NCBI RefSeq assembly: GCF_037201915.1
Contig: NZ_CP147505.1
Location: 2,542,001 to 2,606,000 of the forward strand
DNA: 64,000 nucleotides
Reading direction: 5' to 3'
DNA from: Haloplanus sp. CK5-1
GTDB taxonomy: Archaea; Halobacteriota; Halobacteria; Halobacteriales; Haloferacaceae
In this document: positions 1 to 64,000 of the stretch, in pieces
How the letters are laid out: the number at the start of each line of letters is the position of its first letter
Numbering within the stretch: the stretch's first letter is position 1
Program-made: the position numbers and the translations under genes
The notes under the pieces: model-generated
Database searches by the model: none
The model's input: only the letters and a program-made list of their open reading frames with translations
Told to the model about the DNA's origin: nothing

Positions 1-2339
1 AAATTCGGGCGAGCAACTGGTACGTAGTAGTTCCCGGTTCCATCCACCCATCTGGCGGTATCTACCATCTCGAAAAAGAGCGCCCTATCGGGGAACTGGA
101 AACCGACGACATTCCCGAAAGGCTCCGCCCCGCTACCGATTCCTACGACGGCGAGAACATCGAACTTTCGGGAGATTCGACAGACCGCTGTTTCACGAAT
201 GAGTTGGGTATGTCACTCGATGAGGTACGAGAGTACGATGAGAAACTCGATGAACTGCTGAGAACCCCACCTCGGCCAGACCTCGACGCTGACATACAGG
301 ATGACAGTGCTGTTGACGGCCACCTCATCTGGCGACTTCGATGGCATCACTTCCAGTTAGCCGACATCGAGGCTATCTGGCGACAGTACCGCCCTCGCTC
401 GAAACTGGAGCGCGACGAGTGGGTCAAGCGACGGCTCCGCGAGTGTGGGATGCACGACGAACGCTGTCGCTATGATGGAAGCGAGCAATCCATCACCCTC
501 CCCGAAACCCCGTCATACTCTGACTGGGACTGGCAGACTGGCACTACGGGCGATGAGACAGCCCTGACGCTGGAAGAAGCGCGTACCCGATGCCAGAGAC
601 GCATCGATACGGCTCTCAGCAACGGGGCGCACACGCTGATAGACGCCCTGCCAGCGATGGGGAAAAGTAGCGGTGTCATTCGGGGAGCAGCGAAGACTGA
701 GACTCCCATCAGTGTGTTCACTGCTCGGCACGACCTCTATGGTCAGTACAGCGAATGGTGCGAGGAACACGGCCTATCGTATCATCGGCTTCCGTCCTTC
801 CACGAGGACTGTCCTACGGCTCGTGGCGAACACGGTGATGACTGGCGCGAGAAGGTACTCGACATCTACGACGAGGGAGTGATGGCCAACGAGATTCACA
901 AGTGGGCCGAGCAGTATTTCGGTCAGTCACTCCCCTGTGATGACGGGCAAGAGTGTCCCTACAAACAGGGATGGGATTTCGAATCTGACGAGTACGATGT
1001 CCTCATCGGTCACTACCAGCACGCCTACAATCCAGACATCACGGCAGGGCGAGTCGCCGTCTTCGATGAGTTCCCTGCCGATTCGTTCCTGTTGGAATTC
1101 GAGGGCGACACGGTTACATCAGCGGTGTCGGCCTACGTTTCCGAACACGACGGCCTTCCCTTCGAAGACTTCACCGAACTGGTCGAAGTTCGTAACTCCG
1201 AAGAAGGGAAAGAAGCGCGCGAGTGGTTCGATGCCGACGACCTCGAACGAGACGGTGAGCCTGTCCTGAAAGATACGAGCGGGTCGGCCAATGCCTACGC
1301 GCCCCTACTCACATACACGATCCTCATCGGAGAGAACCTCGGGAACGGATGGGAACACGCCGACCTTGATAAAGGAGCAGGGGTCGGCACTCACCGCAAG
1401 GCGGCACAGAACCGAGATTCGGGCGAGGTGTTTCTACTCCTGCCGCCAGAACTGGATGGCGCGAGCGGTGTCATCGCCCTCGACGGAACGCCGACGCCCG
1501 ACCTCTGGCAACTGGCGGTCGATACTGGATTGAGCCACGCGCAAGTACTATCGGACGAGGAGCGGGCCGACTATCTCACCGATGCACTCGGTGATTCCAT
1601 CATCCAAACGACGGAGGCCACCAAGACGTATTCGAGCGGTACCTATGTCTCCCCAGAGAAGGATGGCCTTCTCTTCGAAGCGGTGGCCGAGCGTGAAGAG
1701 ACGAAGCCTGCCCTCATCTCGACAACAGAGGCCATTCGCCAATACGAGCAAGAAGGTGTACTCGCCTCTATCGGAACGCACGAGCACTACGGCAATCTGA
1801 AAGGGACGAACGAATTCCAACAGGAGCGGGTCGGCATCGTAGCAGGGAGCCAGCACTACGGAGACGATTACGTCGAACGATGGGGCGCACTCGCTGGCCA
1901 GAGTGTCGAACGCGGGGACGGCAAAGGGATGGACCTCGACTATGGCGAGTTCGGGAATAAGGTTCTCCGTCATATGCGAGAGCACGAGGTACTCCAAGCC
2001 GTACTCCGGTTCGGGCGAGACGGTGATGGTGCGAACATCTACGTCCACACTGCCGCCTTACCCGAGTGGGTTCCCGTCGAAGCAGAAGGGCACATCGAAC
2101 GCTGGAGTAAGGGAACACGCGAGGTCGTGGAAGTGCTGGAGGCTAAGGCTCCCAACGAATGGCGGACAGCAGATGTTGCAGAAAAGGTTGACATCTCTAC
2201 ACGGCAAGTGCGGACGAATCTTGACCAACTTGCTGAAGCTGGCTATGTTGAGAAGCGAACAGAAGGTCGGGGAATCACGTGGGTTGTTGAAGATGAGACG
2301 ATAGACCGCCTCGGTCAAGTTGAGTTCCGCTCGTCTTAG
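1..2339 (+). CDS. Primase-polymerase/helicase-like replication protein, 5' end outside the window
   Basis: The reading frame is open from the first bases, so the true start lies to the left. The first 20 visible residues (core YVVVPGSIHPSGG) match the end of a bifunctional primase-polymerase domain. A P-loop-like ALPAMGKSSG follows at about residue 215, then an acidic Walker B-like VFDEFP near residue 350. An arginine-finger-like QAVLRFGRDGDG lies near residue 660, and a winged helix-turn-helix (TADVAEKVDISTRQVR) occupies the last 60 residues. Cysteines around residues 260-315 (EDCP, PCDDGQECPY) could bind metal. Such proteins start replication of haloarchaeal viruses and plasmids. With the convergent integrase and tRNA fragment next to it, this is the replication module of an integrated element. 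Replication role is inferred; exact family is uncertain. Confidence 0.75.
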   Translation, partial: IRASNWYVVVPGSIHPSGGIYHLEKERPIGELETDDIPERLRPATDSYDGENIELSGDSTDRCFTNELGMSLDEVREYDEKLDELLRTPPRPDLDADIQDDSAVDGHLIWRLRWHHFQLADIEAIWRQYRPRSKLERDEWVKRRLRECGMHDERCRYDGSEQSITLPETPSYSDWDWQTGTTGDETALTLEEARTRCQRRIDTALSNGAHTLIDALPAMGKSSGVIRGAAKTETPISVFTARHDLYGQYSEWCEEHGLSYHRLPSFHEDCPTARGEHGDDWREKVLDIYDEGVMANEIHKWAEQYFGQSLPCDDGQECPYKQGWDFESDEYDVLIGHYQHAYNPDITAGRVAVFDEFPADSFLLEFEGDTVTSAVSAYVSEHDGLPFEDFTELVEVRNSEEGKEAREWFDADDLERDGEPVLKDTSGSANAYAPLLTYTILIGENLGNGWEHADLDKGAGVGTHRKAAQNRDSGEVFLLLPPELDGASGVIALDGTPTPDLWQLAVDTGLSHAQVLSDEERADYLTDALGDSIIQTTEATKTYSSGTYVSPEKDGLLFEAVAEREETKPALISTTEAIRQYEQEGVLASIGTHEHYGNLKGTNEFQQERVGIVAGSQHYGDDYVERWGALAGQSVERGDGKGMDLDYGEFGNKVLRHMREHEVLQAVLRFGRDGDGANIYVHTAALPEWVPVEAEGHIERWSKGTREVVEVLEAKAPNEWRTADVAEKVDISTRQVRTNLDQLAEAGYVEKRTEGRGITWVVEDETIDRLGQVEFRSS

Positions 2340-2442
2340 ACAGAGGCACGAGGGTTGCGGAAGTTTCCCATATTAGAACACGTTATGCCAGAGTTCCGGA
2401 AAACCCCCGACCCCCACGTGTTTCGGAGAGAGATGAGCGGAG

Positions 2443-3468
2443 TTAGAGGTTCGTCAATTCACTCTGCCGTGCTTGTCGCTTCTCCTCCCTCGAACGAGCG
2501 TCGTAGTGTTCTTCCAAGGTGTCAACAGAGACGGCCATCCGTTCCGAAGCAATCGACTTGCTCACGTTCGAGTTGAGGTGATGATGAATGGCACTCCGCC
2601 GAATGGGGTGTGGTGATACGGAAGATGGGCAGGCCGAGTAATGGTTCGATTCCGTCGCTTCACACGTATCTACATCCCTGCCGTGTGGACATTCCTTCCC
2701 GTGGTAGCAGGATCGAGTCACCCTGTAGACGATGGACTGGACGGCGTTGCCAGAGATACGACCGTTCGACGTAGTGAACAGTGGCTCTCTCCCATCAGAT
2801 TCGGCGTGTGGTATCCGGTTATGCGAGAGGTAGTCATCTACTGCTTCAGAGAGGCCAGCATCGAGTATCGACAGATTCCGCTCACCCTCCTGCTTGAGTT
2901 TCAGCGGTGTGCTGACGCTCGCATCAGGCCGGTGCTGTACCTCGATATACTCGTCTTCGGAGTGCCAGTCTGCTACATCGAGCGAGACACAGGCCCCTCT
3001 CCGCATCCCCGTGTGGTACAGCAAAGTGAAGATGACGTGTTCCTTCGAGGCGTATTCATATTTCCGCAGATGCTCACGGATGGCACACGCTTCCTCGTGA
3101 GTGATTGCACCATCTCGAACAGCCTCTCCCTTCGAGACCTTCGGGATGATGAGTTTCTCCGAGATGCCTGTCTCGATTGCTTCGATTGATTCGCAGTATC
3201 GGAGAAATACCCTGAAGGTGCGGAGTTGTTGTTCGAGGGTTATGTCTGCCACATCACCTTGCGCAATACGCCAGTTCTTGTAGTTCTCGCAGTCACGGCC
3301 AGACAGTTCGTTGAGATTCTCGATTGAAGCGTGTTCGCACCACTTCAGGAAGTGTTTCAGTCTGTAGCGATGGTTCTGGATGGTGCTTTCCGAAGCGTCT
3401 TGGCCCCGTGATTTGAGGTACTGGTCTACCGCTTCCTCTGGTACGATAGGTTCGAGCGATTGTGTCAT
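2443..3468 (-). CDS. Tyrosine integrase of the left element
   Basis: This 341-aa protein is a site-specific tyrosine recombinase. It has a SAM-like N-terminal DNA-binding domain (roughly residues 5-95) and a catalytic domain. The first arginine lies in HTGMRRGA, the HxxR box is HPIRR and the nucleophile is the tyrosine in EEHYDARS near the C-terminus. A cysteine-rich insert (CYHGKECPHGRDVDTC ... CPSS) sits before the HxxR box and recurs in two other integrases here. I chose the ATG that starts MTQSLEP because the longer frame upstream runs antisense through a tRNA fragment. The gene converges with the primase-helicase gene and starts about 35 bp from the tRNA-Val 3' fragment, the expected int-att layout. 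It probably integrated and excises that element. Confidence 0.9.
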   Translation of the reverse strand: MTQSLEPIVPEEAVDQYLKSRGQDASESTIQNHRYRLKHFLKWCEHASIENLNELSGRDCENYKNWRIAQGDVADITLEQQLRTFRVFLRYCESIEAIETGISEKLIIPKVSKGEAVRDGAITHEEACAIREHLRKYEYASKEHVIFTLLYHTGMRRGACVSLDVADWHSEDEYIEVQHRPDASVSTPLKLKQEGERNLSILDAGLSEAVDDYLSHNRIPHAESDGREPLFTTSNGRISGNAVQSIVYRVTRSCYHGKECPHGRDVDTCEATESNHYSACPSSVSPHPIRRSAIHHHLNSNVSKSIASERMAVSVDTLEEHYDARSREEKRQARQSELTNL

Positions 3469-3502
3469 TGGCTTTCCTCTTGGTTGGCACAATCGCCAGA
3501 TT

Positions 3503-3530
3503 GGAGGCGGTTCGAATCCGCCCCAACCCA
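3503..3530 (+). other. tRNA-Val 3'-end fragment, probable attachment site
   Basis: The stretch holds a perfect T-arm (GGCGG, loop TTCGAAT, CCGCC) followed by CCAACCC and a discriminator A, the last third of a tRNA. No matching 5' half (GGGTTGG) lies upstream within tRNA distance. From memory, haloarchaeal tRNA-Val(GAC) has this acceptor stem. The fragment lies just upstream of an integrase start, so it is most simply the duplicated attachment core of the element to its left, with the intact tRNA expected beyond the window edge. Confidence 0.7.
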
Positions 3531-3769
3531 TCCTCTCTTCCGCGATCTTGTAGGACAGGATATCGCACTCTGAGCCTGTTGAACCCGGTGTTTTCACTCC
3601 CGGCGACCAACTGCCGAGTTTGAATTCGTCATCGAAACCGACGATGCTGTCTTGCACCCCGGACACGTCCTCGCATTTCGTTGAAGGAGAAATAAAACCA
3701 CCGGGACATCTACTACCAGCGACGGAACCCATACCGCTTATCAAGCACGGTGAGTAACTGTGGTGTGCG

Positions 3770-3844
3770 GGGCTGCTGGTCTAGTCCGGTTATGACGTCG
3801 CCTTCACACGGCGAAGGTCCGAAGTTCAAATCTTCGGCAGCCCA
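3770..3844 (+). tRNA. tRNA-Val (anticodon CAC)
   Basis: A complete cloverleaf can be drawn. The acceptor is GGGCTGC/GCAGCCC with discriminator A, the anticodon stem is TCGCC/GGCGA around loop TTCACAC (anticodon CAC, reading GUG), and the T-arm is CGAAG/CTTCG around TTCAAAT. CCA is not encoded, as usual in archaea. It reads valine codons. It lies about 240 bp after the tRNA fragment that ends the left element. Confidence 0.95.
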
Positions 3845-3878
3845 CTTTCTCAGTCTTCCGCGTGACCACGTAGTCACT

Positions 3879-4005
3879 GGTGCAGTCGTGAACGTCAAAA
3901 CAGTGCAGATGCACCACCTGTCACTGCAACGGTGCAGGCGTGAACGCCAAAATAGTGCAGATGCACCGCCTGTCACTGCGAATGGTGCAGACGTGAACGG
4001 TGAAT
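3879..4005 (+). repeat. 52-53 bp tandem repeat, about 2.4 units
   Basis: Units start with GGTGCAG at 3879, 3931 and 3984. Each runs through GTGAACG, AGTGCAGATGCACC and CTGTCACTGC with a few substitutions. The third unit is partial. The repeat lies directly downstream of the tRNA and is in no convincing gene. Its role is unknown; replication or partition iterons and recombination leftovers are both possible. Confidence 0.8.
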
Positions 4006-4570
4006 CAGTGAATCGGTGAATCGACACCGACCACACCGATCTTGTCAACACCACTCACCGACAGAACAGGCACTAAAATAGAACAAACGACGGACTGGCT
4101 GCACGACCATACCGCGAACCCGAGTAGTGCGGGCACCGGTTGTGACGGGGCGGTCGAGGTCTGTTTTCCACGGCGTACGTGTGCGTGTAGAGTCGGTGTT
4201 TACGGGCTTGATTTGAAGAAATATATTTTTTCATGCATAAACTCTATCAACACAACACCCGGAATGGGCGTGCTGACAGTACACCGGCACCGATTAAGCG
4301 CACGACCATACAGCAGAATTAACCCCTTGAATTCCACGGTGAATCACTCGTCGAACACGCCGAGTTTCTACGGCGGTTAAGAGGGGGGTACAGGGCTTCT
4401 TAACCAAATACGGGTAGGTTAAGAGACGCTATAGCTCCTCAGATGTGTGTGTTCAATAGGTAGTGGTTAAGGGGATTTACCCCCTGGAGTGAGAATGGTC
4501 GGTTGACCGGGGGTCGTGCCCGCACTTGCCGGGCGGGCTCGCTCAGTCGCCGGTTGGCTTATCAGATTCT
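4006..4570. other. Gene-free stretch with clustered GGTTAAG motifs
   Basis: No convincing gene is seen. The second half carries GGTTAAG at 4375, 4417 and 4465 and its reverse complement at 4399. TTAACC also occurs at 4319, so five related motifs fall within about 150 bp. An AT-rich run (AAATATATTTTTTC) lies near 4217. The pattern could be a protein-binding cluster such as an operator or replication origin of a small element, but nothing proves this. Confidence 0.45.
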
Positions 4571-5677
4571 TTACTCGTCCTTGCCGGGGAGAATATCGAG
4601 CGGGATGCCCGTGAATCCGGCTTGCGTAGGTTCGCCGCAGTGCCGGCACTCCCAATACAGGTGAGCGCGTTCTGCCCCGCCGTCGCGGTCGTCGCGTAGC
4701 GCATCAGGCCGCTTGATGGGGTGACTAAAATCGACGCCGCAATTGGGATTCATGCACGTCCAATCGGGCTCCTTGTTCTTGCGGAAATTCACGCTTTTCG
4801 CACCGCACGCAGGGCACCCTGTTTCGTGATTGCCCGTCACGTCGTGCACCCGCGGATTCGGCGGGGAGTAGTGAGGGTTGCCGTCACGGCCGCCGTCACG
4901 AATACTGTTCACGCCGCGTTCGAGCGGGCGGTGCTCGGGGTGCTGGCCGCCGCAATTATCACACCTGTCGGGACCGTTCGACGACGGGTCGTTCCGACCA
5001 GCGAACTCGGAAGTGTCCTCAATGAACACCGGCAGTCCGTCAAGAGCGGGATGGTGCGGGACTGCGTCATCATCACTGTTATCAACGTTCTTGAACGCAG
5101 TGAGTTGCTGCTGGTCGTCGCTGTCCGGTGACTTGGTTTTTGCGGCGATTGTGTCTTCGATTTCGGTGATGCGCTCGACGGTGGCGACGTCATCGGCACT
5201 CAGCGGGCTTGCCGGGCGACCGTCGCTCTCACTGCCCGCGTTTTTGTCAACAGTTTCATCGTCGAATCGAAAGTGCCGAAGTCCCGGCTGGTTATCCGGG
5301 TCCGTGACAGTGTCTTTAACGTGTACGCGGTGTTCGTGCCGGTGCTGGTCAGCTGGCCGCGGGTCTTCCGCGATCGGTGACGCGACGACGACCCGTCCCT
5401 TGAGCGAAGGGTAGTGGTTGCCGGCTGGCATGCGGATATTCGGACCGGGAGTGTGTCGGATACCGTCGTTCCGAAGGTCGATGTAGCCTTGGATGAGGGC
5501 TTCTCGGTCGAGTTCGATGCTGTTCGGGATTGGCGGCAGTTCGTTGACTGATTTGCACAGTACGCTGATTGCTCCGCGTCGAACTTGCCCGGTCTCGATG
5601 ATGCGTGACGGGTCTGCCAATCTGGTCGGGGGCGTGGTGTGACGGCGTGGGGTGCCGCGAGCGGCTCTTCGGGTCAT
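4571..5677 (-). CDS. Zinc-ribbon-rich hypothetical protein
   Basis: This 368-aa protein is not one I recognise. Its first two thirds are acidic and low in predicted structure. The C-terminal 130 residues carry CxxC knuckles: CDNCGG, CPACGA paired with CMNPNCG, and CRHCGE. These suggest two or three zinc ribbons that could bind nucleic acid or protein. The ATG start (MTRRAARG) is followed by a basic N-terminus unlike the rest, so a later start is possible. It stands alone between the tandem-repeat region and an IS. Haloarchaeal viruses and plasmids often carry such proteins, but a function cannot be assigned. Confidence 0.6.
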   Translation of the reverse strand: MTRRAARGTPRRHTTPPTRLADPSRIIETGQVRRGAISVLCKSVNELPPIPNSIELDREALIQGYIDLRNDGIRHTPGPNIRMPAGNHYPSLKGRVVVASPIAEDPRPADQHRHEHRVHVKDTVTDPDNQPGLRHFRFDDETVDKNAGSESDGRPASPLSADDVATVERITEIEDTIAAKTKSPDSDDQQQLTAFKNVDNSDDDAVPHHPALDGLPVFIEDTSEFAGRNDPSSNGPDRCDNCGGQHPEHRPLERGVNSIRDGGRDGNPHYSPPNPRVHDVTGNHETGCPACGAKSVNFRKNKEPDWTCMNPNCGVDFSHPIKRPDALRDDRDGGAERAHLYWECRHCGEPTQAGFTGIPLDILPGKDE

Positions 5678-5795
5678 ATATTACTGTTGATTCGTGTCGA
5701 CCATAACTGTGAGCAGGCGGTCGAACCTATGTCGTTACATTAATGTGAAGTGTCGGTGGGGAAGAGATTATTTTGGACGTTGATACAAGGCGACT

Positions 5796-6864
5796 GAGGG
5801 TGTCATAGAACAGTTCGCATACCAAAGAGCAGGGTGAACGCTGAGGTGGAATGAGTTCAGCGACCCTGCAAGATGATCCTTCGGTAGAATCGTTCTTCAA
5901 TGCCGTGGAAACGGAGACGTTGGCGTTGTTCGAGCACCTCTCCTTCGAGTTTCTTGAAGGGTTCGACGTGTTCGCCCCGGCGGAGACGGGGCGAACACGA
6001 GATCTTGAGCCGCCCGAGATGATGCGTGGCTTTCTCCATTGCTATTACAAGAACATCTACGGTATCCGTCCGGTTGCACGAGAACTGAACAACACCGTTG
6101 TCTGGCTCAGCTGTAGCTTCGATCGACCGCCGTCGAGAGACGCGGTCGATCGATTCCTCACTGATCTTGAGCACGTTGTTGACCGGGTCTTCGACCATCT
6201 CGTCGAGCAGGCCGCCTTGCGGGGCCTGCTCGACTTGACGTATTCTATCGATTCAACCGACGTGAGAGCGATGCCCGCCGATCCAGACGCATCGAAGTGC
6301 TATGATCCAACCGATGACGAGTACTACTACGGCTACGGCTGCACGATCGTCTCAACCGGGCAAAAGATCCCGATTGCAGCCGAGTTCACCGAGAGCAAAC
6401 AAGCACCAGAAGAGACGGCGATGCGCGTCACGCGTGACGCGCTCGCCGTCGGGAAACCGATGTGGATGCTTGGAGACAGTGCCTACGACACGCTCGACTG
6501 GCACGACCACCTGCTGGCCGCAGGGGTCGTGCCAGTCGCTCCGTACAATCCACGAAACACCGACGACCCGAAAGATATCGAGTACAGGGTAGAAGACCGC
6601 ATTGAAAAACACAGCAACGACGTTCAGCTGAAGCAATCAACGCTAGACGAGACGTACAACCGCCGGAGTGGCGTCGAACGAACCAACGAATCAGTCAAGG
6701 GCTGCGGCCTCGGGCGAACGCACGCCCGAGGCCGCGTCCATGCACGAGCGCAGGTGTTCCTCGCGTTGTGTCTGCGCCTCGTCGTCGCAATCACCAACTA
6801 CGAACGCGGAGACAATCCGGGAAGCACAATCATCACGGTGTGAGAAGAGTTCTATGACACCCTC
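5796..6864 (+). mobile_element. 1069-bp DDE insertion sequence, copy 1
   Basis: The element is bounded by a terminal inverted repeat beginning GAGGGTGTCATAGAAC and encodes one transposase. Five copies occur in the window. Copies 1 and 5 have a Met-Ser transposase start, copies 2-4 Met-Arg. This copy alone lacks a target duplication: the left flank ends GGCGACT and the right begins TCTCTGT. One side has therefore been rearranged or deleted after insertion. Confidence 0.95.
5851..6843 (+). CDS. DDE transposase (330 aa), copy 1
   Basis: This is the single transposase of the 1069-bp IS. It catalyses strand transfer of the element. A DDE triad is visible: Asp in SIDSTDVRA, Asp in LGDSAYDT and Glu in GVERTNESVKG, followed by the arginine-rich tail typical of IS4/IS5-type enzymes. 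The family within IS4/IS5 is not certain; the 8-bp duplications at two copies recall the ISH1 group of IS5. The gene contains six long perfect inverted repeats of 12-20 bp (5967-5999, 6119-6153, 6202-6234, 6423-6442, 6495-6538, 6704-6735), unusual for a coding sequence. The ATG follows the left inverted repeat by about 30 bp. Confidence 0.95.
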   Translation: MSSATLQDDPSVESFFNAVETETLALFEHLSFEFLEGFDVFAPAETGRTRDLEPPEMMRGFLHCYYKNIYGIRPVARELNNTVVWLSCSFDRPPSRDAVDRFLTDLEHVVDRVFDHLVEQAALRGLLDLTYSIDSTDVRAMPADPDASKCYDPTDDEYYYGYGCTIVSTGQKIPIAAEFTESKQAPEETAMRVTRDALAVGKPMWMLGDSAYDTLDWHDHLLAAGVVPVAPYNPRNTDDPKDIEYRVEDRIEKHSNDVQLKQSTLDETYNRRSGVERTNESVKGCGLGRTHARGRVHARAQVFLALCLRLVVAITNYERGDNPGSTIITV

Positions 6865-7039
6865 TCTCTGTTCCTAAAATAAGCAATTACTTCTAATGCC
6901 TACTATAGTAGTTGCTGAATATGGAACGCCCGTAATTAACAACTGCCAGTAGATCCGACGGTCGAATCACGACTTTGGTACTTCGGTTTCAGGTACTATC
7001 CGAGATATCTCGGATACGCTACGTCGGAACTCCCACTCA
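6865..7039. other. Short inter-IS segment with two palindromes
   Basis: Between IS copy 1 and the IS630 element lie a perfect 12-bp palindrome CTACTATAGTAG (6900-6911) and a perfect 20-bp palindrome built on TATCCGAGAT (6997-7016). No gene is seen. The palindromes may be operators or relics of an older element end. Confidence 0.6.
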
Positions 7040-8161
7040 TAGTGTCTAGGGAACTGTTTTACCGATAGAGACGCTGGCGTTGGTAATGGGTCGGCTTGAC
7101 GATATCACGCTCGAAGAACTCTACGATCTCAAGGACCAGATCGACGAAGGGAAGCCGCGAGAACGTGTTCTCGCGGCGATCGGGCGCAAGAAGGGCGATC
7201 AACTGGATACACTGGCTGACCGCCACGGTGTTGTCGAGAAAACGATTCGCAACTGGCTCGATCGGTTCAAGGAAGAACCGATCGAGCAGGCACCTTACGA
7301 CGCTCCTCGACCAGGAGGTCCAGCAAAAATCGAGGGCAAAGATCGTGAGCGACTGTTCGAGCAGTTGCAACAGCCGCCGACCGAACTCGGATACGACCAG
7401 CAAGCGTGGTCAGCGAAACTCTTGCTTCATCACGCCAAAGAGGAATACGGCGTCGAATACCACGAAACCTACGCGTATGACTTGTTGAAAGAGGCCGGGC
7501 TGTCCTTGCGGACAGCACGGCCTCAACATCATGAAGCCGACCCTGAAGAGAAAACTGAGTTTCAGGAGACAGTCGAAAAAAACGGCCCGAACTAACCGAG
7601 AAAACTGTCGTTGTTGTCGATCAGTTCACCAAGCACGTCGGAACTGTTCAGCGACGTGGCTTCTACCCAATTGGCTCAAACCCGACAATAGAGGTTGCAA
7701 CAGCGTGGGATTCAGTGACGGTGCTGGGCGCTGTCACCGACGACGGTGACAGCTTCTTCTGCTGGACAGAAGAGAATCTCACACGGAACCACGGGATTCG
7801 GCTGTTAGAAGCGCTGAAAGACAAGTTCGGTGAGGAGTTAGTGGTGTTTCTGGATCGAGCGGGTTACTTCTACGCGAGGGATCTGTGGGAGCACGTGAGT
7901 GGTGAGCGCGAGACCGAAACTGTCGGAGACAGTTCGGTCTCGTGCGTGCGAGGGGATGATCTCGAAGTGTGGTACTTCCCGTCGAAACTTCCCGAATTGA
8001 ACGCTGTCGAAGGGTGCTGGGACCAATTGCAAGAGTGGTTCAAGTATCGCCTTATGCCAGATCTCTCGACGCTGAAAGAATGCATTCCACGAGGATTGAG
8101 CGCGATCACCGAACCGAACATCTGGCCGTATCTCACCGGTAAAGATTTGAACTAAACACTA
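7040..8161 (+). mobile_element. IS630-family element, copy 1
   Basis: The element is flanked by TA on both sides (7040-7041 and 8160-8161), the target that IS630 elements duplicate. Short imperfect inverted ends (GTGTCTAG and CTAAACAC) lie inside. It carries one transposase split over two frames. The second IS630 copy at 56385-57532 is clearly related but has different ends. Confidence 0.8.
7086..8155 (+). CDS. IS630 transposase, two frames joined by -1 slippage
   Basis: The first frame (7086-7595) encodes a helix-turn-helix DNA-binding half (VLAAIGRKKGDQL, VVEKTIRNWLDRF). The second frame (about 7575-8155) gives the DDE catalytic core: Asp in VVVVDQFTKH, Asp in VFLDRAGYF and Glu in VEGCWDQL. 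The frames overlap at a run of seven A (gaaaaaaac), and a -1 shift there joins them in the right order. The distant second copy has the same A7 at the same place, so this is programmed frameshifting or slippage, not decay. Perfect inverted repeats lie inside the gene, for example a 12-bp stem CTCGATCGGTTC near 7258-7287. Confidence 0.85.
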
Positions 8162-8549
8162 TCAGTCACAGTACGAAGTCTCGTAACCACTCCCAGCTCT
8201 CGATATTGTTAGGCTCAGTTGCTCGTGCCCGAGTGACGTTCAACGACCCAATGATTAGCAGCCATGCGCCACGCCGTAGAGGCAGCGAACCAGAGGACGA
8301 ACCCGCCGTCGAATGGAATCGTTCAGTAGCTGAACGAAAGCAACTGCAGTGCACTCAGAGACGGTAATATCGACGATTACTCCGACGCTGTCGTGCGATT
8401 ACGAATGAGAAATCGGCGATGGGCGCTGCAGGCCTTGGTCATTCGGCGTGATAACTCCTACTTTTGACCGATTCAGTCGCTCTACTCGTTGGTTTGTGAT
8501 GGCCAGTACCCGAGACTCGTGTGGTTCGCCCAACCCAAGACGACTAACC
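8162..8549. other. Non-coding stretch before the second integrase
   Basis: No convincing gene is visible. Just upstream of the integrase start, at about 8521-8537, the string GGTTCGCCCAACCCA resembles the tRNA-Val 3' end at 3511-3530 with an internal deletion. It could be a decayed attachment site, but the match is short. Confidence 0.35.
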
Positions 8550-9560
8550 ATGAGTCTCGAACCAATCGATGCCGAAACCGCGCTCGAACTGTACCTCGCG
8601 GACAGAGGGAATGAACTTTCGGAGGCCTCGCTGAAGGGGCACAAATACCGGCTCGGCCACTTCGTCCGGTGGTGTGAGGATCAAGGAATAGAGAACCTCA
8701 ACACGCTTAGCGGTCGTCAGCTCCACGAGTACCGGCTGTGGCGACGCGACGACGGTGACCTCAACAAGGTCAGCGAGAAGACCCAAATGGATACGCTACG
8801 CGTCTTCGTCAGGTGGCTGGAAGCTATCGATGCCGTCGAACAGGATCTCAGCCAGAAGGTTCTGTCACCGGCAATCACGCCCGACGAAAATTCTCGGGAC
8901 GTGATGCTAGACAGCGACCGCGCATCGGCAGTGCTCACGCATCTGGAAAAGTACCAGTACGCCAGTATCGAACACGTCGCGCTCTCGCTGATGTGGCATA
9001 CGATGATGCGTGTTGGTGGTGTTCACGCCCTCGACGTAGAGGACTATAACCCGGCCGACCAGTGCGCCGAAATCCGCCATCGTCCGGAGACAGGAACGCC
9101 AATCAAAAACAAGGGCGATGGCGAGCGGATGGTCGCATTCTCCGATCAAATCTGCGATCTTCTCGATGACTGGTTAGCGACCAAACGACCATCGGTCACC
9201 GACGAGTTCGGTCGGGAGCCACTGCTGTCCTCGCGCCAAGGACGAACCAACAAGACGACGCTTCGCGCCTACGTCTACCGGTGGACACGACCGTGTGTCA
9301 CCGAGAATGAATGCCCGCACGACCGTGATTCCGAAGAGTGTGAAGCCATGACCCGCGACACCGCTTATCGGTGCCCTTCGAGTGTTAGTCCTCACGCGAT
9401 TCGGCGAGGCAGTATCACACATAGTCTCAACAGCGACATGCCAGATAAGGTCGTTAGCGACAGAGCGAACGTCAGCCAGCGGGTGATCGAGCAGCACTAC
9501 GACCGGCGCACGGAGCGCGAAAAAATGGAACAGCGGAGGGAATACTTGGACAATATTTAG
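8550..9560 (+). CDS. Tyrosine integrase 2
   Basis: This 336-aa recombinase is closely related to the integrase at 2443-3468. The two share the N-terminal pattern (SLEPI...YRLxHFxxWCE, NTLSGRQLHEYRLWR) and the order of catalytic boxes. The first arginine is in HTMMRVGGV, the HxxR box is HAIRRG and the tyrosine is in EQHYDRRT. The cysteine insert is CVTENECPHDRD...C...CPSS. The ATG of MSLEPID was preferred to the upstream frame, which is not haloarchaeal in composition. It lies alone between an IS630 element and a broken GIY-YIG gene, so its own element is probably lost or scrambled. Confidence 0.9.
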   Translation: MSLEPIDAETALELYLADRGNELSEASLKGHKYRLGHFVRWCEDQGIENLNTLSGRQLHEYRLWRRDDGDLNKVSEKTQMDTLRVFVRWLEAIDAVEQDLSQKVLSPAITPDENSRDVMLDSDRASAVLTHLEKYQYASIEHVALSLMWHTMMRVGGVHALDVEDYNPADQCAEIRHRPETGTPIKNKGDGERMVAFSDQICDLLDDWLATKRPSVTDEFGREPLLSSRQGRTNKTTLRAYVYRWTRPCVTENECPHDRDSEECEAMTRDTAYRCPSSVSPHAIRRGSITHSLNSDMPDKVVSDRANVSQRVIEQHYDRRTEREKMEQRREYLDNI

Positions 9561-10021
9561 TCTAATCCCTGTAGTGCTGCCAGAGAATGACAATCTACCA
9601 GATTTTCTCGCTTTCCCTATATGAGTGAGTTATTGCCTGCTCTTTTTGATTGGAATAAAACGAATCCTCATTTTCAAACCCCGTGACGTTACTCTCTAAA
9701 GACTCCCCGAGCAGATCCGGTCAACCTCGCTGCCGCAGATTGTCTGAACTACGATCTACGACACTCAAAACACCCCTGATATCTCTAATGCCAGTATGCG
9801 AAAGATTCGATATCTGTAACATTCACCTTGCTGTCGCCGGAGGACGGAAATCGGAGAAGCTCCTGAGCGAGTTTACGTTCTGTATCGCGGCGCTCAGTCC
9901 GAGCATCGGCGACGCATTCCTCAACGACAGACAGGTTGTAGTCGTCTGCTAACTCGGCTGCCTCCTCAATAGTTATCAATGAGCGTGACTTTTTAAGCTG
10001 ATCACGGAGATTACGTAGTTG

Positions 10022-11090
10022 GAGGGTGTCATAGAACAGTTCGCATACCAAAGAGCAGGGTGAACGCTGAGGTGGAATGCGTTCAGCGACCCTGCAAGAT
10101 GATCCTTCGGTAGAATCGTTCTTCAATGCCGTGGAAACGGAGACGTTGGCGTTGTTCGAGCACCTCTCCTTCGAGTTTCTTGAAGGGTTCGACGTGTTCG
10201 CCCCGGCGGAGACGGGGCGAACACGAGATCTTGAGCCGCCCGAGATGATGCGTGGCTTTCTCCATTGCTATTACAAGAACATCTACGGTATCCGTCCGGT
10301 TGCACGAGAACTGAACAACACCGTTGTCTGGCTCAGCTGTAGCTTCGATCGACCGCCGTCGAGAGACGCGGTCGATCGATTCCTCACTGATCTTGAGCAC
10401 GTTGTTGACCGGGTCTTCGACCATCTCGTCGAGCAGGCCGCCTTGCGGGGCCTGCTCGACTTGACGTATTCTATCGATTCAACCGACGTGAGAGCGATGC
10501 CCGCCGATCCAGACGCATCGAAGTGCTATGATCCAACCGATGACGAGTACTACTACGGCTACGGCTGCACGATCGTCTCAACCGGGCAAAAGATCCCGAT
10601 TGCAGCCGAGTTCACCGAGAGCAAACAAGCACCAGAAGAGACGGCGATGCGCGTCACGCGTGACGCGCTCGCCGTCGGGAAACCGATGTGGATGCTTGGA
10701 GACAGTGCCTACGACACGCTCGACTGGCACGACCACCTGCTGGCCGCAGGGGTCGTGCCAGTCGCTCCGTACAATCCACGAAACACCGACGACCCGAAAG
10801 ATATCGAGTACAGGGTAGAAGACCGCATTGAAAAACACAGCAACGACGTTCAGCTGAAGCAATCAACGCTAGACGAGACGTACAACCGCCGGAGTGGCGT
10901 CGAACGAACCAACGAATCAGTCAAGGGCTGCGGCCTCGGGCGAACGCACGCCCGAGGCCGCGTCCATGCACGAGCGCAGGTGTTCCTCGCGTTGTGTCTG
11001 CGCCTCGTCGTCGCAATCACCAACTACGAACGCGGAGACAATCCGGGAAGCACAATCATCACGGTGTGAGAAGAGTTCTATGACACCCTC
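10022..11090 (+). mobile_element. 1069-bp DDE insertion sequence, copy 2
   Basis: The element has the same ends as copy 1 and is flanked by a 6-bp direct repeat TAGTTG (10016-10021 and 11091-11096). It interrupts the GIY-YIG gene and is inserted antisense to it. Confidence 0.97.
10077..11069 (+). CDS. DDE transposase (330 aa), copy 2
   Basis: The protein matches copy 1 except that residue 2 is Arg instead of Ser (ATGCGT against ATGAGT). The same Arg variant is present in copies 3 and 4, so these three share a more recent common source. The frame is intact and the element looks active. Confidence 0.95.
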   Translation: MRSATLQDDPSVESFFNAVETETLALFEHLSFEFLEGFDVFAPAETGRTRDLEPPEMMRGFLHCYYKNIYGIRPVARELNNTVVWLSCSFDRPPSRDAVDRFLTDLEHVVDRVFDHLVEQAALRGLLDLTYSIDSTDVRAMPADPDASKCYDPTDDEYYYGYGCTIVSTGQKIPIAAEFTESKQAPEETAMRVTRDALAVGKPMWMLGDSAYDTLDWHDHLLAAGVVPVAPYNPRNTDDPKDIEYRVEDRIEKHSNDVQLKQSTLDETYNRRSGVERTNESVKGCGLGRTHARGRVHARAQVFLALCLRLVVAITNYERGDNPGSTIITV

Positions 11091-11639
11091 TAGTTGAGTA
11101 ATCTGATCATCCTTTTCAGCCTTTGACAGCACACCGAATGAGACTGCGAAGTCAAGGGAAGACTCACGTGAGTCTATATCATGGTCAAGAGCTTCAATTA
11201 CAGCGTCTTTGAGATTCTGTGGATATTGCTGTCGGATGGCAACTTCTTCCACTGACGCTTCAGCCGTGAGGTTTGAGCCCCTCCCTGACCGATGTTCGGC
11301 GATGCGTGTATCGAAGTTCTCTGTCTGACCGACGTAATACACCGTGTCCGCGGCGTCGGCGAATACTTTCCACGCTGAAATACGCTTACGGTTCCCACAC
11401 GGGTCGGCTGCGTCGTAGACCGTTGATTGGTGGTAATTCCGATGGCGAAATGCCCATCTTGGGACCTCAGTAAGAGGATGATCTCTTGAGTTCAATGTGA
11501 GGCGCGGTTCGAACAATAAGGGGAGTTGCCATTCAGGTTCACATTCGAGCGCATAGATCTCGTATAGGCAGTCATTGAGTTCGTGCTGTGACGACGATCG
11601 GTTTGATCCGACTTTCCCGGAAGCGGAAGCCATGATAAT

Positions 11640-12251
11640 TCACCCTTCGTCCTCGAATCCACGCTGGACTGATTCGACGAATTCGACGGTCTGTTCTGCC
11701 CTCTCAATCTTCGGACGAACCTCGTTACTCATTTTCCCGCCGTAGGTACCTCGTGCGATTCGCATTCGATCCGAAGCGTCGTCCCATGTGTACCGGGGAT
11801 TTTCGGACAGTACGAACGCGACGAATTCGCGGGGGGAAAAGACGGTCTCCCGTTGAATCCGACGTATTTCTGCCCGAATAGCATTGAGGTAAGCGCCTGC
11901 CCAATCGGAGAGGGTATTCTCGTAAAACTCCTCTCGCGGGTAATCTCCAGTGAGCCCTACCTCAAGATTTCCAGTCAATTGTGGGGCCTTATCGCCAAAA
12001 TCACGTAAGGGATCGAGTTCGCTGAGTTCGACGTATTCTTTTCCGAAGTGAGTGCTGTATGACCCTAGGTCGTCTTGGAGATTTTCAACGACGTGATCGT
12101 CGTTCCATAGCAAGACGAGTTCTTCATCTGCTTCCTCCCGAGCCTCTTCTTTGATGTTGTTCTTGACGTTTTTTGGGAGTGCTCCGAAGACGAGATCCGC
12201 ATCGTAGTTGGTCATCCTGCTATCGTCGTCCGAATTGTTGGTTTTCATCAT
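11640..12251 (-). CDS. Putative DNA-binding regulator upstream of the GIY-YIG gene
   Basis: This 203-aa acidic protein is not a family I can name. The C-terminal third (SPREFVAFVLSENPRYTWDDASDRM followed by RIARGTYGGKM) looks like a helix-turn-helix. The centre is rich in Glu and Asp. Tandem ATG codons occur at 12251 and 12248; a later ATG at 12215 is also possible. Two 23-bp direct repeats and an inverted repeat lie immediately upstream, which suggests that the gene is controlled by a protein binding there, perhaps its own product. The stop is 6 bp before the start of the GIY-YIG gene, so the two are probably co-transcribed. Confidence 0.55.
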   Translation of the reverse strand: MMKTNNSDDDSRMTNYDADLVFGALPKNVKNNIKEEAREEADEELVLLWNDDHVVENLQDDLGSYSTHFGKEYVELSELDPLRDFGDKAPQLTGNLEVGLTGDYPREEFYENTLSDWAGAYLNAIRAEIRRIQRETVFSPREFVAFVLSENPRYTWDDASDRMRIARGTYGGKMSNEVRPKIERAEQTVEFVESVQRGFEDEG

Positions 12252-12307
12252 AGCACAAGTTTTGCTATGTGCCCAACCAACTTTAGTTTTGCCATATGCC
12301 AAACCAA
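12252..12307 (-). promoter_or_regulatory. Operator-like direct repeats
   Basis: Two 23-bp direct repeats (12258-12280 and 12285-12307; plus strand begins AGTTTTG and ends CCAA) differ at only three positions and are spaced 27 bp apart. Next to the start codon, CATAGC and GCTATG form an inverted repeat around the A-rich centre of the proximal unit. Position over the promoter suggests repressor or activator sites. Confidence 0.7.
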
Positions 12308-12352
12308 CGGTGTCAAAAATAGACAGTCCAACCTGATTCCAGTATCTCCTCG

Positions 12353-13531
12353 TCAGTGATCAAATCCGGAGTCAGGGTCATCCTCAGCATCTCTGAATTC
12401 GTCTTCATAGCGTTCGCGTTCTTCGGTGGAGTCGGGGAGGTCATAGTGCTGGTCTTGGACGCGTGGGGTCACATCGCAGCGCTGGTCAATCGCATCTGAT
12501 GAAACACCCCTGTTCTTCTGGTCAGTAATGTAGCCAGTCCGGATGTGGTGTGGCGCTCGGCTACTTGGACACTTGAATGCAGAATTGTTTTTCTGAGCCG
12601 CCTCACAGTCTTCGGGGTCACGGTCATGCGGGCACCCGAGTCCAACTGCGCAGGGCCGAGTCCATTTGTAGGCGATCTTCTGCAACGTAGACAGGCTGAT
12701 CCGACCATTGCCTTTCGTGAGCAGCGGTTTTTTCCCGTCCGAATCAGTTTCCGAGGGCCGTTGGTTTTCGAGATAGTCTTGAATGATGTCGGCGCTGTCG
12801 CCGTACAGCGTAATCTCCCGCTCACTCTGTTCGTTGTTTTTCAGCTGTGTCTCTTCCTGATGTTCATAGTTAAGAACCCGCTCCCCATACTCGAAGTCTC
12901 CTACATCGCGCCCTCGCAATCCATTTTTTCGCGGGCCAGACTGACACATCAACACCATCGAGACATGCTCGACGTCGGCGTATTCGTATTTGCGCAGATA
13001 GTCTAATGCTGCCTTGGCGATTTCCGGTTCGAGTTTCTTTTCGTCCACGCCTTCGCCACCCTCATAGTCCACCTCAGGGATCTCGACAGCCTTTTCGAAC
13101 CGGACCGGAGCCATTCGGTGTTCGATTAAGTGCTGGATGAACTCACGGAACAGATACATATCGTCCCTGAGGGTGTTCTTCGATAACGGTTCTTCCCGCG
13201 GCAAGGATTCGTACTTCCGCCAATTCTTGTAGCGTTTCACGTCCTCACTGGCGAGGTCTTCGGTCGTTTCTACGTCAATCTCTTCTTGCAGGTACGTCTG
13301 CAGGTAGTCGAGTTTCCTATCGTATTGACTCGTGGACCCGACTTCCGCAAGCTTGGCACCACGGAATTCCTCTAGGACCTCCATCATCGGACGAGACTTC
13401 AGTGACAGTTCCGGAAACGAATCCGCAATTTCATCCACGACAGTAGACGCGATTTGCTCCAAAAAATCCTCTGTTGGATCCTCAGAGAGACGTTCTTTCA
13501 AGATCTCTACGTCGTCAGGACGGTCAGGCAT
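12353..13531 (-). CDS. Tyrosine recombinase 3
   Basis: This 392-aa protein has an extended acidic N-terminus and a tyrosine-recombinase fold. The core-binding domain includes DYLQTYLQEEIDV and NTLRDDMYLFREF. The cysteine insert CAVGLGCPHDRDPEDC...CPSS matches integrases 1 and 2. The HxxR box is HHIRTG and the nucleophile lies in DQHYDLPD. The region of the first arginine reads CQSGPRKNGLRGRD, so this residue appears kept. It lies 42 bp downstream of a second recombinase on the same strand; adjacent recombinase pairs like this often act together in integration or excision. No attachment site was found close by. Confidence 0.8.
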   Translation of the reverse strand: MPDRPDDVEILKERLSEDPTEDFLEQIASTVVDEIADSFPELSLKSRPMMEVLEEFRGAKLAEVGSTSQYDRKLDYLQTYLQEEIDVETTEDLASEDVKRYKNWRKYESLPREEPLSKNTLRDDMYLFREFIQHLIEHRMAPVRFEKAVEIPEVDYEGGEGVDEKKLEPEIAKAALDYLRKYEYADVEHVSMVLMCQSGPRKNGLRGRDVGDFEYGERVLNYEHQEETQLKNNEQSEREITLYGDSADIIQDYLENQRPSETDSDGKKPLLTKGNGRISLSTLQKIAYKWTRPCAVGLGCPHDRDPEDCEAAQKNNSAFKCPSSRAPHHIRTGYITDQKNRGVSSDAIDQRCDVTPRVQDQHYDLPDSTEERERYEDEFRDAEDDPDSGFDH

Positions 13532-13573
13532 TGGTTGAGTGGTGTGTTTGTGTTGTCTCGTGAGCCGACAGTG

Positions 13574-14887
13574 TCAGTTGAACTCGTCAAGCGAACTGTC
13601 GATAGTCGTTTGCGTGTTGTCGCCCGCGTAGGCGTCGTCCGGCAGGATTTGACGGACGCGGTGTCGGAAGAAGACGCGCCGGTAGCGTCGCCGCCGTTCT
13701 GACGTGAGGTAGAACTCCCGGACCGAAACGGGATCGGACGCACCTTGCTCCTCAGCGAGTTTGCCTGCTGCCTCCAAGAGATCGGTCTCCGCGTCAGCCA
13801 AGATGTTATAATAGAACGACCGGCCGTGCTTGGGGGTGGCAAGTTCCCCGTCGATCGTTACGTCTGCCCTTCGACACAGGGTTTTGAAGCGCAGGCGCGC
13901 CTGTTTGGCACACAACGATTCTCGGTGTGCTGAATCACTCGGGTAGAGGTATCCGTTCCAGTTTGGCTGCTGAGCGCGTTCATCGAGGAGACCAGCAAGC
14001 GCCTCAAGACCAAAGATGAGCGAAACCTCGCCTTGACCGTTTTTGCGCTCTCGGTCTCCGAATTTGATTTTGGGGTCGTGTTCGTTGAGGTTGATCTGGT
14101 CCACGTGGACTGCTGGCAGTTCTTTCGTCCGAACGCCCCAAACGCAGTATCCAATCACCAGCATTCGTTCTGCATCTGTCTCCGCGACCAGCCACAGTCG
14201 CCTGACTTGGTCACCAGTCAGGGAGGTCGGCTCGGTACTCCAGTCCCATCGGAACTCAGCCTCTATTCCGTCCATCGGGTCATACGCGATACGGCCCGAC
14301 CGGTCAAGCCATTCAAGAAACCGGTGTGCAGCACGCAAGTGGTGGTGTGCTGAATCGTCCGAGATTAACTCTGCTCTGAGGGTCTTCCCGACCTCTTTGA
14401 ACGCATGGTAGACGTCAGGTTCGACTGACGGGTCATTTGCAAGCGCTACAACACCGTCGTCTCCATATTCTTCAGCGAACCGCCGTAACACCTGGTCGAG
14501 TCGAGACCGGTTTGTTCGCTTGGTTGAGTCTGCCCAATCTCGACATTCGACGCGATCATCGAGATAGGCCTTCGCTCGCTCTATGGTGGCGACGTCTTCA
14601 ATACTCCAGTCGTATCTCTCCTCGTCCGATCCGCCTGCGGAGGTGAGCAGAATGAAAAACTCGGGTGTCCCCATCTCGTGTTTCTCGCGGAGAACCCATC
14701 GCAGGTGGGAGTATCCGTTGTCAGTCAGCCACCGTACTGTTGGATAGTCCCGATGTGATTGCGGCTCCTGATCTCTCCATTCCGCCAGGAGTTCTTCCCC
14801 GATGTCTTGGAGTGCGACCAAGTCGTGACTCCAGTCCTGATACTCTCGGGTCTTATCCGAATCGTTCTCTTCTGAACGGTTAGGCAT
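13574..14887 (-). CDS. Tyrosine recombinase-like protein, partner of recombinase 3
   Basis: The 437-aa product resembles a diverged phage-type integrase. A SAM-like domain occupies about residues 100-210 (STKRTNRSRLDQVLRRF). The catalytic half holds WGVRTKELPAVHVDQI with the expected first arginine, HGRSFYYNIL at the HxxR position (reading HGRS, so atypical) and EFYLTSERRRRYRR near the end, where the tyrosine would be. The unusual motifs mean activity is uncertain. It is the first gene of the pair with 12353-13531, about 40 bp apart. The start ATG (MPNRSEEN) follows an AT-rich intergenic region that probably contains the promoter. Confidence 0.65.
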   Translation of the reverse strand: MPNRSEENDSDKTREYQDWSHDLVALQDIGEELLAEWRDQEPQSHRDYPTVRWLTDNGYSHLRWVLREKHEMGTPEFFILLTSAGGSDEERYDWSIEDVATIERAKAYLDDRVECRDWADSTKRTNRSRLDQVLRRFAEEYGDDGVVALANDPSVEPDVYHAFKEVGKTLRAELISDDSAHHHLRAAHRFLEWLDRSGRIAYDPMDGIEAEFRWDWSTEPTSLTGDQVRRLWLVAETDAERMLVIGYCVWGVRTKELPAVHVDQINLNEHDPKIKFGDRERKNGQGEVSLIFGLEALAGLLDERAQQPNWNGYLYPSDSAHRESLCAKQARLRFKTLCRRADVTIDGELATPKHGRSFYYNILADAETDLLEAAGKLAEEQGASDPVSVREFYLTSERRRRYRRVFFRHRVRQILPDDAYAGDNTQTTIDSSLDEFN

Positions 14888-15372
14888 ATCTCCCTGTATG
14901 GGGGGTGCTTAAATAGTTCTTGTCAGATAAAGAATATATTTGTGAAAGATATTTTTCTGCTCAAAACAAGTGGGAGCGTAACAATATTTTTAATCAGGAA
15001 GTCAAACGCAGGGCTGAACGGTCGTACCTGAAGCCGCCTTGCACTCCCGTTGACGAGCCCGTAGATTATGATTACAACCAGTCATATTTACACACCTCTG
15101 TGTCGCAGCTTTGTCAAGCACGCTCGTCCACTAACGGTTTTAATCAGGGTACGTGGGTCGATCTTTTGCCGATGTTGCAGACACCGTGCGTAATGCATTC
15201 AACGCACCCTTTCGCCGTCCTGCATATTCATAATCAGTCATATCAAATATTAATATGCTAGTATTCGAGACCATTCAACGGTGTGCGCGTCCTCTCCCGG
15301 CGCTCACTCGGCAGTCTGAAAACTCTCACAAACCGGGATTCAGATTCCCTGCCCGTTTCGCCCGAACACTTC
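14888..15372. other. AT-rich non-coding region
   Basis: This stretch is clearly more AT-rich than its neighbours, with several TATA-like and AATATT runs (for example near 14930-14990 and 15225-15260). An open frame across 14920-15261 has codon use unlike a haloarchaeal gene and was not called. The region probably carries the promoter of the recombinase pair and may be foreign DNA or an element boundary. Confidence 0.5.
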
Positions 15373-15933
15373 TCAGACCGAATTAGCGTGCTTGTCGAAC
15401 GAGCCAACAGGAGACGTCCCGTCACCCGAACTCGATTCTTCGTCAACCGATGGTATCTGCTCACACCACACGTTGGGTAACTCCCCATTATCGTACTCCG
15501 CAGCCGGATAGACGGACACGCATGTCCCGTCCAATGTCGAGTGCTCGCTCGCGTAAATCGGCCTCAGCACGACTGCGTCACGCGTCAGCATCTTGTGCAG
15601 GTGGTCCGGAAGTTCAGTAATGATGGTGACGTGTGCAGCATTCCCATCACCTGATGCTAAATCATCGTTACTGACACCGGACAGACTAGACACGCCGACG
15701 AATTCGAGCGATGGTCGGTCTACCTCATCGGTTGTGAGCACCGCTTTATCATCCTCCTCGTGATAATACCACGCGACCATTGCACCCCTCGTTGGATAGA
15801 ACTGGTGACTCTCAAACCCGAGTTCAGTAACAAGCGGGGCTGGAAGTTGGAACTGGTTCTGACTCGATACGTTACATCTAAACGCAGATCGGTAGGATCC
15901 GCCGGATCGACTGTTTGTCTGTTGTGCTACCAT
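15373..15933 (-). CDS. Hypothetical acidic protein
   Basis: The 186-aa protein starts MVAQQTNSRSGGS and is acidic at the C-terminus. It has beta-rich segments (FQLPAPLVTELGF, AMVAWYYHEEDDKAVLTT, AHVTIITELPDHLHK), and the opening resembles a short AbrB-like swapped-hairpin stretch, but this is only an impression. It has no membrane segment and no recognisable catalytic motif. It stands alone, with long intergenic regions on both sides. Confidence 0.45.
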   Translation of the reverse strand: MVAQQTNSRSGGSYRSAFRCNVSSQNQFQLPAPLVTELGFESHQFYPTRGAMVAWYYHEEDDKAVLTTDEVDRPSLEFVGVSSLSGVSNDDLASGDGNAAHVTIITELPDHLHKMLTRDAVVLRPIYASEHSTLDGTCVSVYPAAEYDNGELPNVWCEQIPSVDEESSSGDGTSPVGSFDKHANSV

Positions 15934-16182
15934 CGGTCTAAACCCGTTAAATGAAACTGCTACGTAAAAACCCTCGTCAACGACGGGTACAATCAGGAAT
16001 CTGTGACTGGTGGCCAGCCAAATAAAATTCCCGAACAGACTAATCTAGAATAGACTAATTGAGAATTGGCTATTTCGCTATAGTATCTTGGACGAGCACC
16101 GGCGACAAAAGAAGCGGTTACTCTCCCCCACTGGCAACCTTGACGACGGACGCTGTCTCACCACCGATCAATAGCTCAGTCC

Positions 16183-16524
16183 CTACTGTCCGTTTCTGAT
16201 TCGTCGTCTCGCTCGCTCCTCCAGCACGTGACTGGCATACGTGGCGTCATCTCGATCGCTGTCTGCAACGGTTTCGAACGCCTGGCGCGAAATCTGCTTT
16301 GTCAGTAACTCACCATCCTCAATCTTCCAGGCAAACGGCTCAGTCGGATCAATCCCCCGCTCTTGCAGCATCTCCTCATCCACCCGTAAGGACATCACAA
16401 GCTCGTCGCCGTAGGCTCGCGCCTGATCACGGCTCAACACCAAGTTATCCAGGTACCCATCACCATCAGGTGTAGGTGTCGCCCACTCGACTGTCCAGTC
16501 AGGTCCGACGTGAGTTGAACGCAT
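16183..16524 (-). CDS. Small hypothetical protein
   Basis: The 113-aa protein (MRSTHVGPDW start) has an acidic first half with an SRDQARAYGDELVMSL helix and a basic end (EERARRRIRNGQ). I do not recognise a family. It is divergent from the gene at 16627, with a shared 102-bp promoter gap. Confidence 0.5.
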   Translation of the reverse strand: MRSTHVGPDWTVEWATPTPDGDGYLDNLVLSRDQARAYGDELVMSLRVDEEMLQERGIDPTEPFAWKIEDGELLTKQISRQAFETVADSDRDDATYASHVLEERARRRIRNGQ

Positions 16525-16626
16525 GCCACCCCATAGGTCATGGGAGAAGAAAACCTTCGATGACGGGGGTCTCGATTAATCGCCAACTGTGCTTTTGTCA
16601 CTCGAAATAGAACGTGTCGATATTCC

Positions 16627-16962
16627 ATGGATGAGACGTATCGCGTAGAGGAACATACGGGGAATTCGGCCCACCCCTCCGCCGAGGACGTTATCGAACT
16701 CGCCTTGGAACGAGCGGCTGATTCCCGACCGGAACAGGATCCGGACGCCCACTTCGACCGATACGTCAGCACCGCTGTCGAAGCGCATAGCAAATCTGCA
16801 GTTACCGAGTGTATCCGTCTCGTCCTCGTTGAGGGGCTCACCCAACGCTCCGCTGGCGTCGAAGCCTTTGGCGAAGAAGACTACGTCCGCGGGATCGAGG
16901 TCGGCGTCGCCAGTCGTTCCTATCTCCAGGAATTCCTTGAGGAGCAAGCAACCGAGTCGTGA
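16627..16962 (+). CDS. Small hypothetical helical protein
   Basis: The 111-aa acidic protein is mostly helical (EDVIELALERAADS, AVTECIRLVLVEGL, SRSYLQEFLEEQ). No family is recognised. Its divergence from 16183-16524 and its place next to the catalytic-only recombinase fit a small regulatory gene, but there is no direct evidence. Confidence 0.5.
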   Translation: MDETYRVEEHTGNSAHPSAEDVIELALERAADSRPEQDPDAHFDRYVSTAVEAHSKSAVTECIRLVLVEGLTQRSAGVEAFGEEDYVRGIEVGVASRSYLQEFLEEQATES

Positions 16963-17000
16963 GAAGTAACGAGAGGAACAGTCGAGAAGATCTCCTCATC

Positions 17001-17032
17001 AACTTTGGAGTCTGTTTGTGGACTCCAAAGTT
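17001..17032. repeat. Perfect 12-8-12 inverted repeat upstream of a recombinase gene
   Basis: Arms AACTTTGGAGTC (17001-17012) and GACTCCAAAGTT (17021-17032) are exact reverse complements around the 8-bp spacer TGTTTGTG. Arm and spacer lengths are those of core sites used by tyrosine recombinases, and a catalytic-domain recombinase starts 45 bp downstream. Part of the arm (TCCAAAGTTC) recurs inside that gene at 17096-17105. A hairpin terminator for the gene at 16627-16962 is an alternative, but no T-run follows. Confidence 0.6.
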
Positions 17033-17077
17033 CAAGTCCCCATGGCCCGTGATGGTATATAAAGAGGCTTCGTTATA

Positions 17078-17695
17078 ATGAGCGCTCCTGCAGATTCCAA
17101 AGTTCGTGCGAAAGTATGGCTCACTCCAGACCAAGTCGAAGTACTCCGATCGGCCTGTTACGCGACAGGTGCAGAGTATCTCCAACAACGCAACGAAGCC
17201 ATCATTGCGTTTACGTACGATACCGGACTTCGAGTCGGAGAACTCGTCCAAGTGGATATCTCACTGCTTCGGAGCAACAACTCGGAACTCTATCTGCCAA
17301 CAGAGATCCAGAAAGACTACCCCAACGAGAACTCGCCACCGCCGGTAACGCTCGAACTGGCGGACGATACTGCACGATTGCTGTCGGCCTACCTCACCAA
17401 TCGATGGAAGGAATCACCAGCGCTGTTCCCATCTCGTTCCTCAGACCGAATTTCCGAGCAGGGCGTCCGGAATATGCTTCACAAAGTGGCTGAAGCAGCA
17501 GCAGTGCGCCCATACAAAATTGACGGCAGTCGCGGTGATGCCGGTGACGTGACACCGCATGCGCTCCGACATGGTGTTGCCTACCGGATGATGAACGAAG
17601 AAGATGAGAACACGCTCTACGACGTCCGCAATCGGCTTCGTCACCGGAGTATCCAGACGACCGAACGGATCTATGATCACCTGCTGAAGGTCTAA
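17078..17695 (+). CDS. Catalytic-domain-only tyrosine recombinase (XerC/D-like)
   Basis: The 205-aa protein consists almost only of the tyrosine-recombinase catalytic domain. It has the first arginine in TGLRVGEL, the HxxR box HALRHG, a second His/Arg motif in LRHRSIQTTE and the nucleophile tyrosine in ERIYDHLL. The usual N-terminal core-binding domain is missing, and a shorter alternative start would only remove more. A TATA-like TATATAAA at 17056-17063 precedes it. The 12-8-12 repeat just upstream is a plausible substrate. Such short recombinases in archaea may resolve dimers or invert segments. Role inferred. Confidence 0.85.
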   Translation: MSAPADSKVRAKVWLTPDQVEVLRSACYATGAEYLQQRNEAIIAFTYDTGLRVGELVQVDISLLRSNNSELYLPTEIQKDYPNENSPPPVTLELADDTARLLSAYLTNRWKESPALFPSRSSDRISEQGVRNMLHKVAEAAAVRPYKIDGSRGDAGDVTPHALRHGVAYRMMNEEDENTLYDVRNRLRHRSIQTTERIYDHLLKV

Positions 17696-17824
17696 TCCGA
17701 CAATAGTACTGGCACAATGGCCTGAAATTCAGAAGGCACGCGAACTGGCTATACGGCTCCGTCTGAATCCAAATGACAGACACGGCAAGAACAAGTATCG
17801 CCCTCCCCGTAGCATACCAACGAG

Positions 17825-19234
17825 ATGCGTATCGCGTTCGATGATGGAACTCTCCTGATCGAAGACGCGCCTGACACCGTCCCCTATGCGGAGTGGGACG
17901 ACCGCGTTGACGAGTATCGAGCGCAAGCGCACCATTATCGAGCCCTGCGGGCGTGGGCCGGAGAAATCGACGGGCAAGCAACCTTGGACGAGGCCGCGGC
18001 AGCTGTGGAGACCGTCGATGACGCAGCACGGTCGTACCGTGACCTCCACCTGACACCCACGGTGTCTATCGAACCGCGCGACTATCAACAGGCCGCGTTA
18101 GCAGCCTGGACCGACCACAACCGCCGGGGGAGTGTCGTTCTTCCGACCGGCAGCGGGAAGACATTCCTGGCCGTCCAGGCTATCGCCGACGCCGGTGTGA
18201 GTTCCCTCGTCGTCGTCCCGACGATCGACCTCATGAACCAGTGGCATGCCACACTCACCAACGCCTTCGGTACGCAACTGCCGGACGGTGTCGGTGTCCT
18301 CGGCGGCGGCAGCCACACCGTGACCGACCTGACGGTAACGACGTACGATTCAGCGTATCGTTACATCAACGAGTACGGGGATCAATTCGGCCTGCTCGTC
18401 GTCGATGAGGTGCACCACCTGCCAGCGCCAACCTACCAGCAGATTCCCGAAATGACGATTGCTCCGTATCGACTCGGGCTCACCGCTACATACGAGCGGG
18501 CAGACGGGCAACACGAGGTCTTGGATGAGCTGATCGGCCCTGTCGTCTACGAAGAAGACGTCGATGAACTGGCGGGCGAGTATCTCAGCGAATACGAAAC
18601 GATCCATCTGCAGGTCGAACTCACCCCCGAGGAACGCGAGCGATACGACGAGGAGTACCAGATCTACCGCGACTACGTCGATACCCACGACTTCGACCTC
18701 TGGAAGGAGGAAGGCTATCAGGAGTTCCTCAAACGCACCTCGTACGACCCGCACGGACGGCGCGCGCTGATCGCCAAGCAGCGCGCCGAGGAAATCGCCC
18801 GCACTGCCGCGAAAAAACTCGATACGCTTGACAACCTTCTGAAACGCCATCACGACGACCGAACGATCATCTTCACCGCGAACAACGACTTCGCGTACGA
18901 CATTTCCAAAGAATTCGTTGTGCCGTGCATCACCCACCAGACCGATACGGACGAGCGCACCGACATCTTGGAGCGGTTCCGCACCGGCGAGTACTCGATG
19001 CTCGTCACCTCGCAAGTCCTTGACGAGGGCATCGACGTGCCAGCCGCGAACGTCGGCATCATTCTCTCGGGCAGTGCGTCGAAACGCCAGTACGCCCAAC
19101 GCCTTGGCCGTATCCTCCGGCCGACCGACGACCGGCAAGCCGCTCGCCTCTACGAGATCATTACTGACGAGACGATGGAGCAATACGTCTCCCAACACCG
19201 CCGACAGGGGGTATCCACCAGTGCTGACAGCTGA
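17825..19234 (+). CDS. XPB/Rad25-type SF2 helicase
   Basis: This 469-aa superfamily 2 DNA helicase has a short N-terminal damage-recognition-like domain. The Walker A box is LPTGSGKT (about residue 107), Walker B is VVDEVHHL (about 194), motif III is LTATYERADG and motif VI is QRLGRILRP (about 427). Archaeal XPB unwinds DNA near lesions and works with the nuclease Bax1, whose gene overlaps the end of this one by 14 bp. The pair is a complete XPB-Bax1 repair module, here in an accessory setting. The region between the two helicase lobes (RERYDEEYQIYRDYVD) contains the helical thumb-like insertion usual in XPB. Confidence 0.92.
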   Translation: MRIAFDDGTLLIEDAPDTVPYAEWDDRVDEYRAQAHHYRALRAWAGEIDGQATLDEAAAAVETVDDAARSYRDLHLTPTVSIEPRDYQQAALAAWTDHNRRGSVVLPTGSGKTFLAVQAIADAGVSSLVVVPTIDLMNQWHATLTNAFGTQLPDGVGVLGGGSHTVTDLTVTTYDSAYRYINEYGDQFGLLVVDEVHHLPAPTYQQIPEMTIAPYRLGLTATYERADGQHEVLDELIGPVVYEEDVDELAGEYLSEYETIHLQVELTPEERERYDEEYQIYRDYVDTHDFDLWKEEGYQEFLKRTSYDPHGRRALIAKQRAEEIARTAAKKLDTLDNLLKRHHDDRTIIFTANNDFAYDISKEFVVPCITHQTDTDERTDILERFRTGEYSMLVTSQVLDEGIDVPAANVGIILSGSASKRQYAQRLGRILRPTDDRQAARLYEIITDETMEQYVSQHRRQGVSTSADS

Positions 19235-20573
19235 CCTGGCCCGCTCGCGCCGGCGAAACGGAACGGTCTCGCCCCTGTTCATCGATCCCGACGACCAGCA
19301 GTATCGGGAGACAGCACAGGAGCTCATCCAGATCTTCGAAGACAATCTTGGGGAACCCAAAGGCGAGTTAGAAGAGACGATCGACCAACTCACAGTCGCG
19401 GATACGGATTACAAGATCATCCAGGGATTGGCGAAACTGTTGTATGACGAAAGCGAGTTCGCCACCGTCGCTGCCGCTGCTCCACGCGAGATTCGGCAGC
19501 GGTTATTCGAAAAGGCAAACGCGTCGTATCCCATTGTCCGACAACCGACTCTCGGTGAGGACACGCAGAAACTGGCGGTCTACAGTACTGTGGCCGATCA
19601 GCTCGGCATCTCGCTCGAAGAGTGCTATCAGGGGATGTATGCGGACCTTGCGGACAACAAGCGACTCGTTCGGTTCGGCGACCGCGTTGCCGACGCGTAT
19701 GAGGCATCGGACGACGGGACGACGACAACGCGACTGACAGGCGATAGCGAAGAATCCTACGCGGACGACACAGTCAGTGTCGAGTGGCTGCTCACACGGT
19801 ACAACCTCGCGCTAGCCCAAGCGGTGCTGTACGACGCGACGCGGATGCAGATTCGCGTGTGGGACCACTTCAGCACCGTGTTCAGTTACGTGAAGCTGTT
19901 CGGGTTGATGCATCGGATCTACCCCATTGACGAGACCGGGAATCGCGTCCCGAGTACGGACGTCGCAGATGGGTATGAAGCGATTTTGGATGGCCCCGCA
20001 TCGCTATTCTCGCAAACACAGAAATACGGAATCCGGATGGCGAATTTCCTCCCGGTATTGCCGTTATGCGACCGATGGGAGATGCACGCAGACATCCTCG
20101 CAGACGACGCCGGACCGCAGGATACGACGCTCTCCTTTGACCTCGACCACACTGACGGTCTCTCGTCGCATTATACTGCGCAGGACGACTTCGATAGCGA
20201 CGTGGAGCGCACGCTCGCCCGGAAATGGGATCGGGCAACCACGGAGTGGGACCTCGTCCGGGAAGATGACGTGCTGGATTTGGGCGCTGAGGTGATGCTT
20301 CCTGACTTCGCCCTCAAACACCCTGACGGGCGGCGGGCACTGCTGGAGATCGTCGGGTTCTGGACACCCGAGTATCTCGATGAGAAGCTGGCGAAGATCA
20401 GGAGCGCAGACCGGGACAATCTGCTCGTCGCGGTTTCCGAGCGGCTGGCCTGTTCAGCAGACGATTTCGCTGGCACGAGCGACCGCCTGCTCTGGTTCAA
20501 ATCCGGCATTCACGTCTATGACGTCGTTGACCTGGCCGAGGAGCACGCCGTTGACACAGCCCGCCGTCACTGA
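19221..20573 (+). CDS. Bax1 (DUF790) nuclease partner of XPB
   Basis: The 450-aa protein matches archaeal Bax1. The C-terminal nuclease core is visible as MLPDFALKHPDGRRALLEIVGFWTPEYL followed by a Lys (DEKLAKI), that is PD...E...K. In known XPB-Bax1 pairs Bax1 cuts DNA opened by the helicase. I chose the GTG at 19221, which overlaps the helicase stop by 14 bp and gives a sensible N-terminus (VLTADLARSRRRNG). The tight overlap implies translational coupling. No unusual residue loss was seen. Confidence 0.9.
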   Translation: MLTADLARSRRRNGTVSPLFIDPDDQQYRETAQELIQIFEDNLGEPKGELEETIDQLTVADTDYKIIQGLAKLLYDESEFATVAAAAPREIRQRLFEKANASYPIVRQPTLGEDTQKLAVYSTVADQLGISLEECYQGMYADLADNKRLVRFGDRVADAYEASDDGTTTTRLTGDSEESYADDTVSVEWLLTRYNLALAQAVLYDATRMQIRVWDHFSTVFSYVKLFGLMHRIYPIDETGNRVPSTDVADGYEAILDGPASLFSQTQKYGIRMANFLPVLPLCDRWEMHADILADDAGPQDTTLSFDLDHTDGLSSHYTAQDDFDSDVERTLARKWDRATTEWDLVREDDVLDLGAEVMLPDFALKHPDGRRALLEIVGFWTPEYLDEKLAKIRSADRDNLLVAVSERLACSADDFAGTSDRLLWFKSGIHVYDVVDLAEEHAVDTARRH

Positions 20574-20682
20574 TTGGGATTCCTGTCAGTCCTCGACCGT
20601 TCTACAAGGGTAGGTTTCCACGAGCCCGGGAGTGCCAAGCCAGAACCAAGCGACTAACCTCATCTCACGCGTGGGGTCACCT

Positions 20683-21177
20683 ATGAAACTCCGATACTAC
20701 GCTGACGCCGATATTCGTGAGCACCACGAACACGTGCTCCGACTGTTGCGGAGGCTCCACGATGACCACGGCATCGATGTGGAGATCGATCGGATCGACG
20801 AGCAACACGGTCAGATCACGGAGTTCCCTGGCGAGGTGCGGTCTGCGACGCCAGAAGCCGTCTACGAACGTGACCTCAAACGGAATCGTGCTCTGAACCA
20901 GTCCATCGAGCCGACCCCGTCGGAAGGCTTCAAACGGTACGGGAAGCTCGACATCGCCGGCAACGTCGCACTCGTCGATGATGAGGGTACCGTCCAGTGG
21001 GCTTCGACGCTGCCAGGCTATGCTGACGGCTACGGACCAGGTGTTGAAGACCAGACTGCGATGGACTTCCTGGAAAATATCGCCACCGCACCGAGCAATC
21101 GCTTCTGTGTCGAGTGTCTCCACTTGCTGGACGGTGACGAACGCTTCTGTCCGAACTGTGGCTCAGAACTCCGGTAA
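20683..21177 (+). CDS. Hypothetical protein with C-terminal zinc ribbon
   Basis: The 164-aa protein begins MKLRYYADADIREHHEHVL, a segment reminiscent of a thioredoxin-like or ferredoxin-like fold. It ends in a zinc ribbon (CVECLHLLDGDERFCPNCG). It follows the XPB-Bax1 pair by about 110 bp on the same strand. I do not know the family. The ATG at 20683 was preferred to the upstream in-frame start, which would add non-acidic residues. A helper or regulator of the repair pair is possible but not shown. Confidence 0.6.
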   Translation: MKLRYYADADIREHHEHVLRLLRRLHDDHGIDVEIDRIDEQHGQITEFPGEVRSATPEAVYERDLKRNRALNQSIEPTPSEGFKRYGKLDIAGNVALVDDEGTVQWASTLPGYADGYGPGVEDQTAMDFLENIATAPSNRFCVECLHLLDGDERFCPNCGSELR

Positions 21178-21186
21178 CGGGTGCCC

Positions 21187-21426
21187 TTAGAGCTCTTCAA
21201 GTCGGCCAACATACCGTTCACGGTCGAACATCTCGGTTTCCGCCATCATCTCGTGGATTTCTTCGAGGAGGATGGTCCCCACCGTGTCGATTGCCTTCTC
21301 TCTGCTGTGCCCTTGCTCCATCAAGCGGTCCACCGCGTGGTTGACTTCTGCCAGCTCGGATTGCTGGAGCTGTCGTTCGACGACTGCTCGGATTTCGTCC
21401 CCGAGTTGGTCGTTTGTCTCACGCAT
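21187..21426 (-). CDS. Small helical protein
   Basis: This 79-aa acidic protein is nearly all helix. Its layout (VDRLMEQGHSREKAIDTVGTILLEE, MFDRERYVGRLEEL) resembles short DUF1841-like proteins, though the assignment is tentative. It is convergent with the zinc-ribbon gene, their stop codons about 9 bp apart. Confidence 0.55.
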   Translation of the reverse strand: MRETNDQLGDEIRAVVERQLQQSELAEVNHAVDRLMEQGHSREKAIDTVGTILLEEIHEMMAETEMFDRERYVGRLEEL

Positions 21427-21497
21427 CGGTCACCACCTACTCGGCATTCTACGCGTCCACTCGTATCAATCTCAAGGACACTCGACACGGGTGCGCT

Positions 21498-21923
21498 TCA
21501 GTCGTAGTAACTCAGCCGCTCTACTACCTCCGCGAAAGCGACATTTTCGCGCACGTCAGTAATTTCGACAGTGGCACGTTCACCCTGTTCAGTGTCGGGG
21601 ACAATCACGACGAATCCCCGCTCAACACGGGTGATTCCGTCCCCCTGGTCGCCAATGTCCTCTATTTCGACGGTGCGCTGTTCGCCTTCCTCGACCGGTG
21701 GTTCTGGTGGGTCACGTTCACGTTGGGCGTTGTCATTAGTGCCGCTGGTTTCATCGCTTGATGAGGACGGCGATGGTGATGACAGAAGCACCACTCGATA
21801 CGTCTCACCCGCTCGAATGTCGCCAAGCAGAATTTCTTGCTCAGGGACTTCGACAACATAAGACCCGTCGCGCTCTTCGACAGTGGCAGAAAACAGACAG
21901 CGAAGTTGCTCTGAGATCTCCAT
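21498..21923 (-). CDS. TRAM-domain protein
   Basis: The last 60 of 141 residues form a TRAM domain (VEIEDIGDQGDGITRVERGFVVIV...VEITDVRENVAFAEVV), a small beta-barrel that binds RNA. In archaea, free-standing TRAM proteins act as RNA chaperones. The N-terminal 50 residues form another small beta-rich unit, and a Ser/Glu/Pro-rich acidic linker joins the two parts. The gene stands between two small minus-strand genes. Confidence 0.85.
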   Translation of the reverse strand: MEISEQLRCLFSATVEERDGSYVVEVPEQEILLGDIRAGETYRVVLLSSPSPSSSSDETSGTNDNAQRERDPPEPPVEEGEQRTVEIEDIGDQGDGITRVERGFVVIVPDTEQGERATVEITDVRENVAFAEVVERLSYYD

Positions 21924-21980
21924 TTGTAGCCCGTACCCCGGATTACATGACTGAGACCATTTGACTCTACTGTCTCCGAA

Positions 21981-22133
21981 CTACTCCGGTGCCACAACGT
22001 CTTCGCAGTCCGGGGATTCCGCCCATATCCCTGTTTGACCGTCTTCTTTCTCGTACTCAACAAGAAGCCACGCAGTAGGGAGACGCTTGCCGCACTCCGG
22101 ACAGCGACCGAGAGACGCTTCGTCTGTACTCAT
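21981..22133 (-). CDS. Small zinc-ribbon protein
   Basis: This 50-aa protein (MSTDEASLGRCPECG start) carries CPECG and one later Cys (SPDCEDV). It is of the very common haloarchaeal short zinc-ribbon class. The ATG at 22133 was preferred to the longer frame because it gives the usual short acidic N-terminus. Confidence 0.6.
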   Translation of the reverse strand: MSTDEASLGRCPECGKRLPTAWLLVEYEKEDGQTGIWAESPDCEDVVAPE

Positions 22134-22296
22134 CGAAAGGGGGATGGAAGGAGCGTGTGACACATTCCTTCCATGCAAATTCTAGCCGCCGTGTGACCTA
22201 AGCCTTTGGTGGCCTTGCGGATCGAACACACCGAATTTCCACTGAAATCGATCCAACAACAGCATTAACTCACAGCCACCGGAACATCGAACACGC

Positions 22297-22452
22297 ATGG
22301 GTGTCCGTGCCGTACTCGCTCGGCTGCTTTCGGGTGATGATACGGAGATCGTCGTCGAGTGCCGTCGGTGTGGCGCAAATCTCCCACAGAATGCAGACGA
22401 ATGTCTTCAATGTGGGTCAGAGGAGATTGGGCGGTACACTATTTCGAAGTGA
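22297..22452 (+). CDS. Very small zinc-ribbon protein
   Basis: A 51-aa frame starts MGVRAVLARLLSGDD and carries CRRCGANLPQNADECLQCG, a complete four-cysteine ribbon of CxxC...CxxC type. The acidic composition and intact cysteines support a real gene. Function unknown. Confidence 0.65.
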   Translation: MGVRAVLARLLSGDDTEIVVECRRCGANLPQNADECLQCGSEEIGRYTISK

Positions 22453-22893
22453 CTATCCCACTGTTCGGGAGTCGGGTCGCCAGCCCTCCGGCACGACACC
22501 CCCCGAGCGGTTGATCTCGTTTCGAACGTATCTGCTGCTAGTGTACGGCCCTGAAGGCACCCTTCACCGTGACTGGAGTCTCATTCCCGCCGATGTCGAA
22601 GTCTGACGAGCAGATCGGCGGTACACCGGTTATTGCGTTGTGATACGGCGATGCACTCTTGACCAGTCGCTGCTGATCGGTTGGAGTTAGGAAGGAGTCA
22701 TTGGCAGGGTGGTTGGGTTACAAACGGAGGAACCTACAGGGCCGTGTCTGCTGACGTGGCCTCCAGCTTTTCCAAACAGTGACAACGCTGCGGCGGCGTT
22801 GTTGGCAGCTTTGAGACGAAGGATGACTGCCTCGTATTCCGTCGGTGTGGCAATCGTGGCGGCACGGTCGATGTGACGCTCTGGTAGACGTTC
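22453..22893. other. Mostly non-coding; possible gene tail at the IS junction
   Basis: No complete gene is seen. On the minus strand, 22893-22687 is open in a frame reading ERLPERHIDRAATIATP..., which looks protein-like. A stop lies just beyond the IS on the other side, so this is at best an old fragment. Confidence 0.35.
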
Positions 22894-23962
22894 GAGGGTG
22901 TCATAGAACTCTTCTCACACCGTGATGATTGTGCTTCCCGGATTGTCTCCGCGTTCGTAGTTGGTGATTGCGACGACGAGGCGCAGACACAACGCGAGGA
23001 ACACCTGCGCTCGTGCATGGACGCGGCCTCGGGCGTGCGTTCGCCCGAGGCCGCAGCCCTTGACTGATTCGTTGGTTCGTTCGACGCCACTCCGGCGGTT
23101 GTACGTCTCGTCTAGCGTTGATTGCTTCAGCTGAACGTCGTTGCTGTGTTTTTCAATGCGGTCTTCTACCCTGTACTCGATATCTTTCGGGTCGTCGGTG
23201 TTTCGTGGATTGTACGGAGCGACTGGCACGACCCCTGCGGCCAGCAGGTGGTCGTGCCAGTCGAGCGTGTCGTAGGCACTGTCTCCAAGCATCCACATCG
23301 GTTTCCCGACGGCGAGCGCGTCACGCGTGACGCGCATCGCCGTCTCTTCTGGTGCTTGTTTGCTCTCGGTGAACTCGGCTGCAATCGGGATCTTTTGCCC
23401 GGTTGAGACGATCGTGCAGCCGTAGCCGTAGTAGTACTCGTCATCGGTTGGATCATAGCACTTCGATGCGTCTGGATCGGCGGGCATCGCTCTCACGTCG
23501 GTTGAATCGATAGAATACGTCAAGTCGAGCAGGCCCCGCAAGGCGGCCTGCTCGACGAGATGGTCGAAGACCCGGTCAACAACGTGCTCAAGATCAGTGA
23601 GGAATCGATCGACCGCGTCTCTCGACGGCGGTCGATCGAAGCTACAGCTGAGCCAGACAACGGTGTTGTTCAGTTCTCGTGCAACCGGACGGATACCGTA
23701 GATGTTCTTGTAATAGCAATGGAGAAAGCCACGCATCATCTCGGGCGGCTCAAGATCTCGTGTTCGCCCCGTCTCCGCCGGGGCGAACACGTCGAACCCT
23801 TCAAGAAACTCGAAGGAGAGGTGCTCGAACAACGCCAACGTCTCCGTTTCCACGGCATTGAAGAACGATTCTACCGAAGGATCATCTTGCAGGGTCGCTG
23901 AACGCATTCCACCTCAGCGTTCACCCTGCTCTTTGGTATGCGAACTGTTCTATGACACCCTC
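22894..23962 (-). mobile_element. 1069-bp DDE insertion sequence, copy 3
   Basis: Same ends as the other copies, with an 8-bp duplication AGACGTTC (22886-22893 and 23963-23970). It is inserted between the small zinc-ribbon genes and the phosphatase gene. Confidence 0.97.
22915..23907 (-). CDS. DDE transposase (330 aa), copy 3
   Basis: Intact transposase of the Met-Arg variant, identical in protein sequence to copies 2 and 4. The 13-bp inverted repeat over the GCGLGRTHARGR codons is also present here. Confidence 0.95.
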   Translation of the reverse strand: MRSATLQDDPSVESFFNAVETETLALFEHLSFEFLEGFDVFAPAETGRTRDLEPPEMMRGFLHCYYKNIYGIRPVARELNNTVVWLSCSFDRPPSRDAVDRFLTDLEHVVDRVFDHLVEQAALRGLLDLTYSIDSTDVRAMPADPDASKCYDPTDDEYYYGYGCTIVSTGQKIPIAAEFTESKQAPEETAMRVTRDALAVGKPMWMLGDSAYDTLDWHDHLLAAGVVPVAPYNPRNTDDPKDIEYRVEDRIEKHSNDVQLKQSTLDETYNRRSGVERTNESVKGCGLGRTHARGRVHARAQVFLALCLRLVVAITNYERGDNPGSTIITV

Positions 23963-24014
23963 AGACGTTCATGTATCTCCGGACGCTACCTCTCCTCCTT
24001 TCGGAAGGTCGTGA

Positions 24015-24455
24015 TCAACTGGTTGAAAATGCATCTGCTCCACGCTGGTAGACAGCGTGCGCCTGCCGAATCAACGCGTCATGTGGGTCAGCTTCAGGCC
24101 GTCGGGTCAGTATCTGTTGGAATGCCGCCTCCAATTCGCTGTCTCTGTGGAGGGCCAGTGCGGCCGCAGCGACCGCAGGACTGCGGGACGCGCCGGCCGA
24201 ACAGTGGAGGAGTGTCTTCTCGCCGGCAGCAAGTTGAGACACAACCGCATCAACTGCCGTCTCAAACGCGTCTTGACTGTTCTGTGGGCCATCCATCATC
24301 GGGACCTCCACGAGCGTCAGTTCGGCTGGCACGTTCCCGGCGTGGTTGGTGGCCGTTAGTGAGACAATCACTTCGATCTCGTGTGCGCGGAGCGTTGACT
24401 CGTCGGTGGCATCCGCAGCGGTCCCGACGAACAGGTTCTGTGCGACTTCCTCCAT
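24015..24455 (-). CDS. Dual-specificity protein phosphatase-like
   Basis: The 146-aa protein has the phosphatase signature HCSAGASRSP (Cys nucleophile and Arg of the CX5R loop). A general-acid candidate Asp lies upstream in VPMMDGPQNS. Length and the N-terminal strand (LFVGTAADATDES) fit compact archaeal/bacterial dual-specificity phosphatases, which remove phosphate from Ser/Thr/Tyr residues in the cytoplasm. It lies 9 bp after the SIMPL-domain gene and is probably co-transcribed. Copy 3 of the IS lies just downstream, so its 3' region may be altered. Confidence 0.85.
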   Translation of the reverse strand: MEEVAQNLFVGTAADATDESTLRAHEIEVIVSLTATNHAGNVPAELTLVEVPMMDGPQNSQDAFETAVDAVVSQLAAGEKTLLHCSAGASRSPAVAAAALALHRDSELEAAFQQILTRRPEADPHDALIRQAHAVYQRGADAFSTS

Positions 24456-24464
24456 CCGCCGTCG

Positions 24465-25082
24465 TCACTCCTCCGTGAGCTCGTAGACGACCTCGACTCG
24501 TTCCGACACCGCGATCGGTGTTGGAGAGAGATCAGCGTCGGGCCCGTCCAGCGCGTCCTCAACGATACGTTCCATACCAGTCGCCCCATCAACGTCTTGG
24601 GTGGTCACGTTCTGGACGTCTCCGACCGCCAGCTGTTCAGCAGCAGCGAGGCGTTCAGCCTTCTGACGGGCACGCTCCATCGCGGCCGTCAGCGCATCAT
24701 CCTGGAGTTGCTGGCGCTCTTGGTCGTGGATCTGAAACTGAACCGTTTCGACCGTGCCACCAGCGTCGGTCACGTCCGCGACAACGGATTCGGCTGTCTC
24801 TGGTACACACTTGAGACGGAGGCGTCCTGTGGCCTGATACCGTGCGTCGATATCGGGACCAAACGGTTCCGTGGCATCCGCAACCTGGAGGTCTACGGTC
24901 TGGATGTGGTCTGCCGAGACTGCTGTGACCGTGTCCCGAATCGTGGCCACTCGGTCACGGGCCTGTGCCAAGGCGGCGGTCGCCTCGCCGCCCTCTGCTT
25001 TCACGTTTGCTTCGACTGTCGCCAGTTCCGGAGTCGTCTCGCTGCGAGCGGTCGCCTCCGTCGTGATGGTGCGGTTGGTCAT
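24465..25082 (-). CDS. SIMPL-domain (DUF541) protein
   Basis: The 205-aa protein fits the SIMPL/DUF541 family throughout: alternating strands and helices (ATTPE...VEANVKAEGGEATAALAQARDRVATIRD, IHDQERQQLQDDALTAAMERARQKAERLA). Members form periplasmic or cytoplasmic oligomers of unclear role. No signal peptide is visible, so it is probably cytoplasmic. It leads an operon with the phosphatase. Confidence 0.85.
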   Translation of the reverse strand: MTNRTITTEATARSETTPELATVEANVKAEGGEATAALAQARDRVATIRDTVTAVSADHIQTVDLQVADATEPFGPDIDARYQATGRLRLKCVPETAESVVADVTDAGGTVETVQFQIHDQERQQLQDDALTAAMERARQKAERLAAAEQLAVGDVQNVTTQDVDGATGMERIVEDALDGPDADLSPTPIAVSERVEVVYELTEE

Positions 25083-25357
25083 GACTGCGCCGTTGCTTCG
25101 TCATTTCGGCGCACGACTGATGAATCCCCGTCAGACACCCACATAATTCGAATTCGGAGCTGGAAACGGGTGCAGGCGCTTGTCGAAGCTAGTGACACAG
25201 CGGTCTCTGGCTGTCAATTGGTTAGTGGAGGAGTGCAAGACAGCGAGATGGGAGTCAGCAGGCCACCCTCGTTTTATGAAGCTGTAATCATCTCATTTCA
25301 AGCAACTGTTCAGTACTCATGCATAGATTACTACCCACGCGTGCCATACCGTGGTGT

Positions 25358-25513
25358 ATGTTCATCCGCGATTCGGATGGGGTCTGGCATCACGAAGAGT
25401 GCAGTCTCGTGACGGTGCGCGTTGGGAACGATCGTAATCAGTGTGCTGATCTTGATCCTGAGATGCCAGGCGACTGGTGTGAACACTGTCTTCCCGATCC
25501 AGCCGACCGATAA
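25358..25513 (+). CDS. Small Cys/His protein
   Basis: This 51-aa acidic frame (MFIRDSDGVWHHEECS) contains HHEEC, NQCADL and CEHCL, a possible zinc site. Short proteins of this layout are common in haloarchaea. The start was chosen as the ATG closest to the acidic body. Confidence 0.5.
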   Translation: MFIRDSDGVWHHEECSLVTVRVGNDRNQCADLDPEMPGDWCEHCLPDPADR

Positions 25514-25630
25514 TTTCGGTGGTCGCCCGATGACTATTGCGCGCTATCCGCCACCAGTTCATGAACCATCTCCGGCCAAGAGACATCGGAGCAATAATTT
25601 TCGCCCGCAATCTCGTATGCGAGAGACAAG

Positions 25631-26587
25631 ATGCCGGAGTGTCCCTACTGTACGGAATCGTGCCAAGATGAGCAGCGGTTACGATCGCATCTCTATCACG
25701 AGCATCCCCGTGAAGAACTCGGTCGTATCGACGAACGGCGGGTCAAGCATTCATACGAGACGTTCATCCAGGATGATATTACTACGCTCGAAGAATACCT
25801 CGAAAAAGAGCCGACACGACAAACCACCGTTGAGGCTGTCGAGACCTTTGAACGAGTGCTTCGGAAAACGCTTGAATGGGAAGATATCGAGACGGTTCAC
25901 AACCGGATTGTCGCCGCTGAAACGCTCCTGTTGGACACACTCGACACAGCCGTGCAGACATTGGGCAGGGAGTTCCTCCTTGACATTATCGAGACGTACG
26001 ACCCTCGTGCCGAGAGGACACCCCCACCGGGAGTGGGGGCAACCATTGGGAATATCGTCGGCCGAGATATCATACGGACACGACTCGATGAGGGCGTCGA
26101 AGCGATTCCCGCAGCGGAACTGGCGTATCTTGAGACGCTCGCCAAATACGAGCATCCGGTCGAGTCAGCTGCCGACCGACGATTCAAAGACAACCGATGG
26201 GCTGTCTCCTATGCCTATGGGTGGGGAATCGGCCATCCGACCCACGATGTGGCCGGAGACATCCACACGATGGCCCGAGACGCCTCTACTGCGGATTGGA
26301 GCGAGCAGACACTCATACAAGCGTTTTACGCCGATCCAGGTGCGGCTACAGACATCCTCGAAGGACTTCTGGCGGACAATCAGATGCATCAGCGGCGATT
26401 TTTCCTTCACTCACTCAAAGAAGTGACCAGGGGCATCGGAATTCACACCCCACAGTGGGACTGGAATGCAGAGATCGAGAGAGAATTCGAACTGGAAGAC
26501 GATCTCGTCAAGCGACTCCGAACTGTCGTTGCGGACTCCGAATTCAGCAACGAGGTCTCCGAAGACTGGCCGTATACGCCAATATGA
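25631..26587 (+). CDS. C2H2 zinc-finger hypothetical protein
   Basis: The 318-aa protein opens with a classical zinc finger (CPYCTESCQDEQRLRSHLYHEH: two Cys, two His) and continues into a long helical body with no motif I recognise. The finger suggests nucleic-acid binding. The body (residues 40-300) is rich in Glu/Asp/Arg helices. No membrane segment is visible. It stands alone on the plus strand after the short Cys/His protein. Similar finger-plus-helical-body proteins occur in haloarchaeal accessory regions, but function is unknown. Confidence 0.6.
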   Translation: MPECPYCTESCQDEQRLRSHLYHEHPREELGRIDERRVKHSYETFIQDDITTLEEYLEKEPTRQTTVEAVETFERVLRKTLEWEDIETVHNRIVAAETLLLDTLDTAVQTLGREFLLDIIETYDPRAERTPPPGVGATIGNIVGRDIIRTRLDEGVEAIPAAELAYLETLAKYEHPVESAADRRFKDNRWAVSYAYGWGIGHPTHDVAGDIHTMARDASTADWSEQTLIQAFYADPGAATDILEGLLADNQMHQRRFFLHSLKEVTRGIGIHTPQWDWNAEIEREFELEDDLVKRLRTVVADSEFSNEVSEDWPYTPI

Positions 26588-26790
26588 AAGAGCGTCTGTA
26601 GCACTGTCGTGCCCGGAACGGACCCGGCGACACACGTTCATTTGGGTCCACCTCTGCGTCTCGACCCATCTCTGTGGTGTCTTTCTGGTCATCCCTCTCC
26701 GTCGCTACATCGCTCACGAGTGGCGGCCGGTTGGGGTAGTATCAGTATATGCGCTCTCCAATTCGATTGTTTCCGCAGTGAGGAAAGAGC

Positions 26791-27303
26791 CTACACTCTT
26801 TCATCATTCGGGATGACAGATTCGACAGCATCAAGAATGTCACTCTTCGATGGCTGAGTTACCTGCCCGGTTTGCTTCCCATCACAGGACGCTCTCATCC
26901 GGTGATAATATACATCAGCATGAATGTCTATATCGATATCAGTCTCCATCGACTCGTATGACGTTTCAGTTACTGTCGGCGGCTCGTCACGCATTCGAGA
27001 CGCGCGTTCAGCAGCCCCTTCTCCCATCGCAGAGACGAGTGAGTAGACATGATCCACCACAACCTCCTCAACTCCAGTTGTGATCGAATCATAGCCTCGC
27101 ACGAGAAAATAGATGTCATCTTTGTAATCGTACGACCAAATATCGATATGGACACCGATAGCTATCCCACCCTCTCGTATCTGCAGGTCGTATTCATCCT
27201 GAAATGACTCGATTCTGTTCTGTGCCGTCTCAATATCAGCATCCGCTAGGTCGTCATTTAGATCATCAAGGAATTGTGCTAATACATCTCTGGCTGGTTC
27301 CAT
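26791..27303 (-). CDS. Hypothetical acidic protein
   Basis: The 170-aa protein (MEPARDVLAQFL start) has a helical first quarter and then beta-rich stretches (GGIAIGVHIDIWSYDYKDDIYFLVRGYDS, TDIDIDIHADVYYHRM). Not recognised. The start at 27303 was preferred since the longer frame adds basic residues. It is in the same direction as the RHH-like gene upstream, with a 146-bp gap. Confidence 0.5.
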   Translation of the reverse strand: MEPARDVLAQFLDDLNDDLADADIETAQNRIESFQDEYDLQIREGGIAIGVHIDIWSYDYKDDIYFLVRGYDSITTGVEEVVVDHVYSLVSAMGEGAAERASRMRDEPPTVTETSYESMETDIDIDIHADVYYHRMRASCDGKQTGQVTQPSKSDILDAVESVIPNDERV

Positions 27304-27449
27304 GCGCACCCTGATTTTTAGCGCTATCCTCAAGAATCATGAGATTCGCCACTCCCACACAGCAGCTGAATAGCCACTTCCCTTCACATCCTCCACGACT
27401 CAGCTGCTTAATCAGATGGGACAACACCCACCGAATACAACCATCTCAA

Positions 27450-27956
27450 CTACGGGTGTGACTCTTGATGTGTTCGGAGTGCATCAAATGCGGTTTGAGC
27501 GCGCTCCCCATGGACCTCGTCTTGAACATTGACCTCAGCGAACGGCCGACGAATCCCCTCGGGCCCGCGAATCGTAATCGCGTCCTTCTCGATGAGGATG
27601 ACGCCAAGGCGAAGGGCTTGTTTCGCTGCCGTGTGCTTGGTTTTGTTGAACGCTCGTTCGAGCGTATCGATGGTGTCCGTATCCACGCGGGTGCCAAGTC
27701 TGACATCGTCGCCGTCGAATGACGGTTCAGCCCATGGTCGTGGCAGCACGCCGAATGGGCCTTCGAACGTGGGGAGCACAGAGTCATCAGAGCGCTGGTC
27801 AGCGCGTTTCATGCCCATGCCGACGTAAATCAGATTCTCAGCTGTGGCACTGAGCTCTCGCGGGCTCTCGCCGCCTTCGACGTCCCGGGCGATATCGGCA
27901 ACGTGGTCACGTAACCCCTCCTGAATACGAAGGTTCAGTGATTCTCGATCGGCCAT
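27450..27956 (-). CDS. RHH/CopG-like putative regulator
   Basis: The 168-aa protein begins MADRESLNLRIQEGLRDHVADIARD, resembling a ribbon-helix-helix DNA-binding motif (strand NLRI, then helices). The rest, including LGTRVDTDTIDTLERAFNKTKHTAAKQALRLGVI, could be a second helix-turn-helix or ligand-binding part. It is divergent from a four-gene operon, and two inverted repeats lie in the shared promoter region. A role in controlling that operon is a reasonable inference, not proven. The ATG at 27956 was chosen because upstream residues are basic and non-haloarchaeal. Confidence 0.55.
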   Translation of the reverse strand: MADRESLNLRIQEGLRDHVADIARDVEGGESPRELSATAENLIYVGMGMKRADQRSDDSVLPTFEGPFGVLPRPWAEPSFDGDDVRLGTRVDTDTIDTLERAFNKTKHTAAKQALRLGVILIEKDAITIRGPEGIRRPFAEVNVQDEVHGERAQTAFDALRTHQESHP

Positions 27957-27987
27957 ATTCGGGTGTTTGACGGCCGGATACTTAACC

Positions 27988-28031
27988 GTGACACCTTGGT
28001 CACAAGATTTATTCCATAACCTCATGTTATG
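27988..28031. promoter_or_regulatory. Inverted repeats between divergent genes
   Basis: GTGAC/GTCAC with a 6-bp spacer (27988-28003) and CATAAC/GTTATG with a 5-bp spacer (28015-28031) lie between the RHH-like gene and the operon that begins at 28161. An AT-rich ATTTATT lies between them and could be the TATA element of either gene. Confidence 0.45.
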
Positions 28032-28160
28032 ACTAGTTGCATAGGAGATACGTTCCATGCAGATACCAGGCCGAACCAGCAACCAGCAGCACAGCGACCC
28101 CACCATCCCGACATGCAGACTCGCCACCACAGGAGACTGCACCCTACAGCCACAGTACGC

Positions 28161-29105
28161 ATGACTGAGAGCTTCAACCTGCCGCTAGCCGACGATTCTC
28201 GAAGCCCGAGCAGTTCAGCGATGATGCCGGCAACAGATGCACATCTGCGACGGCCAGCTGAATCCGGCCCGCGCCTGTATCAACTCCTACCAAACACGAG
28301 CCATGTCGAACCACCGTACACGGTCGCCGGTCTCAATGCAGGCCCCGTATCGATGTCACATCGACGCGAGGCCCATCCAGCAAAGCCACACCACGCAGTC
28401 ACAGCACTGTACACCCCTGATGGAACCTGTGCTTATCAGCAACGTGTCCTCGCCTGCCGCCTAAACCTCCTTGACGACGAGCATCCGTACAGTGATGATG
28501 TCGAGGGGTACCACGACCAGAAACTCGACGATGCGTCTGTGGACGGCGACGGAGGAGCGTACACAGACTGGATCGACTCCACCCACACCGAAGACCAAGT
28601 CAACGGGTTCACGCGAACCGTCTTCTCGGTCCGCAAACCCATCCTGGTCGCCCACACCAGCGACCAACGCACCGCCAGTCGGCCGGTCCTGGTGACGGCA
28701 CTCGTCGTCCAAACAACGCCATGGGGCGTCATCGAGACCGGGACGTATCACTGGCCGGACCCCGACCCCGGCGTCGCGCGAGACACGGTTACCACGCTGG
28801 CAGATACCCTGACACATCGAGTTGAGCGTCTCCCACGGCCGACCCCTGACGACCAGTGGCCGCTGTTCTATGGGCACGACCAGAGTCAAGCCGAACTCGC
28901 CACGGCAATGCAAACGACCATCGCTGAGCTCACTGACGAGCAAAGCGAACTGAAAAACGAGCCCGGTGCGGTGCTGGCAACCCTCCTCGATCGATTTCAA
29001 GCGGACTACGACGTAGCGCAACGCGAGGCCCTGAATATACTCGACGTGCTCGAACAGCGAGGCGACATCAACGAAAGCGGTGCCGGATTAATCACACTCA
29101 CATGA
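28161..29105 (+). CDS. Winged-helix-like protein, first gene of the helicase operon
   Basis: The 314-aa acidic protein is not recognised as a whole. The C-terminal 70 residues (GAVLATLLDRFQADYDVAQREALNILDVLEQRGDINES) look like a winged helix. The middle is beta-rich (PVLVTALVVQTTPWGVIETGTY). The ATG at 28161 was preferred to an upstream start because the added residues are His/Arg-rich and unlike a haloarchaeal protein. Three genes follow, the first after 82 bp and the others by 4-bp overlaps. No catalytic motif is visible. Confidence 0.55.
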   Translation: MTESFNLPLADDSRSPSSSAMMPATDAHLRRPAESGPRLYQLLPNTSHVEPPYTVAGLNAGPVSMSHRREAHPAKPHHAVTALYTPDGTCAYQQRVLACRLNLLDDEHPYSDDVEGYHDQKLDDASVDGDGGAYTDWIDSTHTEDQVNGFTRTVFSVRKPILVAHTSDQRTASRPVLVTALVVQTTPWGVIETGTYHWPDPDPGVARDTVTTLADTLTHRVERLPRPTPDDQWPLFYGHDQSQAELATAMQTTIAELTDEQSELKNEPGAVLATLLDRFQADYDVAQREALNILDVLEQRGDINESGAGLITLT

Positions 29106-29187
29106 CCAAACATAATCTCAGCGCCACAGTTGTACCGCAGCCGCGCGACCCACTAACCAACGACTCGGACGACACGCATCGATCACG

Positions 29188-29865
29188 ATGACTCAGAACA
29201 ACACGCGGCGAGCATTCCTACAAGGTATCGGCGGCGTGAGTGTCATCGGGCTCCCCACCCGCGCGGACGCCAAGGCCAGTACCAGTGCCGATGATGCAAG
29301 TCTCACTGCCACCGACCTTGTTATCCCCGAATCCGAGGTTCCACCAGGATTCGAGCCGTACCCGACACCAGACACAAGCCCGTTCAGCGATGCCTTGGAC
29401 GAGTCAGCACTCGACGTTGCGAGCACCGAGATCGCTATGAAGGGGTACTGGAACGGTACCACGCAGTCCGATCCGGAATGGGTCCTGTCCACATCAGCAC
29501 TCGTCGCCGACAACCCCCTGCCGCGAGCGCCCATCGAGGCGGCTGCACAGCAGTCCTATGACGAGTACGTAACAGCGTATAACACGGAAACAAGTCCACT
29601 GATCGACTTCGAACAATCACACACGCGTGCTGGCCAGATCTCTGACTGGCATGTCGATATCATCGAACGGCGACCGTTCGAGGACTCAAACGACGCCGCA
29701 AGGCACATTTTCACCGACCACATGCGCCACCAGTTCCTCGGGAACGTCGTCCTCGGCACCATCGCATTCGGCCCGACCGACACTGATCCACCAATCGATT
29801 CGCTTCTCGCTGAGTACGCTACGATGCAACGCACCCGGTACGAGACGCACGGAGCCATGCCATGA
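29188..29865 (+). CDS. Tat-exported protein of unknown function
   Basis: The N-terminus MTQNNTRRAFLQGIGGVSVIGLP is a twin-arginine (Tat) signal with the RRxFL motif and a hydrophobic stretch. No lipobox Cys is seen, so cleavage would release a soluble exported protein. The mature part (about 200 aa) is acidic with no motif I recognise. It lies inside an operon with an intracellular helicase, overlapping the next gene by 4 bp (ATGA), which is unusual. An alternative is that the segment is a misread N-terminal helix; the motif is clean enough to prefer Tat. Confidence 0.65.
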   Translation: MTQNNTRRAFLQGIGGVSVIGLPTRADAKASTSADDASLTATDLVIPESEVPPGFEPYPTPDTSPFSDALDESALDVASTEIAMKGYWNGTTQSDPEWVLSTSALVADNPLPRAPIEAAAQQSYDEYVTAYNTETSPLIDFEQSHTRAGQISDWHVDIIERRPFEDSNDAARHIFTDHMRHQFLGNVVLGTIAFGPTDTDPPIDSLLAEYATMQRTRYETHGAMP

Positions 29866-30509
29866 CCGACACCAGTCCGCATCCGCCCGGGTTGGTGACC
29901 GACGCCGAAGCCGAGATCCTCGCGGACCCGGACACCGATCTTGACGAGCACAGCGAGCTTCGTGCGCGACTCAGAACCCGGCTCACAGAAACGATACACG
30001 ACTTCAGCATGCTCTACCCGACGCTACCAGCCGACGACCTCGCAGCCGTGTTCGCCAGCGATGACGCCGAAGCCCTCGCACCCGTCCGAACCGGGACCCA
30101 AGACGGGCTCGCACTCCTCATGCTCGGCATGCTCCTCGGCGACGACATGATCGAGATGCGGCTTCGAGACGCCATTCAAAACGCTGGACTCAGTTACGGC
30201 GAAGATATCGACGCGACGCTTGAACTCCGCCGCGGTCCGCTCCCGACGCTCGAACAGTTCGCCACCCAACTCGACGACGAGGGGCTCACCGAGCAGACGT
30301 TGCCGCTGTTCGAGTACTTTCTCCACCAGCCCGAGACAGATTCAGAGGAGTTCGAACACATCGCGTCGAAACTACACATCGACGTCACGCCCGACGAGAA
30401 AGCAGAGATAGACACCGCAATGACCGCGTTCGAACGCCCGCCCCAAACTGTCGTCACTGCCGTGTCCGTCACCGACGCATCGGACGACGACCTGGATCCA
30501 GACACATGA
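29862..30509 (+). CDS. Acidic helical protein, third gene of the helicase operon
   Basis: The 215-aa protein is rich in Asp and Glu and mostly helical. It has a small hydrophobic centre (LALLMLGMLLGDDMIEMRLRDA) that may be a core helix rather than a membrane segment. No family is recognised. It overlaps both neighbours by 4 bp, so expression is coupled to the Tat protein before it and the SF2 helicase after it. Confidence 0.6.
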   Translation: MTDTSPHPPGLVTDAEAEILADPDTDLDEHSELRARLRTRLTETIHDFSMLYPTLPADDLAAVFASDDAEALAPVRTGTQDGLALLMLGMLLGDDMIEMRLRDAIQNAGLSYGEDIDATLELRRGPLPTLEQFATQLDDEGLTEQTLPLFEYFLHQPETDSEEFEHIASKLHIDVTPDEKAEIDTAMTAFERPPQTVVTAVSVTDASDDDLDPDT

Positions 30510-32389
30510 CCGCAGCACTCACCGGGATCACACCACGACCCTATCAGGAGGAGGCCCACGCGTGGGCCACGAGTCACGACGGAGCAGTCGTGTGCCTGCC
30601 GACGGGAACCGGCAAAACCCTCGTCGGGTGCATGTGGGCGCGAACGCGACTCCACCAGTCTGGTATCGACCGGATTCTCATCCTCGAACCGTCTCGATTC
30701 CTCGTTGAGCAAACCCACGCCTACTACGATGAGTACACGACCATCCCGACCACGAAACTCGATGGGACAGTTCACCCCACGGAACGGGCTCAGCAATGGC
30801 AGGACCACGACATCGTCGTTACGACGCCCCAAACCGCCGTCAACGACGTCGCACATCTTGAGTTCGATGCCGTCATCATCGACGAATGCCATCATACCAC
30901 CGGGCAACACGCCTTCACCCAACTGCTGGACCTCACCGAGTTTCAGTATAAACTCGGCCTCAGCGCAACCATCCCCGCAGCCAAAGAACGTGAAATCACG
31001 GCTGCTATCGGACCGATTCATCGTCGGTCGTGGACTGATCTGCCCGATGAGCACGTACCAGACTGGCTCGGCGACATCTACGACACCCCGTATCCGGAGG
31101 CGTACACCGACGTCATCGATGCTCTCGAAGACGCGCGGCGTGAGTTCGCCGGGACGCAATTCGCTGGCCTCCCAACGCTTGGCATCCGCATGCTGTGCCG
31201 TGACGGCGCACTCGCCTTAGAGGAAACGCTGCGGCGAGACACCGTCATGGGCGATGTCCTCGGCGACGACACGCTTCCTCTACTCGATGCCTGCCCCGCG
31301 GTACACAAAATCGACGCTTGCCGAGACGCACTTGCCGACCATGACTTCGAGAAAGCCGTGTTGTTCGTTGACCGTGTCACCATCGCTAAACAACTCGACG
31401 ACGAATTGAGCGAGTACACGACCGCAACACTGCTTGGCCGGGTCCACACAAGCCGCGACGCGCAACAAGCCGCCGTCGAAACCGCGCAAGCTGACGACAC
31501 CGACCTCATCATCGCTACCGCCGCCGGCGAAGAAGGCATCGACCTGCCTGCCGCCGACCTCCTCATCGTCTGGAGTAACGTCGTTAGCTCCGTCCGATTC
31601 ATCCAACGCCTCGGTCGCATCATGCGCCCCGACGGGTCCGACGCCCCACGCCACGCCGTCTATCTCGCCACTCCGGACAGTCCCGACTACGAAGCCCTAC
31701 GACGCGGCATCGATGAAGCCCACCGTGCCGGCCTCGACATCACCAACATCGACACCGACACGCTCATCACCCGCAGTAGCGTCGGCCGCGTCCACCACGC
31801 ACTCGAAGGCACACCCCGCCAACGTGACGCGCTCGCCGACATGCTGAACCAACCAGAGACGAAACTCGACGACTGGCTCCGCACGAGCGTCCGCGATGGC
31901 GACGTGTTCTACCTGTACCGCGTTCCCGACGACCTTGATGCATGGCGACAGGCCTCGAAAGGTCTCAGCGAAGCCTTTGGGCTCGCACCCGGCGAAACGA
32001 AACTGGCAGACGCAGTCCGAAACAACTTCTCCCCCACCAAAGCCCACCGCTACTACCTCCAAGAATCCGATATTCACCTTCTCGAAACCGAACATCCACA
32101 GATGCTGGACGGCACCGAAACTACGCGCCTTTCAGTCGATTACGGCCCCACATATCAAGATCGCTCAGCATACAGCGCGTACGGCACCGTCAGTTCAGTC
32201 ACCGACTCCATGACCAGCACGTTAGCTGACCACGAGCAATTCTACGCAACTATTTCTGCCGACTCCAGAACCCCGAAATTCGCATTCCAAATGCTCTACC
32301 AAGGCACAGCAATCGAACCAGTCATCACGGCCGTCGTCCGGAATGCAGACGCCGTCGCCACAACGCTTACTCGCCGCCTCACCAACTAA
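30506..32389 (+). CDS. SF2 helicase of the four-gene operon
   Basis: This 627-aa protein is a superfamily 2 helicase of the DECH type. The Walker A box is LPTGTGKTLV (residues 31-40), motif II is IIDECHH (about 125), motif III is LSATIP (about 152) and motif VI is RFIQRLGRIMRP (about 370). It thereby resembles Hef- or XPB-like archaeal helicases. The C-terminal 230 residues have no known motif. It is the last gene of an operon whose other members are unrelated to repair modules I know. Helicases of this kind open DNA or displace RNA; with its neighbours it may serve element maintenance or anti-element defence. Confidence 0.85.
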   Translation: MTAALTGITPRPYQEEAHAWATSHDGAVVCLPTGTGKTLVGCMWARTRLHQSGIDRILILEPSRFLVEQTHAYYDEYTTIPTTKLDGTVHPTERAQQWQDHDIVVTTPQTAVNDVAHLEFDAVIIDECHHTTGQHAFTQLLDLTEFQYKLGLSATIPAAKEREITAAIGPIHRRSWTDLPDEHVPDWLGDIYDTPYPEAYTDVIDALEDARREFAGTQFAGLPTLGIRMLCRDGALALEETLRRDTVMGDVLGDDTLPLLDACPAVHKIDACRDALADHDFEKAVLFVDRVTIAKQLDDELSEYTTATLLGRVHTSRDAQQAAVETAQADDTDLIIATAAGEEGIDLPAADLLIVWSNVVSSVRFIQRLGRIMRPDGSDAPRHAVYLATPDSPDYEALRRGIDEAHRAGLDITNIDTDTLITRSSVGRVHHALEGTPRQRDALADMLNQPETKLDDWLRTSVRDGDVFYLYRVPDDLDAWRQASKGLSEAFGLAPGETKLADAVRNNFSPTKAHRYYLQESDIHLLETEHPQMLDGTETTRLSVDYGPTYQDRSAYSAYGTVSSVTDSMTSTLADHEQFYATISADSRTPKFAFQMLYQGTAIEPVITAVVRNADAVATTLTRRLTN

Positions 32390-32695
32390 TCAGCATCAAC
32401 GTAGCCTCCAAACAGTCATTCAGCGATTATCCAGAGATTCTCACAGAGTTCCGGCAGAGGAATCCCAAAGATTTCGACCTATGCACCGTAGAGAAAGCGT
32501 ACTACCAACGCTACCGAGAAGAAAACGATATCATATAGTGGAAGTCAGCAGACTACGCAGCGACCAGGCTCTTATGGAAGTGTTTCTACCGGTGAGCACG
32601 ACGCTTTTGGGCCAGCTCTCCGCTGACTCAACAGCCGTACCAGTTTCATCAACCGCCCCTGACTGTTATCAGGTGTGGTGATTATAACTTAGAAC
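32390..32695. other. Non-coding gap with an orphan coding-like tail
   Basis: From about 32410 to 32540 the plus strand reads SKQSFSDYPEILTEFRQRN and ends ...YYQRYREENDII before a stop. This looks like real protein but has no start. It could be the original C-terminus of a gene lost by recombination, or a frame-shifted extension of the helicase. The rest holds no gene and ends in the start region of the next operon. Confidence 0.4.
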
Positions 32696-33814
32696 ATGGC
32701 TTCAGAGAACAATATCACCGAGGACTCATTTTCTGAGAGTCTTTCCCGGATTGACGAATATCTTGGGAGATTACAGCATTTGCCGGCTAAATCTACATTC
32801 AAAAGTGCCGTTGAAGATGACCTTTGGAGGGCGGTAACGCAAAAATCGAACCCATCATCTGAGATTAAATATGACGAACTTCCAGAGGTGGCACACTCAC
32901 TCTTTGGGAAATTTGAGGAAGATGGGGAGAGACTCGACCCGTGGTGGCTACACGAATTCGATTGGACGGCTGAATTCGGTGGTGAACAACTCACACTCCG
33001 AAATGACGAACTCGAATCATTCGCTGAGAACTTCGATCGCCACCGAACTCTAATGCAGAAAGCGAGGTTCAGAGAGGAGACATTCAGAACAGAACAGAGG
33101 TCGCTCTATGTTATACACGATCAACTTCTAACAATAAAGACCGAGCTTGAGAAGCACATTGAAGCGGATGGCACATCTGCATTTCCTGAATTCCCGGAGA
33201 AATTATTCAACGTGGAACACGGCCGTGTCGTGATTTCTGATAAGTTTGATGATTGGATTGACTCTTTTCTTGAATTGCTGCCTGCACTCGGATCTGAAGC
33301 AACTGCACTATATCTAGCAAATACGGGCACGTCTCAATCATCGGCAAAAACTGCACTCGAACCAAAGCTGTTCGAGCAATTGGACCGGCTTGGAGTCCTA
33401 CAGGATAGTGGATATAACCACACGTATGTGAATCCGTACGAGACCATATTAGGTGCATCGTGGATTGCGAATCGTAGAATCCCCAACGGTGAGGGAGATT
33501 CCGAATTAGCAGGGTTGCAATATCAGCTCTACAGAAGCTTCATAGAAACCTTTGAGCCAGCAGATGAGTCAACGGCGAAATTGTTCAACGACGCAATGAA
33601 GAGTACCCCTCCAAAACTGAATGAGGGAGAACTTGGCGCATTTACTAGAGTAGCATGTGGATCCGCATTAATCCTTTCCAACAGCAGGCGGCCACAATTG
33701 ATGACGGTGCCGATCTACTCAGTCAACACGTCTGGCAAATCGGGATATCAATCCAACAACTACCGTGCAATCAGAAAACTGTTTGAGCGGAACGGATGGT
33801 TTGAGCATGCGTGA
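32696..33814 (+). CDS. Unknown protein A of the nuclease/AAA operon
   Basis: The 372-aa acidic protein is not recognised. It is largely helical in its first half. About residues 195-280 include a possible winged helix (SSAKTALEPKLFEQLDRLGVLQDSG). Two C-terminal strands (RPQLMTVPIYSV) are followed by a basic helix (YRAIRKLFERNGW). It is the first gene of a three-gene run in which each start overlaps the previous stop by 8 bp, a sign of translational coupling and a fixed protein ratio. No catalytic motif was found, so a target-recognition or scaffold role is the simplest inference. Confidence 0.6.
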   Translation: MASENNITEDSFSESLSRIDEYLGRLQHLPAKSTFKSAVEDDLWRAVTQKSNPSSEIKYDELPEVAHSLFGKFEEDGERLDPWWLHEFDWTAEFGGEQLTLRNDELESFAENFDRHRTLMQKARFREETFRTEQRSLYVIHDQLLTIKTELEKHIEADGTSAFPEFPEKLFNVEHGRVVISDKFDDWIDSFLELLPALGSEATALYLANTGTSQSSAKTALEPKLFEQLDRLGVLQDSGYNHTYVNPYETILGASWIANRRIPNGEGDSELAGLQYQLYRSFIETFEPADESTAKLFNDAMKSTPPKLNEGELGAFTRVACGSALILSNSRRPQLMTVPIYSVNTSGKSGYQSNNYRAIRKLFERNGWFEHA

Positions 33815-35666
33815 TGAAGATTTAGATCAACAAGAAGAGGATGATATTCCCGTTGGCGAGGACCTAGATTTCGAGACCATCTCTGGAGGAAAGCCTCGGT
33901 CGTTGGGGAAAGACAGAACCTCCAGCGATAGTGAGGCGAATGAGGAGTCTACACGATTACATGATCGAGTTATCCCCACTGTTGGTGTCGAATCGATAAC
34001 TACCAAATCTGAAAAAGTATCCGGATCCACTCTTTCGAACCATTCGAGAGTGGCCGTAGACCGTGTTGGTTCAGCACATGGTGTCGTTACTATCAATAGC
34101 CATTCTGTTACTCAACAAATCGAATTAAATACCGTTTCGCAGGGAGATGAAGATGCTTCCGATTCGGAAGAGCAAACCCTGCCCAATCACATCCGAACCG
34201 TCGGAACCACTGCGCATGTTGAGTCTCTTCGCCACCAGGTCACGAACCCTCTCTACCTTCGAGAGGAAACAGCCACACACGTAGAGACACTCGGTACAAC
34301 ACAACTGAAGACGCTGACTACGGACAACCGCAGCACGTCGAACATCATGACCCTCAACCAATCGCAAACCGGCAATCGGCCAGAACAGGAAGCTGAGGAA
34401 TTTGATCCCGCCTACCACTGGACAGGTGGAAATCCGTACGGGTCAACAATACCACAGTGTATCATCCACATCAACAGCAGCGATGCTGAATCACTTCCTT
34501 TTCTTCAGCGAGTACTCAGAGATACCTACACCGAACTAGAGGGTGGCCGGCCACGGACGAAGACGGCCACAGTCCGTGCGGGATCAATCGAGAATACCAC
34601 GATCCACGGGGCGATTGTGACGCTTGACCTCACTACGGAAGCGTGGACCGTCTCAACTGAAGATCAGCAGATTCGCATCAATCACGGAGATCGAGACATG
34701 ATACCCGATCTCAAGTCAATTATCTCCACTCTTTATGCGGGTAAGTTGGGATACTTCGTGCTCAACATTGATGCGGAGGATCTTCAGTCCCGGTTTATTC
34801 CAGATGAGACACAAGAGCTGATACGAACACTTCTACCAACAACCGAAGATTACGATTCGGATCAGACTTCAAACGAACTACTGCAGCGGACCGCGGCCCC
34901 TATTCGACTCGCTTCACCACGACAGGATAGCTCCTCCGAATTCATCGAGGTTGCCAAGCGGTATTTTTCTTTCGAGCATATTGACCACTCTCGTATTGCC
35001 GATATTGAGGCAGAACACGAAGCTCGCCTCCGCGCAAACGACTGGCGACGAATCGCGCTAACACAACAACAGGAAGCGTCTGAGGGTGAAAGCGATGAGC
35101 ACTACTTGTGGAAAGCCGCGATGACCGCCGGGATTGCCTGGCAAATGTATGAAGAATATTCAGTGCTGGAAGAAGAGATTAGCTTCAACAAGTTCGTTGA
35201 AAAGCATTTGATGTCTTCAGGTCCGATTCACTCGGAAACATCGGACGAATCAACTGATGAAGTACCAGATATAGAAATTAACACCGGCAGGACGTGGGCA
35301 TGGAATGGAGTGCGACACTATCTGTCAGCAACTAATCCCGAACCTCCCAAAAATTCACGAGTCGTTTTTGAATTCGAAACAGGGCGTGCCGAAGGTGCGT
35401 TCAATTTCCGAAAATTCTACCATACTCTAGATAAGTACAGTGAAGAATCTGAGGTGTGGATCTACTTAGTTGTACCTCCTCGAACGCTGTTCCGCTCTGA
35501 ACTCCGCGCAGAAATGATCCATCAACTGGTTGAACGGTGGACGTCCTCGTCCGAATCCGACCAACGCGCGGAGTTGTGTGTTCCTGTATTGGGCCAGTAT
35601 GGATGTGAGAAACTAATCTCGGCTCAATCCCTGTTAGCTGAGTGGTTCGGAGATAAAGATGAGTGA
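33807..35666 (+). CDS. Predicted PD-(D/E)XK nuclease, protein B of the operon
   Basis: This 619-aa protein starts at an ATG overlapping the previous stop by 8 bp. Residues 1-200 are Ser/Thr/Glu-rich and probably disordered, and the middle is beta-rich. The C-terminal third has a layout typical of PD-(D/E)XK nucleases: a helix with Glu (ESDEHYLWKAAMTAGIAW), then VPDIEINTG with an Asp, then a strand with E-x-E-T-G (VVFEFETGRAEG) followed by FNFRKF with a Lys and the strand WIYLVVPP. The DNA-cutting role is inferred from these motifs. Coupled to an AAA ATPase downstream, it would be the effector of the system. Confidence 0.65.
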   Translation: MRDEDLDQQEEDDIPVGEDLDFETISGGKPRSLGKDRTSSDSEANEESTRLHDRVIPTVGVESITTKSEKVSGSTLSNHSRVAVDRVGSAHGVVTINSHSVTQQIELNTVSQGDEDASDSEEQTLPNHIRTVGTTAHVESLRHQVTNPLYLREETATHVETLGTTQLKTLTTDNRSTSNIMTLNQSQTGNRPEQEAEEFDPAYHWTGGNPYGSTIPQCIIHINSSDAESLPFLQRVLRDTYTELEGGRPRTKTATVRAGSIENTTIHGAIVTLDLTTEAWTVSTEDQQIRINHGDRDMIPDLKSIISTLYAGKLGYFVLNIDAEDLQSRFIPDETQELIRTLLPTTEDYDSDQTSNELLQRTAAPIRLASPRQDSSSEFIEVAKRYFSFEHIDHSRIADIEAEHEARLRANDWRRIALTQQQEASEGESDEHYLWKAAMTAGIAWQMYEEYSVLEEEISFNKFVEKHLMSSGPIHSETSDESTDEVPDIEINTGRTWAWNGVRHYLSATNPEPPKNSRVVFEFETGRAEGAFNFRKFYHTLDKYSEESEVWIYLVVPPRTLFRSELRAEMIHQLVERWTSSSESDQRAELCVPVLGQYGCEKLISAQSLLAEWFGDKDE

Positions 35667-36888
35667 CCCGGTGACTGAACTGGATGAGTGGCTCGTTGAT
35701 ACAGCGGCGGAATGGCCAAGTGAACTTCGAGTTGCGTTATTCAATAGTGGTGAACGGATTCAGCGACACCAATTAGCAGGTCTGGTGAGAAATGAGGGGG
35801 AAACAGGAGGCACATTCAAGCTAACTTCCAGTGTTGAAACCCGAGACCGCTACCGATGCCGTGTGGTTGATGGCCAGTTGGAACATCTACGGTACCATCA
35901 ACTTGTGATTCCAACAGCCTCTGACGAGTTCCCCAATGGTGAGGGTGAATTCGTAATTGAGGTGCCGGAGGCTGGATCTGAATCAATCCCTTCCCTGCCT
36001 TCGAATGTGGATGCTGTCTCCGCAGCGCTGTTATTAGCTGCTCAAAAATCAGAGAATCATCTATCGAGCGTCTGGTCCACACGAGTTGCTGGCCTAGATG
36101 AGGAGAAACAACGAATCAAAGAATTCCTGACGCAGTCGCTCGCCAGTTGGGGCCTTCGGGACGAAACCGGAATGCTACTCGAAGGACCGCCAGGAACGGG
36201 CAAAACTGAACTTGTAAAAGAGATTTGTGAAGAGCTCTATGGTGCCGTCCCGGTTACAATTAGTGGACCTGAGGTACTGAGTCGGTGGGTCGGAGAATCC
36301 GAAGCAACGCTCCGACGGACATTCACGAAGGCGCGTAACTCCCCGGTACCCGTGCTCTACATTGACGAGGTTGACGCCATAGGCTCTTCTCGTGTCAACA
36401 GTACTCAAGACTACACAGCACAGGTCGTCTCACAGCTGTTAGTGTTGCTTGACGGCATTGAGACGAAATCCAGTCGAGGCCCTTCCTCTGAGCCACTCAA
36501 AGTGATTGCTTCAACAAACACGAAAGAGACACTCGATAATGCGCTTACCCGACCCGGACGGTTAGGTGATGGATCACTATCTATCGATCGTCCCGATTCC
36601 AAAGTTCGGAGTGCGATTTTCCACCACTACTTAGAAATAATACATTCGGCGGCAGACGCCCTTGATGAGGAACTTGGAAGGGTCGTATGCGAAGATCCGA
36701 ATAAGCTTCCACATACGCTCATTTCTGAAACTGAGCGTTACACCGGTGCGGATATTGAGATTCTAATACTCACAGCAGCACGAACGGCAAAACGCTCCGG
36801 CTCAAAGTTGAGTATAAACCACCTCACAGAGGCACACAAGGCCATCGAAGATGAACTCCCAACAGAGTCTGCTGAATCAAAGCACTAG
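35659..36888 (+). CDS. AAA ATPase, protein C of the operon
   Basis: The 409-aa protein has a novel N-terminal 130 residues and a classical AAA module. Walker A is EGPPGTGKTE (about residue 175), the pore-like loop is LSRWVGESE, Walker B is VLYIDEVDAIG (about 235), the arginine-finger region is LTRPGRLGDG and the C-terminal lid contains TGADIEIL. These match the Cdc48/FtsH-type AAA fold that forms hexameric rings and pulls on proteins or remodels complexes. The start overlaps the end of the nuclease gene by 8 bp. It probably powers the operon, by analogy with McrBC and other motor-nuclease pairs, but the other partners are unlike those systems. Confidence 0.9.
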   Translation: MSDPVTELDEWLVDTAAEWPSELRVALFNSGERIQRHQLAGLVRNEGETGGTFKLTSSVETRDRYRCRVVDGQLEHLRYHQLVIPTASDEFPNGEGEFVIEVPEAGSESIPSLPSNVDAVSAALLLAAQKSENHLSSVWSTRVAGLDEEKQRIKEFLTQSLASWGLRDETGMLLEGPPGTGKTELVKEICEELYGAVPVTISGPEVLSRWVGESEATLRRTFTKARNSPVPVLYIDEVDAIGSSRVNSTQDYTAQVVSQLLVLLDGIETKSSRGPSSEPLKVIASTNTKETLDNALTRPGRLGDGSLSIDRPDSKVRSAIFHHYLEIIHSAADALDEELGRVVCEDPNKLPHTLISETERYTGADIEILILTAARTAKRSGSKLSINHLTEAHKAIEDELPTESAESKH

Positions 36889-36889
36889 A

Positions 36890-37546
36890 TTAAGACTCCC
36901 ACTCATCTGACACCGTGGGAAGTGGGAGATGCTCCTCAGGAGCATCAATCGATCCGACCTCAGGAAGTGGATACACATCAGTCCCATCTCGCGCAATGAA
37001 TCCAATACGGACTAATTCATTGAAAAGATCCTTACGTGCCATCTGCTCGTACTGTTCTGTTTCAATCAGATTGTATGCATCCCAAAGGAACGAGCGATCA
37101 ATATCAGAAGAATCTCTTGCATGATCTCGTCGATAGACTAACGCTGCAATAATTCGTGCTGTCCGAGATATGCCACCTCTCGATAGTGCCTCTAACAACT
37201 CGTCAGTCCGATCTTTCACCAAGATGTCTTCATAAGCACTCAATAAGACCACATCAAGTGTTTCCGAGACATCGTCAATCTCAAACTGGTTGGGATAGCT
37301 CCAATTGTCCTCTGAAGTGTAAATCTGTGGCCCTGACGAACTCCACTCTATTGTTTCGACATCATTTTTATTCAAAAACACATTAACAAATTTGTCTAAC
37401 GCGTCAGCAGTTCCGAACCGGATTTGAAGATTACCTCGGATTTTCCTTCGTGTAAGTCTTTGAGAGAATAAAAATGACGCCGCTCCAAAGCCCGGGTATT
37501 CGGCGTTATCTTGGATTATGTCGTATACATCACCTTGGGAGGTCAT
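36890..37546 (-). CDS. Unknown protein D convergent with the AAA gene
   Basis: The 218-aa protein (MTSQGDVYDIIQDN start) is convergent with the AAA gene and ends 1 bp from its stop. It has a helical N-terminus, a beta-rich centre and a basic helix at the end (ARKDLFNELVRIGFI); a winged helix at residues 130-200 is possible. A TATA-like TTATAAATA about 20-26 nt upstream suggests leaderless transcription. Three closely spaced codons (TTG, ATG, ATG) could serve as start; the last fits the TATA distance best. It may be a regulator or immunity factor of the nuclease/AAA operon; this is only inference from position. Confidence 0.55.
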   Translation of the reverse strand: MTSQGDVYDIIQDNAEYPGFGAASFLFSQRLTRRKIRGNLQIRFGTADALDKFVNVFLNKNDVETIEWSSSGPQIYTSEDNWSYPNQFEIDDVSETLDVVLLSAYEDILVKDRTDELLEALSRGGISRTARIIAALVYRRDHARDSSDIDRSFLWDAYNLIETEQYEQMARKDLFNELVRIGFIARDGTDVYPLPEVGSIDAPEEHLPLPTVSDEWES

Positions 37547-37634
37547 AATCATTCTTCCAAGTTTCAATATTTATAACCTACGACGGACCCGAGACAGTTG
37601 GCAACTCTCCAGTCAGTTCAATTGATACTGTGGT

Positions 37635-37833
37635 GAGGGTGTCATACAACGGTCCTCATGGCTGTTCTTCGCTCTCCTGATTCGCTCAGTGCAGCCACGT
37701 TTTTCGAGGAGCGGTGGCCTCGCTCCGCTCGCCGCGGATGCCCGTGTTCAGTAGGCAGAATACACTGAGCAGGCAATCCATTCCCGATACTCCCTGAAAA
37801 CAGCTCCCTTGTGAACTGGTCTATGACGCCCTA
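37635..37833. mobile_element. About 200-bp MITE-like element with IS-type ends
   Basis: The left end GAGGGTGTCATACAAC and the reverse-complemented right end (AGGGCGTCATAGACC) closely resemble the ends of the 1069-bp IS. The interior has no transposase. It may be a deletion derivative mobilised by that transposase or by a close relative. No clear target duplication was found. Confidence 0.65.
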
Positions 37834-37842
37834 ACCGGATGA

Positions 37843-38058
37843 TTACGTTGCGTTCAACCCTTCGTCAATCGCCTGCAACGCCGCAATAGCTTGCTGGATG
37901 TGGTCCTGAACTTCGGGTTGGTTAGCCGATACTCGGGTATCGCGCTGTTCACGTTCATCCAGCGACTCACCTGCGGTCTCCTCAGCCCCATCGATAGTCG
38001 TGTCTTTCACTATTACAATATAACCGCTTTTCTCGATGCCCCCCGCTGTACACCGTCT
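37843..38058 (-). pseudogene. Gene tail with coding character
   Basis: After a stop at 38059-38061, the minus frame reads GIEKSGYIVIVKDTT followed by an acidic helical end (QPEVQDHIQQAIAALQAIDEGLNAT). This is coding-like but has no plausible full-length start, although a GTG at 38010 could start a 55-aa peptide. A similar acidic helical end occurs at 39360-39523 on the other side of IS copy 4. Both are best seen as C-terminal tails of related genes cut by IS events. Confidence 0.45.
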
Positions 38059-38081
38059 TCAAGCCTCACTAACCAGGTCTT

Positions 38082-38158
38082 TTGCGGACACACCCCGTCT
38101 GTGTATCTTTTCTAGTTCTAAATCTGATCTATCACTCTAATTGCGGACACACCCCGTC
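38082..38158 (+). repeat. 18-bp direct repeat pair
   Basis: TTGCGGACACACCCCGTC occurs exactly at 38082-38099 and 38141-38158, a spacing of 59 bp. The purpose is unknown. Confidence 0.8.
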
Positions 38159-38245
38159 CCACGACTGATCGCCACCCGGCAGCATGCCTGTAAGAGTGCT
38201 GGCTTCGATCCTCCCACGACACCACTGCGACCCATACACCACCCT

Positions 38246-39314
38246 GAGGGTGTCATAGAACTCTTCTCACACCGTGATGATTGTGCTTCCCGGATTGTCT
38301 CCGCGTTCGTAGTTGGTGATTGCGACGACGAGGCGCAGACACAACGCGAGGAACACCTGCGCTCGTGCATGGACGCGGCCTCGGGCGTGCGTTCGCCCGA
38401 GGCCGCAGCCCTTGACTGATTCGTTGGTTCGTTCGACGCCACTCCGGCGGTTGTACGTCTCGTCTAGCGTTGATTGCTTCAGCTGAACGTCGTTGCTGTG
38501 TTTTTCAATGCGGTCTTCTACCCTGTACTCGATATCTTTCGGGTCGTCGGTGTTTCGTGGATTGTACGGAGCGACTGGCACGACCCCTGCGGCCAGCAGG
38601 TGGTCGTGCCAGTCGAGCGTGTCGTAGGCACTGTCTCCAAGCATCCACATCGGTTTCCCGACGGCGAGCGCGTCACGCGTGACGCGCATCGCCGTCTCTT
38701 CTGGTGCTTGTTTGCTCTCGGTGAACTCGGCTGCAATCGGGATCTTTTGCCCGGTTGAGACGATCGTGCAGCCGTAGCCGTAGTAGTACTCGTCATCGGT
38801 TGGATCATAGCACTTCGATGCGTCTGGATCGGCGGGCATCGCTCTCACGTCGGTTGAATCGATAGAATACGTCAAGTCGAGCAGGCCCCGCAAGGCGGCC
38901 TGCTCGACGAGATGGTCGAAGACCCGGTCAACAACGTGCTCAAGATCAGTGAGGAATCGATCGACCGCGTCTCTCGACGGCGGTCGATCGAAGCTACAGC
39001 TGAGCCAGACAACGGTGTTGTTCAGTTCTCGTGCAACCGGACGGATACCGTAGATGTTCTTGTAATAGCAATGGAGAAAGCCACGCATCATCTCGGGCGG
39101 CTCAAGATCTCGTGTTCGCCCCGTCTCCGCCGGGGCGAACACGTCGAACCCTTCAAGAAACTCGAAGGAGAGGTGCTCGAACAACGCCAACGTCTCCGTT
39201 TCCACGGCATTGAAGAACGATTCTACCGAAGGATCATCTTGCAGGGTCGCTGAACGCATTCCACCTCAGCGTTCACCCTGCTCTTTGGTATGCGAACTGT
39301 TCTATGACACCCTC
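38246..39314 (-). mobile_element. 1069-bp DDE insertion sequence, copy 4
   Basis: Same ends as the other copies, with an 8-bp duplication ACCACCCT (38238-38245 and 39315-39322). It separates two gene tails of similar end sequence. Confidence 0.97.
38267..39259 (-). CDS. DDE transposase (330 aa), copy 4
   Basis: Intact transposase of the Met-Arg variant, identical in protein sequence to copies 2 and 3. Confidence 0.95.
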   Translation of the reverse strand: MRSATLQDDPSVESFFNAVETETLALFEHLSFEFLEGFDVFAPAETGRTRDLEPPEMMRGFLHCYYKNIYGIRPVARELNNTVVWLSCSFDRPPSRDAVDRFLTDLEHVVDRVFDHLVEQAALRGLLDLTYSIDSTDVRAMPADPDASKCYDPTDDEYYYGYGCTIVSTGQKIPIAAEFTESKQAPEETAMRVTRDALAVGKPMWMLGDSAYDTLDWHDHLLAAGVVPVAPYNPRNTDDPKDIEYRVEDRIEKHSNDVQLKQSTLDETYNRRSGVERTNESVKGCGLGRTHARGRVHARAQVFLALCLRLVVAITNYERGDNPGSTIITV

Positions 39315-39359
39315 ACCACCCTGGCTACTCTTTGCGCGAAAAATCGGACCGCGATTCAG

Positions 39360-39523
39360 TCAGTCTCCGCGAAGCGCGTCCTCAACGCCCGCTAACGCGT
39401 CCAGCGCTTGCTGAAGATTCTCCCGGATCGACTCCCCATCGCCAGCCACGACCGCCCCGTCGGCTGCAACCGCCTCAGCATTCGGGCGTTGATCCACACC
39501 CGTCTGCTCAACATCACCACCGT
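39360..39523 (-). pseudogene. Acidic gene tail cut by the ISH3-like element
   Basis: The minus frame runs from the left end of the ISH3-like element to a stop at 39360 and reads SDGGDVEQTG...ESIRENLQQALDALAGVEDALRGD. The acidic helical end resembles the tail at 37843-38058. The upstream part of the gene is missing beyond the IS, so the insertion went with a deletion or followed decay. Confidence 0.45.
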
Positions 39524-41035
39524 CGCTAGTTGTCCACTCTGGCTCAAGAGACCAGTTTCTGACACGTAGTGATTAGAATGACGCGACTGAATCAGTCGCC
39601 TGATTCAGCCGCTGCCCGGATTCCTGTGTGTGATGGAGTTCCCAAGACTCAAACGCATCCTCACAGATCCGGACGAGTACATTTCGAGCAGCCAGTTGAA
39701 GTCTCTTAGCATGGAGTTGCTTGAGCTGATACCGATGGAAGGAATCGAGGGCTCCGGCCTCGATTCCGAGGAAATCATGGAAGTCGTCTTACGAGCTGCT
39801 GTTGACACAACCTCCGTCAACGGTGTCACGACGAACACTGAGGACACGCCAAACCGCGAGCCAGTGATGGACTGGTTGCACACCTTGGAGAAAGAGCCGA
39901 TGCTTGATGCTGTCAACGATATCCTCGCACTGGTGGCGATGACGGTTCTCGACCGCGGCGGGTCGAGAACCATCTGTCTGGACTTCATGGACAATCCGTT
40001 CCACGGTCATCCAGACGACGAGGACGAGTTCAGGAGAATGGAAGCACGAGATGGAACCACGAAGTGTCACCGGTACTGTACTGCGTTCGTCATCGCGCAG
40101 GGAAAGCCACTCACACTGGCGGTTGAACCAGTTGACGGCGAGGACAGCAAGGCCGACGCGGTCGAGCGCGTGCTCGCCCGCGTCGAAACATACCCATTCG
40201 AGACCGACCAGATCCTCATGGACAGGGACGCCTTTGTCGGGGAGTTAATCGGTATTCTTCGGGAGACAGCACCGCCAGTCTTTCCGGTCATAACCCGGAA
40301 AGACTCGCTCCGGAAGAAACTCTCCAAGGCCGCGTCACACATGACCGAAGAGACGATTTGCGAAGGGAAAGAGCACGAACAGACGTATCCACTGGCGGTG
40401 AACGTTACCTATCAGAACGGTGACCGCGGAAAGTCTGGTGTGAAAGCGACAGGATACGCGGCGTACGGTCTGGAAGACCGCACGCCCGCGCAAGTCGCTA
40501 CGACCTACAACAAGCGTTCACGGATAGAGAAGAGCTACGAGAAGTTCCGAGAAGCGCGTGCCCTGACAACAACGCCATCGACGACAATCCGGCTGTTCTA
40601 CGTGGGCGTGGGGTTTCTGTTAGAGCAGTTGTGGCTCGTGTTACAGTGGGCCGTGCTCGCCCGACCACGGCGGGGCGGGCGAGCACTTCCGAAAACATTC
40701 GCGTTTGGTGACGCGTTTTTGCACGGGATCGAACGGGTGTTAGACGACGAACTCGGCTGGAAAGAGAAGTACCGGACTAACGGAGAAGGACTGCCAGCAG
40801 GATACGAACACGGACTCGGTTGAGCCGCCTCGCTTCGGCGAAGCGAGGCTGGCGAACAGCGACAGCTGTCTTCGGAGATCAGTCTGAACGACAACTACAG
40901 CCAAAACAATCCAGATTTGTGACTCTTCCTCAACTCTCCGTGGCGTCAGATGTGTACTTCGTCTCGTATCAGCGTCCTTACCGTGTTAGACCGGACTCTT
41001 GTTGCCGCCGCCATCAAGAGAGTGGACAACTAGCG
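39524..41035 (+). mobile_element. ISH3-like insertion sequence
   Basis: A 17-bp perfect terminal inverted repeat (CGCTAGTTGTCCACTCT at 39524-39540, its complement at 41019-41035) brackets one transposase. No 5-bp duplication is evident at the flanks, so one side may have been rearranged. A 10-bp stem hairpin (40827-40849) lies just after the transposase stop. Confidence 0.85.
39633..40823 (+). CDS. ISH3-type transposase
   Basis: The 396-aa protein has the DDE triad of the ISH3 family: Asp in CLDFMDNPFHG, Asp in ILMDRDAFV and Glu in RSRIEKSYEKFREA. ISH3 elements are restricted to haloarchaea and some methanogens. The gene is intact. It too contains long inverted repeats, for example GGAATCGAGG/CCTCGATTCC near 39739-39768 and GTGCTCGCCCG with its complement near 40655-40685. 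Confidence 0.92.
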   Translation: MEFPRLKRILTDPDEYISSSQLKSLSMELLELIPMEGIEGSGLDSEEIMEVVLRAAVDTTSVNGVTTNTEDTPNREPVMDWLHTLEKEPMLDAVNDILALVAMTVLDRGGSRTICLDFMDNPFHGHPDDEDEFRRMEARDGTTKCHRYCTAFVIAQGKPLTLAVEPVDGEDSKADAVERVLARVETYPFETDQILMDRDAFVGELIGILRETAPPVFPVITRKDSLRKKLSKAASHMTEETICEGKEHEQTYPLAVNVTYQNGDRGKSGVKATGYAAYGLEDRTPAQVATTYNKRSRIEKSYEKFREARALTTTPSTTIRLFYVGVGFLLEQLWLVLQWAVLARPRRGGRALPKTFAFGDAFLHGIERVLDDELGWKEKYRTNGEGLPAGYEHGLG

Positions 41036-41162
41036 AGTATAGCAGTAATGTTGCCGCGCATCTTATCGCTTCGGGAGAATGTTAACAAGGGCGGTGTGAT
41101 GACATGTATCAATAGACGCGTTCAGGCCGGATTATCCACATTTTGATGCGTATAAGGCCGAC

Positions 41163-41411
41163 GTGTTACAGGAGAAATCGACACTTGAGCAACTGCTCAC
41201 GATGGACAGCGAACTGGCGAATTATATTCATTTGAGCAAATATATCGGGCCGCTGCATCCTGCGGATCTCCCGATTCTGCGGCGTGAATACTCGACACGA
41301 TTCGAACAATTCCTTCACGACCGGTTGGACGGCGTCGTGGCTGATCCGACGGAGCGAACAGCTCCCTATGAGCACCAGTTCGGTGACTTTCGGAAGCGAT
41401 TGCGGAGTTGA
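41163..41411 (+). CDS. Short hypothetical or gene remnant
   Basis: An 82-aa frame (GTG start; a later ATG reads MDSELANYIHLSKY) with fairly normal composition ends in a basic helix (FGDFRKRLRS). It may be a small gene or the leftover of a transposase. No motif. Confidence 0.35.
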   Translation: MLQEKSTLEQLLTMDSELANYIHLSKYIGPLHPADLPILRREYSTRFEQFLHDRLDGVVADPTERTAPYEHQFGDFRKRLRS

Positions 41412-41558
41412 ATCAGAACTTACCGGGTGCGGCGGATTCGCCGGTGACGACCTTACCACGACCTGCAGAGCGGTTGTTGACAAAGTCGCTCCGCCGGCAC
41501 ATACGAAACCACAGTACACGCTCGCGTTGTCGATCCGGAATTCCATGCGACGGTACTG

Positions 41559-41909
41559 TCAGCGGTTGAGCCAGTAGTGCCAGTCCGACACGGCCTGCTC
41601 GGTGTCGTCACTGGCGTCAACTGGTTCCAGTTGACTCAACGGCACCCCGAACTCTCCGTCCATCCATTTGATGGTCACGAACTGCTGGCGGAGCGAGGGC
41701 TCCGATGATGGTTTGCCGATTACACGAACTGTCTCGCCCTCATCCAGCGGCGACACCTCCTGCTCCTCGGTACAGCGGGCCTCAAAGGGGAAGTCCATCG
41801 TCTCCTCCAGATAGATATGCCACCCCATCGCCTGTTCGTGCTCATGATAGGCGTCCACGATAATCTCCATCTTGATGCGCTCTTCGCGTTCCTCGTCTCG
41901 TTCGACCAT
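41559..41909 (-). CDS. CcbP-like calcium-binding protein
   Basis: The 116-aa acidic protein matches, from memory, the small calcium-binding CcbP family (AMGWHIYLEETMDFPFEARC, FGVPLSQLEPVD, AVSDWHYW). It has many Asp/Glu and a compact beta-rich fold. In cyanobacteria CcbP buffers Ca2+; the haloarchaeal role is unknown. It lies alone between the ISH3-like and IS5 elements. Confidence 0.7.
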   Translation of the reverse strand: MVERDEEREERIKMEIIVDAYHEHEQAMGWHIYLEETMDFPFEARCTEEQEVSPLDEGETVRVIGKPSSEPSLRQQFVTIKWMDGEFGVPLSQLEPVDASDDTEQAVSDWHYWLNR

Positions 41910-42029
41910 GTGCCCGCGTACGCACCCTGCTGGTAAGTCGTTCCGGGCTGCTCACCAACCGACCCGTGACCAGCCCCCCTAAAGTGAAGACCAAGTTGCT
42001 CCGGAATCCCACTCATCGCTTCTAAAATC

Positions 42030-42958
42030 TGCCGTGTTGAATAGATGCTGAGTCACGGCTAGAGTGGCTCACAGAGCGGTTCTATGTTAGAGATGGCGAA
42101 CATAAGGACGATTTCACGGAACTGTCGATACCAGCCGAGCGCTCGCACGGCATCGCCGAGCGAGCGCTTCGTTGTCGAATACGATGTTTCGGCCATCCAG
42201 CGCTGAGAGTAGCCTTTTGCCCGGATGAGCGCGTTATGTCCTAGCGTCAACGGTCTCGATCCACGCTGTAAGATGAGTGGCTCGACACCGAGGGCGTAGA
42301 ACTCGTATTTCGTGATCCAGTTGTGGAAGGCTTTGTCAGCAGCCACGGACAGCAGGTCGTCCGCGTTCCGGCGGACGACCTGCGGCCCGGTCTTCGTATC
42401 GTGTTTCCACCGGGCCGAGATATGTACGTCAAGAACAGCAAGAGACTTTCTATCGGTTAGTGTCGTCACTTTCAGTGTCTGTACGTTACTTCCCGACCGC
42501 TGGCGGTAGTACGACGAGGCTGAGCGGCGGTCGAAGAACGTGCTGTCGAGTGCAGCGTGACCAGACTGCGGGTGTTGCTGCGCGGAAACGCGCAGCAACG
42601 CCCGCCAGACCCACATCTCCAGCCGGTCGAACGATTTGTAGATCGTGCTGTAGTCTGGCAGATCGTCCCGATCTAAGTCGAGTACGTCACGAATCTCAGC
42701 CATGTACTCCAGCCGATTCGGCGTTTCACGGTAGCTGTGGCCGTCTTCGAGCCGGAAACAGTGGATAACGACGTGTTTCCAGCGGGCGAACCCGCCGCTG
42801 GCGGGCTCGCCCGCGTGCTTCCCCAACGCTTGTTTGACTAGGTGCCGACACTGCTCAACGAAGTCGAGGAGATCGACTTCCATAGACAGAATCGATTTCC
42901 TCGGCTTCGCCCTTCTACTCCGTGATATAAGCCGATTAAATCGGTATTCAACACGGCA
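42030..42958 (-). mobile_element. IS5-family (ISH1-like) insertion sequence
   Basis: Inverted ends TGCCGTGTTGAATA lie at both sides, with an 8-bp duplication CTAAAATC at 42022-42029 and 42959-42966. The 929-bp length, single transposase and 8-bp target duplication fit the ISH1 group of IS5. Confidence 0.93.
42059..42883 (-). CDS. IS5-type transposase
   Basis: The 274-aa protein carries the DDE residues in HAALDSTFFD, SVAADKAFHN and AETSYSTTKRSLGDAVRALGWYRQFRE. Intact. Strong inverted repeats inside include GTTGCTGCGCG around a GAAA loop near 42571-42600 and AGGTCGTCCGC near 42354-42381. Confidence 0.93.
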   Translation of the reverse strand: MEVDLLDFVEQCRHLVKQALGKHAGEPASGGFARWKHVVIHCFRLEDGHSYRETPNRLEYMAEIRDVLDLDRDDLPDYSTIYKSFDRLEMWVWRALLRVSAQQHPQSGHAALDSTFFDRRSASSYYRQRSGSNVQTLKVTTLTDRKSLAVLDVHISARWKHDTKTGPQVVRRNADDLLSVAADKAFHNWITKYEFYALGVEPLILQRGSRPLTLGHNALIRAKGYSQRWMAETSYSTTKRSLGDAVRALGWYRQFREIVLMFAISNIEPLCEPL

Positions 42959-43091
42959 CTAAAATCTGTCCTCTCTGCCGATCAACCCGTGGTCTACGAG
43001 GGAACCAGCGATGTGCAGTGGAACACTATCGCCGACCAGCTGACATGGAACGGCCCGGGCTATAACCCTAAGCGGGGTCTATCGACTCGAT

Positions 43092-44240
43092 ATGGTCGAG
43101 ACAGTCACAGCCACACGGCTTCGAGACAGGATCGACGCGGGAGAGTCTTTCACGCTGCTGGATACCCGCCCCGAGGAGAGCTATGGGGCCTGGCACATTC
43201 GGGACGCGATCCAGTACACGTACGACCCCGACTCTGAGTTCGACGCCGAGGCGTTTCGGTCCCGGACAGGGCTCACACCGGACGACGAAATCGTCACCAT
43301 CTGTGCGAAGGGAATCTCGTCGTTCGACATGGCCACACAACTCCAAGACACCGGCTACGAGAACGTCACCGTTGTCGAGGACGGCATGGAGGGCTGGAGC
43401 GAAGTGTACGACATCGTCGAGATCCCGGCGGTGGGTGACGTGGAAATCGTCCAGTTCCAGCGGCGTGCGAAGGGCTGTCTGAGCTACCTGATCGGCGATC
43501 CGGCGTCGTCCGTGGCGGCCGTCGTCGATCCGACGCGACACGTCGAACGGGTAGCCGCAGCGGCTTCGGACCGGGGCTACTCGATCGAGTTCGTCTTTGA
43601 TACGCACGTCCACGCCGACCACGTCTCCGGGGGGCGCGAACTCGCCGACAACGTCGGCGCAACCTACTATCTCGGAGCTGACGCAGCCGATCGAGGCGTC
43701 GCCTACGACTACCGGCCGCTGGAGCGAAACGAGGTCGTCGCGGTCGGTGACCACGATATCAAGGCCGTCCCGTCGCCCGGCCACACCTCCGAAATCGTGA
43801 GCTATCTCGTGGATGACGAGGCGGTTCTGACGGGTGATACACTATTCGTGGACTCGGTCGGCCGTACCGAACTGCAGTTCGGCAACAGTGACGCCGACGC
43901 CGGTGCAAAACTGCTCTACGAGTCGCTTCACGAGACGCTGCTAGCCGAACCTGACTCAGTCACCGTCTTGCCGGGCCATTTCTCCATCGAAGCTGACGGG
44001 ACGACCGACGTGACTCCCGGTAAACCCGTCTCGACGACGATCGGCCAGGTGCGCACAGAACTCGAACTGCTGACCGTTGACCGCAAGACGTTCGTGCGCC
44101 AACTTACCGCCGCCCTCCCTGAGAAGCCGCCGAACTACGAGCGGATCATCGATATCAATGCCGGCCGGGACGCCGCCGATGAGGCGGCGACGACAGAACT
44201 GGAACTCGGCCCGAACAACTGCGCGGCGACCGGGGACTAA
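43092..44240 (+). CDS. Rhodanese-MBL fusion (persulfide dioxygenase-like)
   Basis: The 382-aa protein joins an N-terminal rhodanese domain (residues 1-110) to a metallo-beta-lactamase hydrolase domain with the metal motif HVHADHVSG and the later PSPGHTSE, LTGDTLF and LPGHFSIE. The rhodanese Cys is in ICAKGISS. Such fusions handle persulfide or glutathione-persulfide sulfur, or sulfur transfer. The C-terminal 80 residues are helical. It is the one clear metabolic gene in the window, alone between the IS5 element and a DUF429 gene. Confidence 0.85.
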   Translation: MVETVTATRLRDRIDAGESFTLLDTRPEESYGAWHIRDAIQYTYDPDSEFDAEAFRSRTGLTPDDEIVTICAKGISSFDMATQLQDTGYENVTVVEDGMEGWSEVYDIVEIPAVGDVEIVQFQRRAKGCLSYLIGDPASSVAAVVDPTRHVERVAAAASDRGYSIEFVFDTHVHADHVSGGRELADNVGATYYLGADAADRGVAYDYRPLERNEVVAVGDHDIKAVPSPGHTSEIVSYLVDDEAVLTGDTLFVDSVGRTELQFGNSDADAGAKLLYESLHETLLAEPDSVTVLPGHFSIEADGTTDVTPGKPVSTTIGQVRTELELLTVDRKTFVRQLTAALPEKPPNYERIIDINAGRDAADEAATTELELGPNNCAATGD

Positions 44241-44321
44241 CTCCTCTCACTCTTCGTCGTCGGCCTCTCGGAACGCGACCGAGTTAGTGAGGCACTTGCG
44301 GGTGAGTCATTAAGTAGCGCC

Positions 44322-44339
44322 CTTCATGAGTTCATGAAG
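44322..44339. promoter_or_regulatory. 18-bp palindrome
   Basis: CTTCATGA and TCATGAAG face each other across GT, a perfect 8-2-8 palindrome of operator type in the gap between two genes. Confidence 0.55.
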
Positions 44340-44488
44340 TAGCGATAATCCGGCCTGGTCATAGTGAGTGGAGACCAGTCACTGAACGGCGGGAGCGTGA
44401 ACTACTTTTGTAAGTCGCCATCGCCCTGCCGTTGGCGGGCGATAATCCCATATGTAGCACATCTTCTCTCGCTGAAGTTGCTGTAGTG

Positions 44489-45217
44489 TTATACTGACTC
44501 CGCTTCGAGATACCCTGTCTTCGGTTCCGGGTAATAGATCCGTGGTTCGTTGTCATCCGGCGCTCCGGGTACGGTCCGCAGCGTTGTTTTGCGGGCCGCA
44601 ACTGCGAGAACCATTGAGTCTAGAATATCGTCATCACTCACGTCTTTCACGTGATGCTTCTCTCGGGCGTCCTTACGGACGGCTCCCATACCATTGAGGA
44701 CATTCCGGAGGAGTTGAGTTCGCATCGCTTGTCCTCGTTCGGAGGATTTCGAGTACGCGATTGGCTGTCCGTTCAACGCATAGAAACACAGTTCGGGATG
44801 GCTCTCCCGAATCACGCCGTCGTACTCATTACCGACGACTGCTGCGACGTCCTGGATTGCGTCCCCAATATTGTACGCCTGCCGGGAGAGGCCATGGTCC
44901 ATCGCTTCCTCGTGTGCCGTGCTGGCAGTCTTGTAGTCGTCACTGTCGAGCGCATTTTTACACGGCGGATAGAAGGCCGTGATCCCGCGGCATCCAAGGA
45001 GTTCCTTCGCCTGTTCATCACACTTCCGGCGCTCTTCCGTTGGCAGTCCGATCGGGATATCGACGAGGACTTGAAGTGCATCCCCGTTATCCTCAACTAG
45101 GTTCCCGAAGTCGTTGTAGAGAGAGGTGCTGACACCGTCGTCCGAGAGGATGGTGGCAAACCAGCCACCGGAACAGGCATCAACGCCGACGAAGGAATCG
45201 TTAGGACGAGCAGTCAT
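44489..45217 (-). CDS. DUF429 protein
   Basis: The 242-aa protein matches the DUF429 family, proposed to have an RNase H-like fold. The acidic motifs VGVDACSGGWF at the N-terminus and LVDIPIGLP, with a later HPELCFYALNG and DDDILDSMVLA, hold the expected carboxylates. It overlaps the end of the preceding frame by ATGA, so it was probably translated from an operon with the genes on its 5' side. Confidence 0.8.
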   Translation of the reverse strand: MTARPNDSFVGVDACSGGWFATILSDDGVSTSLYNDFGNLVEDNGDALQVLVDIPIGLPTEERRKCDEQAKELLGCRGITAFYPPCKNALDSDDYKTASTAHEEAMDHGLSRQAYNIGDAIQDVAAVVGNEYDGVIRESHPELCFYALNGQPIAYSKSSERGQAMRTQLLRNVLNGMGAVRKDAREKHHVKDVSDDDILDSMVLAVAARKTTLRTVPGAPDDNEPRIYYPEPKTGYLEAESV

Positions 45218-45422
45218 GATTCGATATTCAAAACGGTGCCAACCACCACCTTTTCCGCCCGAACGAGTTGAGGATTGAAAATCTTCCCGAACGGATACAA
45301 CTTACCGTCATAACGGAGGTCATAGGCGTCTTGATGTCGATGGGGTTCGTTCTTGACGACGAACTGGATTGTCGGTTGAGGGCGTTGTTCTCTAAGTCGT
45401 CGCCGCTATGGTCCATCTCCAT
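45214..45422 (-). pseudogene. Frame-shifted small gene upstream of DUF429
   Basis: The frame from 45422 starts MEMDHSGDDLENNALNRQ and then becomes non-coding. In another frame a convincing protein continues (QFVVKNEPHRHQDAYDLRYDGKLYPFGKIFNPQ...VLNIES) and stops over the DUF429 start. A frameshift around 45360 would join the two. The gene seems broken, or the sequence carries an indel. Confidence 0.4.
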
Positions 45423-45457
45423 GGCGAGGTCCTCAACGAGATTTCTGTCTTCGCATT

Positions 45458-46150
45458 TTACCGTTTGCGACCCTCGATATCAACTAGAATGTAACCCGCC
45501 TCATCATGCTTGCTGGCGAGTGCACGCTCCTGTGTTTCTAGGTAGTCATCTATTTTTTCTATTGGGGTCGGGGACTCTTCTGATGGCAGATTTGCAATGA
45601 AGCGACCGAACATGAATAGTGCTCGTTCGTATTTTTGGGCCTTCCCATCAGGACACGTATCCGAAAAACCACGACAGAAGTTGGCGTACTTAGTAGTGTC
45701 CTGACTGGCTTGAGTGAACAGTTGCTGATCAGTATCCCGAACCCCCCATAGATACACATACGCATTCCAGACTCGCCTATCATAGATGGGATATTCTTTT
45801 GAATAGTTATCCTCGCTTGCAGCCAAATGCAGAAGAAATGCCGATGTTACAAGACTCTTTGTTGTGACGACCCCCGCGTTTTGCAATTCAGTTGAAACGG
45901 TCTCGATTGCTGCTTTACGATCTTCGTCATTAGGGTCTTCACTGAGACAGTCGCCCCAATCGAGTTGTTCAATTACAGACTCAACTGGATCAAACGGACC
46001 ATTCCGATTCAGACCTTTCCAATCCCAAAGCTGTCTGGCTCGACTTTTGACTGTGCAAGCGTCCATCGCATCTTCGTATTGGTCCGCATAGTCTGTGTAT
46101 ACAGGATAGAGCGAGGCCCAATAATCGATATTCAGTGGTGGCGTCAGCAT
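45458..46150 (-). CDS. Unknown protein, promoter region invaded by an IS
   Basis: The 230-aa protein is helical with several aromatic and acidic motifs (IYDRRVWNAYVYLWG, ERALFMFGRFIANLP). Not recognised. It points the same way as DUF429 and may form an operon with it through the broken small gene. IS copy 5 lies 22 bp before its start codon, so its native promoter is probably lost or replaced by an IS-borne one. Confidence 0.55.
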   Translation of the reverse strand: MLTPPLNIDYWASLYPVYTDYADQYEDAMDACTVKSRARQLWDWKGLNRNGPFDPVESVIEQLDWGDCLSEDPNDEDRKAAIETVSTELQNAGVVTTKSLVTSAFLLHLAASEDNYSKEYPIYDRRVWNAYVYLWGVRDTDQQLFTQASQDTTKYANFCRGFSDTCPDGKAQKYERALFMFGRFIANLPSEESPTPIEKIDDYLETQERALASKHDEAGYILVDIEGRKR

Positions 46151-46172
46151 ATCACAATCTTAGCTTGTATGT

Positions 46173-47241
46173 GAGGGTGTCATAGAACTCTTCTCACACC
46201 GTGATGATTGTGCTTCCCGGATTGTCTCCGCGTTCGTAGTTGGTGATTGCGACGACGAGGCGCAGACACAACGCGAGGAACACCTGCGCTCGTGCATGGA
46301 CGCGGCCTCGGGCGTGCGTTCGCCCGAGGCCGCAGCCCTTGACTGATTCGTTGGTTCGTTCGACGCCACTCCGGCGGTTGTACGTCTCGTCTAGCGTTGA
46401 TTGCTTCAGCTGAACGTCGTTGCTGTGTTTTTCAATGCGGTCTTCTACCCTGTACTCGATATCTTTCGGGTCGTCGGTGTTTCGTGGATTGTACGGAGCG
46501 ACTGGCACGACCCCTGCGGCCAGCAGGTGGTCGTGCCAGTCGAGCGTGTCGTAGGCACTGTCTCCAAGCATCCACATCGGTTTCCCGACGGCGAGCGCGT
46601 CACGCGTGACGCGCATCGCCGTCTCTTCTGGTGCTTGTTTGCTCTCGGTGAACTCGGCTGCAATCGGGATCTTTTGCCCGGTTGAGACGATCGTGCAGCC
46701 GTAGCCGTAGTAGTACTCGTCATCGGTTGGATCATAGCACTTCGATGCGTCTGGATCGGCGGGCATCGCTCTCACGTCGGTTGAATCGATAGAATACGTC
46801 AAGTCGAGCAGGCCCCGCAAGGCGGCCTGCTCGACGAGATGGTCGAAGACCCGGTCAACAACGTGCTCAAGATCAGTGAGGAATCGATCGACCGCGTCTC
46901 TCGACGGCGGTCGATCGAAGCTACAGCTGAGCCAGACAACGGTGTTGTTCAGTTCTCGTGCAACCGGACGGATACCGTAGATGTTCTTGTAATAGCAATG
47001 GAGAAAGCCACGCATCATCTCGGGCGGCTCAAGATCTCGTGTTCGCCCCGTCTCCGCCGGGGCGAACACGTCGAACCCTTCAAGAAACTCGAAGGAGAGG
47101 TGCTCGAACAACGCCAACGTCTCCGTTTCCACGGCATTGAAGAACGATTCTACCGAAGGATCATCTTGCAGGGTCGCTGAACTCATTCCACCTCAGCGTT
47201 CACCCTGCTCTTTGGTATGCGAACTGTTCTATGACACCCTC
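46173..47241 (-). mobile_element. 1069-bp DDE insertion sequence, copy 5
   Basis: Same ends, with a 7-bp duplication TGTATGT (46166-46172 and 47242-47248). It shares the Met-Ser transposase start with copy 1. Confidence 0.96.
46194..47186 (-). CDS. DDE transposase (330 aa), copy 5
   Basis: Intact transposase, identical in protein sequence to copy 1 (Ser at residue 2). Transcription away from the gene at 45458-46150 is not possible: both read on the minus strand, so the IS right end points into that gene. Confidence 0.95.
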   Translation of the reverse strand: MSSATLQDDPSVESFFNAVETETLALFEHLSFEFLEGFDVFAPAETGRTRDLEPPEMMRGFLHCYYKNIYGIRPVARELNNTVVWLSCSFDRPPSRDAVDRFLTDLEHVVDRVFDHLVEQAALRGLLDLTYSIDSTDVRAMPADPDASKCYDPTDDEYYYGYGCTIVSTGQKIPIAAEFTESKQAPEETAMRVTRDALAVGKPMWMLGDSAYDTLDWHDHLLAAGVVPVAPYNPRNTDDPKDIEYRVEDRIEKHSNDVQLKQSTLDETYNRRSGVERTNESVKGCGLGRTHARGRVHARAQVFLALCLRLVVAITNYERGDNPGSTIITV

Positions 47242-47359
47242 TGTATGTAGTAAAAATACGCAGGTCCCGTACTTTCCTATCCACGTTGAGAAACCAAGGA
47301 ATTTCTCTGCCCGAGAACTCGATGGCCGACAACACCAGCTCACCTGAGAACGATCGATA

Positions 47360-47445
47360 ATCCGGCCCTGTTACAGTGAGTCCATCCCACGGGATCACCT
47401 CCACAGTATCGTCCCGACGTTCGGCGGCGCAACGAACGACGTCGA
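47360..47445 (+). pseudogene. Remnant of an HNH-nuclease gene 5' end
   Basis: Bases 47360-47445 are highly similar to 47940-48023, the start of the intact HNH gene, including CGGCCCTGT, AGTATCGTCCCGA and TTCGGCGG. In frame it reads HSIVPTFGGATNDVE against RSIVPMFGGATSYVE. The rest of the gene is missing. It is one of three relatives of this gene in 6 kb. Confidence 0.7.
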
Positions 47446-47629
47446 GCCGGTGCATGCGAGACTCGAAATGTTCTCCTGCGGTATCACGTGGTGTCTCATT
47501 CCGGGTGGTCGGCATCGTGACACGAGCCACCCTTCTCGCGGTTTCGTCGGCAGCAGGGACATGGGTGCGTCGCCTTGAGGCAGGGTGAGCTCTCGACGCT
47601 CAGATACCCGACGGAGCCCGACAACCGGC

Positions 47630-47782
47630 TTAATCACCCTCTTCGTCGTCTTCGCCGTCTTCGTCGTCTTCGTCGTCTTCAAGACCCTGCTTCATGCCCT
47701 CCGCGAGGGCTTCACCGAAGTCTTCCTCCATCCACCGGGCAATCTCGGCTGCGCTGGCGTCCTCGTCGGGACGGTCGGTCAT
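47630..47782 (-). CDS. Small highly acidic protein
   Basis: The 50-aa protein starts MTDRPDEDASAAEIARWMEEDF and ends in a run of Asp/Glu. Short acidic proteins like this are common in haloarchaea and of unknown role. Confidence 0.45.
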   Translation of the reverse strand: MTDRPDEDASAAEIARWMEEDFGEALAEGMKQGLEDDEDDEDGEDDEEGD

Positions 47783-47958
47783 ACAAACTCCATAGGACAG
47801 TGAATGAGTAAAGGCCACGGGACAGACAGCACCTGATCGTTAGTCAAAATATAACCTGACAGTCACTATTTGGAGGAGTATGAGCGGCGGGCCGACGAGG
47901 TCATCGACAGTATTGAGCCAGAGAAAGATCCATATCTCGGCCCTGTCACAGTGGTTCC

Positions 47959-48945
47959 ATGCCATCGGATCGCCTCCGAAGTATCGTCCCGATGTTCGGC
48001 GGAGCGACCAGTTACGTCGAGACACTGGATGCCATCCTAGAATTCGTCGAGTCTCACCAGCCGACGACGGACGAGCTCGTCGGGTGGCATCGCGGGACGT
48101 TCACGAACGTGTCGAGCCGTGACTCGATTATGCGCCGGGTCAGGTATTTGCAACAAGTCGGCTTCCTCCAGCAGGAACAGACCGGATGGGAACTCGGTCC
48201 GGCGGGCACAGAGTATGTGGAGAACCAGGATACGGCGACGTTACTCCGGATCATGTGTAACCGGAACGTTGGCCTTCGGAGTCTCTTGTATGCGCTCTCT
48301 GCTGGACCAATGTCGATTGCCGAAGTAAGCGACCAGCAACTGGATACGCACCCGGAATTGGGGTGGGCTCGTGGGGAGACGGATATGGCCAAGCAGCGGG
48401 CGAACTGGCTCCGAAGCATGGGACTCGTCGAGAAGCACGGTGATGAGTACGGACTCACAGCAGAAGGCCGACAGTTTGTCGAAGACGCGGTTGAGGAGTG
48501 GGCAGATACGGCGTGGACATCGGATGCAGCTGCACACGATCTGACCGCCGGCACCTACGAAACAACAGCCCATGCCCGCGCTGTCGATCCGGAGTTCCGT
48601 GCGACGGTGCTCTCACGCCACGAGCGAACTTGTCCTGTCTCGGGGGTTGACCATCCCGGGTTATTGGACGTAGCTCATGTGCTGCCGTGGAGCGACTACC
48701 CGGAGTATCGGGCCGACCTGTTGAATGTCCTGCCGCTCAGTAAGACACATCACGCGGCGTTCGATCGAGACCTATTCACGATCGATCAGGACTACCGGCT
48801 GCGGGTGAATCCGTCATTCGAGACAGGGAGCGATCTGTTACAACGGACGATTATCGATCAGGCAGGCGAACGAGTGCCAATACCCGATAGAAGTCTGGAC
48901 CCGGACTACGTCAGTCAGCATAACGCGGCGCTTGAGTGGGTATGA
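47959..48945 (+). CDS. HNH endonuclease with N-terminal wHTH-like domains
   Basis: The 328-aa protein has an HNH nuclease domain near residues 205-280: RTCPVSGVDHPGLLDVAHVLPWSDY, then NVLPLSKTHHAAFDRDLF. The His/Asn/His pattern and the aromatic-PW element are clear. The N-terminal 190 residues look like two winged helices (SIMRRVRYLQQVGFL, AKQRANWLRSMGLVEKHG). This layout resembles restriction-type HNH nucleases that cut modified or foreign DNA; no methylase is near. The start ATG (MPSDRLRS) is supported by similarity with the remnant at 47360. Paralogous fragments flank the next genes. Confidence 0.88.
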   Translation: MPSDRLRSIVPMFGGATSYVETLDAILEFVESHQPTTDELVGWHRGTFTNVSSRDSIMRRVRYLQQVGFLQQEQTGWELGPAGTEYVENQDTATLLRIMCNRNVGLRSLLYALSAGPMSIAEVSDQQLDTHPELGWARGETDMAKQRANWLRSMGLVEKHGDEYGLTAEGRQFVEDAVEEWADTAWTSDAAAHDLTAGTYETTAHARAVDPEFRATVLSRHERTCPVSGVDHPGLLDVAHVLPWSDYPEYRADLLNVLPLSKTHHAAFDRDLFTIDQDYRLRVNPSFETGSDLLQRTIIDQAGERVPIPDRSLDPDYVSQHNAALEWV

Positions 48946-48958
48946 GTGGCGACGAATC

Positions 48959-49063
48959 TTAGAACACTCTTCTACACAGCTCGGCGGCCGCGGCATGGAT
49001 CCTCTACACGTGGCCCTGCTCTCAGACCATGCCTGAACATCTTACGGTGAGGAAGTGTTCTAA
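48959..49063. repeat. 105-bp segment with 10-bp inverted ends
   Basis: TTAGAACACT at 48959-48968 is the exact reverse complement of AGTGTTCTAA at 49054-49063. The interior has no gene. It could be a very small MITE or a pair of operator half-sites upstream of the HEPN gene. Confidence 0.5.
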
Positions 49064-49087
49064 ACCACCATCACAATATGACCACTA

Positions 49088-50518
49088 ATGCCGGAGGACG
49101 GTGTTCCAGACGAGGATGAAGTGGCATCAGCCGAGGAGTTAATGCAACACATCGAGGAGAATTGGCGGGAGAAAGTCGAAAAAGCCACCCTCGACGACTG
49201 CGAGCAAATCCGCGCAGCGGGAGAGTACGTCCGAGCGGCGGAAAGCTGGCAAGACGCCGTCAGCCGCGTCGCCGATGGGCTTGCCGTCTCGGAGGAACGG
49301 GCAGAATGGCTCGTCGGGCTCTACATTAAGATCTTCACTGATCCGTCGAAAAGCGTCACGGGCTACGGTCTCAACATCGGAGGGCTCTACTTCAGCACGC
49401 AGAAATCCGTGGAAGAAATCCAACCGGAGACAAGGATAGACTCCGTAGACGAAGCCGAGGAGTACCTCCGAGAGTACGTCGGGGTACACGCCGACGAGGC
49501 AGACATCGACGAGGTAACCTTCACTGACGACTTGCCGGAAGAACCCCCCTACCCCTCCCTTGACCTCAACCTCGAAATTCCAACTCCACAACTCACGGGG
49601 CTCACGGAAGCGTTGGAGGCCATCACCTCATCGTACCATCAGCAACTGGCCGCCCAACTCTCCACGATACTTGACGGCTACTTCGACTCACTTCTATCCG
49701 ACACATTAGAGCCAATCGCCGACCTCGCCGAGCAGTACCGCGAAATTGAGGAATCCGACTTCGAGTTCAAGTGGCTCTCCAACGTCAAGCACGCAGCCTT
49801 CATGCAGCTCTACCGTGAGTACTGCGATGAGGGGAACGATGCCGCGGCCGAACTCCTCGCCGCCCAACTCCGCGACGAGGAAGACATCGAGAGCTTCAAG
49901 GAGTACTTCCGCTCCTTCAACGAATACGACGAACGGCAGGAGATCATCGAAGAGGCACTCGACGCCCACGCTGAGGGAAGATATGTCCTCAGCATCCCCA
50001 CCCTCCTCACCCAACTCGACGGCATCTTCATCGACCTCGCCCTCGATATCGGCCTTTGGCGGCCTGACCACGATGTAACCGGGGTCGCAGTCGTCAACAA
50101 GGGCGAAGGAAGCCCCCGCCACATCTCCGAGATCGACGAGGAATTCCGGGACTACTACAGCAGCCGTCTCTGGCCGAACCGTGTCGAAATCCTTCACGGG
50201 AAGCGCACCGACTATGCCGACGACGAACTCCTCTCGGCGAAGCTCATCTGGCTACTCTTCCAGACACTCCATACTGTCGAGAACATCCGATCAGCCGAGG
50301 ACTTCGGAGACTATCACATCCTGCACGCAGTAGCTGAGGACGATGTCTACTCCATCACGGCCATCGCCGACCACCTGGACTACCAGGAGGACTACGTCGA
50401 AGAGCGTTGTACGGCCCTCGAAAACCAACATGCAGTCTCCGTCTCGGAAGATAGTGAGGTCTCCATCACCGAGCTTGGACACGAGTATCTCGAAGGCGAC
50501 CGAAGCCTCGTTGACTGA
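49088..50518 (+). CDS. HEPN-domain putative RNase (toxin-like)
   Basis: The 476-aa protein has a long acidic helical N-terminus and an all-helical C-terminal half. The HEPN signature R-x4-H is seen as RVEILHG (about residues 364-369), with downstream DDELLSAKLIWLLFQTLHTV. HEPN domains are RNA-cutting toxins in TA and abortive-infection systems. A winged helix follows (SITAIADHLDYQEDYVEERC). It lies upstream of an AbiE-like TA pair and between HNH-gene relatives. Toxic function is inferred from the motif. A start at 49088 gives a typical acidic leader. Confidence 0.7.
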   Translation: MPEDGVPDEDEVASAEELMQHIEENWREKVEKATLDDCEQIRAAGEYVRAAESWQDAVSRVADGLAVSEERAEWLVGLYIKIFTDPSKSVTGYGLNIGGLYFSTQKSVEEIQPETRIDSVDEAEEYLREYVGVHADEADIDEVTFTDDLPEEPPYPSLDLNLEIPTPQLTGLTEALEAITSSYHQQLAAQLSTILDGYFDSLLSDTLEPIADLAEQYREIEESDFEFKWLSNVKHAAFMQLYREYCDEGNDAAAELLAAQLRDEEDIESFKEYFRSFNEYDERQEIIEEALDAHAEGRYVLSIPTLLTQLDGIFIDLALDIGLWRPDHDVTGVAVVNKGEGSPRHISEIDEEFRDYYSSRLWPNRVEILHGKRTDYADDELLSAKLIWLLFQTLHTVENIRSAEDFGDYHILHAVAEDDVYSITAIADHLDYQEDYVEERCTALENQHAVSVSEDSEVSITELGHEYLEGDRSLVD

Positions 50519-50616
50519 GGCGATGGAGTAGACCTCGGTCGCTTGTTTGCAGTCCAGTCGTCTAGAGGGTCGTGGACTATGGCACGGTCGTAGTTATGAC
50601 GGAAGAATTCTAGCTA

Positions 50617-51249
50617 ATGCTTATAAAGATAGAGAATAAGCTAGATAATATGCTCCTTGAGCCACCAGATCGGGAACGCGGATTCACCCGGGAGCGTCTA
50701 CTCCGCATCCTTCTCTCGCACCCAAACGGCGATCTCAACAAGCGTGCGCTCGCACAAGAAGCAGAAACAAGTGACGCATGGACCGCCAAATTCACTAATC
50801 AACTCGAAGACAAGGGCCTCGTTGAAGGGACAACCGTTCAGGATCCACGTGGTCTCTACGACTACTGGCGGGACAAGCGTGTCTCCCCATCAACGGTGAC
50901 TGTCGCACTCCAGTCCCCGGTTGAGACAATACAAGATACAGATCTCACTCACGCCTTCACAACCTACCAAGCAGAGAACGCACAGCAGGGATTTCTCTTC
51001 ACATCAAACACTGCAGTCTACGTAGACCCGGATGAGATCGAAGAATGGATTTCACTCATCGAAGAACAGGGACTCATTGGAGGCGGAAACACAGAATTCA
51101 GAGTTACGGACAGCCATGTGTTTTACCGAGCGGAAACGGTCAACGGTATAGAGACAGTCTCTATCCCACAGTTGATTGTTGATCTCCTTGATGAGGGTGG
51201 GCCATGCGTCGAAGCAGCTGAACGCCTGATCGAGACATACCATGAGTGA
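50617..51249 (+). CDS. AbiEi-like antitoxin/regulator
   Basis: The 210-aa protein has an N-terminal winged helix (RERLLRILLSHPNGDLNKRALAQEAETSDAWTAKFTNQLEDKGLVEG), then a beta-rich second half with no Cys. Size, HTH position and an 8-bp overlap with a nucleotidyltransferase gene fit the AbiEi side of a type IV toxin-antitoxin pair. In such pairs the antitoxin binds its promoter and opposes the toxin without contacting it. A second in-frame ATG (MLLEPPDR) is possible. Confidence 0.75.
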   Translation: MLIKIENKLDNMLLEPPDRERGFTRERLLRILLSHPNGDLNKRALAQEAETSDAWTAKFTNQLEDKGLVEGTTVQDPRGLYDYWRDKRVSPSTVTVALQSPVETIQDTDLTHAFTTYQAENAQQGFLFTSNTAVYVDPDEIEEWISLIEEQGLIGGGNTEFRVTDSHVFYRAETVNGIETVSIPQLIVDLLDEGGPCVEAAERLIETYHE

Positions 51250-52069
51250 TGCCGATCGTAGCCAGTACTCTGACGAAGTCACAGAATTCTCCGAGAACGA
51301 ACTTCAACAACTTCTGGAGGCCACATCACCCCCTGTGAGTCTCCTCGGTGGGTGGGCAGTCCATCTTCACGTGACGGAAGCATTCGAAGCCGAAAACGGG
51401 CGGGAGTATATCGGTTCACGGGACATCGATCTTGGCGTACACGTCGAACCAGAGTGGGATGTCGAAACGCTTCAGTCAAAACCCGTTTCCACCACACTCA
51501 CTGCCGTTGAATCAGAGATGGAGTACAACCGAGGTCGGTTTGGGTTCTATCAGTACTTCCACCGAATGACGAAGGAACGACTCAGTGATGAGGAAGCAAA
51601 CGATTATCGGCAGCACGAGATCTTCCGTCTCGATATCGATGTGCTCCCGAGTACCGAAGAATTAGACGCATTTGCTGAGGCGTTCGGGTTTCGACCACCA
51701 GCTGATCCACTACTAAAGCCAGTGTTTGGCGACGGGGAATTTCAGGTACTCAACGAGTTCGTCGAATGGGAAGCCCCCACCGAGGTCCGTCTGGCTCCAA
51801 GAGAGATACTTGCAGCAATGAAAGTTCGAGCCTTTCCGGATCGAGACAAGAGTCACAAGCGATTGAAAGATTTGGCTGACCTTCACGCACTCCTTTGGTA
51901 TGGGAGTGATTTCAACCAGCTCCAGTCGGAGGTCACCGCTCACCTGTCACAAGAAGACATCACACAGTTCACAGAGACTGTTACCGATTCCGGATTTGCG
52001 AATGCTGCAGGGCTTATCGAAGTTGATGCGACTGTGCTACAGAATTCAATCCAACGATTACTTGCCTGA
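51242..52069 (+). CDS. AbiEii-like nucleotidyltransferase toxin
   Basis: The 275-aa protein has the minimal nucleotidyltransferase pattern: GG in LLGGWAVHL (about 36), the metal-binding pair in RDIDLGVHV (about 62) and the third acidic strand IFRLDIDVLPS (about 137). The C-terminal part is helical with LKDLADLHALL. In type IV TA pairs such enzymes modify tRNA or NTP-linked targets and stop growth after infection. It is coupled to the antitoxin gene by overlap. Confidence 0.78.
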   Translation: MSDADRSQYSDEVTEFSENELQQLLEATSPPVSLLGGWAVHLHVTEAFEAENGREYIGSRDIDLGVHVEPEWDVETLQSKPVSTTLTAVESEMEYNRGRFGFYQYFHRMTKERLSDEEANDYRQHEIFRLDIDVLPSTEELDAFAEAFGFRPPADPLLKPVFGDGEFQVLNEFVEWEAPTEVRLAPREILAAMKVRAFPDRDKSHKRLKDLADLHALLWYGSDFNQLQSEVTAHLSQEDITQFTETVTDSGFANAAGLIEVDATVLQNSIQRLLA

Positions 52070-52216
52070 ACACAGCTCTAAATCGGTTTCTCGATTGTGT
52101 GTGAACTATGAGCCGATGAACCAGTAGCGGGTAGAGTGTGCCCCTTGTCCAAAATACGCCTCGGCGATGGCACTTGACCAGAGGTAGGTCTATGAAGAAG
52201 GAACAAGAGGACCTAT

Positions 52217-53057
52217 ATGCTGTTCAGTGTCAGTTGGCACACGCTTCTCGACAAGGCCGACGACCTCGCTGCTGACGCAACGCTGGTGACGCCCCTCTCT
52301 CACAAGGAGTTCCGGATTACAGACACACAGGAGCACCGAATTATTATCGAGTACACCGATCGTGACCGCGACGAGAAGTGGCCGCTCAAGCGCGACCAAT
52401 TCGAAACCCTCTATCACCGTATCCAAGACGCTCCCGACAACACGTTCGACCTTGACCGACTTCCCCCCGATGCTGATCCATATCCTGCTGTCCTGTCCCT
52501 CCATCCTCGCTTCGAGATCGATGGGGAGCATGGGACTGGTCGAGACGCAGGGAGACGCGTATATGTTGACGGACGAGGGTCGGCAGTTCGTTGCGGACGC
52601 CGTCGAACAGTGGGCAGATACCACGTGGACGGATACTGCGTCTGACACCGAACTGATTGCCGCCACCTACGAGACCACGACACACGCGCGGGCGGTTGAT
52701 CCGGAGTTCCGAGCTACAGTCCTGTCGCGGCACGATCGAACGTGCCCGGTGTCGGGTGTTGATCATCCAGGGTTGTTGGACGTCGCCCACGTGCTGTCGT
52801 GGAGTGACTATCCTGAGTACCGTGCTGACGTAGCGAACGTCCTCCCGCTGAGCAAAACGCATCACGCTGCGTTTGACCGTGAGTTATTCACGCTCGACCA
52901 GGACTATCGGCTTCGCGTGAACCCTGCATTTGAGACCGAGAGCGAGTTACTGCAGCGGACGATCATCAACCGTGCTGGTGAGCGGGTGCGGCTCTCTGCC
53001 GAGGGGCTGGATCCGGCGTATCTTAGACAACATAACGCGGCGCTCGGGTGGGTGTGA
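52217..53057 (+). pseudogene. Broken chimeric HNH nuclease gene
   Basis: A first frame (52217-52520) encodes a foreign N-terminus (SVSWHTLLDKADDLAADAT...DRLPPDADPYP). After about 52520 the coding signal moves to another frame and gives an HNH C-terminus (GLVETQGDAYMLTDEGRQF, TCPVSGVDHPGLLDVAHVLSWSDYPEY, SKTHHAAFDRELF) very close to the one at 48420-48945. The two frames are not joined, so the gene is a recombination product and probably dead, or a frameshift has crippled it. Confidence 0.75.
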
Positions 53058-53075
53058 GTTGGGAAGGCCTGAGAA

Positions 53076-53735
53076 TTAGTACGATGACTCTGGAAGATAT
53101 TCGATGGAGTGCTCGTAGTGGATGCAGTACGTCAGAATATCGTGTACTTCGTCTTTGCACTCTTTGACTGTCCAGTACCGCTGATCAACGGTTTGTGTGT
53201 TCGGGGACTCAACCACTTCTCGGACGAAGTCCTTCGGATCAGCGTCGGGAAACACGTCTGCTAATTTCCCGTCCTGTAGGCTATCATAGACCAGTGCAGC
53301 GTTGAACGCCATTCCTTTCCAGAACCGTGGAGGATGCGATCCGTGTTGCTCGGTCGAATGGCTGCCAACGGGGATGTGAGTACTCTCGTGCACGAGCAGG
53401 GCAAGATGGCGTTCGCGTGTGATTTCGTTGATGGCGGTCATCCGAGTTCTGTATCCGACCGTGTATTGCGATTTACGACTTCGTGGTCCACAAGACGCGA
53501 GATGTGTGCGTGTCACTCCAAAATCAACGTCTTCTCTGCCAATCGGGTAGGGTGACGACCTGGATGGATGATCTGGTTGGACGACGTTGACAACTTCCAC
53601 GAAGGCGTCCAGAGCATCGCTTCGGTCCATTTCCCCTTCTGGTGGTAATGATCGCGTGTTACTAGAATACTGTTTATGCTGATTAGTTCGATAGTGATTC
53701 GGTTTCTCTTTAGGGGTTTCAGAGTTTTTGTTCAT
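53076..53735 (-). CDS. HESTH-motif metalloprotein (putative protease)
   Basis: The 219-aa protein contains LLVHESTHIPVGSHS, an HExxH zinc motif (about residues 115-120). Further conserved-looking residues are WKGMAFNAALVYDS and, near the C-terminus, ILTYCIHYEHSI. The protein may be a metalloprotease or a zinc-dependent hydrolase; the motif alone does not decide. The ATG (MNKNSETPKEK) was chosen over the longer frame. It is convergent with the broken HNH gene and alone in its direction. Confidence 0.6.
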   Translation of the reverse strand: MNKNSETPKEKPNHYRTNQHKQYSSNTRSLPPEGEMDRSDALDAFVEVVNVVQPDHPSRSSPYPIGREDVDFGVTRTHLASCGPRSRKSQYTVGYRTRMTAINEITRERHLALLVHESTHIPVGSHSTEQHGSHPPRFWKGMAFNAALVYDSLQDGKLADVFPDADPKDFVREVVESPNTQTVDQRYWTVKECKDEVHDILTYCIHYEHSIEYLPESSY

Positions 53736-53948
53736 TGTTATGTCTTGTTCTATACTATATTCTGGACAGTTATGAACTTTTTGTGCTAATATGGCGGGGG
53801 TGAAGCTGAGAATATCTATTTTGGAGTACAAACATACGAGGATCCGCCTAGATGAGTGAATTCCGTCGAGTTGTGCTACCCGGTTCTGAGCGGGTCGAGA
53901 GCGTCATGCTGAATATCAGGTGTCCGGATGCACAACCCCCGACTGATA

Positions 53949-55826
53949 TTATATTGGTAGATAGTGGGTAAGCCCGTTACCGATAATGAAGAGGAGGACG
54001 ATCCCGAACATGATAGCGGGGAGATGGTTGGTGTAGAGGATGTCGTCCGGTTCATCGGCATTATTTGGATTGTGGATAGGGAGACTGACGCGGTAATAAT
54101 TGTGAGTCTCTGGTGTCGTATATACACGGATTGAGAGATAGCCCAAAATAGCTAAGAAAACGACAGCAAGTATGACTTGGGAGGATCGTGTCGGATAGAG
54201 TGTTGTAGCCAAGAGGGCAAAGCCAACTCCAAGGAGAAGGAGGACGGCGTGCAGTCGGCGGAGAATACGTCGTGCCCAATCCAAACGTTCATCTGCATAT
54301 GTCATATATTCGTCTTTTCGTACCCGCAATTCACTGAAATCAAATGCTTCCCCGGTGAAGCCGGTAATCAGATCGTCGTAAGTTGTGTAGTCCTCTTCGC
54401 CTTTTGATTTGATCTCATCTAGTTCTTCAATCCGACGATCAATCAACGGGAAGTAGAAAACAAGGATGGCTCCGATCACAAAAAGAGAGAACGGGACCAC
54501 CATGTCTATATTGCCCCAACGGAGGATGAGAAACAAATTGGCGAGAATCGCACCTAAAAGCGTGAATACGAGGCGCTGGATTTCGTTCGACAACGCCGCG
54601 GTCGTATCAGCAACTTGGGACGTGATATCGGTCATGAAGGCGTGAGTATCTCGCACCGCATCACTCAGATCGTCAAAATTGCCTTCCACCGTTTCCGCCT
54701 CAATAAACCGATAATGGTCGCGGATCGCATCAACTGTATTTGGTATATCTGTGATGTCATTACATTGCTGAACAACACTCCGACGCCAAAACCCAACGAA
54801 GGTTGCTCGATCCTCTCGATCTGAAAAATCATGATATAACGAACAGAGATTGCTAACTTGATTGTGTACCATACCAGATGCTTGAGCGTCAATATCTACA
54901 ACAGACTGCAACGTTTCCGGTCCATGCTTCGTGTAGAATTCAAACACTCCCTCATCTTGGGTTACCCGATCCGCAAACACAGACAAGACTGCATAGACAG
55001 TCGCAGTCTTGAACACGTTAGCAAGCGACGGTGAATCAGCAAAGATCGCGGGGGTGATAATCGGTGCACTATTGCGAAAGGTTGTATTTTCACCTACAAG
55101 TGACATACGCCTCCTGTACTCCTGCAACGATTCCTGTGTCACCGAGATATCCTCGCCCAACTGGAAGACAGGGAATAATGTTGTCCCATCCACCGATTCA
55201 CCGGTATTTTGAAAATAAACGAGCATCGGTAGTTGGTCTTGGGTGAAGAGCCGCGAACCATAGTCGGTGAACGCGTGGTCAGCAAGCCAAGATCGGAGCT
55301 GTTCAATATCGAACCAAAATAGGGGGTCAACATCATGTGACTGAACATCGTTCAACGGCACATTTGTCAGAATGACATCACCGATTTCCTGTTTATCCAG
55401 AATAACCGGACAATCAACGGTATACGCCGTATCTTGTTCAATCTCAATGAGCAAGTCAGCCAGAGTGTCAATGAGCTGTGTATCCCTTCCCTGCGCACTA
55501 TGACTGGATAGCTGGCGTTCGTAACCCGGACCGTTGACTGATGTGTCGTCACCGAGTTGTTGGAAAGTCTGTCCGTCTAAATCGATACCACGGTCCGTAA
55601 TCCGGAACAAGTGTTCACTTATTCCTGTTTGCCGTAGATCAACACTGAAATCGCTAAGCACGCGGGGGTGCTGATACAATTTGGTGAAGAGCGAAGTTAG
55701 TTCCGTCTTGCTGTGGTCTGTGATGGTGACGTCTGCTGTTATATCGTGCAGTTCTTCAGTCAGTTTTTCTTGCGTATGGATCGGTTGGAGTGAGGCAAGT
55801 AAAGCATCAAGATCTCCAATATTCAT
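53949..55826 (-). CDS. Large protein with five C-terminal membrane segments
   Basis: The 625-aa protein has a soluble N-terminal 400 residues and then membrane segments: LVFTLLGAILANLFLILRW (about 419), PFSLFVIGAILVFYFPLI (about 450), AVLLLLGVGFALLATTLY (about 528), VILAVVFLAILGYLSI (about 553) and IMFGIVLLFIIGNGL (about 605). A coil-like stretch (RRIEELDEIKSKGEED) separates segments 2 and 3. It overlaps the previous gene's stop by ATGA, so both were made together. Pairing of a cytoplasmic partner with a membrane protein is common in defence systems such as Kiwa, but size and sequence differ. Function unknown. Confidence 0.65.
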   Translation of the reverse strand: MNIGDLDALLASLQPIHTQEKLTEELHDITADVTITDHSKTELTSLFTKLYQHPRVLSDFSVDLRQTGISEHLFRITDRGIDLDGQTFQQLGDDTSVNGPGYERQLSSHSAQGRDTQLIDTLADLLIEIEQDTAYTVDCPVILDKQEIGDVILTNVPLNDVQSHDVDPLFWFDIEQLRSWLADHAFTDYGSRLFTQDQLPMLVYFQNTGESVDGTTLFPVFQLGEDISVTQESLQEYRRRMSLVGENTTFRNSAPIITPAIFADSPSLANVFKTATVYAVLSVFADRVTQDEGVFEFYTKHGPETLQSVVDIDAQASGMVHNQVSNLCSLYHDFSDREDRATFVGFWRRSVVQQCNDITDIPNTVDAIRDHYRFIEAETVEGNFDDLSDAVRDTHAFMTDITSQVADTTAALSNEIQRLVFTLLGAILANLFLILRWGNIDMVVPFSLFVIGAILVFYFPLIDRRIEELDEIKSKGEEDYTTYDDLITGFTGEAFDFSELRVRKDEYMTYADERLDWARRILRRLHAVLLLLGVGFALLATTLYPTRSSQVILAVVFLAILGYLSIRVYTTPETHNYYRVSLPIHNPNNADEPDDILYTNHLPAIMFGIVLLFIIGNGLTHYLPI

Positions 55827-56384
55827 AGGTACTGTTCAAGCACAGCGTCAAGTTCCTCAAAGTCGTTGAGATCCGGAAACACGGTGTGTTTGTTGTTTCG
55901 ATCTATGGCCTGGATATCCGGCTTCCCGCCGGTCAGTATGACGAAATAAGTACCGTCCTTCTTGGCGAGACGAACAGTCGATCCGTCGGTTAAATCACCC
56001 AAAGTCACATCTAACTCGATTCCCGATATCTCCAGCTTTACCTTTGCATCTAATAGATCTTCGTTGCTCACCTCATTCGGGAGTTGATCCAGTTCTTCGG
56101 TAGAGTCTACCTCCGGAAACGGACCGCGTCCGTCAGCAACATACTCAACTAATTCTTCATCGTCAACCTTTGTTTCCTCTAGTCGGAGGAAACTCCACCA
56201 GTAATCCGAGTAACTTCCGCTACTCTGGTAGACTTTTGCCCGGTCCGTATCTGTTGTGTCATCGTGTTGATTATAATGCGGATAAATCAACCCTTTGTGC
56301 GTCTTACGCTGAATCACCCGTTCCGCTTCCTTCAAAATCTCCGTCGGATCCGTCTCATACGCATCCTCCAAGTAGGGCGTCTTA

Positions 56385-57532
56385 TACGGTCGTGCGTTAA
56401 ATTTTACCGGTACTCATGGACAGAGATAGTTCCAGATATTCGGTTCAGACACTGTAGAGAGTCCTCGTTGAATCTGCTGTTTTAGCGCTGAGAGATCAGG
56501 AATGAGACGATGCTTGAACCATTCGTTGAGTCGATCCCAGCACCCTTCGATCGGGTTGAGTTCCGGCAATTTCGACGGAAAGTACCAGACATCGAGATGC
56601 TCTTCACCTTCCTCATCTCCGCGCACGCACTCGACCGAACTGTCTTCGACAGTCTCGGTCGAGCGCTCATCACTAACATGCTCCCAGAGATCTCTGTTGT
56701 AGAAGTACCCAGCACGGTCAAGAAACACAACCAGTTCTTCACCGAATTTCTCTTGGAGCGCACCAAGCAGCCAAATGCCTTGTTTTGACGTGAGATTCTC
56801 TTCGGTCCAACAGTAGAAGCTGTCACCGTCGTCGGTGACAGCGCCAAGCACTGTCACCTTATCCCATGAGTTCGATGTCTCTATCGTCGGATTTGACCCA
56901 ATCGGGTACCAGCCACGGCGTTGAACAGTGCCGACGCGTTTGGTAAACTGATCGACGACAACAACGGTTTTCTCGGTCAGTTCAGGTCGTTTTTTTGAAC
57001 TGTCTGTTGAAATTCGGCCTCTTTCTCTGTGTCAGCTTCGTGATTGCGCGGCCGTGCTGTCCGGCAGGACAGCCCGGCCTTCCCCATCAACTTTCGTCCA
57101 TGACCCTTGCTGTATTCGACATCATACTCCTCTCTAACGTGGTGTAACAGGAGCTTCGTTGACCACGCTTGCTGATCGTAGCCCCGCTCAGTTGGTGGCT
57201 CTTGCAGATGATCGAACAACTCCTCGCGCTGATTGTCTGCAAGTTTCGAGGGCCGTCCAGGTCGAGACTGGTCGTAGGGTGCCTGCTCGATCGGTTCTTC
57301 GTCGAACCGATCGAGCCAATTGCGGATCGTTTTCTCGACAACATCGTGGCGTTCGGCGAGTCTGTCGATTTCATCACCCTGCTTCCGGCCGATCGCCGCG
57401 AGAACACGTTCTCGCGGGATCTCTCCTTCCGTTTGCTCACGTAACTCGTGGAGTTCTTCCAGAGTAATATCGTCCAGCCGGCCCATTACGAGAGAATACG
57501 ACTACTGTAGTAAATACTTTCGCACGACCGTA
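56385..57532 (-). mobile_element. IS630-family element, copy 2
   Basis: Inverted ends TACGGTCGTGCG lie at both sides (boundaries uncertain by 1-2 bp because of flanking TA/TTA). The element splits the gene above. Its transposase is clearly related to IS630 copy 1, but the ends differ, so it is a different element of the same family. Confidence 0.85.
56414..57486 (-). CDS. IS630 transposase copy 2, two frames joined by -1 slippage
   Basis: The first frame (57486-56977) has the DNA-binding half (VLAAIGRKQGDEI, VVEKTIRNWLDRF). The second, reached through an A7 run by -1 slippage, has the catalytic residues in VVVVDQFTKR, VFLDRAGYF and IEGCWDRL. One internal stem (codons ERSTETVEDSSVE) pairs as in copy 1 (ERETETVGDSSVS), with Glu and Ser codons swapped between the two arms. 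Confidence 0.85.
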
Positions 57533-58037
57533 TTAATGATTGCCACAAAATCGTGATCCTCGAACTCGTACGGCACAATCAGTAGAAGGTCCGACCGCGA
57601 TTGTGTTTCTGTCAAATACCACTCAGCGACAGCCTCTCCATTCCTTTCGAGTTTTGTACTGGCCCGCAACTCCTCCAATACTGTTTTCGTTACCAGCCCG
57701 TTCTCTCGCTCTACCGAGGCATCCTCGCCAAACTCGTGGATACGAGCAGATTTGCTCCGCCCATACTTCGGTGTTTTCCGCGGTCGGCCTACGTTTGGAT
57801 CATCAATCAGGTTTTCAACAAGTCGTTGCGAGACATCACGAATCGTTTCATTTTCAGGGTCTCCGATCTCGGAGGTGTCTACGATTCCTAACGTCTCCGG
57901 GCTATCTCGCTCTTTAAAACAGCGAAAAATAGCCACCCCGTTGATCTGTACCATATCACGAAAAGAGTCAGCTACAGACCATAAATCCTCCCGTCATCTG
58001 ACTTTCCTTTTTGTCAGTATCTCAATTGGGTGGTCGA

Positions 58038-61000
58038 TTACTCGATTTCCATGTTCATGTAGCCGCCTTTGACGACATTCTCGAAGCCCTGCTCTGTTAT
58101 CATGGTCTCGACGTCCTCAACCGTATCTAGGATCTTCTCGGAGGCAACCGCCGTCTGCTGCGGCCAATTTAGCGTATCAACGTCGGGCACACTCACGAGA
58201 CGAATAACATACGAAGTGTCTCCCTCTCGAATGAACGCTTTACACCGGCGGTACTCATTAGTCGTCAGGCGGAAGCGGAACGGTGGCTCACGTCCATTGA
58301 CTGCTTTCACTTCGACAGGCGTGAACGTGAGCCCGAACCCGTCTGACTGCGCTTCTTGTGTAACCGGACCAAATGGGTCAATAACGTCGAAACCAGGACC
58401 GCGCTCCATCGTCACGTTGATAAGCTGAATAAACGGAAAGTCTCTGAGTTGTTCGCCGTCTTGCAGACGATCCTGCCAATCGACGATCTGCTGCTCCGAG
58501 AGTCTCCCCATATCATCGAGAATGTTCAGAAGGCGGTTCTCCCATGCAGTATCGACATGCCACTTAAAATTCGTGCCTTGCTGATTCTTGTAGAGTTGCT
58601 GGAATCCGCTTCGAAGGTGCCGGAACACACCGCCAGGATTGTCCTCTATCCAGTCAGCAGTCCGTTCGAGAATTCCAGCCATGACGTACGCCTCTGCCTG
58701 CTGTCCCCGACCGCGGAACTGTGAACTTCCACCACCGGATCCACTAGACCCACCCGATACCGTCAATGTCGGTGACGCGCGTTCCGGAGTTGGGAGGCCA
58801 CTTTGGCTGTCGGTATCGGGGGAGAATGAAATGCTGTCTCCATCCCCAACAGACGATGTGATATCCGAGAAGGCCTGGTTTTGATGTTCTTGGGCACCGC
58901 TGTCAGTGGTCGGCTCTGGAAACGTCCCGTCGTCAATGTATCGCCGGATAGCAGGTCGCCAGCCCTCAGCGTCGTCTGGCAGTAACGTGTCGATTGTGTC
59001 CAATTCGTGTTCGATGACCGTTTCTAACCGGGTATCGACGGTCAGATAGAATAACCGCGGTGGGCAATCAAGACTCTCAGCGAGTGACTCGGGGATTTCT
59101 GCTGTCCAAGGGAGATCCGTCTGGTCGTTGGTGGTGAACGCCTGGAGTCGAGATCGCCACGTTTCCAGTTCGGTGAGTTCCTCCGAATCCGTATTTTCGA
59201 CCGCCTGCTTCACGGTCAAGAGCCGACCATATCGATTCGGGATATCAGGATCGAAAGGGTGTGAGTGAAGCGTTCGGCGATGGTCTGCTAACCACTGAAT
59301 AATAGTCCCTTCCGTCGATGAACCGAGGTCGGCTGCTTCAAGCGCCTCAGGCCACGAATCACTCTGTGGTGATGAATCGAACAGCAACGAAAGCACGAAC
59401 GCAAGGTCGTCAGGGACACGGGCACGAATGGTTGTAACGAGAGCCTCGATTGACTCTTCCGGGTGTTGGTCCGAGGCAGGTGTTTCACCATGTGCGAGCC
59501 ACTGTTCGATAGCATCAAGAACTGCAGGTTCAACCTCGGCAATCGCGTTCAGGGCGTCGTTACGCTGCTCGATTGGGGAGCCAGTAATCGCATCCAGGAG
59601 ATCTGATACAGCATCGATACGGGCTTCAAATTGGCGGGTTTCCCGGGTGCCGAGTAGTTCTTTGACTGTCTCGATGGGGAACGTCAGCTGCGCCCATCGG
59701 GTTTCGAGATCACGAATCTCGATATCCGGCTGAAGTGCTTCTCGGAACGTCGCTACTTTTGTGGGTCGTTCGACCAGGAGGGCAAGCCCCATTGCAAGTG
59801 CATCCAGCGTGAGATCACCATCGAGTGCTGTCTCATTAAACAGCAGCGCGTCGTTGCTGTCCGTGGTTCGGTAGAGTGCTGACCTGTCGTCGGATAGCTG
59901 CCGTAATGCGCGATCAGGGAACGATTCGGCGACTTTTAAGTCGCGTGCTGCCGCGGTAATCTCGTCTGCCGTTTGTTTGATTTCAGCTTCATCTGTTCGC
60001 TCAGTCGAGGCGACGAGCAAATCTCGCCGATCTAACAACTCGGTACGGAACTGTTCAAGTTGACCCGAGTAGCTGTCGCCCACGAAATCAAGGGCATCCT
60101 GCTCAAGAACGAGTTTCGAGGCATCGACCTTCTCGACTCCAAGAGCGTCTGTGAGACGGCTGAACGGGCCTTCAGCTGGTTGATGAAGCACGAAATAGTC
60201 GTTGTCTTCGACCTCTTGGGTTTCCCACGGCTTGGGAGACTGTGCTTCGTAATGGCGAATGCGATCGTCGGCATGGCGATCGATCCAGTCAAGCGGTGCT
60301 GCGACCCAACTGTTCCCCTCCCGGAGTGGAAGGTGGGTAAGGAACGGCCAATCGGTAAGTTCACCTGACTCAACATCGTCCGGGAGCTGATGCATCAGGG
60401 GTTGCAGTAGTCGTGTATATGCCTGCTGCCAGTCGTTCGTCCGATCCGGGGGGATCGTCAGTGGTACTGGCGTGTCCTCGTTCAACCCTTCTGCTGCGAG
60501 CGCTTCCTGGAGTGCTTGAAGATGGTCGGCAGCCTCTGTCGCATTCAATTCGGTGATCGGCTTGACACCGAGTGTCTCCAGCACATCTGCCGAGAACTCG
60601 TCTACTGTCTCTTCAGTCACGTGGGGGAATAGCCTAGCAGCTTGCGCACCCCGCGTGCTTGTTCTGACGACTGCATATCGGAGCCGAGTCGTTTCGGCTT
60701 CCCATTGATCGACAACATCCTCGTGTGTGTCCAGCATCGGCTCCCAAATCGAGAGTGTTCGGAGTTGCCAGTTGAACAGCGTTGGGACCCGTTGGGTCCA
60801 TGTTCGACGCTTATGGCCGTGACTGCAACACCAGCCAGTCTGGAGAAGTGTGTCAATGTAGGCGTCGCCATGCCGACGGAGGAGCTCTCGAACCGCGTTA
60901 CCGTGGGATGCCAATCGATCGGTATCATCGATCCAAGTCCATGATGAGAGGGTTACGTCGTCGAGAATGCGATCATGCTTGACATCACATTTTGAGGAGT

Positions 61001-64000
61001 GGTCGGCCGTATCGGTCGGATGGTACTCCGGTGCCGTGACCAGGGTTTGATACTCACTGTCGTATGACCTGAGGGTCTGCTGAAGATGACTGATTTTATC
61101 GGGTATACCCGAACTGAAGCTCTCGGTGTCCCATTCGTCTGGATTCCAATGTGGCGATCGTTGCATCCGCGGATGCTGGTCGCCGTACATCCAGACGATC
61201 TGGATACCGGGAAGCGTTGCCGCTCCGAGCAACGAGAGCGTCCTCGCTAAGTCCTGGTTGCTGACTGGCCGCTGAATACGCTCACGGATAGGCTCTGGCG
61301 AAGGCCACACGTCTCCAGGATAGACCTCCGTCGCAAGAGCTGTCCAGTCATCTGTCGTCTCGGTTTCGGAATCACTGGTCGTTGCTTGCGCCCGATACTG
61401 CTGCCAGTCGTCGTCGAGCACTGTCGCGGCGAGTGGCTGAGCTGATTGTGCCCCGGGTAAGATGAGATCGTTCTCTCGGAGGTCAACGCGCCGACGCAAG
61501 TTCTGTCGCTGATCGCCGCCTTCGCCCTGTTCGATTGCGGTTCGAAGATACTCTATCGGGAAGAACGATCCCTCGTCTGCCTGTAGATCGTTGGATTCGC
61601 TACCGAGTCGGTCGATAAGGACCGCGAGAAACGCGAAGTCAATTGGATGGATGGTGTCATGACCGCCATCGACGAACGCGTCAAGCAATGACCGGAAGAA
61701 ACTCGGAATGCCCTCATACGCCCGGAGTCCCCACGCGCGGCCAGCCCGGCTCAACACCCGGTTGACGTGCCCGGACTCTTGAACAGGCTCGTCCAGGAAG
61801 TACACCGTGAAGTTCGACTTCTCGGGCGGTGTCGGCGGATAATCAACACTCTGTGCGGCGGATTCGATATCCCAAATGACCGACCGGGAGCTACTGTCGT
61901 GCTGCGCACCGCCATCTGCACGCCGTCGCTCAAGTCGTGTCAAAAACACCCGGTCATCATCTGAATCATTTTGAATCTTACACGGCAGCAGAAGCACGCC
62001 ATCGAATACGTCAGCATGCTCTTGAAGGAACTCTCGGAGATCATCATCGCCCTCCGTGCCTTCGACTAAGAGTGAGACGGTACCGGTGAGTAATTCCCGA
62101 GCCGGGGTAGCCGCTGTCGCAACCGCGGGTTCGCTCTCGTCGCTTACAGCAAGCGTTTGGGCAAGAGTTCGAGCCCACTCGTTCGCAATCGCTCTGCTCG
62201 CCTCCAAGGGATCCTCTGGTCCCACGAGAGCCTGAATGCGGTTAGACCAGTCTGCAGGAAACTGCTGATACGTCGTGAGGATCTCTGTCGCAGGAATTGG
62301 GCGCAGCTCTGACTCAGCATGGTCCACTGATGAGGACTGTTCGAGTTGTCTTTGGATGGTGTGGTAGGCACTGTAGCCAGTGAGAATGTCAGCGTTCCAG
62401 TGCAACAGTGTCTCGGCTGCCGACACCGGATTCGTTGAGGCTGTCGGGATACAATCGATCTCACGTAATCGCTCGAAGAGAGCTGTGTTGAACCACTGGA
62501 GCAGTTCCGTCGGAGTCGATGGATCTGTGACCTCCACGTCCGGTTGCGAGGGGAGGAGAATCCAAGGATAGAGATCGCTGTAGTCGTTCGAGTTCTGGTG
62601 TTGAGCTTCTGCTGTTTCTATCCCGACCGCTGAAATCAGATCGATGGCCTCTTCGAGGACAGCCTGATTATGATCTGAATTGTTTCGACTGAGATCCTTG
62701 CGGTTGGTTTCGACCCTAAAGCGGCCGTGAAGACAGAAGGGGAAGGGGTTGTTTGACGTGTTTTGAATCGGATAGAAGAGGTACAACGGATAACTCTGAA
62801 TCGGAGTTGTCTCGTGATCTTGGCTGTCCGGGAGTTTATTGACGAGTAGTCGGGTGCCGAAGTCACCCCCATCGTCGAACGCGAATTGATCAAATCCCCT
62901 GACAGCGATCGGGTTTGAGTCGGACCCCTGATAGACAGCAACGCGAACGTCATCATGCGTCAGTTCGTCGTGAGTAACCGACTCCGATCGCTCACGGTCA
63001 ATCTCCCAATATTCGGCTGTTTCAACACCCCCGTTCCCACCGTGAATCCGTTCTAGGTGCAGTTCGTCGATATGACCGAGTTGAACCAGTGTTTCGGGCT
63101 GAAGCCCTGATTCATCATCAGCCGTTTGTGAGAGGTACTTCCAGATGCGTTCTGGCCGGGTTTCGATGTCGCCTTGATCTTCTTCCGGTTCCGGGATATC
63201 CCACGCCTCAAGCAGATCGCGCCAAGCATCGTCTCGATACCGAACGAAGACAGCTGTTCTGAATGGCTCCTCAACTGTGTGTCCGTATTCATCCGTCCCA
63301 ACATCCCGAAGGAGCGATGTCGCCCGTTGGACAATCGGGTCGGATTCCGTCTTTGACGCAGTCAGATCCACTGGAGCCGGGAAATTGAACAGCGGTAACT
63401 TTGAGAGGTCTTCACGAAGATCCGCGGACAGATCATTGGAGCCGGTCACCGATTGCTCCTGGAGGATGGCTGCGAGTTCTGTGTCTTTGATATCAGTGGT
63501 CAGCGTTTCGACATCGACATTATAGCCAAGACGAGTCAACAAGGACGCAATAAGATACGAGCGACTCAAACGAACCCCGAGAATATCCTCGGAATCCTCC
63601 TCTGGTCGGGTGTAGATCTCGAACGAATCGCCAGTAGCGAGAATCGATTTCAGCCCAACACCTTTGTGACCGATAGATTGATCATCATCTTCGTCGCCCT
63701 TCCCTGTCTCGCCAATCATCGTTACTGCGTTCTCGACCTGTGGATCAAAGAAATCGAATCGGCTGCCGGTGTTCGCCACCAACACCCCCTCGTCGTACAC
63801 CCCCACGTAGACTCGCCCGCTATCACGGTCACCCTCGCGGATCGCGTCACGGGCATTCTGCAGCAGCTCAAGGATCTCTCGTCCTTCGTGCCCGCCTGCT
63901 ATCTTGCGCTCAGCGTTACCGATGATGACCTTGTCACGAAGCGCATCGGCAACACGATCATCACCAGCCGCTTCATCAACATCTTCCAGAAAATCTCCCC
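58038..64000 (-). CDS. Giant GHKL ATPase with C-terminal DUF3883 domain, N-terminus beyond the window
   Basis: About 1,987 residues are visible and the frame stays open to the right edge, so the start is missing. Near the N-terminus is a GHKL (Hsp90/sacsin-like) ATPase: the N-box ELLQNARDAIREG, then VYDEGVLVANTG and the G2 box SIGHKGVGLKS. A long helical middle of about 1,600 residues has no motif I recognise. The last 190 residues match DUF3883 (GFDVIDPFG, TPVEVKAVNG, FRLTTNEYRRC), whose D...ExK layout suggests a PD-(D/E)XK-type nuclease core. Proteins of this build occur in prokaryotic defence loci. It leads a putative operon with the IS-split gene and the membrane protein, though 84 bp separate it from the former. 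Confidence 0.85.
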   Translation of the reverse strand, partial: GDFLEDVDEAAGDDRVADALRDKVIIGNAERKIAGGHEGREILELLQNARDAIREGDRDSGRVYVGVYDEGVLVANTGSRFDFFDPQVENAVTMIGETGKGDEDDDQSIGHKGVGLKSILATGDSFEIYTRPEEDSEDILGVRLSRSYLIASLLTRLGYNVDVETLTTDIKDTELAAILQEQSVTGSNDLSADLREDLSKLPLFNFPAPVDLTASKTESDPIVQRATSLLRDVGTDEYGHTVEEPFRTAVFVRYRDDAWRDLLEAWDIPEPEEDQGDIETRPERIWKYLSQTADDESGLQPETLVQLGHIDELHLERIHGGNGGVETAEYWEIDRERSESVTHDELTHDDVRVAVYQGSDSNPIAVRGFDQFAFDDGGDFGTRLLVNKLPDSQDHETTPIQSYPLYLFYPIQNTSNNPFPFCLHGRFRVETNRKDLSRNNSDHNQAVLEEAIDLISAVGIETAEAQHQNSNDYSDLYPWILLPSQPDVEVTDPSTPTELLQWFNTALFERLREIDCIPTASTNPVSAAETLLHWNADILTGYSAYHTIQRQLEQSSSVDHAESELRPIPATEILTTYQQFPADWSNRIQALVGPEDPLEASRAIANEWARTLAQTLAVSDESEPAVATAATPARELLTGTVSLLVEGTEGDDDLREFLQEHADVFDGVLLLPCKIQNDSDDDRVFLTRLERRRADGGAQHDSSSRSVIWDIESAAQSVDYPPTPPEKSNFTVYFLDEPVQESGHVNRVLSRAGRAWGLRAYEGIPSFFRSLLDAFVDGGHDTIHPIDFAFLAVLIDRLGSESNDLQADEGSFFPIEYLRTAIEQGEGGDQRQNLRRRVDLRENDLILPGAQSAQPLAATVLDDDWQQYRAQATTSDSETETTDDWTALATEVYPGDVWPSPEPIRERIQRPVSNQDLARTLSLLGAATLPGIQIVWMYGDQHPRMQRSPHWNPDEWDTESFSSGIPDKISHLQQTLRSYDSEYQTLVTAPEYHPTDTADHSSKCDVKHDRILDDVTLSSWTWIDDTDRLASHGNAVRELLRRHGDAYIDTLLQTGWCCSHGHKRRTWTQRVPTLFNWQLRTLSIWEPMLDTHEDVVDQWEAETTRLRYAVVRTSTRGAQAARLFPHVTEETVDEFSADVLETLGVKPITELNATEAADHLQALQEALAAEGLNEDTPVPLTIPPDRTNDWQQAYTRLLQPLMHQLPDDVESGELTDWPFLTHLPLREGNSWVAAPLDWIDRHADDRIRHYEAQSPKPWETQEVEDNDYFVLHQPAEGPFSRLTDALGVEKVDASKLVLEQDALDFVGDSYSGQLEQFRTELLDRRDLLVASTERTDEAEIKQTADEITAAARDLKVAESFPDRALRQLSDDRSALYRTTDSNDALLFNETALDGDLTLDALAMGLALLVERPTKVATFREALQPDIEIRDLETRWAQLTFPIETVKELLGTRETRQFEARIDAVSDLLDAITGSPIEQRNDALNAIAEVEPAVLDAIEQWLAHGETPASDQHPEESIEALVTTIRARVPDDLAFVLSLLFDSSPQSDSWPEALEAADLGSSTEGTIIQWLADHRRTLHSHPFDPDIPNRYGRLLTVKQAVENTDSEELTELETWRSRLQAFTTNDQTDLPWTAEIPESLAESLDCPPRLFYLTVDTRLETVIEHELDTIDTLLPDDAEGWRPAIRRYIDDGTFPEPTTDSGAQEHQNQAFSDITSSVGDGDSISFSPDTDSQSGLPTPERASPTLTVSGGSSGSGGGSSQFRGRGQQAEAYVMAGILERTADWIEDNPGGVFRHLRSGFQQLYKNQQGTNFKWHVDTAWENRLLNILDDMGRLSEQQIVDWQDRLQDGEQLRDFPFIQLINVTMERGPGFDVIDPFGPVTQEAQSDGFGLTFTPVEVKAVNGREPPFRFRLTTNEYRRCKAFIREGDTSYVIRLVSVPDVDTLNWPQQTAVASEKILDTVEDVETMITEQGFENVVKGGYMNMEIE

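Follow-up and report, generated by a model that had tools for sequence, protein, structure and literature searches.

A conserved palindromic core beside a catalytic-only tyrosine recombinase gene as a likely site of DNA module exchange in haloarchaea

This study was concerned with a short inverted repeat and the recombinase gene beside it in a 64,000-nucleotide stretch of the Haloplanus sp. CK5-1 genome (NZ_CP147505.1, positions 2,542,001 to 2,606,000), which is called the window here and is numbered from its first base. All features of the locus lie on the forward strand. The repeat occupies 17001-17032 and reads AACTTTGGAGTC-TGTTTGTG-GACTCCAAAGTT, a 12-8-12 layout with a left arm at 17001..17012, a spacer at 17013..17020 and a right arm at 17021..17032; the arms are complementary at 12 of 12 positions. 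The 8-bp spacer is the inferred crossover region, because the crossover at related AACGTC-type cores, described below, maps to the central 8 bp. The ATG of a 205-aa open reading frame (17078..17695) follows the repeat by 45 nt. Within the start of this gene, GATTCCAAAGTTC (17093-17105) is a near copy of the right arm extended by one base, in agreement at 12 of 13 positions. This third half-site has the orientation of the right arm, lies 72 bp from it and occupies codons 6-10. A TATA-like box, GGTATATAAAG (17054..17064), lies between the core and the third half-site, and its promoter role is inferred from sequence. No second copy of the repeat was found in the window at up to 3 mismatches and none of 100 dinucleotide shuffles contained a match, while the arm alone occurs four times in the window at no more than 1 mismatch, against 0.38 expected.

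The protein encoded at 17078..17695 is a tyrosine recombinase that has a catalytic domain only. The PF00589 match spans residues 14-203 of the 205 residues (E=8e-22), and the AlphaFold model predicts one catalytic domain with a mean pLDDT of 87 and disorder in residues 1-10. Together these leave no room for a core-binding domain. The solved structures closest to this fold are XerA, XerH, Tn1549 Int, lambda Int and Cre. Among the homologs described below, R52, R164 and Y199 are conserved in 121 of 121 proteins, and K79, H161 and H189 in 120 of 121 (two of 123 proteins were too short and were left out). Thus, both marks of a tyrosine recombinase, the PF00589 match and the R-K-H-R-H-Y active site, are present. 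Membership in better known families was not supported: the score for XerA (NF040815) was 72 bits against a cut-off of 220, XerC and XerD were likewise far below their cut-offs, and the integron-integrase model TIGR02249 gave 24.9 bits against a cut-off of 265. Archaeal tyrosine recombinase families with a bare PF00589 domain include HSTV2, which has been named as restricted to Halobacteria (PMC8371274); the window recombinase was assigned to none of these families. A sequence-only reading of the window had claimed perfect 12-bp arms around an 8-bp spacer 45 bp before a recombinase gene, a partial arm copy in the gene start, and a recombinase without a core-binding domain. All three claims held.

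Of 391 genomes sampled from the class, 109 contain a homolog of the recombinase (E up to 1e-15), and these represent 47 of 86 genera. A homolog was obtained from 142 of 143 sequences, and removal of 19 of these 142 loci that had identical upstream DNA left 123 distinct loci. The repeat is present in 109 of the 123, allowing no more than 3 mismatches in 11 paired positions, and the third half-site in 100. Conservation beside orthologs, which the sequence-only reading had named as a check on itself, was therefore met very strongly. The repeat occurs without the third half-site beside the homologs of phages phiCh1, phiH and ChaoS9 and at loci L118, L121, L122 and L124.

The distance from the core to the third half-site is closely constrained. 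It is 72 bp in 73 of the 100 loci and 73 bp in 17 (90 of 100 together), 82/83 bp in three, 91/92 bp in four, and 67, 71 and 74 bp in one each, so that the exceptions are mostly displaced outward by about one or two helical turns. When each locus was searched with its own arm over distances of 25-140 bp (n=109, no more than 2 mismatches), matches fell at 72 bp in 68 loci and at 73 bp in 15, and the remainder were single or double occurrences at 41, 57, 67, 71, 82, 83, 91 and 92 bp. With increments near 10 bp, it seems that the half-site must be on the same helical face as the core.

Arm sequences vary from one group of loci to another (for example AAGTT, ACATT, AAACT, GAACATT, GACGTT and GGAAACT), and the copies inside one locus agree. 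The third site at 72/73 bp differs from the arms of its own locus at a mean of 2.2 of 11 positions and from the arms of other loci at 4.3 (n=109). The sets of 109 leave out the 14 of 123 loci with more than 3 arm mismatches. The mean mismatch between left and right arms, 1.38, is biased downwards because the repeat finder picks the best repeat in each 110-bp stretch; the third-site test uses a fixed distance and hence does not have this bias. The three arm copies co-vary while the catalytic residues stay constant. Locus L014 has an in-frame TAA within the third copy and ACG instead of ATG, and the DNA motif is nevertheless preserved; this gene may have a later start or be broken.

Cores of the window type (no more than 2 mismatches) occur at 35 places in the 391 genomes, and one genome matches a reversed control pattern. 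By coordinates, 28 of the 35 adjoin a recombinase gene or pseudogene and seven do not; at least one of these seven is probably a chance match. The window genome has two recombinases, 81% identical and 459 kb apart, each with one core, and a lenient scan of this genome for further cores gave only one chance-like hit. With nothing beyond these two cores, both of them next to their own recombinase, this organism gives no demonstration of module exchange. Two different recombinase-core units lie on one 3.24-Mb contig, many copies are on chromosome-sized contigs, and homologs also reside on circular, complete plasmids (8.9, 10.8 and 18.3 kb). The homologs of phiCh1, phiH and ChaoS9 lie beside or near ParA, with RepH also nearby in phiCh1.

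Comparison of flanking DNA indicated that the core is a boundary at which flanks are exchanged. The recombinase-free cores in genomes G065 (pHLAC01), G284, G149 and G068 have a right flank conserved among them and left flanks that are not. Among AACTTTGG cores, the arm type of the window, all four combinations of left and right flank exist, a four-gamete pattern. The first left type is joined to a recombinase flank in G284:C16 and to an orphan flank in G065A (lefts match at 54 of 78 positions), and the second left type is joined to an orphan flank in G284:C7 and to a recombinase flank in G065:341k (27 of 36). The orphan rights in this set match at 75 of 91 positions and the recombinase rights at 66 of 80. 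As the two left types are unrelated to one another, and likewise the two right types, the DNA shared across combinations is the core alone, about 32 imperfect bp. In addition, G220 is 94% identical to G335/G270 over 4 kb rightwards and the match ends at the left edge of the core, and DL31 plasmid phalar01 resembles the window at the DNA level only from 17001, the first core base, onward. A comparison across all recombinase loci gave 61 pairs whose right flanks reach an identity of at least 88%; in 10 of these pairs the left flanks reach at least 80%, and in 51 they do not exceed 74.5%. The right flanks are coding and their higher conservation comes partly from selection.

Some other comparisons were not used. 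The stretch shared by Deep Lake genomes G003 and G065 fills the entire 12 kb examined, with no boundary at the core. Genome G316 carries inverted orphan cores 10 kb apart (L146:4513 and L146:14542) with 665 bp in common (89%) on the inner side only, and one copy carries roughly 2.8 kb of additional DNA that stops at the core; this pair is suggestive and is not main evidence because the area is repetitive. An attC-like fold of a Halohasta orphan flank received no support.

A second set of sites, with AACGTC-type cores, came from Natronococcus-type genomes. Upstream, loci L090, L097 and L102 each carry another core, which is preceded by a left element of about 105 bp like the one at the recombinase core. 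A search with this element in nine genomes of that genus gave 22 matches in six genomes, 11 of them in G390. Of 21 sites (one of the 22 was left out), eight have recombinase-type flanks, 11 have module-type flanks and two were left unclassified by the script; one of these two is module-like, and the other, G248:C27, is cut by the extraction window and has a recombinase. The clearest case is a filled/empty pair. N. occultus plasmid 2 and G390:C49 are identical over 300 bp and a further 23 bp inside the core, up to and including TTTGGCACAAACT. From there, N. occultus enters a recombinase-type flank (82% to the second core of G390), whereas G390 goes on into a 525-bp module that is followed by another element, core and recombinase. 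This places the exchange in CACAAACT, the central 8 bp of the core. Only one clear pair of this kind was obtained. When 18 AACGTC-type sites were compared pairwise, 33 pairs were similar on at least one side and only one, C51a/G392, on both; for example, N36 and C49b have identical left DNA and unrelated right flanks. Sites of this type with homologous recombinase flanks almost never have common DNA on the opposite side of the core. The 525-bp module contains one 85-aa open reading frame, and larger core-to-core gaps contain several. The AACGTC-type modules in L215 and L212 carry small open reading frames, some of which appear by eye to be membrane-protein-like or winged-helix-like. Also, one core with its 105-bp element on N. 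occultus plasmid 2 (L210:17838-18041, about 31861) begins 19 bp past the stop codon of an annotated tyrosine--tRNA ligase gene. The 105-bp element gave no support for an attC-like, single-strand fold, with compensatory change at 0 of 23 predicted pairs in 11 sequences.

The repeat is likely to be a recombination core at which the adjacent recombinase exchanges DNA modules, with the third half-site in an accessory role. This rests on comparative sequence evidence and on no experiment. Conservation, co-variation, phased spacing, an intact active site, flank exchange at the core and one filled/empty pair are shown by sequence; the adjacent recombinase as the agent, modules moving as circles, and bending or looping of promoter DNA by the third half-site are all inferred. 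In the proposed mechanism, two recombinase protomers would bind the two arms and two such cores would pair, and strand exchange in the central 8 bp would combine one site's left half with the right half of the other. DNA modules of some 0.4 to 5 kb have in this view been inserted, removed or swapped at the cores of relatives, so that module borders would be half-cores and, in one genus, the module end would be the conserved 105-bp element. The third half-site would act as an accessory binding site that biases the reaction, represses the recombinase gene, or both. The window copy would be the attI-like form, next to the recombinase, and it gives no evidence of a captured module. As plausible inferences only, the system may in addition resolve dimers of plasmids and proviruses and regulate its own gene through the phased third half-site. 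The sequence-only reading had suggested a site of inversion, resolution or self-regulation. Its recombination-site reading is thus supported by comparative evidence, and resolution and self-regulation remain plausible as inferences. Inversion has no support beyond the two inverted orphan sites in one genome, and module exchange, the best-supported role, was not foreseen.

Several other explanations were weighed against module exchange. The strongest is that the system serves primarily to resolve multimers of plasmids, proviruses or chromosomes, like Cre/loxP of P1 or XerS/difSL, and that module exchange is a by-product at compatible sites, as is thought for Xer pdif modules. In its favor, site and recombinase form a compact single-copy unit like XerS with difSL (PMC5357621), homologs occur on small circular plasmids and near ParA, as well as RepH in phiCh1, and the window genome has one core per recombinase. 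Against it, flank exchange and modules exceed what resolution entails, many copies are on chromosome-sized contigs, and two units share the 3.24-Mb contig. The balance tips against resolution as the primary role, although the two functions are not mutually exclusive and may coexist. A weaker objection is that the flank exchange came from ordinary homologous recombination between repeated DNA and not from the recombinase. In Natronococcus-type genomes the roughly 105 bp to the left of the core recurs together with it (22 matches, in six of nine genomes) and is long enough, so that recombination between its copies could mimic exchange. However, the crossover in the filled/empty pair lies to the right of the entire 105-bp element, in the core center, and the flanks of AACTTTGG cores are unrelated on both sides, with only about 32 imperfect bp in common. 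This explanation is considered unlikely, though it is not fully excluded in the AACGTC system.

Two further alternatives dispense with recombination at the repeat. Under the first, the repeat is only an operator: the recombinase, or another protein, would bind the repeat and third half-site, loop the promoter and repress the recombinase gene. The TATA-like box between the two elements and the clustering of spacings at 72/73, 82/83 and 91/92 bp, in steps of roughly one helical turn, favor this, and TnpI of Tn5401 controls its own gene by binding its own recombination site (PMC7157771). However, there are cores without a recombinase or promoter that have exchanged flanks, and the active site is invariant. 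An operator function alone is therefore very improbable, while it remains possible as an additional role. The other alternative, which the sequence-only reading had itself raised, is that the repeat serves the upstream gene as an intrinsic terminator. Its perfect palindromic form and its position, 38 bp past the stop codon of the 111-aa gene, would fit; against this, no T run follows the palindrome. In addition, the repeat is kept beside unrelated upstream DNA and co-varies with the copy inside the gene, so a terminator is not supported and can be all but dismissed.

The site invites comparison with integron attI and cassettes, Xer pdif modules and the Tn4430 irs, and it fails some of the tested features of the first two. 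Like an integron, it has a recombinase gene with an adjoining site where modules are stacked, a conserved element and core at module ends (in one genus), and an extra half-site on the recombinase side only. Insertion of a cassette between the platform site and existing DNA is met by the 525-bp module, in a relative and not in the window. In contrast to integrons, the haloarchaeal enzyme does not reach the cut-off of the integron-integrase model, the core is palindromic as double-stranded DNA, covariation gave no support for a hairpin in the 105-bp element, copies per genome are few and gene orientation is mixed. Archaeal integrons are defined by IntI and a folded attC and have been described in other archaea (PMC9668308); no word starting with "halo" occurs in that text. 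Acinetobacter pdif modules have short recombination sites at their borders and occur on both plasmids and chromosomes (PMC12907356), and the haloarchaeal modules resemble them in both respects. However, the haloarchaeal system has a single catalytic-only recombinase that is encoded beside the site and scores far under the XerA/C/D cut-offs, an 8-bp spacer and a third half-site. Recombinase and site as a single unit are also seen in XerS/difSL. The loxP site has the same arm-8-arm geometry as the haloarchaeal core and is not known to have a third half-site, and Cre and XerS have a core-binding domain, unlike the window recombinase. The TnpI irs of Tn4430/Tn5401 likewise has a palindromic core upstream of a tyrosine recombinase gene with direct-repeat accessory half-sites (PMC7157771). 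This layout, with an accessory half-site in the same orientation beside the recombinase gene, is met in 100 of 123 loci. DR1 and DR2 are part of the Tn4430 irs, and TnpI binding regulates Tn5401 (PMC7157771); the haloarchaeal site differs in having one accessory half-site, 72 bp off within the coding start, and no Tn3 transposase came to incidental notice around the window copy.

Int2 of haloviruses phiCh1, phiH and ChaoS9 is a homolog of the window recombinase (46-47% identity), and its gene likewise has an inverted repeat immediately upstream. This repeat lies 42-50 bp before the homologous gene start and has no third half-site. No function for Int2 was found in the halovirus literature consulted. 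"Inversion 2" of phiH/phiCh1 (PMC6210493) was considered as core recombination and rejected, as its near end is about 0.47 kb from the Int2 core.

A bolder reading, which at present could as easily prove wrong as right, is that the locus represents a haloarchaeal gene-capture platform built on a recombinase family unrelated to integrons. In this reading, a catalytic-only recombinase and an attI-like site, made of the core and its helically phased half-site, would collect core-ended modules, and many arm specificities would exist, each co-evolving with its own enzyme. No such site or modules in haloarchaea were found in the open-licence literature searched. If true, the reading would explain small-module shuffling in haloarchaeal plasmids and chromosomes and would provide a large set of matched recombinase/site pairs differing in specificity. 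Such pairs would be useful for the study of DNA choice without a core-binding domain and as genome tools for halophiles. The reading also offers a direct test of the role of Int2 in the classic haloviruses.

Several observations concern the surroundings of the locus. Searches for a consistent right-hand end of a mobile element past the recombinase gene and for relatives on viral contigs found neither. The linked 111-aa gene, which has no Pfam match (16627..16962, forward strand), ends 38 bp before the repeat. It lies left of the core in the window and in L001, L004, L005 and L035, and right of the recombinase in L003, L006-L009, L036, L040 and L041. This order was only suggestive of circular permutation and was dropped as proof; a second core was looked for and not found. 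Immediately 3' of the recombinase, an XPB/RAD25-like helicase gene is followed by a gene for a DUF790 protein (17825-20573, forward strand). About 2 kb upstream, a 437-aa protein (13574-14887, reverse strand) has a weak PF00589 match under the cut-off and may be a second, larger integrase. Lastly, five 330-aa open reading frames in the window (5851-6843, 10077-11069, 22915-23907, 38267-39259 and 46194-47186) represent one transposase, with near-identical starts and PF01609 in the one tested; an insertion-rich region thus surrounds the recombinase.
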